A stretch of DNA of 56,037 bases from an uncultured Opitutia bacterium (GTDB lineage: Bacteria > Verrucomicrobiota > Verrucomicrobiia > Opitutales > Puniceicoccaceae). Positions 1 to 56,037 of this stretch are shown here, one piece after another; position 1 is the first letter of the stretch, and the number at the start of each line of letters is the position of its first letter. The stretch lies in assembly GCA_913056175.1 (NCBI GenBank), contig CAJXLM010000015.1, positions 1-56,037 on the forward strand, given 5' to 3'. The translations under genes and the position numbers were made by a program. The notes beneath the pieces were generated by a model that saw nothing but the letters and a program-made list of their open reading frames with translations, was not told the DNA's origin and ran no database searches.

Positions 1-164
1 CGTTGGGCTTCACCGGTTTCCGTCGGCCTTCGCCTCCGCTTTCCCGGAGAATTTCCCAGTGCCGCGGACTCCGCGGGGCATGGGGTTCGGTCCAACCGGT
101 GTCCGCCCTTCCCGGGATGGTCCCGTGGATGGCCTTTCTCCAGGGTTTTGGACGGTCTGTCCCC
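1..164. repeat. Intergenic direct repeat, copy 1
   Basis: This stretch of about 164 bp recurs at 284-448 with only a few substitutions and one-base indels, an offset of 283 bp. It contains the perfect inverted repeat CCGCGG-act-CCGCGG and other GC-rich palindromes. The open frames over it are poor coding candidates because the repeat is read in several frames without family similarity. The copy is cut by the left edge, so the array may continue outside the window. Confidence 0.85.
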
Positions 165-283
165 CGCAAAACCCCGGAATGGGGGTGGGGGGGCTGGTGG
201 CTAGCGGGGAAAGGGGAAAGGGGAGAGGTGGGGGCGTGGGAGCGCGTTTGTCCGCTATCTTCGGGTCTTTGCTCGTGGGTTCC

Positions 284-448
284 CGTTGGGCTTCACCGGT
301 TTCCGTCGGCCTTCGCCTCCGCTTTCCCGGAGAATTTCCCAGTGCCGCGGACTCCGCGGGTCATGGGGTTCGGTCAAACCGGTGTCCGCCCTTCCCGGGA
401 TGGTCCCGTGGATGGCCTTTCTCCGGGGTTTTCGGACGGTCTGTCCCC
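284..448. repeat. Intergenic direct repeat, copy 2
   Basis: Second copy of the repeat at 1-164. It ends about 60 bp before the stop codon of the minus-strand alcohol dehydrogenase gene, so the duplicated block lies just beyond the 3' end of a gene, as does the larger array next to rpe at 8341-9629. The 119 bp between copies (165-283) is G-rich and shows no gene. Confidence 0.85.
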
Positions 449-510
449 GTAGAATGCCGGGACGAGGGGAGGGTGCGCTGGCGGTTGCTGGCGGAGGGGG
501 GCGTGTGGGG

Positions 511-1557
511 TCAGTTGGGGACGATGACGCCGCGGCCGACGAGGCGGCGGTTCTTGAGGTCGTCGATGGCGTCGTTGATTTGCTCGAGGGGGTATTCGGA
601 GGAGTGGAGGTTCACCTTGCCCTCGGCGTTCAGTTCCATGAGCTCGGAGAGTTCGCGGTAGTTGCCGACGAGGCTGCCACACACCGAGATCTCGTTGATG
701 ATCATGTGGAGGGTGGGGATACGAAGTTCGCCGCCGTAGCCGATAATGAAGTCGGTACCTCCCTTGCAGAGCATGTTCCAGCCCTGCTGCTCAGCGCCGA
801 GTTCCCCGACGAAGTCGAGGACGACCTGGGCACCCCCGTGGGTGAGGTCGTGGATTTCCTCGACCACGTTGGGCCCGGTCTTGACGGCGTGGGCGGCTCC
901 CAATTCGCGGGCGAGGGAGAGGGCTTCGTCGTTCAGGTCGACGGCGATGATGCGGGCCCCACAGAGTTCCCGGAGGCTCTGGATGGCGATGTGGCCGAGT
1001 CCACCGACTCCCATCACCACCACGTACTGTCCCGGCCGCAGGATTTCGGCGGCTCGGCGGGCCGCCCGGTAGGCGGTGATGCCGGCGTCGGCAAGGGGGG
1101 CCACGGAGACCGGTGCGACGTTTTCGTTCAGCTTGATGAGGGCGCGCTCCTTGGTGAGGAGATGCTCGGCGAAGCCCCCGTTGCGGCTGAGTCCGGGAAA
1201 TTCGTTGTGCTCGCAGTACATGTCCTCGCCCTTCCGGCAACCGGTACAGACCCCGCAGGTGACGAGCGGATGGCTGATGACGGCATCCCCGGGCTTGAGG
1301 GTGGTCACATGGCTGCCGACTTCCTCGACCCAGCCCGCGTTCTCGTGGCCCATGATGTAGGGGAGGAGGTTGTCCTCGGGATCCATGACCGGTTTCCAGA
1401 TTCCCTCCATGATATGGAGGTCGGTCCGGCAGAGCCCGGCGGCCCCGACGCGCACGATGACATCATCGGGTCCGGTGATCCGGGGGTCGGGTACGTCCTC
1501 GATGCGGAGCTGGACGTTCATGTCCTTGTCGTAGGCGGGGAGAAGGGCAGCTTTCAT
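511..1557 (-). CDS. Zinc-dependent alcohol dehydrogenase (MDR superfamily)
   Basis: A 348-residue medium-chain dehydrogenase that should oxidise an alcohol or polyol with NAD(P)+. The N-terminal half has the catalytic zinc site (Cys in GLCRTDLH near residue 43, then GHENAG near 69) and the structural-zinc cysteines CGVCTGCRKGEDMYC near 100-114. The Rossmann half carries GVGGLG near 182 and an Asp (VDLND) after beta-2, which favours NAD over NADP. Length is normal for the family. The gene is divergent from the importer starting at 1914 and shares its 356-bp upstream region, so a role on the imported substrate is plausible. The actual alcohol cannot be read from sequence. Confidence 0.9.
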   Translation of the reverse strand: MKAALLPAYDKDMNVQLRIEDVPDPRITGPDDVIVRVGAAGLCRTDLHIMEGIWKPVMDPEDNLLPYIMGHENAGWVEEVGSHVTTLKPGDAVISHPLVTCGVCTGCRKGEDMYCEHNEFPGLSRNGGFAEHLLTKERALIKLNENVAPVSVAPLADAGITAYRAARRAAEILRPGQYVVVMGVGGLGHIAIQSLRELCGARIIAVDLNDEALSLARELGAAHAVKTGPNVVEEIHDLTHGGAQVVLDFVGELGAEQQGWNMLCKGGTDFIIGYGGELRIPTLHMIINEISVCGSLVGNYRELSELMELNAEGKVNLHSSEYPLEQINDAIDDLKNRRLVGRGVIVPN

Positions 1558-1687
1558 GGGGTAGGGATCGGGGATTTCTTGTTGGGGTGGGTCAAGCCTG
1601 GGCGGGGAAGCGAGCGCGACAAGGTCGGCGTGGGCGGACGGTCGGAGTCCGGTGGGATCCGGAACGGCCGTCGTACCGTCTTCCTGC

Positions 1688-1721
1688 TTGCATTGGAGGT
1701 GCTTCCTCGCAACAAATGCAA
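1688..1721. promoter_or_regulatory. Candidate operator between adh and importer operon
   Basis: In the 356-bp divergent gap (1558-1913) the half-sites TTGCATT (1688-1694) and AATGCAA (1715-1721) form a perfect inverted repeat. A second inverted repeat, GAGG-tgctt-CCTC, sits between them. This nested dyad is a reasonable binding site for a regulator controlling both directions. No regulator gene lies nearby and no clear -35/-10 pair was assigned. The rest of the gap shows no gene. Confidence 0.4.
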
Positions 1722-1913
1722 CTGTAACCGAAGGCTCACCAGTGTCCAGCTTCTGCTTTCCTGGATCGCGGACCGGGCACCCGGTGGTTCTTCGTTAGCC
1801 TCTACCCCTTGTCATCCCCTTCGGATCTTCCCCTCGATTCTCTTCTCCCGCAGTGGCGAGCGCAGCGGGCGTCCGGCGTGGGATGGCTCTAACCCAAGCA
1901 ACACTACCCCCCT

Positions 1914-3449
1914 ATGCGACACTACCCCTCCCGGGCGAAAGCCCTTTGGACCGCCGCCCTGTCGGCCTGTCTTTTCGGGACCGCTGCGGCCAAGGACTAC
2001 ACCGAGTACGGAATCGACGAGGACGTGCCCGGTCCCGGCAGCTACGAGACGATTGACGGCAAGGACTACTCCGGCCGGAAGCTCACCATCATCACTCATG
2101 CGGTCCCCGTGATCGGGGAACCGACCGCGCTCCATGCCGAGCAGTTCGAGGAACTGACCGGGGCGGAAGTCGAGGTCGTGCACGTGCCCTTCGGGGATCT
2201 CTTCCAGCGGATCATGATTCCCTTCCAGACCGGCCAGCAGGCCTACGATGTCCTGTTCTACGGTTCGCTCTGGCTCGGCGACTATCATCGGTACCTCGCG
2301 CCAGTGCCCGAGAAGTACCAGAACTCCTCGGCGATGCAGGGGGTGACGCCCACCTACCGGGACGTGGCCACCTGGGGTGAGGAAATGATCCAGTTCCCCG
2401 TCGACGGAGACCGCCACTACCTGAAGTACCGTTCCGACATCTTCGACGATCCGGAGATGCAGGCCCGCTACCTTGAGGACACCGGCGAGGAGCTGCGCGT
2501 GCCGCAGACCTGGAGCGAGTACAACGAGGTCGCCCAGTATTTCACCGGCTGGGACTGGGATGGCGACGGCGAGGTCAACTACGGCACCGCCGAGGTCACC
2601 AAGCGGGACGACCTCATGTTCTCGGCCTTCATCAGCCGGGCCGCGCCCTTTGCCAAGCATCCCGACGTGCCGGGTGGGTTCTTCTTTGACCTCGAGACCA
2701 TGGAGCCTCTCATCAACACCCCCGGCTGGGTGCGGGGCCTCGAACTCTTCGTGGAAGCGCAGGAAGCCTTTCCTCCCGGCGGGACCAGCTTCGGACTGGG
2801 CGACGAGATCTTCTCCTTCGGTGGCGGCCAGGTGCTGATGAGCTATTCCTGGGACGACGCCTTCATCCAGGCGATGCAGGAGGACAGCCGGATCCGCAAT
2901 GAAGTGGGCGCGGCGATCCTGCCGGGTGCCTCCGAGGTGTGGAATCGGGAGACCGGCCAGTGGGACCAGCTCTCCGAGCCGAACCGGGTGGCCTACATCA
3001 CCTGGGGCTGGACCAGCGCGGTGGCCGGGAACAGCCCGAACAAGGACATGGCCTTCGACTACCTCGCCTTCTTCTCGAACCAGGCGAACACCAAGCACGA
3101 CCTGCAGATCGGCCGCTTCGGGGTGAACCCGTACCGTACCGAGCACTTCGACGCGGACTTCTGGATCGAGGAAATGGGATGGGACGAGGATACCGCGACC
3201 ACCTACGTCGAAACACTCGAGGCCATTGACTCCAGTGACAACCGCGTCTTCGACCTGCGCGTGCCGGGGGTGGGCCAGTTCATGACCTCCCTCGCGGCGG
3301 GGGTGGCGGAGGCTTTGGCCGGCCAGGCCACCCCGCAGGAGGCCCTCGACGGGGTCGCCGAGGAGTGGTCCCGGATCGTCGACCGGATCGGAGAGGACCG
3401 GGTCCGGGAAGCCTACTCGACGGTCGTGGCGATCGAGGACGCCCGTTGA
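1914..3449 (+). CDS. Extracellular solute-binding protein, ABC importer
   Basis: A 511-residue family 1 solute-binding protein, the periplasmic receptor of the importer encoded downstream. Residues 1-26 are a signal peptide (basic start, hydrophobic stretch ending in GTAAA-KD). The mature chain shows the two-lobe layout: KLTIITHAV near 56, FEELTG near 80, then the hinge and the C-terminal lobe with helical repeats. Around residue 212 there is an acidic DWDGDG loop resembling a calcium-binding EF/dockerin loop, but its position 12 is not acidic. The two ATPases belong to the GlpS/GlpT type, so glycerol or a similar polyol is the best substrate guess. The protein itself does not fix the ligand. 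Confidence 0.88.
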   Translation: MRHYPSRAKALWTAALSACLFGTAAAKDYTEYGIDEDVPGPGSYETIDGKDYSGRKLTIITHAVPVIGEPTALHAEQFEELTGAEVEVVHVPFGDLFQRIMIPFQTGQQAYDVLFYGSLWLGDYHRYLAPVPEKYQNSSAMQGVTPTYRDVATWGEEMIQFPVDGDRHYLKYRSDIFDDPEMQARYLEDTGEELRVPQTWSEYNEVAQYFTGWDWDGDGEVNYGTAEVTKRDDLMFSAFISRAAPFAKHPDVPGGFFFDLETMEPLINTPGWVRGLELFVEAQEAFPPGGTSFGLGDEIFSFGGGQVLMSYSWDDAFIQAMQEDSRIRNEVGAAILPGASEVWNRETGQWDQLSEPNRVAYITWGWTSAVAGNSPNKDMAFDYLAFFSNQANTKHDLQIGRFGVNPYRTEHFDADFWIEEMGWDEDTATTYVETLEAIDSSDNRVFDLRVPGVGQFMTSLAAGVAEALAGQATPQEALDGVAEEWSRIVDRIGEDRVREAYSTVVAIEDAR

Positions 3450-3481
3450 GGATCCTCGGCACCTTCCCTTGCTGACTCTTC

Positions 3482-3521
3482 GCGCGGGGCGGGGACCCGT
3501 TCCCCGCCCCGCGCCCTTTTT
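3482..3521 (+). terminator. Strong hairpin after the binding-protein gene (attenuator)
   Basis: A perfect 13-bp GC stem (3482-3494 with 3502-3514, 7-base loop) is followed by CCTTTTTCCCC. It lies 33 bp after the binding-protein stop and before the first permease. Hairpins here commonly terminate part of the transcripts or protect the 5' message, giving more binding protein than membrane subunits. Confidence 0.75.
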
Positions 3522-3556
3522 CCCCCGCTCGCCTCTCCCTCTCCCGCGCGGAGTCC

Positions 3557-4423
3557 ATGTACCGGCAGAAGTACCTGTTCCTGATCCCGGGTCTCCTCAC
3601 GCTCGTTGCGATCATCGTCTTCCCGCTGCTGTTCACCATCCGGGTGAGCTTCTCCAGCTGGGACGTGATCCAGCCCGGCCTGGACTGGATCGGCGGGGAG
3701 AATTACGCGCGCCTTTGGGAGGACGAACGCTACTGGGAGGCGCTGCTCCGCCTCGCGGGCATGGCCGGGGGCACTGTCCTCGTCCAGTACGTCCTTGGCT
3801 TCGGGCTGGCCCTGCTCGTCTGGCGGGAAGTGCTCCTCAAGCGTTTCTTCCGCGTCCTTTTCCTCATCCCCATGATGACCACGCCCGTGGTCATGTCGGT
3901 TATCTGGCGGACCATTTTCCACGAGTCGCTCGGCCCGGTGAACGACCTCCTCCAGCGGGCGGGCCTGGAGGCGCTCCCGTGGATCTCGAGCGCCGGCCTC
4001 GCCTTCACCAGCGTGATGATCGTGGAGATCTGGCAGTGGACACCGTTCATGTTCCTCCTCCTGCTGGCCGGTCTCCTCTCGCTCCCCGAGGAGCCCTATC
4101 TCGCCGCGCGCATCGATGGGGCCGGGCCCTTCCGCACCTTTTTCCGGGTGACCTTCCCGCGGATGGCGGCGATCTCCGTCGGGGCCATCCTCATCCGCCT
4201 CATCGAGGCCTCCAAGATCATGGAGACCGTCTACGTGCTGACTTCCGGCGGGCCTGGCACGGCCACGGAAACCTCCAGCTACTACATCTACATCCGGGGA
4301 CTGCGGGACTTCCAGCTGGGCTACGCCGCCTCTCTCTCCCTCATCTACCTCATCATCATGATCGTCAGCCTCACCCTCATCGGGAAGGGGCTCACCCGGA
4401 TTTTCGTGAAGGACCAAGCATGA
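3557..4423 (+). CDS. ABC importer permease 1 (MalF/UgpA type)
   Basis: A 288-residue inner-membrane subunit with six predicted membrane segments, the first at residues 7-29 (YLFLIPGLLTLVAIIVFPL). The EAA loop that docks to the ATPase is visible near residues 192-207 (EEPYLAARIDGAGPFRTFF, with the conserved Gly). The stop overlaps the start of the next permease by 4 bases (ATGA), indicating translational coupling. By order and ATPase type it corresponds to GlpP of the rhizobial glycerol importer. Substrate remains inferred. Confidence 0.9.
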   Translation: MYRQKYLFLIPGLLTLVAIIVFPLLFTIRVSFSSWDVIQPGLDWIGGENYARLWEDERYWEALLRLAGMAGGTVLVQYVLGFGLALLVWREVLLKRFFRVLFLIPMMTTPVVMSVIWRTIFHESLGPVNDLLQRAGLEALPWISSAGLAFTSVMIVEIWQWTPFMFLLLLAGLLSLPEEPYLAARIDGAGPFRTFFRVTFPRMAAISVGAILIRLIEASKIMETVYVLTSGGPGTATETSSYYIYIRGLRDFQLGYAASLSLIYLIIMIVSLTLIGKGLTRIFVKDQA

Positions 4424-5262
4424 GAACGCTCTACCTCGCCCTCAAGTACCTCGCGATCCTGCTTTGGTCCTCGTTCGTCGTGTTTCCCTTCCTCTGGGCC
4501 CTGAGCACCTCCTTCAAGACTGCGAACGGAGTGACCTCGGGGGCCACCTACCTGCCCTGGGTGGACTACGAGCCCAGCCTGCTCGGTTGGGAATCCCTGT
4601 TCGGGGGTGCCGGTGGCATCAACATCTTCGGGCCCTACCTGAACAGCGTGATCGTCACGGTGTCGGCCTCCGTGGTCAGCCTCGTGCTCGGCACCCTTGC
4701 CGCCTACGGGCTCTCCCGCTTCCGGTTCCGGGCCGGTTTCGTGAAGAACGGCGACATCACCTTCTTCTTCATCTCCCAGCGCATCCTGCCCCCCATCGTA
4801 TTGGCGATGCCCTTCTTCCTCATGCTGCAGACGCTCGGCCTGCTCGACACCCTGCCCGGGCTCGTCATCGTCTACATCGCCCTGCTCCTGCCGATCGCCG
4901 TGTGGGTGATGGTCGACTTCTTCAACAACGTCCCGCGGGAGCTGGACGAGATGGCCTGGCTGGACGGGTGCAATCCCATCCAGACCTTCCTGCGAGTGAT
5001 CCTGCCGAACTCCCTGCCGGGTCTCGTCGTCGCCGGCATGTTCTGCCTCATCTTCGGGTGGAACGACTTTTTCTTCGCCTTCACCCTCACCTTCACGAAC
5101 ACCCAGCTCCTGCCGGTGGCGATCGTCTCGTTGAACTCCTCGGTCACCCCTTGGTGGGCCCTCTCGGCCGCCTGTCTCGTCTCCGTCGCCCCGCTCCTCC
5201 TCCTCGCTTTCCTCGCCGAGCGATTCCTCTCGCGGGGGAATCTCGCCGGGGCCGTTCGCTGA
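4420..5262 (+). CDS. ABC importer permease 2 (MalG/UgpE type)
   Basis: A 280-residue permease with six membrane segments, pairing with the preceding permease. The EAA loop reads ELDEMAWLDGCNPIQTFLRV near residues 174-193. I start it at ATG 4420, overlapping the upstream stop by 4 bases. The frame is open further upstream inside permease 1, but that extension shows no family similarity. It corresponds to GlpQ in GlpSTPQV-type importers. The ATPase gene follows after 22 bp. Confidence 0.9.
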   Translation: MRTLYLALKYLAILLWSSFVVFPFLWALSTSFKTANGVTSGATYLPWVDYEPSLLGWESLFGGAGGINIFGPYLNSVIVTVSASVVSLVLGTLAAYGLSRFRFRAGFVKNGDITFFFISQRILPPIVLAMPFFLMLQTLGLLDTLPGLVIVYIALLLPIAVWVMVDFFNNVPRELDEMAWLDGCNPIQTFLRVILPNSLPGLVVAGMFCLIFGWNDFFFAFTLTFTNTQLLPVAIVSLNSSVTPWWALSAACLVSVAPLLLLAFLAERFLSRGNLAGAVR

Positions 5263-5284
5263 GGCCGCTTCCCCTTGTCGCCCC

Positions 5285-6355
5285 ATGCTGGAATTGGAAG
5301 AGCTGGAACGAAGCGAGAACGGCACCTGCATTCTCGGCGGCGTGACCGCGCGCTTCGCCCCCGGCAAGCTCTACGCCGTGCTCGGCCGGACGGGGGCCGG
5401 CAAGACCAGCCTTATGAAGGCGATCGCCGGCATGCAGGCCCTCGACGGGGGCACGGTCCGCCACAACGGCGAGGACTGGGCGAAGCGGCCGCCCTGGAAG
5501 CGGGCGGTGGCCATGGTCTACCAGCAGTTCATCAACTATCCGCACCTCAGCGCCCTCGACAACGTCGCCTTCCCGCTCGTGCGGCGGGGCCTGCGCCGCC
5601 GGGAGGCGCGGGAACGCGCCCGCCGCGAGCTCGAGCGGGTGGGTCTGGGAAGCATGGTGGACCGGCGTCCCAGCCAGCTCTCCGGCGGCCAGCAACAGCG
5701 GGTGGCGATCGCCCGCGCCCTCGTCAAGGACGCCCCCATCCTCCTCCTCGACGAGCCCTTCGTGAACCTCGACTACAAGCTGCGCGAGCAGTTCCGCGAA
5801 GAGTTGGTGGGCTTGCTGGGCGCGGAAACGGGGACCGTCGCCCTCTATGCGACCACCGAGCCGCGGGAGGCGCTGCAGCTCGGGGACGAGGTGCTGCTCT
5901 TCCATGAGGGACGGTTGCTCGAGCAGGGGGAGCCGCGGGCCCTCTTTGCAGCCCCTTCCACCGTGGAAGCGGCCCGGGTGCTCAGCGATCCGCCGATGAA
6001 CCTCCTGCCCATTGAGGTGCGGGCGGGCGCCGGGAATCTCGGCAGCCTCGGCGCCGTGGGCGAGGGCACGCGGATCGCGGAGTTGCCGGACGGCCGCTAT
6101 CATCTCGGCCTGCGGGCGGGTGACCTCACCGTGGGCGGGGAACTCTCCGGCGAGGTCGTGCTCACGGAGGTGAGCGGCTCCGAGACCATCACCCATCTCG
6201 ACACCGGCGACCACGAGCTCGTCCTCCAGGAGAAGAGCGTGGTCCGGCACGAGGTGGGCACGCGGGTGCATTTCCAGCCGCATTGGGAAGCGGCCCTCGT
6301 TTTTGGAGAGGACGGCCGGTTGCTGCACGGAAGGAGGGAGGGCGGTCATGGCTGA
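5285..6355 (+). CDS. ABC importer ATPase 1 (GlpS-like)
   Basis: A 356-residue nucleotide-binding subunit. Walker A is GRTGAGKT (near 36), the Q-loop lies in VYQQFINYP, the signature is LSGGQQQR (near 135) and Walker B is ILLLDEP. After Walker B comes [14 protein letters not shown], then ATTEPREAL where most importers have VTHDQ, so the usual switch His is replaced by Glu in the aligned position. The [16 protein letters not shown] and YATTEP strings are, to my knowledge, typical of GlpS of the rhizobial glycerol importer. The C-terminal 110 residues form an MalK-like OB domain. The gene overlaps the next by 8 bases. Confidence 0.9.
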
Positions 6356-7430
6356 GATCCATCTCGAGCAACTCGCCCACTCCTACGCGCCGGACGCCCC
6401 GGAACGGGTGTACGCCCTCCAGCCCCTCGACCTCACCTGGCAGGATGGCGAGACCTACGCCCTCCTCGGGCCCTCCGGTTGCGGGAAGACCACCATGCTC
6501 AACATCATTTCCGGGCTGATCCGGCCCAGTGAGGGTCGGGTGCTCTTCGACGGGCGGGACGTCACCGGGGAGGACACGCGACGCCGGAACATTGCCCAGG
6601 TCTTCCAGGTGCCGGTGATCTACCGGTCGATGACGGTGGCCCAGAATCTTGCCTTCCCGCTGGTCTGCCGCGGGCTCCCGCGCGCCCGCATCCGGCAGCG
6701 GGTGGGGGAGATCGCGGAGCTGCTCGGGCTCTCCACCTTTCTCAAGCGGCCCGCCCGCGAGCTCACCGCAGACCAGAAGCAGCTGATTTCCCTCGGGCGC
6801 GGCCTCGTCCGCGAGGACGTCAGTGCCATCCTCCTCGACGAGCCCCTCACCGTCATTGATCCGCAGATGAAGTTTGAGCTGCGCAAGAAGCTCAAGCAGA
6901 TCAACGAGGCGGCCGGCGTCACCATGGTCCTCGTCACCCACGACCAGAACGAGGCGATGACTTTTGCGCGCACGGTCATCGTCATGAACCACGGCCGCAT
7001 CGTCCAGTCCGGCGAGCCGCAGGAACTCTTTGAGTGCCCGGCCACCGAGTACGTGGGCACCTTCATCGGGTCGCCCGCCATGAATTTCCTGGCAACCGTC
7101 CCCCGGGAGGGGAGGCGGGAGGTGCCCGACCTCGGTCTTGGCCTGTCGGTTCCCAAGGGGGAGGACGCCCGCAGCGGGACGTGGACCCTCGGCTTCCGGC
7201 CGGAGCATGTCTTCGCGGAGGGGGACGGCTGGCCGCTGCGGGGACGGATCCGGCGCATCTGGTTCGAGGGGGTCGAACAGGTGCTCGAGGTGGAGGCGGG
7301 GGAAACGGTATTCCGGGCCAAGCTCGACCACGCGCGGGTGCGCACCGGAGAAAGTGTCGAACTCCGCATCGCCCCGGAACGCCTCGCCCTCTACCGCGAC
7401 GGGCAACGGGTCGGCGCGGGGTACGACTGA
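6348..7430 (+). CDS. ABC importer ATPase 2 (GlpT-like, divergent signature)
   Basis: A 360-residue ATPase partner of the preceding gene. Walker A GPSGCGKT, Walker B AILLDEP and switch VTHDQNEA are intact, but the ABC signature LSGGQ is replaced by LTADQKQLISLGRGLVR. With the other ATPase having a normal signature but no switch His, the pair should be an obligate heterodimer in which one composite site is weak. The start ATG 6348 was chosen because the domain begins there (AEIHLEQL) and overlaps the upstream stop. The frame is open to 6303 but that part is non-homologous. A C-terminal OB-fold regulatory domain is present. Confidence 0.9.
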   Translation: MAEIHLEQLAHSYAPDAPERVYALQPLDLTWQDGETYALLGPSGCGKTTMLNIISGLIRPSEGRVLFDGRDVTGEDTRRRNIAQVFQVPVIYRSMTVAQNLAFPLVCRGLPRARIRQRVGEIAELLGLSTFLKRPARELTADQKQLISLGRGLVREDVSAILLDEPLTVIDPQMKFELRKKLKQINEAAGVTMVLVTHDQNEAMTFARTVIVMNHGRIVQSGEPQELFECPATEYVGTFIGSPAMNFLATVPREGRREVPDLGLGLSVPKGEDARSGTWTLGFRPEHVFAEGDGWPLRGRIRRIWFEGVEQVLEVEAGETVFRAKLDHARVRTGESVELRIAPERLALYRDGQRVGAGYD

Positions 7431-7520
7431 AGGCCGGCGGGGAAGGGCCGCCCGCGGCGGGCGCAATCTTGGGCTTGCCACAGGAGGGGCGAACCGGTTG
7501 TCTCTTCGGTTTTTCCAGCC

Positions 7521-7751
7521 ATGTCACGAATTTGCGCCATCACCGGAAAGCGGCCCGTACGCGGCGGCCGCATCACTCGCAAGGGTCAGTCGAAGAAGAG
7601 CGGCGGGATCGGGACCCACGTGGTCAAGAACACCAAGCGCACCTTCCGCCCGAATCTCCAGCGGGTCCGCGTGCGCCTGCCCAGCGGGCAGGTGAAGCGC
7701 ATCTGGGTCTCGGCGAAGGCCATCAAGGCCGGGAAGATCCAGAAGGTCTGA
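7521..7751 (+). CDS. rpmB: 50S ribosomal protein L28
   Basis: A 76-residue protein of the large ribosomal subunit. It opens with SRICAITGKRPVRGGRI and has the family hallmark KRTFRPNLQRVRV at residues 39-51. Length matches L28 (about 77). It stands alone, 90 bp after the importer operon, without the usual rpmG partner. Confidence 0.96.
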   Translation: MSRICAITGKRPVRGGRITRKGQSKKSGGIGTHVVKNTKRTFRPNLQRVRVRLPSGQVKRIWVSAKAIKAGKIQKV

Positions 7752-7837
7752 CCCGCCGGGGAGGGATTCCCAGTGGGCACGATTGGCCGTCCGGCTGAGG
7801 TCGGCTCGGCCCAGTCGCGTCGTAGCCCGACTCCACC

Positions 7838-8251
7838 ATGCCCGTCCGCCACAAGACACTGCGTCTACCGAGACGGGGGCGCGGATTGTACGAGCTGACC
7901 CCGCAACTGCGGGCCTGGGTGGGAGAACAAGGCGTGGAAGAGGCGGTGGCCGCCGTTTTTTGCAGGCACACCAGCTGCTCCCTCGTGCTCATGGAAAACG
8001 CGGACCCGACCGCGCGGGCTGATCTCGAGCGATTCCTCGTCGAGCTCGTGCCCGACGGCACCGCCTACGAGCACACCCTCGAGGGGGCCGACGACATGCC
8101 CTCCCACATCCGCATGGCCCTGACCCGCTCCAGCGAGTGCATCCCCGTGTCCCGAGGTCGGCTCCTCCTCGGTACCTGGCAGGGCCTCTTCCTCTGGGAA
8201 CACCGCCACCGTCCCCACGAGCGCGAGATCATTTTCTCCCTCACCCACTGA
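7838..8251 (+). CDS. YjbQ family protein (UPF0047)
   Basis: A 137-residue YjbQ/UPF0047 protein. Visible landmarks are FCRHTSCSLVLMEN near residues 42-55, EGADDMPSHIRMAL near 82-95 and GTWQGLFLWEHRH near 112-124, which contain the conserved His and Glu residues of the family. Members have weak thiamine-phosphate synthase activity in vitro, but the physiological role is unsettled. The gene follows rpmB by 86 bp. It ends just upstream of the tandem repeat array. Confidence 0.9.
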   Translation: MPVRHKTLRLPRRGRGLYELTPQLRAWVGEQGVEEAVAAVFCRHTSCSLVLMENADPTARADLERFLVELVPDGTAYEHTLEGADDMPSHIRMALTRSSECIPVSRGRLLLGTWQGLFLWEHRHRPHEREIIFSLTH

Positions 8252-8340
8252 TCCCACCGCCCCCAAGCACCCCCCGGCCCTCCCGGGCGCACCCAGGAGT
8301 GGCGATGTCGGTGCTCGCGTGGTCCTTCCCGCTGGGGGTC

Positions 8341-8367
8341 TGTTAGTGTCGGACACCAGTAGGTGTT
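8341..8367. repeat. Palindrome motif, unit 1
   Basis: Degenerate copy of the 17-base palindrome TTGGTGTCGGACACCAA followed by TAGGTGTTTGT. Here the left arm has one change (TTAGTGTC). ACACC-agta-GGTGT forms an alternative hairpin overlapping the first. Confidence 0.8.
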
Positions 8368-8642
8368 TGTCTCCGAGTGGTTTAGGGGATTCGGGTGAAG
8401 GTCTGGAGCCGCGGTGGACCGCCGGGGATTCCGGGGTTTCGAGGAGAGGACGAGCCCTCGGGGATTCCTGAATGGTTCAGGGGATTCGGGTGGAGGTCCG
8501 GAACCGGGGCAAACGTCCGGGGAACCCGGGGCTTTCGGGCGGGACGAACCCTCGGGAATCGGGGTTTGCGTAGGATTCCGGGCGAGGGTCGGGCCCGGGG
8601 GGCGGGAAGATCGCGGTGCGCTGAGGAGCCTGAGGGATCGCC

Positions 8643-8712
8643 TCCGGGCTCGCGGGTGAGGGCGGTGTGGAAGGTGGCGGGGTCGGGGTCGTGGGAGAAG
8701 GTGGTGGAGGCG
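8643..8712 (-). pseudogene. Decayed copy of rpe 3' end, unit 1
   Basis: About 70 bp aligning with 9561-9630, the last 23 codons of rpe. The stop codon position reads TCC instead of TCA, so the copied frame lacks its stop. Several substitutions make it the most diverged of the three extra copies. Confidence 0.75.
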
Positions 8713-8743
8713 GCCTTGCGGTCCTTTCCTTTTTGGGAGAGCT

Positions 8744-8769
8744 GTTGGTGTCGGACACCAATAGGTGTT
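8744..8769. repeat. Palindrome motif, unit 2
   Basis: Perfect TTGGTGTC-g-GACACCAA (8-bp arms) at the start of unit 2, followed by TAGGTGTTTGT. ACACC-aata-GGTGT is the overlapping alternative stem. Confidence 0.85.
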
Positions 8770-8949
8770 TGTTTCCGAATGGCTTAGGGGATTCGGGTGA
8801 AGCTCTGGAGCCGCGGTGGACCCTCAGGGATTCCGGGGTTTACGGGGCGGGACGAGCCCTCGAGGATTCCGGGGCTGCGGAGTGGCGGGGCGAAGGCCGG
8901 ACCGGGGGGTGGGGAGATCGCGGTCTGTCGAGGAGCTTGGGGGATCGCC

Positions 8950-9022
8950 TCCGGGCTCGCGGGTGTGGGCGGTGCGGAAGGCGGCGGGGTCGGGGTCGTG
9001 GAAGAAGGCGGTGGAGGCGGCC
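8950..9022 (-). pseudogene. Copy of rpe 3' end, unit 2
   Basis: Translates on the minus strand as STAFFHDPDPAAFRTAHTREP, against GTAFFHDPDPAAFRTALTREP in the true gene, then reads on past the lost stop (TCC for TCA). There is no rpe sequence 5' of it, so only the gene end was copied. Confidence 0.85.
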
Positions 9023-9050
9023 ACCAGGTTCTTCTCGTTTTGGGTGGTTT

Positions 9051-9076
9051 GTTGGTGTCGGACACCAATAGGTGTT
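9051..9076. repeat. Palindrome motif, unit 3
   Basis: Perfect TTGGTGTC-g-GACACCAA again, with the same overlapping ACACC-aata-GGTGT stem, at the start of unit 3. Confidence 0.85.
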
Positions 9077-9256
9077 TGTCTCTGAATGGCTTAGGGGATT
9101 CGGGTGAAGCTCTGGAGCCGCGGTGGACCCTCAGGGATTCCGGGGTTTACGGGGCGGGACGAGCCCTCGAGGATTCCGGGGCTGCGGAGTGGCGGGGCGA
9201 AGGCCGGACCGGGGGGTGGGGAGATCGCGGTCTGTCGAGGAGCTTGGGGGATCGCC

Positions 9257-9320
9257 TCCGGGCTCGCGGGTGTGGGCGGTGCGGAAGGCGGCGGGGTCGG
9301 GGTCGTGGAAGAAGGCGGGG
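9257..9320 (-). pseudogene. Copy of rpe 3' end, unit 3
   Basis: Nearly identical to the unit 2 copy over the terminal codons of rpe, with the same lost stop and the same Leu-to-His change. This shows that units 2 and 3 derive from one another and not independently from the gene. Confidence 0.85.
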
Positions 9321-9353
9321 GGCGGCCGTGAGGTTCTTCTTGTTTGCGGGTCT

Positions 9354-9379
9354 GTTGGTGTCGGACACTAATAAGTGTT
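9354..9379. repeat. Palindrome motif, unit 4 (compensated stem)
   Basis: Here the second stem reads ACACT-aata-AGTGT. Both arms have changed relative to the other units (ACACC/GGTGT), which keeps the pairing. The first palindrome loses one pair as a result. Confidence 0.8.
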
Positions 9380-9560
9380 TGCCTCCGAGTGGCTTAGGGG
9401 ATTCGGGTGAAGGTCCGGAACCGCGGTGGACCGCCGGGGATTCCGGGGTTTCGAGGAGAGTTCGAATCCTCGGGGATTCCGGGGCGGCGGCGTGCCGGGG
9501 CGAGGGTCGGGCCCGGGGGGCGGGGAGATCGCGGTGCGCTGAGGAGCCCGCGGGATCGCC

Positions 9561-10232
9561 TCAGGGCTCGCGGGTGAGGGCGGTGCGGAAGGCGGCGGGG
9601 TCGGGGTCGTGGAAGAAGGCGGTGCCGGCGACCAGGGTATCGGCGCCCGCGGCGGTGCAGCGGGGGGCGGTGGTGCGGTCGATGCCGCCATCGACCTCGA
9701 TGCGGTAGCCGAGGTCGTGGTCGAGGCGGTGTTGGTGGGCCTCGTCGATCTTGCCGAGAACTTCCTCGCGGAAGGACTGGCCGCCGAAGCCCGGCTGGAC
9801 GGTCATGCAAAGGAGCAGGTCGATATGCGGGAGGAAGGGGAGGGCGCGGGCGAAAGGCGTGTCCGGGTTGAGGGCGAGCCCGCAGCGCAGGCCATGCTCG
9901 CGGATGGCGTCGAGCGTCTTTCGGATGGGGTAGAAGGGTTCCACATGGATGATGATCTCGTCGGCCCCGGCCTTGGCAAAGGCCTCCCAATAGTGGTCGG
10001 GGCGAGTGAGCATGAGGTGGACATCGAAGAAGAGGTCCCGGTCGAGGGGCCGGAGGGCGGCCACGGTCTGGGGTCCGAAGCTAAGGTTCGGGACGAAGTG
10101 GCCATCCATGATGTCGAGGTGGACCCAGCTCGTGCCGGAGGCGCGGACGCGCTCGAGGCTGCCGGCGAGATTGTCGTGGTGTCCCCCGAGGATGGAGGGG
10201 GCGCAAACGAGGGGATGCGGGGAGACGGGCAT
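9561..10232 (-). CDS. rpe: Ribulose-phosphate 3-epimerase
   Basis: A 223-residue TIM-barrel enzyme interconverting ribulose 5-phosphate and xylulose 5-phosphate. Visible motifs: APSILGG near residue 10, WVHLDIMDGHFVPNLSFG near 35-52 (metal His and catalytic Asp), FDVHLM near 68, MTVQPGFGGQSF near 138 and EVDGGID near 172 (catalytic Asp). Length is normal. I start at ATG 10232 because the fold begins there; the open frame further upstream overlaps dnaX. It follows dnaX by 58 bp on the same strand and is probably cotranscribed. Its last 23 codons are duplicated in the array downstream. Confidence 0.95.
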   Translation of the reverse strand: MPVSPHPLVCAPSILGGHHDNLAGSLERVRASGTSWVHLDIMDGHFVPNLSFGPQTVAALRPLDRDLFFDVHLMLTRPDHYWEAFAKAGADEIIIHVEPFYPIRKTLDAIREHGLRCGLALNPDTPFARALPFLPHIDLLLCMTVQPGFGGQSFREEVLGKIDEAHQHRLDHDLGYRIEVDGGIDRTTAPRCTAAGADTLVAGTAFFHDPDPAAFRTALTREP

Positions 10233-10290
10233 GGTTACGGGGGGAATAGGAGTGGGGTTGGGGGGTGGTGGTGGTGATGGAGAGCTTTCT

Positions 10291-11979
10291 TCACGAGGAG
10301 AGCTTCTTCGGGTCGAAGAGGACGGGCCCACTGAAGGAGGCCCGGAATTCCTCGCGGAGGAGGTGTTGCATGTCCTCGGGAAGTTTCCCGAGGAGACGGC
10401 TGAGCTCATCCCCGGCGGAGGGGAGCTCCTCGAGGCGGGCGACTTCGGCAGCGAGGTCGAGGGGCTCTTCCGGGTGGGCCGCGGGTCCTTCGCCCGGGTC
10501 TTCGGCGGGCGGAGCGTCCGTTGTTGGGGGGGGATCGACCGCCGTCGAGGATTCCGCATCGGGAGCGATCGACGGAGGCGGGGCGGCCGTTTCGGTGGGC
10601 TGCGAGTGGGCCGCCGCGCCTGCCGATCCCGCGGCGGGAATCACTGGGGGCGAAGCACTCGCGGGCTCGGTAGCTGCCGTTGCCGGGGAGGGGGCCTCCG
10701 CGTGTGGGGGGCCGGGCCGGGACTCAGGAGCCGGGGCGCCCCTCAGGCGGGCGACCGGCTCCTTTTTTTTTTCTTCCGCGGGAGGGTCTCCGGCGATTGA
10801 GGAAAGTTCCTTGAGTACGGTGTCGATCGGCCGGGTGCGGGCGTGGTCGACCGCGCGGAGGAGGGCGATCTCGAACTGGACACGGGGGTTGAGTCCCCGT
10901 TGGACGGAGCGCTCGCTCTCCTGGAGAGCGTCGAGGATGCGCAGGAGGGGCTCGGTGCCGAGGGCGGGCCCGAAGCGGTCGGTGCTTCCCCCATCGCGGA
11001 TGGCTGCGAGCAGGGCGGACCGGAAGAGGGCGGCGAGATCGCCGAGGGCGCGGGGGAGGTCGCGGCCCTCCCGGGAGAGGCGGTCGGCAGCCTCGACCAG
11101 GGCGGGATAGTCCGCGGTGGCGATGGCGCGGGCGAGGTCCTCCAGCTCGCTCTCGCTGGCCAGCCCGAAGACCTCGAGCACTTCCTGCTCGCCGATTTTT
11201 GTCCCGCAGAAGGAGATCAGTTGGTCGAGGGTCGACTGGGCGTCGCGCATCCCGCCGGCGGCGAGCTTGGCCACCGCGCGGAGGGCGGCCTCGTCGATCT
11301 CGATGTCCTCCGCCCGGGCGATGGCGGCGAGCTGCTCGGCGATGACCCCATCCTCGATCGGGCGGAACTCGAGCCGCTGGCAGCGGGAGGTAATCGTGGG
11401 CAGGACCTTGCTGCTCTCGGTCGTGGCGAAGATGAACTTCACGTGCGCGGGCGGCTCCTCGAGGGTCTTGAGGAGGGCGTTGAAGGCCGCCTGGGAGAGC
11501 ATGTGCACCTCGTCGATGATGTAGATCTTGAAGGGGCACTGGCTCGGACTGTACTGGCAGTCCTCCCGGAGGTCGCGGACCTGTTCCACCGAGTTGTTGG
11601 AGGCCCCGTCGATCTCGATGACGTCCATGCAACGGCCCTCCATGATCTGGCGGGTGCGCTCTGCGGACGGGTCGAAGTCGGCGGAGGGGCGGTCGCCGGC
11701 GTTCAGGGCGCAGGCGAGCAGGCGGGCGGTGCTTGTCTTGCCGGTGCCGCGCGGCCCCACGAAAAGGTAGGCATGGGCGAGGCGGTCCCGCTCGATCGCG
11801 TTGGTGAGGGTGCGGACGATGTGCTCCTGCCCGACCAGCTCGCGAAAGCCTTGCGGCCGCCAGCGCCGGGCAATGACCTGATAACCTTCCACGTCGGAAA
11901 AGCTGCGAAGCCCCGCGGTGGGGGGCAACGGAAAATCGGGCGCGGTGGGAGGCTTTGGCTTGTCGGCCGGAGATTCCAT
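10291..11979 (-). CDS. dnaX: DNA polymerase III subunit tau/gamma
   Basis: A 562-residue clamp-loader ATPase. After a 34-residue Pro-rich start comes [21 protein letters not shown], Walker [10 protein letters not shown] (near 75), Walker [10 protein letters not shown], the SRC sensor in [11 protein letters not shown], then domain III and a long Pro/Ala linker from about 405 to 510 before the C-terminal helix region. The four zinc cysteines normally between Walker A and EIDAAS are absent here ([18 protein letters not shown]). An A10 run near codon 403 suggests a shorter gamma product. ATG 11979 leaves only 15 bp to the divergent rpiB start; GTG 11892, directly at the conserved domain, is an alternative. 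Confidence 0.95.
10724..10772 (-). promoter_or_regulatory. dnaX frameshift cassette: A10 run plus hairpin
   Basis: On the dnaX strand ten A (10772-10763) encode the Lys run. They are followed directly by an 8-bp stem, GGAGCCGG (10762-10755) with CCGGCTCC (10734-10727). A -1 shift (or one extra A in the RNA) reaches a TGA at 10726-10724 right after the hairpin, giving a gamma form of about 418 residues, close to the 431 of E. coli gamma. The +1 frame stops at 10743. On the opposite strand the same sequence looks like an intrinsic terminator, but no plus-strand gene precedes it. Confidence 0.7.
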
Positions 11980-11994
11980 GAACAAAACAGCCGG

Positions 11995-12435
11995 ATGAAA
12001 ATCTCCCTCGGCACCGACCACGCCGGCTACTCCCACAAGGAGGCCGTGAAGCATCACCTTGAGCAGAAGGGTTACGAAGTCGTCGATTTCGGAACCGACT
12101 CCACCGAATCGGTCGACTACCCGGACTTCGTGGGTCCGGCCGCGGAAGCCGTCGCCCAGGGCTCCACCGATCTCGGGGTCATCTTCGGGGGCAGTGGGAA
12201 CGGCGAGGCGATGACCGCCAACAAGGTGCGGGGCGTGCGGTGCGCGGTTTGCTGGAACCTCGAGACCGGGCGCCTCGCCAAGCAGCACAACAAGGCCAAC
12301 GTGATCTCCTTCGGGGCCCGCCAGACCCCGATCGAGGACTGCCTGGGCATTCTGGACGCATGGCTGGCGGCCGAGTTCGAGGGCGGGCGCCATGTGGCCC
12401 GGCTGGAAAAGATGCAGGCCTACGAGCAGGAGTGA
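11995..12435 (+). CDS. rpiB: Ribose-5-phosphate isomerase B
   Basis: A 146-residue RpiB/LacAB enzyme interconverting ribose 5-phosphate and ribulose 5-phosphate. It opens with [16 protein letters not shown] and has [16 protein letters not shown] near residue 65. The GNGE string is that of the mycobacterial type, where Glu rather than Cys acts as base. The gene is divergent from dnaX-rpe, so two enzymes acting on ribulose 5-phosphate lie back to back around dnaX. Start ATG 11995 matches the family start. Confidence 0.95.
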
Positions 12436-12482
12436 GGCGGCCAGCTTTGACAGAAGCGCGTTTGTCGGCTTTGCCTTCTCGG

Positions 12483-13109
12483 ATGCTCGAATACAACATC
12501 CGTGCCGACGAGGACGACGACGACGACGAGGAGGAGGAAAAGGAGGAGAGCAAGGCTGCGGCTCCTCTCTCTGCCCTCTTGCAAAGACGCTTCCTCAAGG
12601 ATCGAAAGATTTTCCTCTGGGGAGCGGTCACCGACCAGACCGCCCGCGACATCACCGAGAAGCTCCTGTATCTTGAGAGCGAAGCACCCGGCGAGGAAAT
12701 CCGGTTCTACATCAACACGCCGGGCGGCTCGATCACCGCGGGCATGGCCATCTACGACACCATGCAGCTGATCACCAGCCCGGTCACCGTGATCGTGACC
12801 GGGATGGCCGCCAGCATGGGCTCGATCCTGCTCTCGGGGGCGACCAAGGGGCAGCGGCTCATCTACCCGCACGGCCGGGTGCTCATCCACCAGCCCCTCA
12901 TCGCCGGACGCTTCATGGCACCGGCCGTGGACATCAACATCCAGGCGCAGGAGATGGAGCGGGTCCGGGCGGAACTGAACCAGATCCTGGCGAATGTCTC
13001 CGGCCAGGACCTCGCCACCATTGAGCGTGACACCGACCGGGACTTTTACCTGACCGCCCAGGAGTCGATCGACTACGGGCTCGTGGACCGGATCGTGGAA
13101 AAGATCTGA
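12483..13109 (+). CDS. clpP: ATP-dependent Clp protease proteolytic subunit
   Basis: A 208-residue serine protease subunit of the ClpP barrel. The catalytic triad is visible: Ser in [11 protein letters not shown] near residue 118, His in RVLIHQPL near 141, Asp in ERDTDRD near 190. Other hallmarks are FLWGAVTD and [19 protein letters not shown]. The N-terminus carries an unusual acidic tract ([14 protein letters not shown], residues 9-22) where ClpP normally has a short propeptide. No clpX follows; dapF is next after 51 bp. Start ATG 12483 is the last Met before the acidic tract. Confidence 0.95.
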
Positions 13110-13160
13110 GCGGGCGGGACCTGCCGTGGGCGTCCCCCGGCGGTCCCCGTCCTCCACCCG

Positions 13161-13997
13161 ATGGAATTGCAGAAGTACCACGCTCTCGGGAACGACTACC
13201 TCGTGCTCGATCCGGTGACGGCGGACTGCCCGTCGCCGGAGGAAATCGCGGCGATCTGTCACCGGAACACCGGGCTCGGCTCGGACGGCATCCTTTACGG
13301 GCCCCTGCCGGGCAAGGAGGCCGGCGCCTTCGGCCTCCGCATCCTCAACCCCGACGGGAGCGAGGCGGAGAAGAGCGGGAACGGGCTGCGCATCTTCGCC
13401 CGTTACCTGTACGACCGCGGGGAGGTGGCGGACGACACCCTTGTGGTGGAGACCCTTGGCGGCCGTGTGGAGGGGCGGGTGCACGATCCGCGGGAGGCCA
13501 TCGAGATCGCCATGGGCACGGTGACCTTCCGCAGCGAGGAGATCCCCGTTGCCGGCGAGCCGCGGGAAGTGCTCGAGGAGTCGATCGACGTGGGCGGGGA
13601 AAGGCTCCGGTACTCGGCGGCCAGCATCGGCAACCCGCACTGCGTGGTCCTGCGGGAGGAGCTGGACCTGGCGGAGGTTCGCCGGTTGGGCCCCCTTCTC
13701 GAAGTGCACGAGAACTTTCCCCACCGGACGAACGTCCAATTCGCCCGCGTGCTCGACCGGGGGACCCTCGCCCTCGAGATCTGGGAGCGAGGGGCAGGCT
13801 ACACCCTCGCCTCCGGGAGCAGTTCCTGCGCGGCCGCGGCGGTGGCCCGGCGGCTCGGGCACCTCGACGACCAGATCACCGTACGGATGCCCGGCGGCTC
13901 CCTGCGGCTGCACTTCGGCGCGGATGACTCCGTGCGGATGACCGGGCCGGTGCGGCGGGTCGGCGGCATGGTCTGGGCGGGGACAGCGGAGGCTTGA
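13161..13997 (+). CDS. dapF: Diaminopimelate epimerase family, Ser/Ser variant
   Basis: A 278-residue member of the DapF fold, which normally converts LL- to meso-diaminopimelate for lysine and peptidoglycan. N-terminal KYHALGNDYLVLD, GLGSDGIL, SIGNPHCVV, NVQFARV and WERGAG are in the expected places. Both catalytic cysteines appear replaced: the first motif is AEKSGNGLRIFA instead of xMCGNGxR, and the second is TLASGSSSCAAA instead of TxACGTGACA. The Cys in the second motif aligns with the non-catalytic one. A dapL gene lies at 37334-38602, consistent with a need for this step. Activity with two serines is uncertain. Confidence 0.85.
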   Translation: MELQKYHALGNDYLVLDPVTADCPSPEEIAAICHRNTGLGSDGILYGPLPGKEAGAFGLRILNPDGSEAEKSGNGLRIFARYLYDRGEVADDTLVVETLGGRVEGRVHDPREAIEIAMGTVTFRSEEIPVAGEPREVLEESIDVGGERLRYSAASIGNPHCVVLREELDLAEVRRLGPLLEVHENFPHRTNVQFARVLDRGTLALEIWERGAGYTLASGSSSCAAAAVARRLGHLDDQITVRMPGGSLRLHFGADDSVRMTGPVRRVGGMVWAGTAEA

Positions 13998-14057
13998 CCC
14001 GGGGGCGGCCGGGTGCTTACTTCCTCGTTTCCCAACCGAAGAATCGCCGAGAATTTC

Positions 14058-14258
14058 ATGCCCGTAGACGTTAACATTCGCAAGGGAGAGTCCGTGGAGC
14101 GGGCCCTCCGCCGCCTGAAAAAACGCCTCGATCGCGAGGGCGTCATCCGCGACGCGCGGAACAAGCGCTACTTCGAGAAGCCTTCGGAGGTGCGGCGCCG
14201 GAAGAAGAAGATGGCGGCTTTCAACAACATGCTGCGGGTCCGCAACGAGAACCGGTAG
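14058..14258 (+). CDS. rpsU: 30S ribosomal protein S21
   Basis: A 66-residue basic protein of the small ribosomal subunit. It has VDVNIRKGESVERALRRLKK and the arginine/lysine-rich RYFEKPSEVRRRKKK of S21. Start ATG 14058 gives the standard length. It lies 60 bp after dapF and just before the tRNA-Val gene. Confidence 0.95.
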   Translation: MPVDVNIRKGESVERALRRLKKRLDREGVIRDARNKRYFEKPSEVRRRKKKMAAFNNMLRVRNENR

Positions 14259-14319
14259 GGGGGCGGGTCGCACGGTCCGCCCGGGAGAGGGACCGTCCGA
14301 CTCCACGACAGATTTTCCC

Positions 14320-14396
14320 GGGGGATTAGCTCAGTTGGTTAGAGCGCTTGCATGACACGCAAGAGGTCACTGGTTCAAATCCAGTATCTCCCACCA
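14320..14396 (+). tRNA. tRNA-Val (GAC)
   Basis: A 77-base cloverleaf. The acceptor stem GGGGGAT pairs with ATCTCCC (one G-U), the anticodon stem CTTGC/GCAAG encloses loop ATGACAC with anticodon GAC, and the T arm contains GGTTCAAATCC. Discriminator A and the CCA end are encoded. Confidence 0.96.
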
Positions 14397-14455
14397 CTTT
14401 CCCAAGTCGTTGAGTGACAATGCCCGAAGGTTCCGGACGGTAGTCTGGAGGGGCG

Positions 14456-14479
14456 AAAGTTACATCAAAAGTTACATCA
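14456..14479. repeat. Perfect 12-bp tandem repeat downstream of tRNA-Val
   Basis: AAAGTTACATCA occurs twice head to tail, 60 bp beyond the tRNA 3' end, in locally AT-rich sequence. The remainder of 14397-14854 (458 bp) shows no gene I can support. Such sites after tRNAs can be remnants of integration, but no integrase is present. Confidence 0.6.
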
Positions 14480-14854
14480 CAGAGCCGGTGCGCATGGTTC
14501 ATTGGGAGCTTTGGTCGCATAACTTTTGCAATTCCGGGGGTTGGGGTTGGCCCGTGGGGACGAGGGTTTGCGGGGCGGTTGGGCTTGCGTGGGGCAAGGT
14601 GCCGTCGGCTGCGGGAAAGTAGGATCCGGTCGAAGTGGGTGTCCGGTGCCCGTGGCGGATCCGGCAGGTCCGGACACTCCCGGATTTCGTAGGCGGGATT
14701 GCCGGTCTTTCGCAGTGCTGGCGGCTCCCTCCCGCGGGCTCTCGCGAGCTCAAGGATGCATTGCTGGACCGCTTTTTCCCTTTGCCCGCCGGGGGGTTCC
14801 GATCATGGATAGCGCTGTGCGGAGTTGGCCCGGACGGCCCGCACGGCTGGTTCC

Positions 14855-16102
14855 ATGCATGTACTCCAGGCCATTCTCGCCGTTGCGGTGCTCACCGGGA
14901 TCGCGTGGCTCTGCAGTGAGGCCCGCCGGAAGGTTTCGCTGCCATGGGTTCTCGGCGGACTCCTCTCGCAGGTTTTGCTCGCTGCCGTCCTCCTCGGGAT
15001 TCCCCAATCGGTTGGGCTGTTCCTGCTCGCCCAACGCGTGGCCCTTGCCCTTACCGAGGCGACGCGGGAGGGGACGCGCTTCGTGTTCGGCTACCTCGGG
15101 GGTGGGGAGGCGCCCTTTGCGGTGGAGGAGACCGAGCACCTCTTCCTGCTGGCCTTCCAGGGACTCCCGCTCATCCTCGTGGTCAGCGCCCTCTCGGCCC
15201 TGCTCTTCCATTGGCGGATCCTCCCTTGGATCGTGCGCGGGATGGCCTGGGTACTCCGGCGTGGCTTCTCGCTGAGCGGGCCGGTGGGCCTCGGGGCCGT
15301 CGCCGGCATCTTCCTCGGGACCGTCGAGGCCCCCGTGCTCGTGCGCCCCTACCTCGCGCGCATGTCGCGCGGCGAATTGTTCGCCCTGATGGTCACGGGG
15401 ATGGCCACGGTGTCGGGGAGCGCCGTCTTCCTCCTGGCGACCCTCCTCGCGGAGGTCGTGCCGAACGTGACCGGCCACCTCCTCACCGCCTCCCTCCTCA
15501 GCGTTCCCGCCGGCCTCCTCATGGCCGGGGTGCTCGTGCCCTTCCGGTCCGCGACCGACTCCGCCGGGCCCGCCCGCCTCGGGGTGGAGAGCCGCAGCAG
15601 TCTCGATGCGCTTACCCGGGGCACCCTCGACGGGATCCCCCTCGTGCTGAACATCGTGGCCCTGCTCCTCACCCTCGTGGCCCTCGTCGCCCTGGGCAAC
15701 GCGCTCCTCGGGCTGCTGCCGCATCCGGGGGGCGAGCCGCTCTCGCTCGAGCGCATGCTCGGCTGGCTGATGGCCCCGGTCGCCTGGTTGATTGGGATCC
15801 CGTGGGAGGAAGCGCCGCGGGCGGGCACCCTTCTCGGGATGAAGATCGTCTTGAACGAGCTGATCGCCTACCTCCACTTGGCCGACCTTCCCGAGGGGGC
15901 CCTCTCCGCGCGGAGCCGCCTCCTCCTCACCTACGCTCTCTGTGGCTTTGCGAACCTCAGCAGCGTCGGGATCGTCATCGGTGGCCTCGGGGCCATCCTG
16001 CCGGACCGCCGGCCGGAGATCGTCGCGCTCGGGATGAAGGCCCTCTTCGGCGGCACCCTCGCCACGCTCATGACGGCGGCCGTGGTCGGCCCGTTCGTCT
16101 AG
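14855..16102 (+). CDS. NupC-family nucleoside transporter
   Basis: A 415-residue concentrative nucleoside transporter, an inner-membrane cation-nucleoside symporter. Recognisable family strings are GVLGGLLSQ-like WVLGGLLSQVLLA near residue 32, the gating region GTVEAPVLVRPYLARMSRGELFALMVTGMATVSGS near 160-195, and the second half GMKIVLNELIAY with YALCGFANLSSVGI near 365. The MTGMATVSGS and NE motifs are substrate-binding elements of the CNT family. Start ATG 14855 gives the normal N-terminal helix; the upstream extension of ten codons is unlikely. No nucleoside catabolic gene is adjacent. Confidence 0.9.
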   Translation: MHVLQAILAVAVLTGIAWLCSEARRKVSLPWVLGGLLSQVLLAAVLLGIPQSVGLFLLAQRVALALTEATREGTRFVFGYLGGGEAPFAVEETEHLFLLAFQGLPLILVVSALSALLFHWRILPWIVRGMAWVLRRGFSLSGPVGLGAVAGIFLGTVEAPVLVRPYLARMSRGELFALMVTGMATVSGSAVFLLATLLAEVVPNVTGHLLTASLLSVPAGLLMAGVLVPFRSATDSAGPARLGVESRSSLDALTRGTLDGIPLVLNIVALLLTLVALVALGNALLGLLPHPGGEPLSLERMLGWLMAPVAWLIGIPWEEAPRAGTLLGMKIVLNELIAYLHLADLPEGALSARSRLLLTYALCGFANLSSVGIVIGGLGAILPDRRPEIVALGMKALFGGTLATLMTAAVVGPFV

Positions 16103-16170
16103 GGCCGGGGGGCGGGGGGCTGCCGGAATCCCTTCGACAGGCGAGGGCAGGTCGGCCCAGTGTTTCCGGA

Positions 16171-17187
16171 ATGCGGCAGGTGTGGATTCCCCGGACGGGT
16201 GGGCCCGAGGTGCTCGAGGTACGGGAGACCGGGGATCCGGTTCCCGGGCCCGGTGAGGTGCTCGTCGAGGTCGCGGCGGCCGGGGTGAATTTCGCCGATG
16301 TCCTCGCCCGGCGGGGAATCTACCCGGACGCCCCTCCGCTACCGGCCGTGGTCGGCTACGAGGTGGCGGGGACCATCGGGTCCGTCGGCGAGGGGGTGGA
16401 CCGCTGGGCGGTCGGCGACCCCGTCCTCGCCATGACCCGCTTCGGCGGCTACAGCGAGAAAGTCTGCGTGCCCGCGGACCAGGTCGTGGCCCGGTCGCCG
16501 ACCCTCTCCCCGGCAGAGGGTGCCGCGGTCCCCGTCAATGGACTGACCGCCGTGCTCGCCCTTTTCCACTTCGGCAGCCTGCGGGCCGGAGAGCGGGTCC
16601 TCGTGCACAACGCGGGCGGTGGGGTCGGGCTGGCCGCGGTGCAGTTGGCGAAAGCGCGCGGGGCGGAGGTCTTCGGGACCGCTTCTTCCTGGAAGCACGA
16701 GCGCCTGCGGGAACTCGGCCTGGACCGGGCCATCGACTACCGGCGGGAGGATTTTGCCGCCGTGCTCGGCGGGCTGGGAAAGGAGGGCCGGATGGACCTG
16801 ATCCTCGATCCCGTCGGCGGGCAGAGCCTGCGCAAGGACTTGCGAATCCTCGCACCCCTCGGCCGCCTCGTCGCCTTCGGGATCTCCGAGGCCGCCCGGG
16901 CGGGCCGCTGGCCCAAGCTCTCGCTGGTCCGCACGGCCCTGCGCATGCCCCGGCCCGGTTTCCTTTCCCTGCTCGACCGCAACCTCGCCGTGGCCGGGCT
17001 CAATGTGGGCCACCTCTGGGAGGAGCGCGATCGGATCCAGCCGTGGATCGAGGAGGTCCTCGCCTTCGTGGAAAGCGGGGATTACCAGCCGCTCGTCGCC
17101 GCCGAGGTCCCCTTTGCCGAGGCCGCCGAGGCCCACCGCTGGCTCGAGGAGCGCCGGAACCTCGGCAAGGTCGTCCTCGTGCCCTGA
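16171..17187 (+). CDS. Quinone oxidoreductase-like zinc-free MDR protein
   Basis: A 338-residue member of the NADPH:quinone reductase branch of the medium-chain dehydrogenases. It lacks zinc ligands and has VNFADVLARRGIYP near residue 41, the nucleotide-binding HNAGGGVGLAAVQLAK near 149 and DPVGG near 213. These match synaptic-vesicle VAT-1/Qor-type proteins. The electron acceptor is unknown. It follows nupC by 68 bp and ends convergent to the amino-acid permease with a 31-bp gap. Confidence 0.88.
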   Translation: MRQVWIPRTGGPEVLEVRETGDPVPGPGEVLVEVAAAGVNFADVLARRGIYPDAPPLPAVVGYEVAGTIGSVGEGVDRWAVGDPVLAMTRFGGYSEKVCVPADQVVARSPTLSPAEGAAVPVNGLTAVLALFHFGSLRAGERVLVHNAGGGVGLAAVQLAKARGAEVFGTASSWKHERLRELGLDRAIDYRREDFAAVLGGLGKEGRMDLILDPVGGQSLRKDLRILAPLGRLVAFGISEAARAGRWPKLSLVRTALRMPRPGFLSLLDRNLAVAGLNVGHLWEERDRIQPWIEEVLAFVESGDYQPLVAAEVPFAEAAEAHRWLEERRNLGKVVLVP

Positions 17188-17218
17188 CCCGGGCGCTCCG
17201 CGAAGGCCCCGCCGGCGA

Positions 17219-18859
17219 TCAAGTCCCCACCTCCCGCACCGGTCCGGCCCGTTCGATCTCCCTCTCCATTTCCTCCCGGGAGTGGGAGCATCGCAGGGCC
17301 CAGAGGAAGAGGAGGGTCGACACCACAGCTTGGAGGAGGAATCCCGCACCGGCCTTCAGCCAGCCCTGGCCCCCACCGAAAGGCCCCAGCCAGGAGGAGA
17401 GGAAGACCCAGAGGAGGTAGGTCGTCAGCCACGGTGCCGAACGGAGATCGAGACGGGAAACCGGCCAGCGGGTCCTCCATCGGTGGATTCCGAAAAGGGC
17501 GAAGCAGGCGAGCAGGACAAGAAGCAGCATCCGGTTGCTTTCCCAGCCAACCGCGAAGAGGAGCGCGTTGATGACGACGAAGTTGCCCCACGCGAGCCCT
17601 CCGACCCCCCTTACCCGGAAGCGCGAGGTGAGCGGAAGACCGACCCGGCGCATGCTCGCCAGGGTGATCTGGGCAAAGCCGAAGGAAAGGACCGTGGCGG
17701 CGGCACCGAAGCTGACCACGGCCTGCCAATCGGGGAGGGGCGCGAAGAGGACCAGGCCGACCGCAAAGTTCAACCCGATGGCGCGGGCCGGGATGCCCTT
17801 GCGATTGAGGGGGGCGAAAACTGCGGGAAAATAGCGCGTTTCGGACATCGCCATGGCAAGGCGCGAGGTGGAGGTGGCAAAAATCAGACCGGTGCCCGCC
17901 GGGCTGATGATGGCGTCGGCGTAGAGGATCGCCGCCATCCAGGCCAGTCCACCCGCGGTGAGCAGGGCCGCGTAGGGTCCGGTCATTCCGGGAAAGCTCA
18001 ACTGGGCCCATCCGTCGGCGAGATCCTCCGGCCGGAGCGCCCCGAGGAAAGCGGTTTGGAGGAGGGCGTAGAAGAGGACGACCGCGCCCAGCCCGAGGGC
18101 GATGGCCCGGGGAATGTCGCGACCCGGGTTGCGGGCTTCCCCGGCCAAGTCGACGACCACCCGGAAGCCGTAGGTGGAGTAGAGAATGCCGCCCGCCATG
18201 ATCGCGGTGAGCATACTGGCGGGTCCCATGGCAAAGAATCCGCCGTGCGCGGTGAAGTTTTCCGGATGGAAATCCACGGAAAAGAGGAGAACCAGGGTGG
18301 CGATCGGAATGATCAGCTTCCAATCGACAATCCGGTTGTGGATACGGATGACCCATCGAATCGCGGTGAGGTTCACCACCGTGAGCAAAAGAAGCAGGGC
18401 GATCGCGACGGCGTAGCCGGCGGGGGTGAGGTCGGCGGCACTCCCTTGGTCCCGGGCGAGCCAGGGAAGATAGTTCGAGGCGTACTGGAGGATGGCGAGG
18501 ACCTCGAGAGGGGCGACCATCACATAGCAGAGCCAACCCGAGAGTCCCGCGAGAAAACCGACCAGGGAGCCATGGGAGAACTGGCTGTACTTCACCATCC
18601 CGCCGGAGATCGGGAAAGCGATGCCCAGCTCCATGTAGGCGAGGCTGAAGAGGAAGACCACCAGGCCCCCGATGCCCCAGGCGAGGAGGGCGGCGGGTCC
18701 GGCGATCTGGGCGGCGTAGAGTCCGGCGAAGAGCCAGCCGGAGCCAATCGTCGAACCGATCAATGCGAAAACAAGGCCTTTCAAGCCGATCGTGCGCTGG
18801 AGGGAGGCGCTCGGAGCGGCCGAGGGGTGTGGCTGCGAACCCTCCTGTCGGTTTGACAC
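17219..18859 (-). CDS. APC-superfamily amino-acid permease
   Basis: A 546-residue inner-membrane transporter with about 12-14 membrane segments. TM1 holds the APC substrate motif GLKGLVFALIGSTIGSGWLF near residues 26-45, and TM6 has GGILYSTYGFRVVVDLAGEARNPGRDIPRAI near 223-253, diagnostic for the family. The start codon is GTG 18859, lying inside an inverted repeat, 28 bp from the divergent TPR gene. Substrate is not deducible. Confidence 0.88.
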   Translation of the reverse strand: MSNRQEGSQPHPSAAPSASLQRTIGLKGLVFALIGSTIGSGWLFAGLYAAQIAGPAALLAWGIGGLVVFLFSLAYMELGIAFPISGGMVKYSQFSHGSLVGFLAGLSGWLCYVMVAPLEVLAILQYASNYLPWLARDQGSAADLTPAGYAVAIALLLLLTVVNLTAIRWVIRIHNRIVDWKLIIPIATLVLLFSVDFHPENFTAHGGFFAMGPASMLTAIMAGGILYSTYGFRVVVDLAGEARNPGRDIPRAIALGLGAVVLFYALLQTAFLGALRPEDLADGWAQLSFPGMTGPYAALLTAGGLAWMAAILYADAIISPAGTGLIFATSTSRLAMAMSETRYFPAVFAPLNRKGIPARAIGLNFAVGLVLFAPLPDWQAVVSFGAAATVLSFGFAQITLASMRRVGLPLTSRFRVRGVGGLAWGNFVVINALLFAVGWESNRMLLLVLLACFALFGIHRWRTRWPVSRLDLRSAPWLTTYLLWVFLSSWLGPFGGGQGWLKAGAGFLLQAVVSTLLFLWALRCSHSREEMEREIERAGPVREVGT

Positions 18860-18876
18860 TCCGGAAACCGTGTCAA
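18853..18876. promoter_or_regulatory. Inverted repeat between divergent permease and TPR genes
   Basis: TTGACAC (18853-18859) and GTGTCAA (18870-18876) are perfect inverted half-sites 10 bp apart. Each contains TTGACA in one orientation, so they could be opposed -35 boxes or an operator. The left half overlaps the GTG start of the permease, which favours an operator or a coincidental repeat over a promoter for that gene. Confidence 0.35.
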
Positions 18877-18887
18877 TCGGTGCACTT

Positions 18888-19463
18888 ATGACAACACGGA
18901 TTTTCCCTTACAGTCTCCGAGGCCTCTGTCCACGAATCCTGCTTCCCCTCGTCCTCGTTCTCGGCGTGGCCGGATCGCTCTCAGCGGCGGACCTCGATCA
19001 ATTGTTCCTCGATCTGAAGGGGCAGCAGGATCCGGCCCGGGCGGCGCAGACGGAGAAGGAGATCTGGGCGGAGTGGATGGACAGTGGGGACAGGGAGATC
19101 AACCACAAGCTGGCCACGGGGGCCCTCGCGATGCGGATGGGGCGCCTCGACACCGCGCTCCGCCTGTTCAACGAGGTGACGGAGCTCGACCCGCAGTTTG
19201 CGGAGGGCTGGAACAAGCGGGCGACGGCCCTGTATCTCGACGGCCAGTACGATGCCTCGTTGGGGGCGATCCGCAAGACCCTGAAGCTCGAGCCCCGCCA
19301 TTTCGGGGCCCTGTCCGGTCGCGCGATGATCTACCTGCGGCAGGGCCGCACGCGGGGGGCTGCGCGGACCTACGAGCGAATCCTCGAGATCTACCCGACC
19401 CAGCCCCAGGCCCAGGAGAGGCTCGAGGAGCTGGAGGAGGCCCTCGCCTCGCCCTCGGTCTAG
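18888..19463 (+). CDS. Secreted tetratricopeptide-repeat protein
   Basis: A 191-residue exported protein. Residues 1-32 form a signal peptide (FPYSLRGLCPRILLPLVLVLGVAG ending SLSAAD). At least three TPR units follow from about residue 68: MRMGRLDTALRLFNEVTELDP, LYLDGQYDASLGAIRKTLKLEP and IYLRQGRTRGAARTYERILEIYP. TPR proteins act as binding scaffolds, so no enzymatic role is implied. Start ATG 18888 is taken because the signal peptide begins there. The longer open frame upstream runs into the permease. Confidence 0.85.
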   Translation: MTTRIFPYSLRGLCPRILLPLVLVLGVAGSLSAADLDQLFLDLKGQQDPARAAQTEKEIWAEWMDSGDREINHKLATGALAMRMGRLDTALRLFNEVTELDPQFAEGWNKRATALYLDGQYDASLGAIRKTLKLEPRHFGALSGRAMIYLRQGRTRGAARTYERILEIYPTQPQAQERLEELEEALASPSV

Positions 19464-19608
19464 CGGGGTTTCCGGCGGATCCCTCCCCGGTCCCGGAGCG
19501 GAGGGGAGGGGGGTTGGGCGCGCTCTTCCCCGCCCGGGCTCCCCGCCGACTCCGCTGTGCCCCGGATTGAGGGTTTTCCCGCGCGGCCCGATCGTACAGG
19601 GTGGCGGG

Positions 19609-21135
19609 ATGAGTGAGCTTTCCTCCCTCGAGCAGGAAATCCTGCAGGCGCGCAACCGCGTCTACCGGGCGGCCCCGGCGACTCCCCTGGAGAGGCTGGA
19701 CCTGCCGGAGTTCGGGGAGATCTGGGTGAAGCGCGAGGACCAGTCCCCGATCAAGTCGTACAAGTGGCGCGGCTCGTTCAACCGGATGGCGGTCCTCGCG
19801 GAGACCGCGGCCCACTCCCCACCCACCGTGTACGCGGCCTCCGCCGGCAACCACGCGCAGGGCGTCGCCCGGGCCGCCCGCCAGCTCGGGCTGCGGGCGC
19901 GCATCGTCATGCCCGAGAGCACCCCGGCGGTGAAACGGGAGGCGGTGCGGGCCCACGGGGGCGAGGCGGTGGAGATCCTGCTGGTGGGCGACAGCTACGA
20001 CGAGGCCCTCACCGAGGCGCACCGGGCCTGCGAGGCGGAGGGGGGCGTGTACGTGCACGCCTTCGACGACCCACAGGTGATCGCCGGCCAGGCGACCCTT
20101 GCGGACGAGGCCATGCTCTCGGGGAGAGGCCCCTTCGACCGTGCCTACCTGCAGGTGGGCGGGGGCGGGATGGCCGCGGGCGTGGCGACCTGGCTGAAGC
20201 GGGTGCAGCCCGGCATCCGCATCATCGGGGTGGAGGGCGAGGGGCAGGCCTCCATGGCGGCGGCGGTGGCGGCGGGCCACCCCGTGCGCCTTGCGGATCT
20301 GGACATCTTCTGCGACGGGACCGCGGTGCGGCGGGTGGGTGAGTGGACCCACCGGATCTGCCGCGAGGTCGTCGACGAGTGGATCACGGTCTCCAACGAG
20401 GAGGTCAGCGACGCGATCCGGGTGTACTGGGAGAAGCTGCGCTGCCTGCAGGAGCCGAGCGGGGCGATGGGGCTGGCGGGCCTGCGCGGACACGCGCCGG
20501 GCCATCCCTTTGACCGGGCCCTCCTCGTCGCCTGCGGGGCGAATGTCGATTTCGGGCAGCTGGCCCTCATCTCGGAAAACGCCGGGATCGGGGGCCGCCG
20601 CCGCCGGCACCTGCGCATCGGCCTGCCCGAGCGGCCCGGGGCCATGCGGGAACTCTTCGCGCAGGGCTTCGCCGCGCACAGCGTGATCGACTTCCAGTAC
20701 GGGAAGGTGGCCGAGAACGAGGCCTGGCCGGTGTTTGGCTTTGTCCTCACGGCGGAGGAGAAAGGGGACCTCGTCGCCGGGCTGGAGGAGGCCGGCTACC
20801 AGGTCGAGGAGGTGGATGAGAGTGCGGCTGTCCGTTTCCGGTCCATCCCCTGCCGGTCGGAGCTTCTGCGGGCCCCCCGCTTCTACGAAGTCGACTTCTT
20901 CGAGCGCCCGGGGGCCCTGCGCGCCTTCCTCGAGGAGGTCATCCGGGGCGAGGCCAACATCTGCTACTTCAACTACCGCTACTCGGGGGAGAGGATTGGG
21001 CGCGCCCTTGTGGGAATCGAGCGAGCCGGCCCGGGCCAATCCGTCCCTCCCGTGGCCATCCCCGCGACCGGTGCCGGTTACCGCAACGCGGTGCCCCTCG
21101 GCGAGGAGGAGGCCCGGCGTGCGGTGCTCGGCTAG
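19609..21135 (+). CDS. ilvA: Threonine ammonia-lyase, biosynthetic (two ACT domains)
   Basis: A 508-residue PLP enzyme that deaminates threonine to 2-oxobutanoate, the first step of isoleucine synthesis. The PLP lysine is in SPIKSYKWRGSF near residue 52, SAGNHAQGVA near 79 and the phosphate-binding glycine loop VGGGGMAAGV near 180. Two C-terminal ACT-like domains follow: LRIGLPERPGAMREL near 336 and YEVDFFERPGALRAFLEEV near 428, the isoleucine/valine control region of the long form. ATG 19609 follows GGTGGCGGG at a short distance and matches the family start. Confidence 0.94.
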   Translation: MSELSSLEQEILQARNRVYRAAPATPLERLDLPEFGEIWVKREDQSPIKSYKWRGSFNRMAVLAETAAHSPPTVYAASAGNHAQGVARAARQLGLRARIVMPESTPAVKREAVRAHGGEAVEILLVGDSYDEALTEAHRACEAEGGVYVHAFDDPQVIAGQATLADEAMLSGRGPFDRAYLQVGGGGMAAGVATWLKRVQPGIRIIGVEGEGQASMAAAVAAGHPVRLADLDIFCDGTAVRRVGEWTHRICREVVDEWITVSNEEVSDAIRVYWEKLRCLQEPSGAMGLAGLRGHAPGHPFDRALLVACGANVDFGQLALISENAGIGGRRRRHLRIGLPERPGAMRELFAQGFAAHSVIDFQYGKVAENEAWPVFGFVLTAEEKGDLVAGLEEAGYQVEEVDESAAVRFRSIPCRSELLRAPRFYEVDFFERPGALRAFLEEVIRGEANICYFNYRYSGERIGRALVGIERAGPGQSVPPVAIPATGAGYRNAVPLGEEEARRAVLG

Positions 21136-21206
21136 AGGGGGAGACCGTCCTGTCCTTTTCGGAGAGAGCGCTTGAAGGCGGGGCCGGCCCCGGGCAGGCT
21201 TCCGGA

Positions 21207-22637
21207 GTGGAGAGGCACGAGGCACCCTACGGTCTGCACGCGGACCGCTACGAGCTGGCCATGGCCTGGTCCTACTGGAAGGACGGCCGGGCCGACGAGC
21301 CGGCGGTCTTCGACACCTTTTTCCGCAAGCTCCCCTTCGGCGGGGGATTCGCGGTGGCGGCGGGCCTTCCGGTCCTGCTGGAGGCTCTCGCGGACTTCCG
21401 TTTCTCCGAGGACCAGCTCGCCTTCCTCGAGCGGGACGGCTTCGGGAGCGACTTTCTCGACTACCTGCGCACCTTCCGCTTCGGGGCGGAGGTCGAGGCG
21501 GTGCCGGAGGGAGAGGTGGTCTTCCCCCTCGAGCCCATCCTCCGCCTCTCCGGTGGCCTGCTCGAGTGCCAGCTCGTGGAGACCCTCGTCCTGAACACCC
21601 TCAACTTCCAGAGCCTCGTGGCCACGAAGGCGGCCCGCTGCCGGGAGGCGGCCGGCGACCGGGGCCTCAGCGAATTCGGCCTGCGGCGGGCGCAGGGGGC
21701 CGGCGGGCACGCCGCTTCCCGGGCGGCCTGCGTGGGCGGCTTCGACAGCACCTCGAACATGGCAGCGGCCCACGCTTACGGCCTGCGGGCGGCCGGCACC
21801 ATGGCGCACTCCTTCGTGCAGAGCTGTGATTCGGAGCGGGAGGCCTTCCGCCGGTTCGCGGCGCTGCACGGGGCGAGCACGGTCCTGCTCCTCGATACCT
21901 ACGACACCCTTCGGAGCGGCTTGCCGAACGCCCTCGAGGTGGCCGCCGAACAGCGGGAGGCCGGGGCCGGCATCCTCGGGGTGCGCCTCGACAGCGGGGA
22001 TCTCGCCTACCTCGCCAAGGAGGTGCGCAAGGGCCTGGACGAGGCCGGCTTCCCCGAGCTGAAGATCGTCGCCTCCAACCAGCTCGACGAGCAAGTCATC
22101 CAGAGCCTGCTCCTCCAGGGCGCCCCCATCGACCTCTTCGGGGTGGGCACGGCCGTCGCCGTGGGTCGCCCGGACGCCGCCCTCGACGGCGTGTACAAGC
22201 TCGCCGAGATCGACGGACGCCCCTGCCTGAAGCTCTCCGAGAACGTTGAGAAGATCACCCTGCCGGGCCGCAAGCAGGTCTCGCGCTACCGGGACGGGGA
22301 CGGCCGCTTCCTCGCCGACGCCATCCATCTCGCCGGGGAGCCCCCCCCGGACCGGATTTGGCACCCGCACGAGGCGGGCAAGAATCGGTCCCTCGACCCC
22401 TCCACCGCGGAACCGCTCCTGCGTTCGTACGGGCGGCCCGGGCAGGGGAGCCGCCCGGAAGAGGGCGTGGAGGAGGCGGCCGCCCGGGTGCGCGAGCGTC
22501 TTGCCGACTTGCCACCCGAGCATCGCCGCTTCGAGAATCCCCACGTCTACAAGGTGGGCCTGAGTCCGGCCCTCCTCGCCCTGCGCGAGGAGCTGGCCGA
22601 CCGGGAACGCACCGAACTCCCCGCAACTGCCCCATGA
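21207..22637 (+). CDS. pncB: Nicotinate phosphoribosyltransferase
   Basis: A 476-residue enzyme making nicotinate mononucleotide from nicotinate and PRPP in the Preiss-Handler salvage pathway. It starts with GTG 21207 and shows LHADRYELAMAWSYW near residue 10, ETLVLNTLNFQSLVATKAAR near 128-147, GFDSTSNMAAAHAYGLRAAGTMAHSFVQ near 176-203 (active-site His) and LDSGDLAYLAKEVR near 262. The stop overlaps the pncA start by 4 bases, so both salvage steps are translationally coupled. Confidence 0.95.
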   Translation: MERHEAPYGLHADRYELAMAWSYWKDGRADEPAVFDTFFRKLPFGGGFAVAAGLPVLLEALADFRFSEDQLAFLERDGFGSDFLDYLRTFRFGAEVEAVPEGEVVFPLEPILRLSGGLLECQLVETLVLNTLNFQSLVATKAARCREAAGDRGLSEFGLRRAQGAGGHAASRAACVGGFDSTSNMAAAHAYGLRAAGTMAHSFVQSCDSEREAFRRFAALHGASTVLLLDTYDTLRSGLPNALEVAAEQREAGAGILGVRLDSGDLAYLAKEVRKGLDEAGFPELKIVASNQLDEQVIQSLLLQGAPIDLFGVGTAVAVGRPDAALDGVYKLAEIDGRPCLKLSENVEKITLPGRKQVSRYRDGDGRFLADAIHLAGEPPPDRIWHPHEAGKNRSLDPSTAEPLLRSYGRPGQGSRPEEGVEEAAARVRERLADLPPEHRRFENPHVYKVGLSPALLALREELADRERTELPATAP

Positions 22638-23239
22638 ACCGTACGGCTCTCCTTCTCGTCGACATCCAGAACGACTTCCTGCCCGGGGGAGCCCTCGCCG
22701 TACCGGAGGGGGACGCGGTCGTGCCCGTGGTCAACCGCCTCCTCTCCCGCTACTCCCTCGTCGCGGCGACCCAGGACTGGCACCCCGCCGGGCACGCCAG
22801 CTTCGCCTCCAGCCATCCCGGGAAGGCCCCCTTTGAGCGCATCGAGTTGGACGGGCTCGACCAGACCCTCTGGCCCGACCACTGCGTGCAGGGCTCGTCC
22901 GGGGCCGCCTTCGCCCCAGGTCTCGACCTCAACCCGGTCGCTGCCATTTTCCGGAAGGGGATGGACCCGCGGGTCGACAGCTACTCCGGTTTCTACGACA
23001 ACGGCCGCCGCCACACGACCGGGCTGGCCGACTGGTTGCGGGGAATGGGAGTGGGCGAGGTCCATCTCGCCGGACTGGCTGCCGACATCTGCGTGGCGGA
23101 TACCGCCCGGGACGCCCTCGAGGAGGGCTTCCGTACCGTGGTCCTCGAACCGGCGGTGCGTGCCCTCTCCGCGGAGGATTTCGCGGCCGTGCGCCAATCC
23201 CTCGCCGAGCGCGGGGGCAGCGTGCGCGCCCCGGAGTGA
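22634..23239 (+). CDS. pncA: Nicotinamidase
   Basis: A 201-residue isochorismatase-fold hydrolase converting nicotinamide to nicotinate, the substrate of the overlapping pncB product. The catalytic triad is visible: Asp in LLVDIQNDFLPGG near residue 10, Lys in IFRKGMDP near 105, Cys in LAADICVADTARDAL near 153. Metal ligands lie in QDWHPAGHASFASSHPG near 50-66. In the Cys motif the usual TDYCV is ADICV, a mild deviation. Confidence 0.95.
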   Translation: MNRTALLLVDIQNDFLPGGALAVPEGDAVVPVVNRLLSRYSLVAATQDWHPAGHASFASSHPGKAPFERIELDGLDQTLWPDHCVQGSSGAAFAPGLDLNPVAAIFRKGMDPRVDSYSGFYDNGRRHTTGLADWLRGMGVGEVHLAGLAADICVADTARDALEEGFRTVVLEPAVRALSAEDFAAVRQSLAERGGSVRAPE

Positions 23240-23318
23240 GAACCCTGCCCCTGACCCCAACCCCACATAAATGAATTGAAAGGCCTCACGGTCTGTCCAA
23301 CCCTCGCGCGCTTATTCC

Positions 23319-24518
23319 ATGATCATTGAGCCCAAAATCCGCGGTTACGTATGCGTGACCTCTCATCCGATCGGTTGTGCCCAGCACGTCCGGGAACAGA
23401 TTGAAGCGGCCCGGGCGGCGGCCCCCTTACCTCACCCTCCCCGGCGGGTGCTCGTGGTGGGGTCCTCGACCGGATACGGGCTCGCCGCCCGCATCGTGGC
23501 GGCCTTCGGGGCGGGGGCGGAGACTTTTGGCGTGTTCTATGAGCGCGCGCCCTCCAACGGTCGGCCCGCCTCCCCCGGTTACTACAACGCGCTGGCCTTC
23601 GAGGAGGAGGCCGCCGCCGTCGGCCTGCCCGCCGGCAGCCTGAATGGCGACGCCTTCTCCGACGACGTCAAGGATCAGGTCATGGACCGGCTGGAAAAGG
23701 AGATGGGCCCCGTCGACCTCGTCATCTACAGCTTGGCCGCTCCCCGCCGGAACGACCCGCGGACCGGGGAAACCTACAAGTCCGTCCTCAAGCCGATCGG
23801 CCAGTCCTTCCGGGGGAAGACCGTGGACACCGACAAGAACCAGGTCCAGGAGGTGGCCATCGAGCCGGCCAACCAGGAGGAGATCGAGGCGACGGTAAAG
23901 GTGATGGGAGGCGAGGACTGGGAGCGCTGGATCAGCGCGCTGGCGGATCGCGGCCTGCTCGCGCCCGGCTTCCGCACGGCGGCCTTTTCCTACCTCGGCC
24001 CGGAGGTTACCTGGCCGATCTACCGCGACGGCACGATCGGTCGGGCCAAGGAGGACCTCGACCGGGCGGTGGAAGCGCTCAACGAGCGCTACCGCGAGCT
24101 GGGCGGCGAGGCCGTGGTCGCGGTGAACAAGGCAGTGGTCACCCAGGCCAGCTCGGCGATCCCGGTGGTCCCGCTCTACGTGGCCGTCCTCTTCCGGGTG
24201 ATGAAGGAGAAGGGACTGCACGAAGGCTGTGTCGAGCAGATGATCCGGCTGTTCGGGGAGAAGCTCTCGGCGGAGGGAAGCCTGCCCGTCGAGGAGGACG
24301 GCCGGGTGCACCTGGACGACCGCGAGATGCGGGAGGATGTCCAGGAGGAGGTTCGCCGACTCTGGCCCCTGCTGCACAGCGACAATCTCGAGGAGCTGAC
24401 CGACTACGCCGGCTACCGGCGGGAATTCCTGCGCCTGTTCGGGTTCGAGGTCGACGGGGTCGACTACCGCGAGGACGTCGATCCGGAGAAGGCGCTCGTC
24501 GGCGGGAGTGCCTGGTAG
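23319..24518 (+). CDS. fabV: Trans-2-enoyl-CoA/ACP reductase
   Basis: A 399-residue single-chain NADH-dependent enoyl reductase that completes each fatty-acid elongation cycle. It has the FabV N-terminus IIEPKIRGYVCVTSHPIGC, nucleotide-binding GSSTGYGLAARI near residue 48, and the active-site Tyr-x8-Lys in YLGPEVTWPIYRDGTIGRAK near 225-244. FabV enzymes are generally insensitive to triclosan. The neighbouring HAD gene overlaps or follows directly. No other fatty-acid gene is adjacent. Confidence 0.95.
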   Translation: MIIEPKIRGYVCVTSHPIGCAQHVREQIEAARAAAPLPHPPRRVLVVGSSTGYGLAARIVAAFGAGAETFGVFYERAPSNGRPASPGYYNALAFEEEAAAVGLPAGSLNGDAFSDDVKDQVMDRLEKEMGPVDLVIYSLAAPRRNDPRTGETYKSVLKPIGQSFRGKTVDTDKNQVQEVAIEPANQEEIEATVKVMGGEDWERWISALADRGLLAPGFRTAAFSYLGPEVTWPIYRDGTIGRAKEDLDRAVEALNERYRELGGEAVVAVNKAVVTQASSAIPVVPLYVAVLFRVMKEKGLHEGCVEQMIRLFGEKLSAEGSLPVEEDGRVHLDDREMREDVQEEVRRLWPLLHSDNLEELTDYAGYRREFLRLFGFEVDGVDYREDVDPEKALVGGSAW

Positions 24519-24534
24519 GAAACGGATCCCCGCC

Positions 24535-25215
24535 GTGACGGACGCCCGGTTTGCCGTCCTCTTCGACTGGGACGGCGTACTCGTCGATTCGGGGGAGGCC
24601 CACCATGCCTCCTGGAATCTCCTTGCCGAAGAGCTCGGGCACCCACCGCTCGACGACGCCTTCTTCGCGGAAACCTTCGGGCGGCTGAACCGTCAGATCA
24701 TCCGGGACCTGCTCGGCTGGACCACGGACCTCGACGAGGCGGAGCGTTTCGGCCGGCGGAAGGAGGAGTTCTACCGGGCCCTCCTGCGGAGGGAGGGGCT
24801 CGCGGTGCTCCCGGGCGTGCGGGAGCTGCTGGCAGCCCTGCGGGCCGCGGGGGTGCCCTGCGCGGTCGGTACCTCGACTCTCCGCGAGAATCTGACCACC
24901 GGCCTGCAGCAGGCCGGTCTCGAGGGCTTTTTCGTCGGGGCGGCCACCAGCGAGGACGTCCGCCTTGGCAAGCCGGATCCGGAGGTGTTCCTGCAGGCGG
25001 CGGCCCGCACGGGTCTTCCCCCGGAGAGTTGCCTCGTGGTCGAGGACAGCCACCACGGGATCGAGGCCGGCCGGGCGGGTGGGATGAAGACCCTCGCCCT
25101 CCTCACGACCCACGAACGCGGGCAGATGCAGGGGGCGGATGACATCGCGAAGGATCTCTCCGAGGTCTCCGTCGAACGGATGGCCCGCCTGTGCGGGGAG
25201 GGCTTGTCCGCCTGA
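24535..25215 (+). CDS. HAD-superfamily phosphatase (beta-phosphoglucomutase-like)
   Basis: A roughly 226-residue HAD hydrolase with the nucleophile motif FDWDGVLVDSGEAHHASW, motif II GTST near residue 110, Lys in LGKPDPEVF near 145 and the acid pair VVEDSHHGIEAG near 168. A helical cap lies between motifs I and II. This subgroup includes sugar-phosphate phosphatases and beta-phosphoglucomutases; the substrate is not evident. I use GTG 24535, just before the fold. GTG 24508, overlapping the fabV end by 11 bases, is also possible. Confidence 0.85.
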   Translation: MTDARFAVLFDWDGVLVDSGEAHHASWNLLAEELGHPPLDDAFFAETFGRLNRQIIRDLLGWTTDLDEAERFGRRKEEFYRALLRREGLAVLPGVRELLAALRAAGVPCAVGTSTLRENLTTGLQQAGLEGFFVGAATSEDVRLGKPDPEVFLQAAARTGLPPESCLVVEDSHHGIEAGRAGGMKTLALLTTHERGQMQGADDIAKDLSEVSVERMARLCGEGLSA

Positions 25216-25310
25216 GGCGGGCTGCCGGAGCCGGGGCACTCCTCACCTCGCACCCCGCGCAAAGCCCCCTCGGAGCTTGCGTCGGCGATCGGGCCTGACC
25301 TACCGTCCCG

Positions 25311-26057
25311 ATGATGCAACAACTCATCCGCACATCTTTCCGCGCCCTTGCCGCAGGCACCGTCCTCGGCGTGGCCGCCCCGGCGCTGGTCGCCCAGGAG
25401 GCCAAGTCCCCCTCGGAGATGACCGAGGCCGAGCTTTACGGTTACGTGGTGGCCCAGCAGGTCGGCCTCGACCAGCTCGGGTTCACCGACCAGGAGAAGG
25501 CCGAGTTCGCCGCCGGCTTCGAGGCAGGTCTCGACGGGAGCATGGCTGCCGTGCAGGACGAGCTCCAGGAGCTGCAGGCCTACCTCGAGGAGCGCTCCTC
25601 GCGAGTCCAGTCCGCCCAGGCGGAGGAGAACAAGTCGGCGGCGCAGGCCAAGATCGCCGAGCTGCGCGAGGATCCGGACGTCATCGAGGATCCCCGGGGC
25701 TTCTTCTACGAAGTGCTCGAATCGGGGAACGGCAACGTGCCGACCATGCAGGACGAGGTGACCGTGAACTACGAAGGCACACTCCTCAGTGGCGAGGTGT
25801 TCGACAGCTCCTACAATCGGGGGCAGCCGGCCACTTTCCCCATGGGTGGGGTCATCCCCGGTTTCTCCGGCGGCCTCTCCAAGATCTCCGAGGGCGGTCG
25901 TGTGCGCATCTTCATCCCCTCGGAACTCGGCTACGGCGACAACCCGCCCCCGCAGAGCCCCATTCCCCCCGGCGCCATGCTCATCTTTGACGCGGAGCTG
26001 GAGGGTGTAGCTCCGGCCGGCCAGGGCGGTCGGCCGGCGATGCCCGGGAATCAATAG
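25311..26057 (+). CDS. FKBP-type peptidyl-prolyl isomerase, exported
   Basis: A 248-residue exported proline isomerase. A signal peptide ends near ALVAQE (residue 29). An N-terminal dimerisation region with long helices (residues 35-130) precedes the FKBP domain: VTVNYEGTLLSGEVFDSSYNRG, FPMGGVIPGFSGGL, RIFIPSELGYGD and the closing IPPGAMLIFDAEL. This layout is that of FkpA/Mip periplasmic foldases. Two adjacent ATG codons (25311, 25314) are possible starts. A clear terminator follows the stop. Confidence 0.92.
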   Translation: MMQQLIRTSFRALAAGTVLGVAAPALVAQEAKSPSEMTEAELYGYVVAQQVGLDQLGFTDQEKAEFAAGFEAGLDGSMAAVQDELQELQAYLEERSSRVQSAQAEENKSAAQAKIAELREDPDVIEDPRGFFYEVLESGNGNVPTMQDEVTVNYEGTLLSGEVFDSSYNRGQPATFPMGGVIPGFSGGLSKISEGGRVRIFIPSELGYGDNPPPQSPIPPGAMLIFDAELEGVAPAGQGGRPAMPGNQ

Positions 26058-26086
26058 GCGGGCACGCCATCGCGCTTTCCCTTGCG

Positions 26087-26116
26087 AAGCCGGGTCCCGA
26101 GGGGCCCGGCTTTTTT
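26087..26116 (+). terminator. Rho-independent terminator after the FKBP gene
   Basis: AAGCCGGGTCCC pairs with GGGGCCCGGCTT across a short loop and is followed by a run of six T. It lies 30 bp after the FKBP stop codon. Confidence 0.9.
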
Positions 26117-26181
26117 GTGAGCGGGAAAGGACGAGGGGGAGGAGGGGGCGCGGGCGGGGCGCGCGTCCGGAAGGCCTCCGC

Positions 26182-26256
26182 TGGTACTCCCGCCGGGATT
26201 CGAACCCAGATCTACGGCTCCGGAGGCCGTTGTTCTATCCATTGAACTACGGGAGC
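26182..26256 (-). tRNA. tRNA-Arg (CCG)
   Basis: A 75-base cloverleaf on the minus strand. GCTCCCG pairs with CGGGAGT (terminal G-U), the anticodon arm is ACGGC-CTCCGGA-GCCGT with anticodon CCG, and the T arm holds GGTTCGAATCC. The CCA end is encoded. Confidence 0.95.
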
Positions 26257-26374
26257 AGCGAGGCATCGAGTTGAACCGCCCGAGGCCTGCGGAGACAAGG
26301 GAAAAGCGCCGGGGAGCCGCCGCTTCCCGGCGACGAGGGCCCGGCCCGCCTCCCTTCCGTGGGCGGGCCGGGCC

Positions 26375-27262
26375 TCAGGAGAGCAGGGCCAGCGCGCGGC
26401 CCAGCGCGGAGAACCAGGCGTCCACGGGCCCGTCGAGGCCGAGGGCGTAGGCGAGGGCGGCGGCGATGAGGAAGGGGCCGAAGGGAATCTCGCTGCCGGC
26501 GCCGAGCCGCTCCCCGCGGTCGGGTTCGGCCCTGCCCGCCCGGAAGCGTTGCCAGGCGAGGACGGGCAGCAGGATGGCCGTGCCGAGGACCGCCCCGCCA
26601 AAGAGGGCGAAGACCGCCCCCTGCCAGCCGAGGAAGGCCCCGAGGCAGCCGGCCAACTTGATATCGCCCTCGCCGAGGGCCTCGCGGCGGAGGGCCAGCC
26701 CGGCCCCGACGGCCAGCCAATAGTACACGGAGGAACCGAGGAGCACGCCGAGGAAAGCGCTGCCGAGCCCTCGGAGGCTCGGCGCGGCGGCCTCGGGAAA
26801 ACCGTGAAGCCCGGGAACGAGGAAGGAGAGGGCCAGCCCGAGGAGCATCCCGCCCACCGTGAAGAGATCGGGGATGACGAGGTGATCCAGGTCGATCCAG
26901 AAGGCGGGCACGAGGAAGAGGACGAGGACGGCGAGGGAGAGGGCCACGGCGGGCGGATGCAGCCACCAGCAGAGGAGGAAGAGCAGGGCGGTGATCCCTT
27001 CGACGAGGGGGTAACGGGGCGAGATCCTCGCGCCGCAACAGCGGGCCCTCCCCCGCAGGAGGAGCCAGGAGACAAGGGGGAGATTGTCGTGCCAGGGGAG
27101 AGGTTCCCCGCACCGGCAGCGGGAGCCCGGGCGTACCACCGATTCCCCCGCGGGGATCCGCCGGATGACCACGTTCAGGAAACTCCCGAGGATCGCCCCG
27201 AGGAGAAAGATGGTGGTGCCGGCGAAGAGGGCGGGAAGCGGGGGAAGGGCGCTGCCGGGCAT
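26375..27262 (-). CDS. Prepilin peptidase / N-methyltransferase
   Basis: A 295-residue polytopic aspartic protease that cleaves and methylates type IV prepilin-like proteins. The N-terminal cytoplasmic zinc region has CRCGEPLPWHDNLPL and CCG near residues 48-78. The catalytic aspartates are in WIDLDHLVIPD near 127 and GEGDIKL near 197. Seven to eight membrane segments are predicted. I start at ATG 27262; the open frame continues upstream into a proline-rich stretch unlike the family. No pilin genes are in the window. hisG lies upstream on the same strand, 106 bp away. Confidence 0.93.
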   Translation of the reverse strand: MPGSALPPLPALFAGTTIFLLGAILGSFLNVVIRRIPAGESVVRPGSRCRCGEPLPWHDNLPLVSWLLLRGRARCCGARISPRYPLVEGITALLFLLCWWLHPPAVALSLAVLVLFLVPAFWIDLDHLVIPDLFTVGGMLLGLALSFLVPGLHGFPEAAAPSLRGLGSAFLGVLLGSSVYYWLAVGAGLALRREALGEGDIKLAGCLGAFLGWQGAVFALFGGAVLGTAILLPVLAWQRFRAGRAEPDRGERLGAGSEIPFGPFLIAAALAYALGLDGPVDAWFSALGRALALLS

Positions 27263-27368
27263 GGGCGGTCGGGGAGGGTGGGGCGATGGCGGAGGCGGCG
27301 GGGGCGGGAACCGGACGGGGGCCGGGAGGCCGTGCCAGTCCGGGCTGCCCCGGGCCATCGCCCCCGCC

Positions 27369-28253
27369 TCAGGGAATCACCTTGTTGAGGGGGTACTCGA
27401 TGATTCCCTCGGCCCCGTGCTCGCGGAGCACCGGGATGATCTCCCGGACGATCTTCTCGTCGAGAACAGTCTCCACGGCGACCCAGTCGTCCTCGGAGAG
27501 CGGGGAGACCGTCGGACGGCGGAGGGAGGGCAGCTCGCTGATGATCGTCTCCACGGCCGCGCGCGGGGCGTTCAGCTTGAGGCCCACCTTGTTCTGGGCT
27601 TCGAGGGCCGCGCGCAGGAGGAGGGAAATGCGCTCGATCTTGCGCCGCTTGGCCGGGTCCTCCCAGGCCGCGCGGTTGGCGATGAACTTGGTGTTGGTCT
27701 CGAGGAGGGTGTCCACGATGCGGAGACGGTTGGCCCGGAGGGAGGAGCCCGTCTCGGTGAGGTCGACAATCGCGTCGACGAGGTGGGGCACCTTCACCTC
27801 GGTCGCTCCCCAGGAGAACTCGACCTCGGCCTGCACATCGTGCCGGGCGAGGTACTGCTCGGTGAGGTGGACCACCTCCGTGGCGATGCGCCTGCCCTGC
27901 AGGTCCTGGACTCCCTCGATGTCGGAATCCTCGGGCACGGCGAGGACCCAGCGCGAGCGCCGGGTGCTCGCCCGGGAGTAGACAAGGTCGCACACCTCGA
28001 CGACATCCGATCCGTTCTCGGCGATCCAGTCCTGCCCGGTGAGGCCGCAGTCGAAGAAGCCGTGCTCGACGTAGCGGCTCATCTCCTGGGCGCGCACGAA
28101 GCGCCCGTCCAGTTCCGGGTCGTCCATGATCGGCCGGTAGGAGCGGGAGCTCACCTGGATCTGGAAGCCGGCCATCCCGAAGAGCCGGAGGGTTGATTCC
28201 TCGAGGCTGCCCTTGGGAAGCCCGAGACGGAGGAGCGGAGAGGACTGCGCCAT
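27369..28253 (-). CDS. hisG: ATP phosphoribosyltransferase, long form
   Basis: A 294-residue enzyme joining ATP and PRPP in the first step of histidine synthesis. It shows [14 protein letters not shown] at the N-terminus, the [12 protein letters not shown] region near 67 and the PRPP loop [15 protein letters not shown] near 156-170. About 80 C-terminal residues form the ACT-like regulatory domain of the long form, so no HisZ is needed. ATG 28253 follows GGTGGGGG. An upstream start at 28286 adds eleven residues and is less likely. No other his genes are nearby. Confidence 0.94.
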
Positions 28254-28311
28254 GCCCCCACCATACGCGGGTGGCTGGACGCTCAAAGGGAAAAGTGGAG
28301 CGAGGGGCGGA

Positions 28312-29184
28312 TCAGCTGCCGGAGGGGTACCGCCGCTCGATCTCGCGGGCTGTGCTGGCCATCTCCATCTCCTCGAGAAAGCTGCGCAGGCGGGCGGGCT
28401 CGGCGTGGCCGGGAGCGAGGTCCACCTCGTGGTCGGGCTGGAGGGTGGTGAGCTGGCGATTCCGGCGGAGCTGGTCCGCCTGTTCGGTCACCACCGCCTG
28501 GAAGCGGGGTGGCTTCAGCCGGCCGGCGTTCGTGAGGATCGCCTCGAGATCGCCGTAAGCCTGCAGCCACTTGGCGGCGGTTTTCGGCCCGACTCCGGCA
28601 ATCCCGGGAATGTTGTCCGAGCTGTCCCCGATGAGGGCGAGGTAGTCGGCGACCTGGTCGGGCCGGATGCCGTATTTCTCCCGGACGGCGGTCTCGTCGA
28701 GGGTGCGCCAGCCGAGCTTGGGGTTGGCGGTGGGGGGCGGGAGGAGCTGGGCCACGCCGGACTGGATGCACTGGGCGAGGTCCTTGTCCGCGCTGACGAT
28801 GAGGGCCTCCTTGCCCTCCCCGCGCAGGCGGGCGGCGGCGGAGGCGATGAGGTCGTCCGCCTCGATCCCCTCGCTCTCGGCCACCCCGAGGCCGAGGTAG
28901 TGGCTGAGCTCCTTGATCCGGGGAAACTGGCGATCGAGGGCTTCCGGCATCTCCGCGCGGTTCGCCTTGTACTCCGGAAGGAGCGCGGATTTCTCCTCAT
29001 CGTGCCCGAGGTCGAAGAAGGCGAGGAGGCGGGAGTCGGGGTAGAGGTCCTCGAGCCGCCAGACGGTCTTCACCCAGCCGTGGAGGGCGTTCGTGGGGAA
29101 TCCGTCGCTCCGGTTCAGTTCCGGGATGGCGTAGAAGCTGCGATAGGCGAGGTTGAAGCCGTCGAGGAGGAGGGTGGGGGCCAT
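28312..29184 (-). CDS. 5'-3' exonuclease (PolA N-terminal domain type)
   Basis: A 290-residue stand-alone flap/5'-3' exonuclease resembling the N-terminal domain of DNA polymerase I. Metal-binding acidic residues are visible in [11 protein letters not shown] near residue 8, FDLG near 57, EGIEADDLI near 105, [11 protein letters not shown] near 130, and [24 protein letters not shown] near 184-207 with the helix-hairpin-helix. No polymerase domain follows, so it is an independent gene in repair or Okazaki fragment processing. Confidence 0.9.
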
Positions 29185-29239
29185 GGGCGGGGAAGGTGCG
29201 GGATTGTCGGGCGGGTGCCGCCGTGGTAACCTACACGGA

Positions 29240-29518
29240 ATGGAGGAGCAGCTACAAATCGAAGTTTGCTACAGTGGGCAGGTGCAGGGCGTCGGTTTTC
29301 GCTACGAGGTGCGGCAGGTGGCTCGGGACTACCGGGTGACGGGCTATGTGGAGAACCTCGCGGACGGGCGGGTCCACCTGCTCGCCGAGGGCGAGCGCGG
29401 GGAGGTTGGGCGTTTTCTCGAGGGGGTTCGCCACGCCCTCGGAGCCTACATCCGTCACGCGGAGGAGACCGAGCGGGTGGCCCCGCCGGAGTGCGGCGAT
29501 TTCCGGATCCGGCTCTGA
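29240..29518 (+). CDS. Acylphosphatase
   Basis: A 92-residue acylphosphatase hydrolysing carboxyl-phosphate bonds. The catalytic Arg is in YSGQVQGVGFRYEV near residue 22 and the catalytic Asn in GYVENLADGRVH near 40. Length and motifs match the family closely. Start ATG 29240 is preceded by only a weak ribosome site. It lies alone between two minus-strand operons, 55 bp from the exonuclease start. Confidence 0.94.
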   Translation: MEEQLQIEVCYSGQVQGVGFRYEVRQVARDYRVTGYVENLADGRVHLLAEGERGEVGRFLEGVRHALGAYIRHAEETERVAPPECGDFRIRL

Positions 29519-29584
29519 GCGGGGGGAGCGTTGCGGGGGGCGGGCACGGTCCGTCCGGGAAACCCCTGCGCGCGCCCCGCTTCC

Positions 29585-30481
29585 TCAGGGCCCGACCACC
29601 GTGACCGGGATGGTCACCGGGTTCATTCCGGCGGCCTCGCTGAAGAGGGCACCCTCGCCGGGTTGGCCCCCTTCCACGGGAACGCTCACGGAGCGACTGC
29701 CCTCCGGGATGACGACCGCGGGCATGATGATCGACTCGGGGATGTCGGTGCTCAACGGGATGGAAAGGCCACCCGCGGGAGCCTCGAAGCGGACCGAAAA
29801 GACGAGGACCGCGGTTTCCCCGGGGGCGAGGCGCAGGGAGCCCGGGGCCACGCGCAGCTCCGACTGGTCGATGCGGAACGAGCCCACCACGACGGTTTCC
29901 GCTCCGCTGCGCAGCTGTACGGGGTAGCTCTCCCCGGCGGGCAGCGGAGGCACCACGAACTTCAGCTCGTTCTGGGTCTCGAAAGTGGTCTGCGCGGGTA
30001 CTCCGCCCACGAGGATCCGGTCGGAGGGAAAGAAACGGCGGCCGAGGACGGTGACGGTGCGCCCGACGGGAGCCCGTTCCACCTGGAGCTGGAGGACATA
30101 CTTGTTGACGAGCTCAAAGCTGTGGAGGTCGGAGCTGATCCGGTCCTGCTGGACGGTGCCGCCCGCCATCTTCTTTTCGTAATTGAGAAAGTAGTAGAAC
30201 GCGGCCTCTCCCTGGTCTTCGGGCATCACGAAGTCGAACTCGAAGAGGTAGGGATCGTACCGGTTCTGGTCCATGGGGTACTGTTCCCCGTTGATGACGA
30301 TGGTGGCGTCCATCGTTTCCGGCTCGACGCCCTCGCCGAGGAGGCGGGGCTGCATGGAGAGGGTATAGATGCCGGAGGGGTTCTCCGGGACTTTCGCGGG
30401 GGTGAGGTTCTCGAGGTAGGCGCTGCAACCGGTCAGCAGGCCGAGGAGGACCGCGAAGGTCAGGATCGTGGGCACTCTCAT
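29585..30481 (-). CDS. Lipoprotein with IPT/TIG-like domain
   Basis: A 298-residue exported lipoprotein of unknown function. The signal peptide ends in the lipobox LLTGC (Cys 19). Near residues 130-215 an IPT/TIG-like immunoglobulin fold is suggested by APVGRTVTVLGRRFFPSDRILVGGVPAQT and the following beta strands. The C-terminal part is beta-rich and resembles a second Ig-like domain. The start is ATG 30481; the frame upstream of it is hemW in another register. It begins 2 bp after the hemW stop, so the two are probably cotranscribed. No partner suggests its role. Confidence 0.78.
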   Translation of the reverse strand: MRVPTILTFAVLLGLLTGCSAYLENLTPAKVPENPSGIYTLSMQPRLLGEGVEPETMDATIVINGEQYPMDQNRYDPYLFEFDFVMPEDQGEAAFYYFLNYEKKMAGGTVQQDRISSDLHSFELVNKYVLQLQVERAPVGRTVTVLGRRFFPSDRILVGGVPAQTTFETQNELKFVVPPLPAGESYPVQLRSGAETVVVGSFRIDQSELRVAPGSLRLAPGETAVLVFSVRFEAPAGGLSIPLSTDIPESIIMPAVVIPEGSRSVSVPVEGGQPGEGALFSEAAGMNPVTIPVTVVGP

Positions 30482-30483
30482 GT

Positions 30484-31734
30484 TCACTGGAGGTTGCCGG
30501 GGGCAGCCCCCGCTGGCAAGGAAAAGTCCGGTGCCCCGGCTCCGGCCGAGGCGAGGATCTCCCGCCCGATGGCGTCGGCCACGAGGAGTCCCGCCCGCGT
30601 CGGAACCCAGTGGTCCCCGCCCCGCCGGAGCCACTCCGCGGCCTCGAGGCGGCGAAGGATCCCCTCCAGCCCGGGAACGGCCGCCGCGGCCTCTACGGGG
30701 AAGCCGCGGCTGGTTCGCAGTCCGAAGACCGCCCGCTCGAGGACTCGCTCCGCCGGGCTCAATTCCACCCGCTCCTCCACCGCCGGCGGGTCCTCCCGTA
30801 GCGCGGTGCGCCAGGCCTCCAGGCCGTGCGGGTTGCGGAAGCGGTACGACCCGACCTGGGAGGCCGCGGAGGGACCCAGCCCGCGCCACTCGCCCATCCC
30901 CCAGATCGTCCGGTGATGCCGACTCTCGTGGCCGGGACGGGCGAAGTTCGACACTTCGTAGTGATGAAAGCCGGCCGTCTCGAGGAAGTCCCAGGCGTGC
31001 TCGAGGAGGCCGGCCTCGTTCTCGGGGTCGACGCGGTAGCCCTCCCGGGCGAGGCGGGCGAGCAAGGGGGTATCCTCCTCGAGGGTGAGGTTGTAGAGCG
31101 AGAGGTGGTCGGGGGAGAGGGCGAGGGCCCGCCGGAGATCCTCCTCCAGCTCGCGGGGTCCCTGGCCGGGTACCGCTACGATCAGGTCGAGGTTGAGGTT
31201 GTCCCAGCCGGCAGCGCGCAGGCGGTCGACTTGTGCTTCCACCCGGTCGTTGGCATGGGGACGACCGAGGGCGCGCAGGAGGGAGGGCGAGAAGGACTGG
31301 ACGCCGAGGGAGAGCCGGTTGACGCCCACCTCCCGCCAAGCCTCCATCTTTTCCCGGGTGAGGCACTGCGGGGTCAGCTCGACGGTCCATTCGGCGCCGG
31401 GCTGGAGGTTCCGCCGGAAGCGGTCCCCGATCCGGCGGATGTCGCTGGCCTTGAGCAGGCCGGGGGTTCCCCCGCCCCAGAAACACGAGCTCGCCGGGCC
31501 CTCGGGAGCGAGGAGCGCCCACTCCGCCTCCAGGCCCTCCCGGTAGACCTGCCAGTCCCCCGGCGAGGGAACCTGCTTGTCAAAGGCACAGAAGTCGCAG
31601 GTCGCCGCGCAAAAGGGGACGTGCAGGTAGAGAGCGGCCCCGGCGGGGATGCGGCGGAGGGGGGAGGGGTCGGCGGGGGCAGTGGGTCTGCCTCGGCGGC
31701 CGGCCGTGCCTACAGTCCCCGCGTCTGCCACCAC
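30484..31734 (-). CDS. hemW: Radical SAM coproporphyrinogen oxidase-like / heme chaperone HemW
   Basis: A 416-residue radical SAM protein of the HemN/HemW family. The cluster motif is CAATCDFCAFD near residue 42, followed by SSCFWGGGTPGLL near 83 and the second SAM region LSLGVQSFSP near 140. HemW members bind heme and are thought to insert it into respiratory enzymes, whereas HemN oxidises coproporphyrinogen; HemN carries an extra Cys after the CxxxCxxC set. Here Phe-Asp follows in CDFCAFD, favouring HemW. The start GTG 31734 lies inside the upstream small gene. Confidence 0.88.
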   Translation of the reverse strand: MVADAGTVGTAGRRGRPTAPADPSPLRRIPAGAALYLHVPFCAATCDFCAFDKQVPSPGDWQVYREGLEAEWALLAPEGPASSCFWGGGTPGLLKASDIRRIGDRFRRNLQPGAEWTVELTPQCLTREKMEAWREVGVNRLSLGVQSFSPSLLRALGRPHANDRVEAQVDRLRAAGWDNLNLDLIVAVPGQGPRELEEDLRRALALSPDHLSLYNLTLEEDTPLLARLAREGYRVDPENEAGLLEHAWDFLETAGFHHYEVSNFARPGHESRHHRTIWGMGEWRGLGPSAASQVGSYRFRNPHGLEAWRTALREDPPAVEERVELSPAERVLERAVFGLRTSRGFPVEAAAAVPGLEGILRRLEAAEWLRRGGDHWVPTRAGLLVADAIGREILASAGAGAPDFSLPAGAAPGNLQ

Positions 31735-31838
31735 AGGTAGAGGGTTTGGAAAAAGGCGTAGGCGAGAATGGTGTAGAACACCCAGCGCAGGGGGATGCCC
31801 TTCCGCTTTTCCGGGTCGGGTTCTTCCTCGTCACTCAT
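31710..31838 (-). CDS. Small single-span membrane protein (42 residues)
   Basis: A short gene overlapping the hemW start by 25 bp in another frame. It encodes an acidic-basic N-terminus (MSDEEEPDPEKRKG) and one hydrophobic helix (WVFYTILAYAFFQTLYLWW), ending TRGL. The end of the coding frame supplies the GTG codon of hemW, a typical arrangement for translational coupling. I do not recognise a family; the gene is proposed from its start, composition and position only. Confidence 0.65.
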   Translation of the reverse strand: MSDEEEPDPEKRKGIPLRWVFYTILAYAFFQTLYLWWQTRGL

Positions 31839-31922
31839 GCCCGGAAGGATGGCTCGTCGACCCGCCCGGTGCAAGCAAGGGCGGGTCGGGAAGGGGGGCC
31901 TCGCGGGCGGGGGCCCTCCCGC

Positions 31923-32903
31923 TCAAGCGGTGTGCTGGCCCCCGCTTGCCCGGCCGGTGGACTGCAGGTCCTTCGGGATCGGGGCGACCAGCGTGAGGCG
32001 GTTGCCGCTGCCGGGGTGGGGGAGGACGAGGCGGTGGGCATGCAGGAGGATGCGGCCCTCCGGCACCGGCAGGGGATCGAGGCGGCGGTAATGGCGACCG
32101 CCGTAGAGGGAATCGCCAAGGACGGGATGCCCCAGCGATGCGAGGTGCACCCGGATCTGGTGCGTGCGGCCGGTCTCGATACGCACGCGGAGGAGGGACC
32201 AGGTGCGGTCGGGAGCGCCCTCGAGGAGTTCCCAGTGGGTCACCGCCGGGCGGCCGCCCTCCACGATGGCCCGCCTCACCCGGTGCCGCGGATGCCGGCC
32301 AAGGGGCGCGTCGACCGTGCCCCGTGCCTCCGCCGGCACTCCCCGCACCACCGCGAGGTACTCCTTCTCCATCGCGCGCTCGCGGAAGGCCGCCTGCAGG
32401 GCTCCGCCGGCGGCCACGGTCTTCGCGAGCACGAGCACGCCCGAGGTCTCCCGGTCGAGGCGGTGGACGACCCCGGGCCGTTCCGGCTCGCCGAGATCGG
32501 CCAGCTGGCCCTCGGTGTAGCCGAGCGCGGCCGCCACCACCGTGCCCGTCTCCACCCCGGGACCGGGATGCACGACGCGGTTGGCCGGCTTGTCCACGGC
32601 GAGGAGGTCCGCGTCCTCGTAGAGCACGACGAGCGGCCAGCTCTCCGGCTCGGGGGCACGGGGTGACCGGGTTGCCCCACGCGCCCGCGCCGCCGGGTGG
32701 ATTTCCACGCGCTCCCCCTCCCGCAGGCAACGCCCGGGTGCCACTGCACGACCCTCCACGAGGACCTCCCCCGCCCGAATTGCCCGCTGCCAGTCCGCCC
32801 GGGTCAGCCCCGGCTCCTCCCCCGACAGCCACTTGTCCAGCCGCTGCCCGGACCCGTCCCCGCCAACCCTCCGCTCTTCGCTCCCACCCATCCGTTCCAC
32901 CAC
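31923..32903 (-). CDS. RluA/RluD-family rRNA pseudouridine synthase
   Basis: A 326-residue pseudouridine synthase with an N-terminal S4 RNA-binding domain (QRLDKWLSGEEPGLTRADWQRAI near residue 20) and the catalytic domain with HRLDRETSGVLVLAK near 147-161, where Asp is the nucleophile. IRVHLASLGHPVLGDSLYGG near 245-264 is the expected downstream motif. This matches RluD, which modifies 23S rRNA helix 69, but RluA/RluC-type sites cannot be excluded. GTG 32903 or ATG 32891 could be the start. Confidence 0.9.
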   Translation of the reverse strand: MVERMGGSEERRVGGDGSGQRLDKWLSGEEPGLTRADWQRAIRAGEVLVEGRAVAPGRCLREGERVEIHPAARARGATRSPRAPEPESWPLVVLYEDADLLAVDKPANRVVHPGPGVETGTVVAAALGYTEGQLADLGEPERPGVVHRLDRETSGVLVLAKTVAAGGALQAAFRERAMEKEYLAVVRGVPAEARGTVDAPLGRHPRHRVRRAIVEGGRPAVTHWELLEGAPDRTWSLLRVRIETGRTHQIRVHLASLGHPVLGDSLYGGRHYRRLDPLPVPEGRILLHAHRLVLPHPGSGNRLTLVAPIPKDLQSTGRASGGQHTA

Positions 32904-33173
32904 ACCCCAACCTGTCCCGACCCTGCCCCCCAGGCAAGTCCGCCCCGGGCGGGTACATGGAAAAACCTAATAAAAATCCCAAACTCCCCCTAGTTCCGGA
33001 TTGCCTCCATTTTATCGTGAATTTGAGGGACAGAGCTTACTAAACACTTGTTGTGGAGGAATTTCGGGAAAGCATTGGGTGGGCGAGAGGGGCCGGAGAG
33101 GGTGGGGAAATTTTGGGATCGGAGGGGGTGGGATGGGTTTGCGTGGGGGGCGGGGAGGGGGTTGGGTAGGGAG

Positions 33174-35246
33174 ATGAGCGGAAAGACGCGGCAGCCTTAC
33201 TTGCACCCGGGAGATCCGGTGGACTGGTCCTCGTTGGGGGCGGAGACCCTCGTGGCGGATGTGCGGGAGGGGTTGCGGGAGGCGGAGGAGGGCCTCCGGC
33301 GGATCGAGGCCCTGCCGGAGGGCCAGGCGGGCTACGCGACGGTGATCGAGGCGATGGAGGCGGCGCTGGATCCGGTGGAGGACGCGTGGTCGCTGGCGAG
33401 CCATCTGGACAGCGTGCGCAACACGCCCGAGTTCCGGGCGGCCTACCAGGAGATCCTGCCGGAGGTGAGCGCGTTCTTTGCGGGGATCAGCCTGCGTCCG
33501 GAGTTGTGGAAGCGGGTGCAGGCGGCGGCGGAGCGGGAACGGGGAAAATTGGACGCGGTGCGGGAGCGCGACCTTGAGGAGACCGTGCGGGATTTCCGGG
33601 AGGCGGGTGCGGACCTTGACCCGGAGGCGCAGGAGCGCTTGCGGGCGATCGAGGCGGAGCTGGCCGAGCGGACGCAGAAGTTTGGGGAGAATGTCCTCGA
33701 TTCCACGGAGGCGTGGGAGCGTTACGTCGAGGATCCGGCGGAGCTGGACGGGGTGCCGCCGAGCGTGCAGGAGCAGCTGCGGGCGGATGCGCGGGCCCAC
33801 GGCCGGGGCGACGAGGCCGCTCCCGCCTGGAGGATCACTTTGCAGGCACCCTCCTTCGTGCCGATCCTGCAATACGCGCACAGCGAGGAGCTGCGCCGGG
33901 AGGTCTGGGAGGCGACCACCCGGATCGGGGCGACCCCGGAGCACGACAACCGGGAGCAATTGGCGCCTTTGTTGGCCCTGCGCCGGGAGAAGGCGGAGTT
34001 GCTCGGATTCCCGGATTTCGCGCAGGCGGCCACGGCCCGCCGGATGGTGGGCGGGGGAGCGGAGGCGGAGTCGTTCGTGGACGACCTGCACCGCCGCATC
34101 CGCCCGCGTTTCCGGGAGGAGGTGGAGGAGCTGGAGGAGTTCCGGGCGGCGCAGACCGGCACGGAGCGGCGTCGGCTCGAGCCGTGGGAACTCGGCTACT
34201 GGAGCGAGCGGCTGCGGCGGCACCGCTACGAGTTCGACGAGGAGGAGCTGCGGGCTTACTTCCCGATCGAGGCCGTCCAGGAGGGCCTTTTCCAGCTCGC
34301 CCAGCGCGTTTTCGGCGTGCGCATCGAGCGGCGGGAAGTCGACCCGGAGACCCAGCTCTGGGCGCCGGCCGTCGAGTTCTACGATTTTTATGACCGGGCG
34401 GGGGCCCTGCTCGGCTCATTCTACGCGGACTGGTATCCGCGCAAGGGGAAGCGGGACGGGGCCTGGATGAATCCCCTGCGCTCCGGGCTGCCCCTGTGCC
34501 CCGAGCGGCCCCAGCCGCATCTCGGGGTGATCTGCGGCAACCTTACCCCGCCAGCCGGCGACCGGCCCTCGCTGTTGACCCACCGGGATGTGGAGACCCT
34601 CTTTCACGAGTTTGGCCACCTGCTCCACCACCTCTGCAGCGAGGTGCCCGTGCGATCCCTGGCCGGGACGAACGTGGTTTGGGATTTCGTGGAGTTGCCC
34701 TCGCAGCTCATGGAGAACTGGTGCTGGGAGCGGGAGAGTCTCGACCTCTTCGCGCGGCACCACCAGACCGGCGAGCCCATCCCGGAGGAGCTCTTTGGGC
34801 GCATGCGGGCGGCCCGCAATTTCCAGAGTGCCATGGGGACGATGCGCCAGCTTTCCTTCGCGAAGATGGACCTCGCCCTCCACCGAGGGGGACCCTTCGC
34901 GGACGGGGCGGCGGTGCTCGCCTTCGCCGAGGAGGTGATCGCGGACTACCGGGTGCCCCTGCGCACCGAGCCGCCCCTCATCCTGCCGCGCTTCGGGCAT
35001 CTCTTCAGTTCCCCGACGGGATACGCCGCCGGCTACTACAGCTACCAGTACGCGGAGATGCTGGACGCGGACGCCTTCAACCGCTTCCAGGAGGAGGGCC
35101 TGCTGAGCCCGGCGGTCGGGGGTGAGTTCCGGCGGGCGATCCTCGCGCGCGGCAATGCGGCCCCGGCCGCGCAGCTCTTCCGGGCCTTTCGCGGACGGGA
35201 CCCCGATCCGGAGGCTTTCCTGCGGCGGGCGGGTCTAGCGGGGTAG
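33174..35246 (+). CDS. M3-family zinc oligopeptidase
   Basis: A 690-residue thimet-oligopeptidase-family enzyme degrading short peptides in the cytosol. The zinc motif HEFGH is in TLFHEFGHLLHHL near residue 480, with the third ligand Glu in FVELPSQLMENW near 505. Substrate-binding YYSYQYAEML lies near 620. It resembles PrlC/oligopeptidase A. Start ATG 33174 follows GTAGGGAG closely. The 270-bp gap before it (32904-33173) is locally AT-rich and probably holds the divergent promoters of this gene and the pseudouridine synthase. Confidence 0.93.
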   Translation: MSGKTRQPYLHPGDPVDWSSLGAETLVADVREGLREAEEGLRRIEALPEGQAGYATVIEAMEAALDPVEDAWSLASHLDSVRNTPEFRAAYQEILPEVSAFFAGISLRPELWKRVQAAAERERGKLDAVRERDLEETVRDFREAGADLDPEAQERLRAIEAELAERTQKFGENVLDSTEAWERYVEDPAELDGVPPSVQEQLRADARAHGRGDEAAPAWRITLQAPSFVPILQYAHSEELRREVWEATTRIGATPEHDNREQLAPLLALRREKAELLGFPDFAQAATARRMVGGGAEAESFVDDLHRRIRPRFREEVEELEEFRAAQTGTERRRLEPWELGYWSERLRRHRYEFDEEELRAYFPIEAVQEGLFQLAQRVFGVRIERREVDPETQLWAPAVEFYDFYDRAGALLGSFYADWYPRKGKRDGAWMNPLRSGLPLCPERPQPHLGVICGNLTPPAGDRPSLLTHRDVETLFHEFGHLLHHLCSEVPVRSLAGTNVVWDFVELPSQLMENWCWERESLDLFARHHQTGEPIPEELFGRMRAARNFQSAMGTMRQLSFAKMDLALHRGGPFADGAAVLAFAEEVIADYRVPLRTEPPLILPRFGHLFSSPTGYAAGYYSYQYAEMLDADAFNRFQEEGLLSPAVGGEFRRAILARGNAAPAAQLFRAFRGRDPDPEAFLRRAGLAG

Positions 35247-35360
35247 GATGCGGGGAGAGGTGGCCCGGCGGGGGCGGAGACCGAATTCGGTGCGGATGCG
35301 TTCGGTCCCGCTTGCAATGGTGCGTAATTCTTTTCCAATAGAAGGTAACATTTTCTCATC

Positions 35361-36026
35361 ATGACACCGTTCCTTTTCCTGATCATTCCGACGATCCTCC
35401 TCGGCCTCTGGGCCCAGCACCGCGTGGGCTCGACTTACAAGAAGTACGCCCAGGTGCAGTCCCGCGGGGGAATCACCGGGGCGGAGGCGGCGCAGTATGT
35501 CATGCGCCAGGCCGGAATCCGCGATGTGGAGATCGTCCCGATCCGGGGCCATCTCACCGATCACTACGATCCCACCAAGAAGCGGCTTTGCCTGAGCGAG
35601 GAGAACTACGGCGGGCACAGCTTGGCGGCTCTCGGGGTGGCCGCTCACGAAGCGGGCCACGCCATCCAGCACAAGGTGGGCTACGGCATGCTCAAGGCCC
35701 GGATGGCTCTCGTGCCGGCGACCCAGTTCGCCTCGCAGATCCTGCCGATCGCGATCATCGGGGGCTTCCTTTTCCACGCAACCGGGTTGATCCTGCTCGG
35801 GGTGGCCGCCTACGCGATCCTCACCCTCTTCCAGCTGATCACCCTGCCCGTGGAGTTCGACGCGAGCAAGCGGGCGGTGGCCCAACTCGACACTCTCGGG
35901 ATCATCAGCGCGGACGAGTTGCCCGGGGTCAAGCAGACCCTGAATGCGGCTGGCTGGACCTACGTGGCCGCCTTCATCTCCTCCCTCGCCTGGTTGCTGT
36001 ACTTCATCCTCGCCGCTCGGCGGTAG
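35361..36026 (+). CDS. YugP-type membrane zinc metallopeptidase
   Basis: A 221-residue membrane protein of the Zn_peptidase_2 (YugP) family. The N-terminus is a membrane helix followed by QHRVGSTYKKYAQV. The zinc motif is AAHEAGHAIQH near residue 92, and LITLPVEFDASKRA near 155-168 supplies the third ligand region. Further membrane segments lie near 125-150 and at the C-terminus. The physiological substrate is unknown. No family member is adjacent. Confidence 0.9.
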   Translation: MTPFLFLIIPTILLGLWAQHRVGSTYKKYAQVQSRGGITGAEAAQYVMRQAGIRDVEIVPIRGHLTDHYDPTKKRLCLSEENYGGHSLAALGVAAHEAGHAIQHKVGYGMLKARMALVPATQFASQILPIAIIGGFLFHATGLILLGVAAYAILTLFQLITLPVEFDASKRAVAQLDTLGIISADELPGVKQTLNAAGWTYVAAFISSLAWLLYFILAARR

Positions 36027-36174
36027 GGAGGGACCGCCGGGGCGGCCCGGGCGCTCTCCCCGTGCGCAGTGCGGGGCTGGCGTTCGCGGGTGTTTCCGGG
36101 CGAGGGGCCCCGTCTTCCGGCGCCAACCCCATTTTCGGCTGGCTGCCGGCCCGGCGCGTCGTTCCGTTGGCGGG

Positions 36175-36420
36175 ATGACGCCACAGGAACAAAATTTCGA
36201 GGACTACAAGCGGGCGGAGGCCCGTGCGCTCGAGCTGCTCGCGGAGATGCGGGCGGTGACCCCGAAGAAGGTGGACATCGAGCTGGCGCTGCTCGTGGCC
36301 GTCTTCGAGCTGCACCGCGGGGAGCAGCCGCCGGAGATCATCGGCGGGATCATCCAGAAGCACCTCGAGACGATCATCCCCTTCTACCGGGAGGGTGGGC
36401 AGCAGGGCGGGGGCCACTGA
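36175..36420 (+). CDS. Hypothetical helical protein (81 residues)
   Basis: A small, soluble, mostly helical protein of 81 residues with charged start (TPQEQNFEDYKRAEARALELL) and a middle hydrophobic helix (VDIELALLVAVFELHRG). It ends in a Gly/Gln-rich tail. I do not recognise the family. GC use resembles neighbours and the ATG lies behind GGCGGG, so a real gene is likely. It stands 148 bp downstream of the YugP gene and convergent to the SDR gene. Confidence 0.6.
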   Translation: MTPQEQNFEDYKRAEARALELLAEMRAVTPKKVDIELALLVAVFELHRGEQPPEIIGGIIQKHLETIIPFYREGGQQGGGH

Positions 36421-36446
36421 GCGCTCCCCGTCGGCGGGCGAGGGGC

Positions 36447-37211
36447 TCAGCTGCAGACCAGTCCGCCGTCGACGACCAGGGTCTGCCCGGTCACCGCACG
36501 CGCCCACGGGGAAGCGAAGAAGAGGGCGGCGTCGGCCAGTTCCGCGGGCGTAGTGACGTGGCCGAGGGGGGTCTGTTGCGCGATCAGGTCGAAGACCTCC
36601 GGGGGCGTGGCCGCGCTCGCGTCGGTGGTACGGAGCAGTCCCCCGGCGATCATGTTGACGGTGACCCCGAGGGGTCCCAGCTCCCGGGAAAGCGTGCGGG
36701 TGAAGGCCTGGAGCGCTCCCTTGGCGGCGGTGTAGTCGTGGTAGGGGACCACGGGGTTCTGGACGAGGTTGCTGCCAATGGTGAGGACGCTTCCGCCGCC
36801 CTCCGCCTCGAAGTGCGGACGAAGGGCCTGGACGGCGTGGAGGGCGCCGCCCACGGCGACCTCCGCCTGGGCGGAGAAATCTCCCCAGGAGAGGGTCTCC
36901 AGGGGTGTGCGCGCGTCTCCGTTGAAGGAAAAATCGGCGAGGGCGTTGTGGACGAGCACGGTGGGCGGGCCGAGGGTCCGCGCGATCTCCGCGACCATGG
37001 CAAGGACCGCGTCCCGATCGGTGAGGTCAGCGGAAAAGGCGGCGGCGCGGGGACCGAGTTCCGCGGCGAGGGCTTCTGCCGCGGCGGCGCTCCGGCGGTA
37101 GTTGAGGGCCACGCGGGCCCCCTCCCAGGCGAAGGCCCGGGCAAGGGCGGCCCCGAGACCGCGGCCGGCCCCGGTGATCAGGACGGTCTGGTTTTCGAGG
37201 GAGGGCGGCAT
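36447..37211 (-). CDS. Short-chain dehydrogenase/reductase
   Basis: A 254-residue SDR with cofactor motif TGAGRGLG near residue 14, the second strand ending in NYRR (which favours NADP), active-site SxxxxxxYDYTAAK region with Tyr and Lys in HDYTAAKGA near 157, and closing VDGGLVC. The NNAG-like motif reads HNALAD, a deviation. It resembles FabG-type reductases of unassigned substrate. Start ATG 37211; the dapL stop lies 123 bp upstream in the same orientation. Confidence 0.88.
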   Translation of the reverse strand: MPPSLENQTVLITGAGRGLGAALARAFAWEGARVALNYRRSAAAAEALAAELGPRAAAFSADLTDRDAVLAMVAEIARTLGPPTVLVHNALADFSFNGDARTPLETLSWGDFSAQAEVAVGGALHAVQALRPHFEAEGGGSVLTIGSNLVQNPVVPYHDYTAAKGALQAFTRTLSRELGPLGVTVNMIAGGLLRTTDASAATPPEVFDLIAQQTPLGHVTTPAELADAALFFASPWARAVTGQTLVVDGGLVCS

Positions 37212-37333
37212 GGAAATCGGGCGAGGAGGTTCGGGGTGAGTGCCGGGGCGATCCGGGACGGGCGTGCCGTCTCGAGGAGAGCGGTGCCGCTTTCGGCGGC
37301 TGCTCCCCTTGGGGCGCCGACCGCCCCTGTCCC

Positions 37334-38602
37334 TCACGCACTGACCGCGGCCGGCTCGAAGCGGAAGCTGTACTTGCCGAGGCGCGCGGAAATCTCCTCG
37401 ACGATGCGCTGCTCGTTGGCTTCCCCCGGGGCGGCGAAGGTCACTGAAAAGCGGACGAAGGCTCCCACCTCATCCCAGGGGACGGTGCTGACCAGCTCGT
37501 TGCGGATGAGCCACTGGCTGAACTCCTCCGCGCTGGCGAAGGTCGTTTCCCGGCCGTCGGCGTCCACCGCGCTGGTCGGGCAGGGCACGTAGAGGAAGAA
37601 GGATCCGGCCGGCTTCTCCACCGTGAAGCCGTGCGAGCGGAGCGCCTTCACCAACAGGTCCATGCGCCGGGAGTACTTCCGGGCGATCTCCTCGGTGATC
37701 CAGGGATTGGCGAGGGCGACCTCGGCGGCTTTCTGGATGCCGAGGAACTGGCCGGAGTCGGAGTTGTCCTTCACATGGCCGTAGGCCTGCACGAGGCGCT
37801 CGTTGCCGACCACGAAGCCGATGCGCCAGCCCGTCATGTTGAAACTCTTGGAGAGGGAGTGCAGCTCCACGCCGACCTCCTTGCCGCCCGGGACCTGGAG
37901 CAGGGAGAGCGGTTTCTCGTCGAAGACCAGGGCGGCGTAGGCGGCGTCCTGGATCACCACCAGCCCGTGCTCCTTGGCGAAGGCGACGACCTCCCGGTAG
38001 AATTCCTCCGTGGCGGAGGCACCCGTCGGGTTGTTCGGGTAGTTCAGCACGAGCACCTTGGCGCGCTCGAGCTGGTCCGCCGGCACGGCGCGGAGGTCGG
38101 GGAGGAAGTTGTGGGCGGCCTCGAGGGGCAGGTGGTGGACCTCCCCACCGAAGTAGCGCGCGTGGGTGCCGAAGACCGGGTAGCCGGGACTGGTGAGGAG
38201 GGCGACATCCCCGGGGTTGATGAGGGCCGCCGCGAGGTAGGTGAGGGCGGTCTTCGAGCCGATGGAGTGGAGGACCTCGCGCTGGGGATCGATCCCGGTG
38301 ACCCCGAAGACCCGCTCCATGTACTGGGCGGCGGCCCCTTTCAGCGACTCGTTGCCATTGTCGGCGTAGCCCCGGTTCTCCGGGAGGGCCGCCTCGTGCT
38401 GGAGGGCGGCGACCACCTCCGGGTAGGCCATCTCGTCCGGCTCGCCGACGCCCATGTCGATGAGGGCGGTCTCCGGATGGGCCTCGGTGGCCTCCTTCTT
38501 GGCCTGCTTGATCTTGGCGAACTTGTAGACGGCGGTGTCCTTGCCGAAGGAGGAACCGCCGATGCGGTCGGCGAACAATTGCTGGAGGTAAGGATCGGCC
38601 AT
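37334..38602 (-). CDS. dapL: LL-diaminopimelate aminotransferase
   Basis: A 422-residue class I/II aminotransferase. DapL makes LL-diaminopimelate directly from tetrahydrodipicolinate in Chlamydia, Verrucomicrobia, plants and others. The N-terminus LFADRIGGSSFGKDTAVYKF, with MGVGEPDEMAY and NRGYADNG near residues 50-85, is characteristic of DapL. The PLP lysine is in LHSLSKSFNMTGWRIGF near 248-264, and NYPNNPTGA near 187 is the family signature. The DapF-like product at 13161-13997 would act next. It strongly supports the suggested phylum. Confidence 0.93.
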   Translation of the reverse strand: MADPYLQQLFADRIGGSSFGKDTAVYKFAKIKQAKKEATEAHPETALIDMGVGEPDEMAYPEVVAALQHEAALPENRGYADNGNESLKGAAAQYMERVFGVTGIDPQREVLHSIGSKTALTYLAAALINPGDVALLTSPGYPVFGTHARYFGGEVHHLPLEAAHNFLPDLRAVPADQLERAKVLVLNYPNNPTGASATEEFYREVVAFAKEHGLVVIQDAAYAALVFDEKPLSLLQVPGGKEVGVELHSLSKSFNMTGWRIGFVVGNERLVQAYGHVKDNSDSGQFLGIQKAAEVALANPWITEEIARKYSRRMDLLVKALRSHGFTVEKPAGSFFLYVPCPTSAVDADGRETTFASAEEFSQWLIRNELVSTVPWDEVGAFVRFSVTFAAPGEANEQRIVEEISARLGKYSFRFEPAAVSA

Positions 38603-38778
38603 GGCGATCAGCGTGCGGTGCGTGGCGGAATGTTCAAGGAACCTTTTGGCCGGAAGGGTGCGGGGATCGGGGAGGGAGAGGGTGCGGGGCCGTCAGCCGA
38701 AAGGCGGTGAGGGGGGGCGGGCGGGGCGGCCGGGATTTGTTTTGAACCGGGGGTGGCTTTGCTCTTGGGTGCACGGTC

Positions 38779-39621
38779 ATGCAAGTGGTCGCTTCGATCC
38801 ACGAGATGCAGTCCCTCTCCATGGCGACGCGTTTCAAGGGTAGCCTGATCGGGTTGGTGCCGACCATGGGGGCCCTCCACGCCGGGCACCGCGAACTCAT
38901 CCGGCTGGCCCGGGAGAAGGCCGACTTCACGGTGGTCTCCCTCTTCGTGAATCCGAAGCAGTTTGGCCCGAACGAGGACTTCGAGAAGTATCCCCGCGAC
39001 TTCGAGGCGGACCGCGCGGTCTGCGAGGAGGAGGGGGTCGACCTCGTCTTCTGCCCCACTGCGGGAGAGCTCTATCCGGAGCACTACTCCGTCTATGTGG
39101 AGGAGGAGATGGTGAGCAAGGGACTCTGCGGGATATCCCGGCCCCACCACTTCAAGGGGGTCACCACGGTCGTGGCCAAGCTCTTCAACATCGTCCGGCC
39201 GGATGTCGCCGTGTTCGGCCAGAAGGACGCGCAGCAGTCGGCGGTCCTCCGCAAGATGGTCGAGGATCTGCACATGCCGATCGAAATCGTGGTGGGGGAG
39301 ACGGTGCGGGAGGACGACGGGCTCGCCCTGAGCTCCCGCAACCGCTACCTCACTCCCGAGCAGCGGGCCGACGCCCGCCACATTTACGAGGCCCTCCTCA
39401 CCGGCAAGGAGCTTGTCGACCAAGGCAACCACTCCGTGGACCGGATCATCGCCGAGGTCACCCACACTCTCGCCCGCAGCCGGCGCATCCGGGTGATTTA
39501 CGCGGAGGTCGTGGACCGCCGGTACATGCAAAAAATGCGCGAGGTGGTGCCGGGCGAGTCCCTCATCGCGGTCGCCTGCTGGGTCGACCAGACCCGGCTC
39601 ATCGACAACTTGAAGATCTGA
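38779..39621 (+). CDS. panC: Pantothenate synthetase
   Basis: A 280-residue ligase joining pantoate and beta-alanine with ATP in coenzyme A synthesis. It shows LVPTMGALHAGHREL near residue 28 (HIGH-type ATP site), SLFVNPKQFGPNEDFEKYPR near 56-75, VFGQKDAQQ near 149 and the KMSKS-like LSSRNRYL near 185. Length is normal. nadB follows after 82 bp on the same strand. Confidence 0.95.
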   Translation: MQVVASIHEMQSLSMATRFKGSLIGLVPTMGALHAGHRELIRLAREKADFTVVSLFVNPKQFGPNEDFEKYPRDFEADRAVCEEEGVDLVFCPTAGELYPEHYSVYVEEEMVSKGLCGISRPHHFKGVTTVVAKLFNIVRPDVAVFGQKDAQQSAVLRKMVEDLHMPIEIVVGETVREDDGLALSSRNRYLTPEQRADARHIYEALLTGKELVDQGNHSVDRIIAEVTHTLARSRRIRVIYAEVVDRRYMQKMREVVPGESLIAVACWVDQTRLIDNLKI

Positions 39622-39703
39622 CCTCCGCGGGTCAGCCGGGGACGCGGACTTTCCCGCTGGTACCGGTTGCCCTCCGCCGTTTTTCCTTCCCCGTTCCCGA
39701 TCC

Positions 39704-41311
39704 GTGGAGACCCTCGACTACGACGCTGTCGTCATCGGCAGCGGGATCGCCGGCCTCAGCTTCGCCCTCCGCCTGGCCCGGCGGGGACGGAGCGTTTGCG
39801 TGGTCACCAAGAAGGACAGCGCCGAGTCGAATACCAACTACGCGCAGGGCGGGATCGCCGCGGTGACCTCGGCCACGGACGATTTCGACCTGCACGTGGC
39901 CGACACGCTGGCCGCCGGGGACGGGCTGTGCGATGAGGAGGTTGTCCGGGCGATCGTCGCGGAGGGACCCGAGCGGGTGCGCGAGATCGTGGAGCTGGGG
40001 GTGGAGTTCTCCCGGCTGGAGGGTGGCGACTATTCCCTCGGCAAGGAGGGGGGGCACTCCAAGCGGCGAGTCCTCCACGTGCAGGACATGACCGGCCGGG
40101 CCATCGAGGAGGCGCTCCTCCGGGCGGTCGCCGCCGAGGAGCGGATCAGCCTCCGCGAGCACTGCATGGGGATCGACTTGCTCACCACGCGGAAGCTCAA
40201 GAAATTCGGTTTCCACAGCGAGGACCCGGTCAATCGGGTGGTGGGTCTCTACGCCTACGACCGCGAGGCGGGCGGCGTGATTGCCCTTCGCTGTGGGGCG
40301 GTCCTCCTCGCCACGGGCGGTGCCGGGCAAGTCTACCAGTTCACCACGAATCCTCCGATTGCCACAGGCGACGGCATCGCCATGGCCTACCGGGCGGGCG
40401 CGGAGGTGCGGAACCTCGAGTTTGTCCAGTTCCACCCCACCGCCTTTTTCTCGCCGGAGGGGGAGCGTTTTCTCATCAGCGAGGCCGTCCGCGGCGAGGG
40501 TGCACTCCTGCGCAACGCCGATGGCGAGGCCTTCATGGAGCACTACCATCCCCGCCGGGACCTGGCCCCGCGCGACATTGTGGCCCGGGCCATCGACGCG
40601 GAGATGAAGCGCTCCGGTGCCCGCTTTGTCTCCCTCGACCTGACCGCCCGCTCCGCCGGAGAGATCGCCGCGCGTTTCCCCGCGATCGACCACCACTGCC
40701 GGAAGCACGGCTATGCTCCGGACAAGGACTGGATCCCGGTGGTGCCCGCGGCCCACTACCTTTGCGGCGGGGTGACCACCCACCTCACCGGGGAGACCAC
40801 CCTCGCCGGCCTCTATGCCTGCGGCGAGGTTGCCCACACCGGGCTGCACGGGGCCAACCGCCTCGCCTCGAACAGCCTCCTCGAGGCCCTCGTCCTCGCG
40901 GCCCGGGCGGTGGACACCGTCGAGGAGCGCCTCGCCCATGCCGAGCCCCTGCCGGTGAATCTCCCCGCCTGGGTGGATGGGAATGTCAGCGACTCCGACG
41001 AGAGGGTCGTGCTCATCCACAACTGGCATGAGCTGCGCCGTACTCTCTGGGACTACATGGGGATCGTCCGGTCCACCAAGCGCCTCGAGCGCGCCCGCGC
41101 CCGGATCGAGCTGCTCTCCCGGGAGATCAACGACTACTACTGGAACTTCCGGGTCGAGCCCATGCTCCTCGAGCTGCGCAACATGGTGGAGGTGGCCGGA
41201 CTCATGGTCGCCTGCGCGCTCCAGCGGAAGGAGAGCCGCGGACTCCACCATACCCTGGACCATCCCTCCCACTTGCCCGAGGCCCACGACACTGTGCTGC
41301 AGGGGCGTTGA
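39704..41311 (+). CDS. nadB: L-aspartate oxidase
   Basis: A 535-residue FAD enzyme that oxidises aspartate to iminoaspartate, the first step of de novo NAD synthesis. FAD-binding GSGIAGLSFALRLA near residue 11, NYAQGGIAAV near 41, ATGGAGQVYQFTTNPPIATGDG near 204, EFVQFHPTAF near 240, and GANRLASNSLLEALV near 386 are all present. A helical C-terminal domain follows. Start GTG 39704. With pncB-pncA elsewhere, the organism has both de novo and salvage routes; nadA and nadC are not in the window. Confidence 0.95.
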   Translation: METLDYDAVVIGSGIAGLSFALRLARRGRSVCVVTKKDSAESNTNYAQGGIAAVTSATDDFDLHVADTLAAGDGLCDEEVVRAIVAEGPERVREIVELGVEFSRLEGGDYSLGKEGGHSKRRVLHVQDMTGRAIEEALLRAVAAEERISLREHCMGIDLLTTRKLKKFGFHSEDPVNRVVGLYAYDREAGGVIALRCGAVLLATGGAGQVYQFTTNPPIATGDGIAMAYRAGAEVRNLEFVQFHPTAFFSPEGERFLISEAVRGEGALLRNADGEAFMEHYHPRRDLAPRDIVARAIDAEMKRSGARFVSLDLTARSAGEIAARFPAIDHHCRKHGYAPDKDWIPVVPAAHYLCGGVTTHLTGETTLAGLYACGEVAHTGLHGANRLASNSLLEALVLAARAVDTVEERLAHAEPLPVNLPAWVDGNVSDSDERVVLIHNWHELRRTLWDYMGIVRSTKRLERARARIELLSREINDYYWNFRVEPMLLELRNMVEVAGLMVACALQRKESRGLHHTLDHPSHLPEAHDTVLQGR

Positions 41312-41386
41312 GGGCCGGGGATGGCCGGGTCCGCCCGGGTGCCCTCCCCGGGACCCCGGGACTGTCGGACTTGGGAGGCCCGGCCA

Positions 41387-42319
41387 TCACGGGGATTTCC
41401 CGTTCCCGCCGGTGGGGGCCGTCCACCGGCGGAAGTCCCGCCGGGCCACCTCGCGGAGGATTTCCCGGAAACGGTCCACGAGGAGGGAGTCCTCCCGGTC
41501 CAGCCGGGCGAGGCCGAGGGTGCTGCGGGCCCCGGCCGCCCGCAGCTTCCGGTAGACGACCCCTTCCCGGTGCAGGTTGCCGCTCGACTCGGCGAGCAGG
41601 GCGATGCCCATGCCGCTGGCCACCAGCCCGATGACCGTCTGCAGGTGAACCGCGTACTGGGCCACCCGGGGGAGGGCCCCGACGGTGGCGAGCAGTTCCA
41701 CGATCTGGGCGTGGGACCCCGGCTCCAGCCGGCGCTGGAAGAAGATCAGCGGGAGGGGGGCAATGTCGCGGACTGAGAGCGATTTCCTCCCCTCCAGCGC
41801 ATGACCGCTGGGCAGGGCCACGATCATCGGCTCCTCCAGAAGGGGCTCGAAATGGATTTCCGGGGAGCGCATCGGCAGGCGGACCAGCCCGGCCTCAATC
41901 CGCCCCTCGTAAAGAGCATCCACCTGCTCCCCGCTGGCCAGTTCCTGCAGGTCGAGGTCGACTCCCGGATAACGCTCGCGGAAAATCCCGAGGGCGGTCG
42001 GCAGGAGGCTCAGGGTGGCCGAGCTGACGAAACCGATGGCGAGTCGACCCCGGTTGCCCTCGGCGGCCCCGCGCGCTTCCGCGCCGGCCTCCTCCACGGC
42101 TGCGAGGATCTCCCGGGCCCGTCCGAGGAAGGCGCGGCCGGCGTCGGTCAGGGCGACCCGGCGGGTGCTCCGCTCCAGCAGGGTGGTGCCGAGTTCCTCC
42201 TCGAGCGCCTTGATCTGGGTGCTCAGGGGAGGCTGGCTCAGGTGGAGGCGCTGGGCGGCCCGGCCGAAATTTCTCTCCTCGGCGACCGCCACGAAGTAGC
42301 GCAGTTGGCGGAGCTCCAT
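41387..42319 (-). CDS. LysR-family transcriptional regulator
   Basis: A 310-residue LysR regulator. The winged helix spans residues 1-60 (LRYFVAVAEERNFGRAAQRLHLSQPPLSTQIKALE, split motif), followed by an effector domain with the RGRLAIGFVSSATLSLLP region. It most resembles the CatR/BenM branch that controls aromatic or amine catabolism. It is divergent from the flavin oxidase/Rieske genes and two inverted repeats lie between, so it is the likely regulator of that set. Confidence 0.92.
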   Translation of the reverse strand: MELRQLRYFVAVAEERNFGRAAQRLHLSQPPLSTQIKALEEELGTTLLERSTRRVALTDAGRAFLGRAREILAAVEEAGAEARGAAEGNRGRLAIGFVSSATLSLLPTALGIFRERYPGVDLDLQELASGEQVDALYEGRIEAGLVRLPMRSPEIHFEPLLEEPMIVALPSGHALEGRKSLSVRDIAPLPLIFFQRRLEPGSHAQIVELLATVGALPRVAQYAVHLQTVIGLVASGMGIALLAESSGNLHREGVVYRKLRAAGARSTLGLARLDREDSLLVDRFREILREVARRDFRRWTAPTGGNGKSP

Positions 42320-42341
42320 AGGATTCTTTTCTAAAACCTAT
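42318..42341. promoter_or_regulatory. Candidate LysR-type binding site (proximal)
   Basis: ATAGG (42318-42322) and CCTAT (42337-42341) are perfect inverted half-sites, extended by TT and AA. The site covers the start codon of the lysR gene, so binding would repress its own translation or transcription. Confidence 0.4.
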
Positions 42342-42361
42342 CAAAAATCCCGTCAAAGTTA

Positions 42362-42374
42362 TATTGGACCAATA
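42362..42374. promoter_or_regulatory. Candidate LysR-type binding site (distal)
   Basis: TATTGG-a-CCAATA is a perfect palindrome with 6-bp arms in the divergent gap, 75 bp before the flavin oxidase start. It fits a recognition site of a dimeric regulator; no -10/-35 pair was assigned. Confidence 0.45.
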
Positions 42375-42448
42375 GAAGAACCCGAGGTATCCTCTCGGCG
42401 TTTTATTCCTGAACGGAACCCGGAACCCCTGAGACCCCAGCCCCTCCC

Positions 42449-43633
42449 ATGAAGCACTACTCCGTCATCGTCATCGGCTGCGGGGGCCTTGGCTCCTCGG
42501 CGCTCTACTGGCTCTCCCGCGAGCTCGGGGGATCCGTCCTCGGTCTCGAGCAGTTCGCGCTCGGCCATGCGAACGGCGGTTCGCAGGACCATTCGCGGAT
42601 CATCCGGCTCGCCCAGCACGAGGAGCCCTACGCGGCCCTCGCGCCGCACGCGTACGAGGCCTTCCACACGGCGGAAGAGGAGGGCGGGCTGCAGGTCGTC
42701 CACAAGACCGGCGGACTCATTGTCGAGGATCCGGAGCACCGCGATGCGGCCACCGTGGGCAAGCGGAACATCGACGGGTATGTCGAGGCCTTCGAGGCTT
42801 TCGGGTTCGAGTACGAGCGGCTGGACGCGGCCGCACTCATGGAGCGCTACCCCCAGTGGCACTTGCGCGGGCACGAGCGGGCGGTCTTCCAGCGGGAGTC
42901 CGGGCTCGTCGATCCCGGCAAGGCGAACGCCCTGCACATTGCGTTGGCGCGGGCGCGGGGAGCCGCCGTCCGGGCGGAGTGCCCCGTGCGGGCGGTCGTC
43001 CCCGAGGCGGACAGCATCCGCGTGGAGACCGAGGACGAGACCTACCGGGCAGACCGGGTGGTCGTGGCGAGCGGCGCATGGACGAACCGGGTGCTCGCGG
43101 AAGCCGGTCTCCAGCTCCCGCTGACCGTGACCCAGGAGCAGGTCACCTACTACGCGACCCCGCACCTCCGCGACTTCGCGCCCGACCGCTTTCCCGTTTT
43201 CATGTGGCACGGCGCGCACAACTTCTACGGTTTCCCGGTGTACGGGGAGGTGGCCACTAAGCTCGGGCAGCATATGGGCGGGCACGAGACCACCGCGGAG
43301 ACGCGCACCTTCGAGCCGGACCCCGTCCGGCAGGAGCGCTACCGCAGCTTCCTGGCCGAGTATCTCCCCGGCTTTCTCGGGCCGGAGCTCTACTCGAAGA
43401 CCTGCCTCTACACGGTCCCCCCCGACCAGAACTTCATCATCGATACGCTGCCCGGCGAGGAGCGCATCAGCGTGGCGATCGGGGCCGGGCATGCCTACAA
43501 GTTCGCCGGGGCGATTGGGCGGGCCCTCTCCGAGCTGGCCCTGGACGGGCGGAGCACCCTGCCCATCGCCCCCTTCACCCTCGAGCGGCCCGCCATCACC
43601 GACCCCGGTTTCCAACGGGCTTTCCACGCCTGA
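42449..43633 (+). CDS. Sarcosine oxidase-like FAD-dependent amine oxidase
   Basis: A 394-residue monomeric flavoprotein of the MSOX/N-methyltryptophan oxidase family, which oxidise N-methyl or cyclic amines with O2. The FAD site is VIVIGCGGLGSSALYWL at the N-terminus, HSRIIRLAQHEEPY near residue 48 carries the conserved Arg, and TCLYTVPPDQNFIIDTLP near 314-331 has the Cys that binds FAD covalently in MSOX. Substrate could be sarcosine, dimethylglycine, pipecolate or a related amine. It heads a set with a Rieske oxygenase 176 bp downstream. Confidence 0.85.
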   Translation: MKHYSVIVIGCGGLGSSALYWLSRELGGSVLGLEQFALGHANGGSQDHSRIIRLAQHEEPYAALAPHAYEAFHTAEEEGGLQVVHKTGGLIVEDPEHRDAATVGKRNIDGYVEAFEAFGFEYERLDAAALMERYPQWHLRGHERAVFQRESGLVDPGKANALHIALARARGAAVRAECPVRAVVPEADSIRVETEDETYRADRVVVASGAWTNRVLAEAGLQLPLTVTQEQVTYYATPHLRDFAPDRFPVFMWHGAHNFYGFPVYGEVATKLGQHMGGHETTAETRTFEPDPVRQERYRSFLAEYLPGFLGPELYSKTCLYTVPPDQNFIIDTLPGEERISVAIGAGHAYKFAGAIGRALSELALDGRSTLPIAPFTLERPAITDPGFQRAFHA

Positions 43634-43809
43634 GGGAGGACCGGCTGCCGCCATTCGTTGAGGGGAACGGAAGCATGACCGACCCACCGGAGAGCGCCTT
43701 CTGAGGAGGACGGCAGAGTGGACGGCTGTCTCGTGCACCGCCGCGGCTCCCCCGGGTACCCGCGCTTTTACCTTCCGCGAATTGTGAACCTACCATCGTT
43801 GCCAACCCC

Positions 43810-45147
43810 ATGAACCGCACACGCTACCGCACCCGACGCTACTCGGAAAACCCCACCGCCGCGGACTACACCCGCGAGGAGACCTACGCGCCCACCCGGG
43901 CACCCGTCGACCACGCCGTCACCCTCCTCCCGGAGGCCTATGCCTCCGACGAATTCTTCACCCTTGAGCGGGAGCGGGTCTTCACCCGGTCCTGGGTGGC
44001 CGTCGGCTGCCTTTCCCAAGTGGCCGAGCCCGGCCAGGTCCTCGTGGTGGAGGTGGCCGGACGCTCCGTCATCGTCGGCCGCAACAAGGCCGGGGAGCTG
44101 CGCGCCTTCCACAACGTGTGCCGCCATCGCGCCGCCAAGCTCCTCACGCAGGGGGCCCACCGCCTGCGGGGCAAGCGCATCCAGTGCCCCTACCACTGCT
44201 GGACCTACGACCTCGACGGCAAGTGCCTGGGCACCCCGCTCTTCGAGGGCTCGGACATCCCCGAGGACATGCAGGGCATTTTCGACATGGGCGGGGTGAA
44301 GGGTTTCGACAAGGCGGACTACGGCCTCCTGCCCGTGCAGGTCGACACCTGGGGCTTCTTCGTCTTCCTCAACCTCGATCCGCAGGCGGCCCCCCTCCGC
44401 GAGCAGCTCGGCGACCTCCCCGAGCGGCTCGGGGGCTATCGACTCGAGGAGTGGCAGGTCGTCGGTACCCGCGACTACGAGGTCGAGGCGAACTACAAGC
44501 TCATCGGGGAAAACTTCATGGAGTACTACCACCTGCCCTGGGTGCATCCGGAGCTGGTGAAGGTTTCCCGCATGGAGGACCACTACCGCTGGCAGGGGCC
44601 GGGACTGTACACCGGCATGTGCACCTCCCCCGTTTCCCGGAACACCGAGGCCGGCGGCTGGGAGGGCCTGCCCCCGATCGAGGGGCTCTCCGAGAGCGAT
44701 GGCCAGAGCGGGCGCTTCGTCTGGCTCTTCCCGAACACCGCCCTCGTCGTCCTCCCCAACCACTGCTTCGTGATCATCGCCCATCCCGAGGGTCCCGATT
44801 CCACCCGCGAGGAAACCATCCTCCTCGCCCATCCGGAATCCATGGCCGCGGAGGGATCCTCCGCGGCGATCGACCAGCTCGCCCACTTCTGGGACCTCGT
44901 CAACCAGCAGGACATCGAGATCGTCCAACGCGTCCAGGAGGGCATCGCCAATCCCGCCTACCGTGGAGGTCGGATGTGCTACCGCTTCGAGGAACCCCTC
45001 CACCGCTTCCAGAACATGGTCATCGACAAGATGGTCGGCGTGGAGCGGATCCCGCCCGGCGACGAGCAGACCGCCACGCCCATGTTCGTCGATCCGCCGA
45101 AGACCCGGGACTGGACCCGGCCGGCCCCGGGGGACGCGGTTGCCTGA
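43810..45147 (+). CDS. Rieske non-heme iron oxygenase (quaternary amine type)
   Basis: A 445-residue oxygenase alpha subunit. The Rieske cluster ligands are CRHRAA near residue 106 and CPYHCWTY near 127. The catalytic iron site is ENFMEYYHLPWVHPEL near 237, where Glu stands three residues before the first His, at the position of the bridging Asp. Glutamate there is known from carnitine monooxygenase CntA, and choline/betaine oxygenases form the same branch. Likely substrates are choline, carnitine or glycine betaine. A reductase partner is missing from the window, so electron supply must come from elsewhere. Confidence 0.85.
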   Translation: MNRTRYRTRRYSENPTAADYTREETYAPTRAPVDHAVTLLPEAYASDEFFTLERERVFTRSWVAVGCLSQVAEPGQVLVVEVAGRSVIVGRNKAGELRAFHNVCRHRAAKLLTQGAHRLRGKRIQCPYHCWTYDLDGKCLGTPLFEGSDIPEDMQGIFDMGGVKGFDKADYGLLPVQVDTWGFFVFLNLDPQAAPLREQLGDLPERLGGYRLEEWQVVGTRDYEVEANYKLIGENFMEYYHLPWVHPELVKVSRMEDHYRWQGPGLYTGMCTSPVSRNTEAGGWEGLPPIEGLSESDGQSGRFVWLFPNTALVVLPNHCFVIIAHPEGPDSTREETILLAHPESMAAEGSSAAIDQLAHFWDLVNQQDIEIVQRVQEGIANPAYRGGRMCYRFEEPLHRFQNMVIDKMVGVERIPPGDEQTATPMFVDPPKTRDWTRPAPGDAVA

Positions 45148-45208
45148 GGGGGCGCCCGGTCCCGCCGCACGCCGCCACACCGCCGATTTCCGCCCTCCCC
45201 GCACCGCC

Positions 45209-46648
45209 ATGGACCTCCCTTCCCCGCAGCTTGCCTGGATCGACGGACAACCGCTCCCCGCCCCCGGCGGGGCCACCTTTGCGACGGTCGACCCCTCCAC
45301 CGAGGAGGTCCTCGCGGAGGTCGCCCGCTGCGGCGAGGAGGCGGTGGACACTGCCGTCGCCGGGGCCCGGCGCGCCTTTCCCGGGTGGCGGGATCTCGCC
45401 CCGCCGGAGCGGGCCGGGCGGATCCGGGCGGTGGCCCGGGCGCTCGCCGGGCGCGCCGAGGAGTTCGCGCGGCTCGAGACCCTCGACACCGGCAAGCCCC
45501 TCTCCCTTGCCCGCTCAGAGGTGGACGGGACCGTCCGCTATCTCGACTACTACGCCGGTCTCGCCGACAAGATCCACGGCGAGAGCATCCCCCTCGGCCC
45601 CGGTTACCTGAACTACACCGTGCACGAGCCCGTCGGGGTGACCGGGCACATCGTGCCGTGGAACGCCCCGCTGAACATGGTCGGTCGCTCCCTCGGGCCG
45701 GCCCTCGCCGCGGGCAACACCGCGGTCGTCAAGCCCGCCGAGCAGACCCCCCTCACCGCCCTGCGCTTCGGGGCGCTCTGCCGGGAGGCGGGTCTTCCCG
45801 ACGGGGTGTACCAGGTCGTGCCCGGTTTCGGCACGGAGGCGGGGGCTGCCCTCGCCGCCCACCCGGGCATCGACTCGCTCACCTTTACGGGTTCGGTGGC
45901 GACGGGGCGGGCGGTGGCCCGGGCCTGCGCGGACCGGATCCGGCCGGTGGTCCTTGAGCTTGGGGGCAAGTCGCCGCAACTCGTCTTCGCGGACGCCGAC
46001 TTCGATACGGTGGCCGCGGAGGTAGCCAAGGGAATCTTTACCAACACCGGCCAATTCTGCGACGCCGGCTCGCGCCTGCTCGTGGAGGAGTCCGTCCGGG
46101 AGGCGCTGGTGGAGCGGCTGGTGGCCCGGGCCCACGCGGTGGACTGTGGGCCCGGAGGGGACGACCCGGATATGGGCCCGCTCATTTCCGCGGAGCAGCG
46201 GGACCGGGTGCGCGGCTTCCTCGCCCGCGGGGAGGCCGAGGGTGCCCGCCGGCTGGGGCCGGGTCCGGAGTCCGTCCCCAGGCGCGGCTACTTTGTCCCG
46301 CCCACGGTCTTCACGGGCGTCCGCCCGGACATGGCCATCGCCCGGGAGGAAATCTTCGGGCCGGTGCTCTGCGTGCAGGGCTTTCGCGACGAGGCCGAGG
46401 CGATCGCCCTCGCCAACGACACCTCGTACGGGCTCGCCGCGGGCATCCACACCCGCGATATCGACCGCGCCCATCGGCTCGCCGCCGCCCTCGAGGCTGG
46501 CTACGTGATGATCAACGAGTATTTCACCGGGGGCATTGGATCGCCGTTCGGAGGCTGGAAGGAAAGCGGGATCGGCCACGAGCGCGGACTCGAGGCGGTC
46601 CACAACTACACTCGCCTGAAGAACGTGGTGGTGCGGGTGGCGCGGTAG
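45209..46648 (+). CDS. Aldehyde dehydrogenase, betaine-aldehyde-type
   Basis: A 479-residue NAD(P)-dependent aldehyde dehydrogenase. The cofactor loop FTGSVATGRAV near residue 228, general-base Glu in VLELGGKSPQ near 250 and nucleophile Cys in NTGQFCDAGSR near 284 are in place. IFGPVLCV and SPFGGWKESGIGHERG complete the family set. Placed after the Rieske gene, it may oxidise betaine aldehyde formed from choline, or malic semialdehyde from carnitine cleavage. The start ATG 45209 lies 61 bp after the Rieske stop. It ends convergent to ccoI. Confidence 0.9.
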   Translation: MDLPSPQLAWIDGQPLPAPGGATFATVDPSTEEVLAEVARCGEEAVDTAVAGARRAFPGWRDLAPPERAGRIRAVARALAGRAEEFARLETLDTGKPLSLARSEVDGTVRYLDYYAGLADKIHGESIPLGPGYLNYTVHEPVGVTGHIVPWNAPLNMVGRSLGPALAAGNTAVVKPAEQTPLTALRFGALCREAGLPDGVYQVVPGFGTEAGAALAAHPGIDSLTFTGSVATGRAVARACADRIRPVVLELGGKSPQLVFADADFDTVAAEVAKGIFTNTGQFCDAGSRLLVEESVREALVERLVARAHAVDCGPGGDDPDMGPLISAEQRDRVRGFLARGEAEGARRLGPGPESVPRRGYFVPPTVFTGVRPDMAIAREEIFGPVLCVQGFRDEAEAIALANDTSYGLAAGIHTRDIDRAHRLAAALEAGYVMINEYFTGGIGSPFGGWKESGIGHERGLEAVHNYTRLKNVVVRVAR

Positions 46649-46768
46649 CAGGGTAGCGACCGCGGGGCCGGGGAAGGTCCCTGCCGGGGGAAGAGACGGC
46701 GGCGCGGGGAGGGGAGCAAGGTCAGCCAGCCCGGGCTCCTCCCGTACGCCCGTCGGCTCCGTTCCGAC

Positions 46769-49276
46769 TCAACCGCCTCCGCCGCCGCAACCGCAGCAGG
46801 GAGAGCAGGTTGTGGGCGCGGGCTCCTTGTCCGTCTCGGGCGCCGCGGTCCGTGGCCGGGCGCGGTCCCGGCCGCGGGCCCCCACGGTCCAGGCGGCCAG
46901 CCCGAGAGTGAGGAGGGAACTGATCGGCATGAGGACGGCGGCAAGGAGGGGATTCATCCATCCAAAGAGGCAGACGCCGATAGCGGCGAGGTTGTAGGCG
47001 ACGGCGAATCCGAAGACGAGGTGCAGCCCGCGCCGGCGCTCGGCGAAGACCCGGAAGAGCTGCCGGATGCCGCGCAGGTCGGTCCCGGTGAAGTAGAAGT
47101 CGGAGCGCTCCTCGAGCACGCCGCGGTCGAGCAGGGGGGTCGCCCGGGCGAGGGCCTCGTGGAAGGCGAGCGAATCGTTGAGGCCGTCTCCCACCATGAG
47201 GGCGGACCCGGGCGCGTGGGTGCGGATCCACTCCTGCTTTTCCTCCGGCCGGAGTCCACCGAGGGCGTGCTCGGGGGGGAGGCCGAGGTCCCCGGCCAGC
47301 TGGTGGACGGCCTCGGCACGATCGCCGCTGAGGATGGTGACCTCCCGGCCACCCCGCCGGAGGGCCTCGAGTTCCTCCCGGGCCCCGTGCCGGACCTGGT
47401 CGGTGAAGAAGAGGGTGGTGAGGGCTTCGCCCTCCCGGGCGAAGACGGCCCGGCTGCCGCCGGGGGCGGGAGCCGGGGGCGGGTCGGGGTTGTCGGGGTT
47501 TTCCCGGGCGGAATCCGGTGCTTCCGGTGTTCGCCAGCCGGCCTTGCCGAGCGACCACTCGGTGCCGTCGGCGGTGCGCAGGAGCAGACCCTCGCCGGGG
47601 ATTTCCGCGATGTGCGGGGGCGGGAAGGTGGGATCCTCCTCCGGCAGGCTCACCCGGCGGGCAAGGAGCGCCTCGCGCACGGTACGGGCGACGGGGTGGA
47701 GGCTCTCCTCCACGAGGAGCCGGAGGTGGGAGCGCTCTTCGGGGGAGAGCCGGTCGAGGACCCCCTCGTCCGTGAATCGGAGGGTCTCGAGGGTGAGGGT
47801 GCCGGTCTTGTCGAAGACGAGGTGCCGGATGGGGGCGAGCCGACTCCACACGGAGGCCTCCCGCAGGTACACGCCGAAGCGCCGCAGGCGGGCGGCCGCC
47901 AGTTCGTTGATCAGGGGGTAGGCGACCCCGAGCGAGCAGGGGCAGGAGACGACGAGGATGGAGAGGAAGACCTGCGCGCCCTGGACCCAGTCGCTGCCGA
48001 GCACACCCCAGCCGAGCCATCCGAGGGTGGAGATCAGGAGAACGGCGGCGAGGTAGACCTGGAGCACCCGCTCCATGAGCTGGTTGCGCGAGGCGTCCGG
48101 GCGGGTCTCGAGGAGGCGGTGGAGGAGGGATTGGTCCCAGCTCTCGAGGGCCCGGAAGGGGAGGGGTTGGCTGCCGGCGTGGAGGGCTCCGGACGGGGCC
48201 CGGCTGCCCTCCGGAAACACGCGGGGCTCGGGCTCGCCGTTGATGCTCTCGAGGCTGAGGGAGGCGGTTGCCCCGAGTTCGGCATCGGTCGGCAGGATCT
48301 GGCCGGGAGCGAGGATGAGCTCGGTACCGGGTTGGAGGGCCGAGGCGGCGATCCGTTCCCCCCCGGGCGTGGCGTAGGTGGATCGCGAGGGATCCTGCGA
48401 GCGGACGCGGTTGCGGTTGCGCTCGAGGGCCCGCTCGTGCACCCAGCGGCCGAGGAGCATGAGGAAGATGAAGACGGCGACGAAGTCGAAGTAGAGGAAG
48501 TGCTCGAGCCCGGCGGCGTAGCCGACCAACGAGCCGGCGTAGGCGGCGCTCACCCCGAGGGCGATGGGGAGGTCGATGGCAATGATGCCCCGCCGCAGGC
48601 CCCGCCAGGCCCGGACGACGAACCAGGTCCCCCCCACCGCGAAGGAAAGGCTCGCGAAGAGGGCGGAGAGCAGGGCGAAGAGCCCGGCGAAGGGAAAGTC
48701 CGCCTCCATGCCGAGGTACACCGGGAGGGTAAAGAGCATCGTGTTCATCGCGAGGGCCGCGCAGGTCCCGATGCGCACCCCGATCCGCTCGGTCTCCTGC
48801 CCGCTCTCCCCGGCAGGGGGTGCCACGGTGTAGCCGAGCTCCTTGATCTTCCGGAAGAAGGCCAGCACGCGGTCGGGTTGCTCCCGCCAGAATACCTCGA
48901 TCTGTCCGCGCTGCGGATGAATGCGGACCTCGCCGGGGATTCCGAGGCCGGTGAACACCTTCTCAATGACCCAGACACAGCCCACACAGGAAACCCCCTT
49001 GAGGTCGAGGAGGAGGTGGCGCGGCTTCCGGTCGCCGGCGTGCTTTTCCTCCTCGGTGGCGAGGAGATCCTCCAGCCAGTCGGTGTCGAGGGGCCGTAGG
49101 GCGGAGGAGCTGACCGGTTCCACGGAGCGGTCGCGCAGGTCGTAGAAGCGCTCGAGCTCGGTGCCCCGGAGCTGTCCGGCCACGTAGGCGCAGCCCCGGC
49201 AGCAGTATTCGCCGGTCTCCTCGGTAGGGAGGGGGGAGCCGCAGTGGGCGCAGGTGCGGAGGGTCTCGGGACTCAT
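46769..49276 (-). CDS. ccoI: Copper-type P1B ATPase of the cbb3 cluster
   Basis: An 835-residue P-type ATPase, expected to deliver copper for cbb3 oxidase assembly. The N-terminus has the paired-Cys zinc-ribbon CAHCG and YCCRGCAYV (residues 9-29) typical of CcoI/FixI, then an HMA domain with SCVGC near 95. The membrane copper motif CPC is in VVSCPCSLGVAYPL, phosphorylation in FDKTGTLT, the hinge in GDGLND. The TGE loop reads INGEPEP, with Thr replaced by Asn, and the C-terminus ends in CSPCCGCGGGGG, a probable metal site. It ends convergent to the aldehyde dehydrogenase, 120 bp apart. Confidence 0.92.
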   Translation of the reverse strand: MSPETLRTCAHCGSPLPTEETGEYCCRGCAYVAGQLRGTELERFYDLRDRSVEPVSSSALRPLDTDWLEDLLATEEEKHAGDRKPRHLLLDLKGVSCVGCVWVIEKVFTGLGIPGEVRIHPQRGQIEVFWREQPDRVLAFFRKIKELGYTVAPPAGESGQETERIGVRIGTCAALAMNTMLFTLPVYLGMEADFPFAGLFALLSALFASLSFAVGGTWFVVRAWRGLRRGIIAIDLPIALGVSAAYAGSLVGYAAGLEHFLYFDFVAVFIFLMLLGRWVHERALERNRNRVRSQDPSRSTYATPGGERIAASALQPGTELILAPGQILPTDAELGATASLSLESINGEPEPRVFPEGSRAPSGALHAGSQPLPFRALESWDQSLLHRLLETRPDASRNQLMERVLQVYLAAVLLISTLGWLGWGVLGSDWVQGAQVFLSILVVSCPCSLGVAYPLINELAAARLRRFGVYLREASVWSRLAPIRHLVFDKTGTLTLETLRFTDEGVLDRLSPEERSHLRLLVEESLHPVARTVREALLARRVSLPEEDPTFPPPHIAEIPGEGLLLRTADGTEWSLGKAGWRTPEAPDSARENPDNPDPPPAPAPGGSRAVFAREGEALTTLFFTDQVRHGAREELEALRRGGREVTILSGDRAEAVHQLAGDLGLPPEHALGGLRPEEKQEWIRTHAPGSALMVGDGLNDSLAFHEALARATPLLDRGVLEERSDFYFTGTDLRGIRQLFRVFAERRRGLHLVFGFAVAYNLAAIGVCLFGWMNPLLAAVLMPISSLLTLGLAAWTVGARGRDRARPRTAAPETDKEPAPTTCSPCCGCGGGGG

Positions 49277-49331
49277 GGGGAGGACGGGAGGGGAGGGGGC
49301 GCTTGCCGGAGCCGGATCGGCTGCCTCCGGC

Positions 49332-49532
49332 TCAATCGTGCCGAGTCCACTGGTCGGCGTGTTCCACTTCGATCTGCTCGGGGGGATTGTTCATAGCGAT
49401 GTAGACGTAGTAGATCGATGAGCTGGCCCCGGCGAGGAAGAGGGCGAGGATGAGGATCCAGGGGAGATGCCGCGCAAGGGCGGAGGGCGGGCCGGGGTCC
49501 GCGGTGCCGGGGGACGAGGGGGGCGGGTCCAT
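49332..49532 (-). CDS. Small membrane protein in the cbb3 assembly cluster
   Basis: A 66-residue protein with a proline-rich start, one membrane helix (LPWILILALFLAGASSSIYYVYI) and a short tail NNPPEQIEVEHADQW. It sits where FixH/CcoH lies in proteobacteria, between ccoG and ccoI, but is much shorter than FixH (about 150). Whether it is a reduced CcoH or a separate family cannot be told. It starts 7 bp after the ccoG stop and ends 55 bp before ccoI. Confidence 0.7.
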   Translation of the reverse strand: MDPPPSSPGTADPGPPSALARHLPWILILALFLAGASSSIYYVYIAMNNPPEQIEVEHADQWTRHD

Positions 49533-49539
49533 GGGGGAG

Positions 49540-50973
<1,434 letters not shown>

Positions 50974-51063
50974 AGGGGAGTCTCCTCGGGCGTGATCGTG
51001 GGCGGGTGACGGTGGGGCGGGAAGGGGACGCGGATGTCCGGGGGGCGGGAGTGCCCGGCGGCT

Positions 51064-51573
51064 TCAGGGAATGGCGTCGGGCTCGTGGTAGCTGAGGACG
51101 TAGGCGGTGACCTCCGCGACCCGCTTCGGCCCGAGGACGCCTCCCCAGGCGGCCATGCCGCTGCCGGCAATGCCCTCCTCGATCACCTTGTACACTCCGA
51201 TGGCGTCCTGCGGGTGCACCCACTCGGCGTCGGCGAGGTTGAAGCCGACCCCCCCCTCGAGCTCGGCCCCGTGACAGGCCACGCACACGGCGGTGTAGGT
51301 CTCTCGGCCGGCTGCCACCATGGCGGGATCCTCGCTCATTTCCCAGAGGTTGTCGTTGTCGAGCATGGCAAGGGTCGCCTCGAGATTCTTCTCCTGGATG
51401 ACGGCGAGCTGGCGGTCGAGCTTCTCCACGTCCGACTCGCCCACGTTCGACTGGAAGTAGAAGAACCAGTAGCCGACCGCGAAGACGATCGCTCCGTAGA
51501 GGGTGATGAGCCACCAGTTCGGCAGCCGCTGGTCGAACTCCTGGATGCCGTCGTACTCGTGGTCCATGAGCAC
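51064..51573 (-). CDS. ccoP: cbb3 oxidase cytochrome c subunit, monoheme CcoP-like
   Basis: A membrane-anchored cytochrome c. The membrane helix is LPNWWLITLYGAIVFAVGYWFFY, as in CcoP, and one heme motif CVACH lies near residue 105 (from the longest start); the second heme of canonical CcoP is missing. Axial Met is likely in GSGMAAWG. The frame is open from 51657, which would overlap ccoQ by 53 bp with no ribosome site. I start at GTG 51573, preceded by GGAGGAAGGA 10 bp upstream and 31 bp after the ccoQ stop. Confidence 0.85.
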   Translation of the reverse strand: MLMDHEYDGIQEFDQRLPNWWLITLYGAIVFAVGYWFFYFQSNVGESDVEKLDRQLAVIQEKNLEATLAMLDNDNLWEMSEDPAMVAAGRETYTAVCVACHGAELEGGVGFNLADAEWVHPQDAIGVYKVIEEGIAGSGMAAWGGVLGPKRVAEVTAYVLSYHEPDAIP

Positions 51574-51604
51574 GACGCCCGAGTCCTTCCTCCGGCGGCC
51601 GGCC

Positions 51605-51805
51605 TCAGTCTTTCCGCTCGTTTCCTTCGGTGTGTCTTGGTTCGGATTCATCGTCATCGAGGGGTAGGTGGGACAGGTATTCGCGGCGGGACTTCTTCAT
51701 GCGGACGATCCGGTAGAGGAAGTAGACGAAGATCCCGAAGCTCGCCACGAGGGCGAAGGCGGCCAAGCCGTTCTGGATCTCCGGAAGCTGGAGTCGCTGG
51801 AACAT
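51605..51805 (-). CDS. ccoQ: cbb3 oxidase small subunit CcoQ-like
   Basis: A 66-residue protein with one membrane helix (GLAAFALVASFGIFVYFLYRIVRM) and a charged tail RMKKSRREYLSHLPLDD, in the position of ccoQ between ccoO and ccoP. CcoQ stabilises the oxidase complex. Start ATG 51805 is 40 bp after the ccoNO stop. Confidence 0.85.
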   Translation of the reverse strand: MFQRLQLPEIQNGLAAFALVASFGIFVYFLYRIVRMKKSRREYLSHLPLDDDESEPRHTEGNERKD

Positions 51806-51845
51806 GAGGAAGGAGGGCCTTGGGCGGTCGGGGGGCTCGGTCGGA

Positions 51846-54293
51846 TCAGCGCTGCACGAGCTCGGTCCGGGGTTGGTTGGTCTCCTCGTAGACCCCGAGC
51901 TTCTGCAGGTAGGCGATGATCGCCACCATCTCGGACTCGGGCTTCACGAAGATGCTCTTCTCGCGGAGGTCGCGCGCGATCTCCAGCGACTGGATCTCCA
52001 CGAGTTCCGCGACCTGGTCCTTCCCCCAGTCGGGGTCGTAGGGAACGCCGAGGACGTCCCGCTGCACCCTCAGCCGGCGGAAGAGCTGGTCGAGGTCGAT
52101 CTCCTGCTCGGCGAGCCAGGGATAGGCCGGCATGTTCGAGCCGGGGGAGGTCGAGCGCGGGTCCATGAGGTGCAGGTAGTGCCATTCGTTGTTCCGCAGG
52201 CCGGAGCGCATGAGCTGGTTGCCCTCCACGATGGGCCCGCCCTCGCGGGCGAGGTCGGGCCCGATGCGGCGGGAACCCCACTGGAAGGGGAAATCGTAGA
52301 TGCTCTCGCCGAGCCGCGAGTAGCCCTGCTCGGGGGAGGGTCCGTAGCGGAGGACATCCGGCACCATCGTCCGGATCATCTGGCTGTGGCAGGTGTAGCA
52401 GCCGTTGCTCACGTAGAGGTCGCGGCCGGCCAGCTCCAGGGGGGTGTAGGGGACCTGGATGCGGCCCTCGATGTTGCGGGCCCGTTCCACGGTGACGGTC
52501 GGGACGATCTGGACGGCCCCGCCGATGGCCACGGAGAGGAAGGTGAGCGCAGTGAAACCGGCGGAGTTCTGCAGGAGCTTGGCGTACCAGTCCTTCCACC
52601 TGGCCCCGCTCACCTCGAAGTGGACAATGGCGAGAACCACCGTGCCGACGGTGCCGAAGCCGCCCACGAGCATCCAGAGCCCGCCCCCGAAGAGCCAGAG
52701 GCAGGCGAAGATGATGAGGAGGCTGGTGTAGGTGACGGGTGCGTTCACGAGCGACCCGGCGAAACTCTGCGGTCGGGTGTGGTCGACGGTGACCTCCGTC
52801 CGCCCGTTCACGACCCGGCTCCCCCAAATGGTGCGGAGGATGTTGTAGGCGAGCAGGAAGAAACCGAGGAGGTAGAAGGTGCCCCCGATCGCCCGGAAGA
52901 GCATGGGCGCCCGGATGGCGTTCAGGGTCTCCACGAAGTCCGGATAAGCGAGGACGGTGCCGTCGACGGCATTCAGCATGAGGCCCTGGGTGACCCCGGA
53001 CACCCACATGGCCCCGATGTAGAGGAGGATGCCGACGAGCCCGAGCCAGAAGTGCATGTTCGCCAGGGCCATGGAGTGCAGCCCGGCGCAGCTGGTCTGC
53101 TCGTCGTGCACCTTGGCGGGCATCGAGTCCTTCCGCCAGAGCCGCGGGACAAGCCAGTAGATCATGCCGGCCGCCATGAAACCGTTCCACCCAAGGGTCC
53201 CACTGTGGACGTGCCCGATGATCCAGCCGGAATAGTGGGCGAGCCCGTTGACTGACTTGATGGAGAGCAGGGGACCCTCGAAGGTGGCCATCCCGTAGAA
53301 GGTCACCCCGGCCGCGAAGAACTTGAGGACGGGATCGGTGCGCAGGCGGTGCCAGGCACCCCGCAGGGTGAGCAGCCCATTCAGCATTCCCCCCCAGGAG
53401 GGCGCCCAGAGCATGAGGGAGAAGATCATGCCGAGTGCCTGCAGCCAGGCTGGGAGCGCCGTGTTCAAGAGGTGGTGCGGCCCGGCCCAGATGTAGATGA
53501 AGACGAGCGACCAGAAGTGGATGACCGAGAGCCGGTAACTGTACACGGGGCGTCGTGCCGCCTTCGGCACGAAGTAGTACATGATCCCGAGGATCGGGGT
53601 GGTCAGGAAGAAGGCGACCGCGTTGTGCCCGTACCACCACTGCACGAGCGCGTCCTGCACGCCCCCGAAAATCGGATAGCTGTGCAGGATCCCGGTGGGG
53701 ATGGAGAGGTGGTTGACGATGTACAGCATCGCCACGGTGATGATCGTCGCGATGTAGAACCAGATGGCGACGTAGATGGACCGCTCATTGCGCTTCGCGA
53801 GGGTCCAGAAGAAGTTCACCGCGAAGACGATCCAGATGAAGGCGACCGCGATGTTGATCGGCCAGATGAGCTCGGCGTACTCCTTGCCCCGGGTGAAGCC
53901 GGCCGGCAGGGTGATCGCCGCCGCCACGATGATCGCTTGCCACCCCCAGAAGTGCAGGCCGGAGAGGAAGTCCGAGGCCAGCCGTACTTTGCAGAGGCGC
54001 TGCAGCGAGTAGTAAATGCCCGCGAACATCATGTTGCCGACGAACGCGAAGATGGCCGCGTTTGTGTGCAGCGGGCGCAGGCGGCTGAAGGTCAGGTACT
54101 GGATGCCCTCCGCCTTCAGCGCGCCGAAGGTGAGGTACTCCAGGAATTTCCCGTTCATCTGCCAGAAATTCAGCTGGAAGGCGATGAGGACGCCCACCGC
54201 CATGCCGACGATCCCGAAGAGGATCGTGGCGTAAAGGAACCGGCGCACGGTCCGGTCGTCGTACTCGATGGTTTGGACAGAGGTCTGCGACAT
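51846..54293 (-). CDS. ccoNO: Fused cbb3 oxidase catalytic subunit CcoN-CcoO
   Basis: An 815-residue fusion of the heme-copper oxidase subunit CcoN (about residues 1-530) with the monoheme cytochrome c subunit CcoO. CcoN His ligands are visible: HTNAAIF near 76, WWYGHNAVAFF, AGPHHLLNT and GHVHSGTLGWNG. The CcoO part has the heme motif NGCYTCHSQMIRTM near 637 with upstream membrane anchor and RIGPDLAREGG. The two domains are in one frame without a stop. I start at ATG 54293 (SQTSVQTIEYDD), since the upstream frame is not homologous. This fusion is found in several Verrucomicrobiota and related phyla. Confidence 0.93.
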   Translation of the reverse strand: MSQTSVQTIEYDDRTVRRFLYATILFGIVGMAVGVLIAFQLNFWQMNGKFLEYLTFGALKAEGIQYLTFSRLRPLHTNAAIFAFVGNMMFAGIYYSLQRLCKVRLASDFLSGLHFWGWQAIIVAAAITLPAGFTRGKEYAELIWPINIAVAFIWIVFAVNFFWTLAKRNERSIYVAIWFYIATIITVAMLYIVNHLSIPTGILHSYPIFGGVQDALVQWWYGHNAVAFFLTTPILGIMYYFVPKAARRPVYSYRLSVIHFWSLVFIYIWAGPHHLLNTALPAWLQALGMIFSLMLWAPSWGGMLNGLLTLRGAWHRLRTDPVLKFFAAGVTFYGMATFEGPLLSIKSVNGLAHYSGWIIGHVHSGTLGWNGFMAAGMIYWLVPRLWRKDSMPAKVHDEQTSCAGLHSMALANMHFWLGLVGILLYIGAMWVSGVTQGLMLNAVDGTVLAYPDFVETLNAIRAPMLFRAIGGTFYLLGFFLLAYNILRTIWGSRVVNGRTEVTVDHTRPQSFAGSLVNAPVTYTSLLIIFACLWLFGGGLWMLVGGFGTVGTVVLAIVHFEVSGARWKDWYAKLLQNSAGFTALTFLSVAIGGAVQIVPTVTVERARNIEGRIQVPYTPLELAGRDLYVSNGCYTCHSQMIRTMVPDVLRYGPSPEQGYSRLGESIYDFPFQWGSRRIGPDLAREGGPIVEGNQLMRSGLRNNEWHYLHLMDPRSTSPGSNMPAYPWLAEQEIDLDQLFRRLRVQRDVLGVPYDPDWGKDQVAELVEIQSLEIARDLREKSIFVKPESEMVAIIAYLQKLGVYEETNQPRTELVQR

Positions 54294-54306
54294 GAGGTGC
54301 AAGGAG

Positions 54307-54480
54307 CTAGGGGAGGCGTCGGGAGGCGGGGCGGGACAGTTCCACGGGATCGTCGTCCTCGAGCGGAAGCAGGGATTGCTGCTCGCTGCTCTTCCCACTC
54401 CCCCGGCGCAGGAAGAACAGCACGGTGAACAGCACCCCGAGAAGGGTGCTGAAGAAAAGGGTGACCGCGATGACTTCCAT
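54307..54480 (-). CDS. ccoS: cbb3 oxidase maturation protein CcoS
   Basis: A 57-residue single-helix protein (MEVIAVTLFFSTLLGVLFTV, membrane span) followed by a polar tail with DDDPVELS, the CcoS pattern in which DD precedes a short conserved tail. CcoS is needed for cofactor insertion into the oxidase. It begins at ATG 54480 and ends 13 bp before ccoNO, so it heads the operon. The 200-bp gap 54481-54680 to the divergent regulator holds the promoters; I see no FNR box (TTGAT-N4-ATCAA). Confidence 0.8.
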   Translation of the reverse strand: MEVIAVTLFFSTLLGVLFTVLFFLRRGSGKSSEQQSLLPLEDDDPVELSRPASRRLP

Positions 54481-54680
54481 GGGAGGGGGCACGAAGCGGG
54501 GGAGCGTCGGCTTTCAGTCGGGGAGGGGAGAGGGAACAATGACGGCTTGGCCGAGAGGGCGGTGGCGATGAGCAGGCATGTTAGTTGCCCGAGGATGCCG
54601 GAATCGGGTGGCCTTGTCTTCGCATATCGCGCAGAACAATGGGCAGTTTCGGCAGCAGGGGTAGTTTTTCCCCGTACGGC

Positions 54681-55616
54681 ATGAAGCAGGATAGCGCAGA
54701 GAGCTTGACGGTGGTTTCTGACGAGGACCCTCCGGCGGAAGAGCGGGCGCTCGTCGACCAGCTCTCCGCCACCCGCCTCTTCCAGGACTACCGGAGGGCA
54801 TTTGAACAGGCGACGGGTCTCCCGCTGGCGCTTCGCGCCCGCAAGTCCTTCGCTTCCGCCGCGGAACGGGCCGAGGAAACGACCACCCGCTTCTGCTCCC
54901 TCATCGGGCGGACCAATTTCAGCTGCGCCCAGTGCCTCCGCGTCCAGGAAAGCCTCGAGGAGTCCGCCCAGCTCGGTTCGGATACCATCCGCTGCTTTGC
55001 GGGACTCTGCGAAAGCGCCGTCCCCATCCGGGTCGGGGATGAGATTATCGCCTTCCTCCGCACGGGCCACGTTCTCCTCCACAAACCCTCACGGGCTGAG
55101 TTCAGCCGTACGACGAGGCAACTTCTCAAGTGGGGATCCGAAATCAACCTGAAGAGTCTCGAGGAGGCCTATTTCCAAACGAAAGTGTTCGATCAGTCCC
55201 AGTACGAGGCGGTCGTTTGTCTCCTCAGCACTTTCGCCGAACACCTCGGCCGTGTCGGCGAGTGCATGGAGCTGCAGGCGGCTGCCGAGGAGCCCACAGT
55301 CGTCCAGGAAGCACGGGCGATGATTGGCGAGCGCTTCGCCGAACACCTGACGCTCCCCGAGGCCGCCCGCGCCGTCAACGCCAGCACCCGCTACTTCTGC
55401 AAGGTGTTCAAGGATGCTACCGGATTGACGTTTGTGGAATACCTCAACCGCGTTCGCGTGGAAAAAGCCCGGCACTTGCTCCGCAATCCCAACCTCCGCG
55501 TCAGCGAGATCGCGTTTGAGGTCGGCTTCGAATCCCTCTCCCAATTCAACCGCTCCTTCAAGCGCATCACCGGCCAAACTCCCTCCGCTTTCCGCAACAC
55601 CCAAGCGGCAGCCTGA
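54681..55616 (+). CDS. PocR-domain AraC-family regulator
   Basis: A 311-residue regulator. Residues 30-180 form a PocR-type ligand domain with its cysteines, RFCSLIGRTNFSCAQC near 72-87 and CFAGLCESAVPI near 112-123. Residues 215-311 are the AraC/XylS double helix-turn-helix (LTLPEAARAVNASTRYFCKVFKDATGLTFVEYLNRVRVEKARHLL split, then VSEIAFEVGFESLSQFNRSFKRITGQTPSAFR). It is divergent from ccoS, suggesting control of the oxidase operon. The Cys-rich sensor could respond to redox state or a small ligand. Start ATG 54681 matches the domain. Confidence 0.88.
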   Translation: MKQDSAESLTVVSDEDPPAEERALVDQLSATRLFQDYRRAFEQATGLPLALRARKSFASAAERAEETTTRFCSLIGRTNFSCAQCLRVQESLEESAQLGSDTIRCFAGLCESAVPIRVGDEIIAFLRTGHVLLHKPSRAEFSRTTRQLLKWGSEINLKSLEEAYFQTKVFDQSQYEAVVCLLSTFAEHLGRVGECMELQAAAEEPTVVQEARAMIGERFAEHLTLPEAARAVNASTRYFCKVFKDATGLTFVEYLNRVRVEKARHLLRNPNLRVSEIAFEVGFESLSQFNRSFKRITGQTPSAFRNTQAAA

Positions 55617-55737
55617 CTCCCCACCCCCCCGATCCCGCCCGGACCCCCGCACCACTCCCCGTCCCCCTCGACCCCACCCTCCCGCCCCACCAAGAACCAA
55701 ATCCCCGCCTCCCCACGCGCCAGTCCGTCCGCCCCGC

Positions 55738-55773
55738 TCCCAGACACCCCCTCACCCCCTCCGAAAACGGACT
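55738..55773. repeat. Short direct repeat, copy 1
   Basis: A 35-36 bp sequence beginning TCCCAGACACCCC and ending ACGGACT recurs at 55808-55842 with four differences and a 70-bp offset. The stretch 55617-55956 around it is C-rich then AT-rich and shows no complete gene. Confidence 0.75.
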
Positions 55774-55807
55774 ACGCTCTTCAACGTCTCTTGGGGTACA
55801 AACGAGA

Positions 55808-55842
55808 TCCCAGACACCCCTTCACCCCACCGAGAACGGACT
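55808..55842. repeat. Short direct repeat, copy 2
   Basis: Second copy of the element at 55738-55773, located 115 bp before the truncated ORF at the right edge. Confidence 0.75.
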
Positions 55843-55956
55843 CCAGGAAGCGCCCCGCTGAAGATAGATTTTTTCTGCGGTGAATTGCTTAATTAAGCTA
55901 CGTCCCTTTGAATCGGCTTGACAGCGACGTTCTTCCCCTATGGAATACCCTGTATC

Positions 55957-56037
55957 ATGAGGATGAGTCGCTACAAGGTGCCTTGGTCGGGGGTGTACTA
56001 CGTGCGCAGCGAGCTGACGGACGGGTTGGCGGGCTGG
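55957..56037 (+). CDS. Partial ORF at right window edge
   Basis: Only 27 codons are visible and they stay open to the edge (begins MRMSRYKVPW, contains VYYVRSELTDG). A -35-like TTGACA at 55918-55923 precedes it with a 17-bp gap to TGGAAT, a partial -10. The YYVRS string weakly recalls the start of REP-associated tyrosine transposases, but the fragment is too short to assign. It could equally be another protein. Confidence 0.4.
   Translation, partial: MRMSRYKVPWSGVYYVRSELTDGLAGW

Follow-up and report, generated by a model that had tools for sequence, protein, structure and literature searches.

The gap between the convergent genes yjbQ and rpe is filled by four direct repeat units, each carrying one short palindrome, a stretch of intergenic DNA and the coding end of rpe, as a copy in three of them and as the gene itself in the fourth. 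We consider it reasonably probable that a palindrome of the type found at the ends of RAYT-like genes was duplicated in tandem here together with its flanks, from within the rpe end, and that the copies were later homogenized. The array probably represents a variation on a type of repeat cluster already known from bacteria, rather than a novel type of element, and the mechanism of its amplification was probably an ordinary one.

The window analyzed (56,037 nucleotides) is the whole of contig C15 in an assembly of 2.6 Mb and 84 contigs that is 96% complete. Its kin by rpe are Opitutales (Verrucomicrobiota), and no second genome of the same species or genus was found. On the left of the array, yjbQ (UPF0047/YjbQ family; PF01894, E 2e-36) occupies positions 7838 to 8251 of the + strand, converging with rpe (9561 to 10232, − strand; PF00834, E 9e-63), which encodes an intact ribulose-phosphate 3-epimerase of 223 aa. 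Unit starts were located near 8333, 8735, 9042, and 9345 on the + strand, giving spacings of 402, 307, and 303 bp, and TRF applied to the array returned a period of 307 with 3.8 copies and a score of 1567, far beyond chance. Both results confirmed the three extra units of these lengths described in the first-pass annotation. From left to right, each unit consists of the palindrome, GC-rich intergenic DNA, and the last ~70 to 80 coding bases of rpe, so the earlier description of the repeating block as intergenic DNA plus gene end was borne out. Unit 1 (8333 to 8734, +) reaches 402 bp because the segment that follows the palindrome occurs in it a second time, as a diverged, nested duplication of ~95 bp at ~8465 to 8560. 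Unit 2 (307 bp; 8735 to 9041, +) and unit 3 (303 bp; 9042 to 9344, +) follow, and unit 4 (9345 to 9633, +) ends on the right in the authentic rpe 3' end. The palindrome had also been proposed to mark the unit boundary. It was indeed found in every unit, but it lies ~10 to 15 bp inside the unit edge, and the junction itself is a linker of ~35 bp that mixes rpe-like and left-flank-like sequence. One side of the linkers aligns to rpe up to ~9633 to 9637 and the other to the left flank from ~8300 to 8320, with a GC-rich patchwork of the 'GGyGGtG..GGCG.CC' type between the two aligned sides.

Comparison of the units with one another showed 95.7% identity between units 2 and 3, including an exact stretch of 235 bp, 90% between units 1 and 4, and 86 to 88% for the remaining pairs. 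The near identity of units 2 and 3 and the divergence of unit 1 thus agreed with the initial observation and make homogenization or recent duplication evident, unless the assembler produced the pattern. The differences between units 2 and 3 were confined to the unit edges, as expected from a conversion tract, a recent duplication, or merging by the assembler. It appears extremely unlikely that the assembler created the array, whether all of it or no more than unit 2 or 3. The 235 exact bases exceed usual short reads and the assembly is fragmented, but units 1, 4, and 2/3 differ by 10 to 14%, and the edges of units 2 and 3 differ too; at least three units are therefore real. An artefact may have altered how many copies are seen, but it could hardly account for three or more diverged units: we infer the count of four from the assembly, and the assembler could be partly responsible both for this count and for the 235 bp that units 2 and 3 have in common.

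The copies of the rpe 3' end lie on the − strand at about 8646 to 8738, 8953 to 9030, and 9260 to 9319 (also reported as 8646 to 8719, 8953 to 9026, and 9260 to 9329). In all three, the stop codon TGA (TCA on the + strand) is replaced by GGA (TCC), as the first-pass annotation had stated. The copies, including the first, differ from rpe by amino acid-changing substitutions, and the copy in unit 3 is frameshifted by a 2-bp deletion; they therefore do not look coding. We also considered and rejected a coding function for the array as such, as the ORFs of the units gave no Pfam match and the frame is broken in unit 3. The intact gene stands at one edge of the array, with fragments of its end only downstream of it. 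The duplicated segment starts inside the last rpe codons, and rpe therefore stays whole while the fragments alone multiply. The idea that the array had 'captured' the rpe end was not supported and is not needed, since a plain tandem duplication with an endpoint inside the last rpe codons gives the same layout. The unit was absent from the rest of its own genome and the array from 35 relatives, and at 48 rpe loci of relatives, neither a downstream copy of the rpe end nor the palindrome was found.

A conserved palindrome had been reported, and the motif GTGTCnGACAC, which is able to form a hairpin, was present in 4 of 4 units, once per unit and always in the same orientation. The full palindromes are TGTTAGTGTCGGACACCAGTAGGTGTTTG in unit 1 (8341 to 8369; also reported at 8346), TGTTGGTGTCGGACACCAATAGGTGTTTG in units 2 (8743 to 8771; also reported at 8748) and 3 (9050 to 9078; also reported at 9055), and TGTTGGTGTCGGACACTAATAAGTGTTTG in unit 4 (9353 to 9381; also reported at 9358). 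The tetranucleotide 5' of the stem is GTTG in the array and GTTA in unit 1, rather than GTAG (or GTGG). The whole genome contains six GTGTCnGACAC sites, the four in the units and two on contig C1, with ~2.6 expected from base composition, meaning that the bare motif is not rare. Genome-wide dispersal between genes was not seen, the palindrome being restricted to the array and the ends of the C1 gene described below, and a search of 223 genomes of the order revealed it in no genome but this one. A dispersed mobile repeat or MITE was rejected as an explanation, as the unit and the 24-base palindrome are confined to the array. The lone other match (34 bp; C64:6043-6076) lies in an apparently protein-coding region and seems to be a chance hit.

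When the unit and the palindrome were searched in their own and related genomes, the unit was found at the array only, while the palindrome led to a RAYT-like gene. On contig C1 (43568 to 44476), a RAYT-like gene encoding 303 aa is flanked by an inverted GTGTCnGACAC pair, TTGTTGGTGTCTGACACTTTT and TTGTAGTGTCAGACACTTTT, with GTAG at its downstream end only. The 16-mer TGTTGGTGTCnGACAC occurs exactly in units 2 to 4 and in the upstream C1 end TTGTTGGTGTCTGACACTTTT. No exact match to any flank of eight resident RAYT-like genes was obtained with 4000 16-mers drawn at random from the genome or with 419 palindromes other than that of the array, whereas 2 of 1011 other 16-mer positions of the array did match; these two look like GC-rich overlap. 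The link between palindrome and RAYT-like gene rests on 15 specified bases. The C1 protein had no Pfam match and reached NCBIfam NF047646 (REP_Tyr_transpos) at E 1.5e-7, which is under the curated cut-off. Its homologues make up a large family within the order, and some genomes have dozens of them. In one other genome (G094), TTGGTGCCAGGCACTAAT lies beside a RAYT homologue. It is a compensatory version of TTGGTGTCGGACACTAAT in unit 4, with C-G in place of a T-A pair of the stem and one differing loop base. The pattern joining G094 and unit 4, which was written after the match had been seen, occurred in no other of 273 genomes. We also asked whether GTGTCnGACAC marks RAYT flanks throughout the order and rejected this, since the motif was absent from 30 Y1_Tnp loci; related palindromes lie beside only a few RAYT homologues, and the end sequences seem to be particular to each RAYT. 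Judged from sequence, the palindrome of the array is likely to be of the RAYT-end type. The earlier proposal of a palindrome-linked expansion was thereby upheld in part, its plausibility coming from the likeness between the palindrome and the ends of this resident RAYT-like gene.

The resemblance could be a coincidence if the array arose as a VNTR-like locus, through neutral local duplication of a GC-rich intergenic region in tandem, a reading that we regard as rather unlikely. We surveyed the genome for further arrays in a sample of ~0.4 Mb plus selected loci, and found that 3 of 20 sampled 20-kb pieces carried one, with periods of 195 to 278. Such large-unit arrays elsewhere in the genome, together with the uniqueness of the rpe unit within it, are what neutral duplication would lead one to expect, and the array on contig C10 (period 223) has no RAYT match. 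Against this stand the exact 16-mer at a resident RAYT-like gene end with its empty random and palindrome controls, the compensatory palindrome beside the G094 homologue, and a further array at C20:516-1315 (L156; period 278, 2.9 copies). The latter matches repeats at C39:25488-26531 (L222:2489-3532) with 91% identity across 91 bp; these repeats come directly after a RAYT-like gene with its stop at 25390.

In the C10 array (C10:13889-14482; L149; 2.7 copies, 89%), inverted CCACAGAGG / CCTCTGTGG motifs were observed; none of the RAYT flanks examined matched this array convincingly.

We also weighed the possibility that selection has maintained the units in multiple copies as a structured or regulatory RNA, a terminator, or an mRNA stability element located at the 3' ends of both rpe and yjbQ. 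Hairpins fold in every unit, a hairpin of the form ACACY-ARTA-RGTGT has one pair changed on both sides in unit 4, and terminator-like T tails follow on the + strand in two units. However, no Rfam family matched at gathering score, fold z-scores were only −0.5 to −2.7, and three terminator-like sites compare with 1.4 ± 1.1 in shuffled sequences. Furthermore, no such element lies downstream of rpe at the 48 loci of relatives, and the palindrome columns are no more conserved than the rest of the unit. An RNA function, which the first-pass annotation had offered as an alternative, is therefore very unlikely. A known RNA family, tRNA, or tmRNA in the array was looked for as well, and none was found.

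Eight intact RAYT-like ORFs of ~300 aa (L217-L224) were identified in the genome, namely C1:43568-44476 and those at C6:63045, C9:32418, C19:24284, C24:3883, C39:24461, C40:12378, and C55:10675. The catalytic tyrosine was missing in 8 of the 8 resident proteins examined and the HUH motif in 7 of 8. The tyrosine motif AYIDLNPVRAG is changed to, e.g., RAFVRTAPVRAG, and the HUH motif NHFH to PREIQ, PTGIQ, or EREVQ in the seven proteins, which form one clade with a support of 0.996. In ~50 aligned homologues from other genomes, HUH was kept in nearly all and the tyrosine wherever the motif was readable; HUH and YIDLNPVRAG motifs are present in clear homologues of the order. In E. coli TnpA-REP, Y115F serves as a catalytic mutant (PMC8266576). 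The gene on C6 (L223), the sole resident copy with HUH, is surrounded by a perfect 16-bp inverted pair, GGGGGACAGACATCGC, which fits the GGGGWSAS end consensus of PMC3733652; a PDB search with its protein gave non-significant matches only, some of them to transposase chains.

These losses bear on whether the expansion followed the rolling-circle model of PMC2817692, in which an active RAYT would have nicked the palindrome and the freed 3' end would have primed the copying of the unit again and again. This published model predicts tandem units, and the single palindrome per unit, its uniform orientation, and the presence of RAYT-like genes are in keeping with it. The unit edges, however, coincide with the linker patchwork and not with the palindrome, and all eight resident proteins examined lack the catalytic tyrosine, with seven also lacking HUH; any active RAYT would therefore have had to be lost since, or to lie in an unseen part of the genome. 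We consider expansion by an active RAYT unlikely. Judging by their residues, the resident RAYT-like proteins may possibly represent a domesticated, non-cutting family. That such proteins would bind palindromes, with arrays such as the one at rpe being kept as binding platforms and not as transposition debris, seems doubtful.

We therefore return to tandem duplication of a RAYT-end-type palindrome with its flanks, for which a transposase would not be required, given that the resident RAYT-like proteins are without the residues for DNA cleavage. The starting state would have been a palindrome of this type lying between the genes, downstream of rpe. A stretch of DNA reaching from inside the last ~24 rpe codons, past the stop and through intergenic DNA to just beyond the palindrome, would then have been duplicated head to tail, most likely through illegitimate recombination or strand slippage at short GC-rich matches; the GC-rich patchwork of the linkers fits recombination at short matches. 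Later unequal exchange or gene conversion among the units may have produced further copies and homogenized units 2 and 3. The outcome would be RAYT-end-type palindromes clustered in tandem together with flanking DNA, akin to ordered REP/REPIN clusters. The order of these events, the recombination mechanism, and the absence of a selected function are what we infer from reading one genome.

The statement that no element with such a layout had been described did not hold, because tandem clusters and capture of gene 3' ends have been published (PMC3116915, PMC3733652, PMC2817692), and the layout thus belongs to a known kind. In the description by Bertels and Rainey, ordered clusters consist of REPINs repeated in tandem, 'including the flanking sequences' (PMC3116915). 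These clusters in P. fluorescens SBW25 resemble the array in being RAYT-linked tandem palindromic repeats with flanks, of up to ~four units; however, their units are REPINs (two inverted REPs) with a high copy number genome-wide, whereas the array has one palindrome per unit and a single site. TIRtrons, with TIRYT genes and GTAG REP families, share with this genome RAYT-like genes that have inverted ends, some self-complementary, that can also form clusters (PMC3733652); the C1 gene, with the same palindrome inverted at both ends and a sub-threshold protein match, is a candidate for such a case. The verrucomicrobium O. terrae is named in the same study as rich in GTAG repeats. In contrast to the resident transposases, however, HUH and the tyrosine are reported as conserved in all in that study (PMC3733652), and the array has GTTG/GTTA and not GTAG. 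The 3' termini of rayt genes were found captured between REPs in four BIMEs (PMC2817692). Such rayt-adjacent BIMEs are like the array in that a palindromic cluster contains a copy of a gene 3' end, but there the captured end is that of the rayt itself and the palindromes alternate, while here it is that of rpe and the orientation is uniform. MIRU-VNTR loci of M. tuberculosis (e.g., VNTR3239) are likewise intergenic tandem repeats between ordinary cellular genes (PMC2734929), but their units are shorter (37 to 79 bp), they are not linked to RAYT genes, and they are situated upstream of fpg1 instead of between convergent gene ends. Because the GTAG tag and genome-wide dispersal are both lacking, the palindrome of the array is not a canonical REP. 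The array works like a tandem REP cluster, with a long unit, a single palindrome, and an included housekeeping gene end as its variations.

The loss of catalytic residues in eight RAYT-like genes is perhaps more surprising than the array itself, and its occurrence beside arrays raises the question of whether these can grow or persist without an active enzyme. With four copies at different stages of divergence beside the parent gene, the locus is useful for reading the expansion of such clusters. With this array, the range of RAYT-linked tandem palindrome clusters comes to include an Opitutales lineage, in a form that has no GTAG tag and whose unit includes the coding end of a housekeeping gene.
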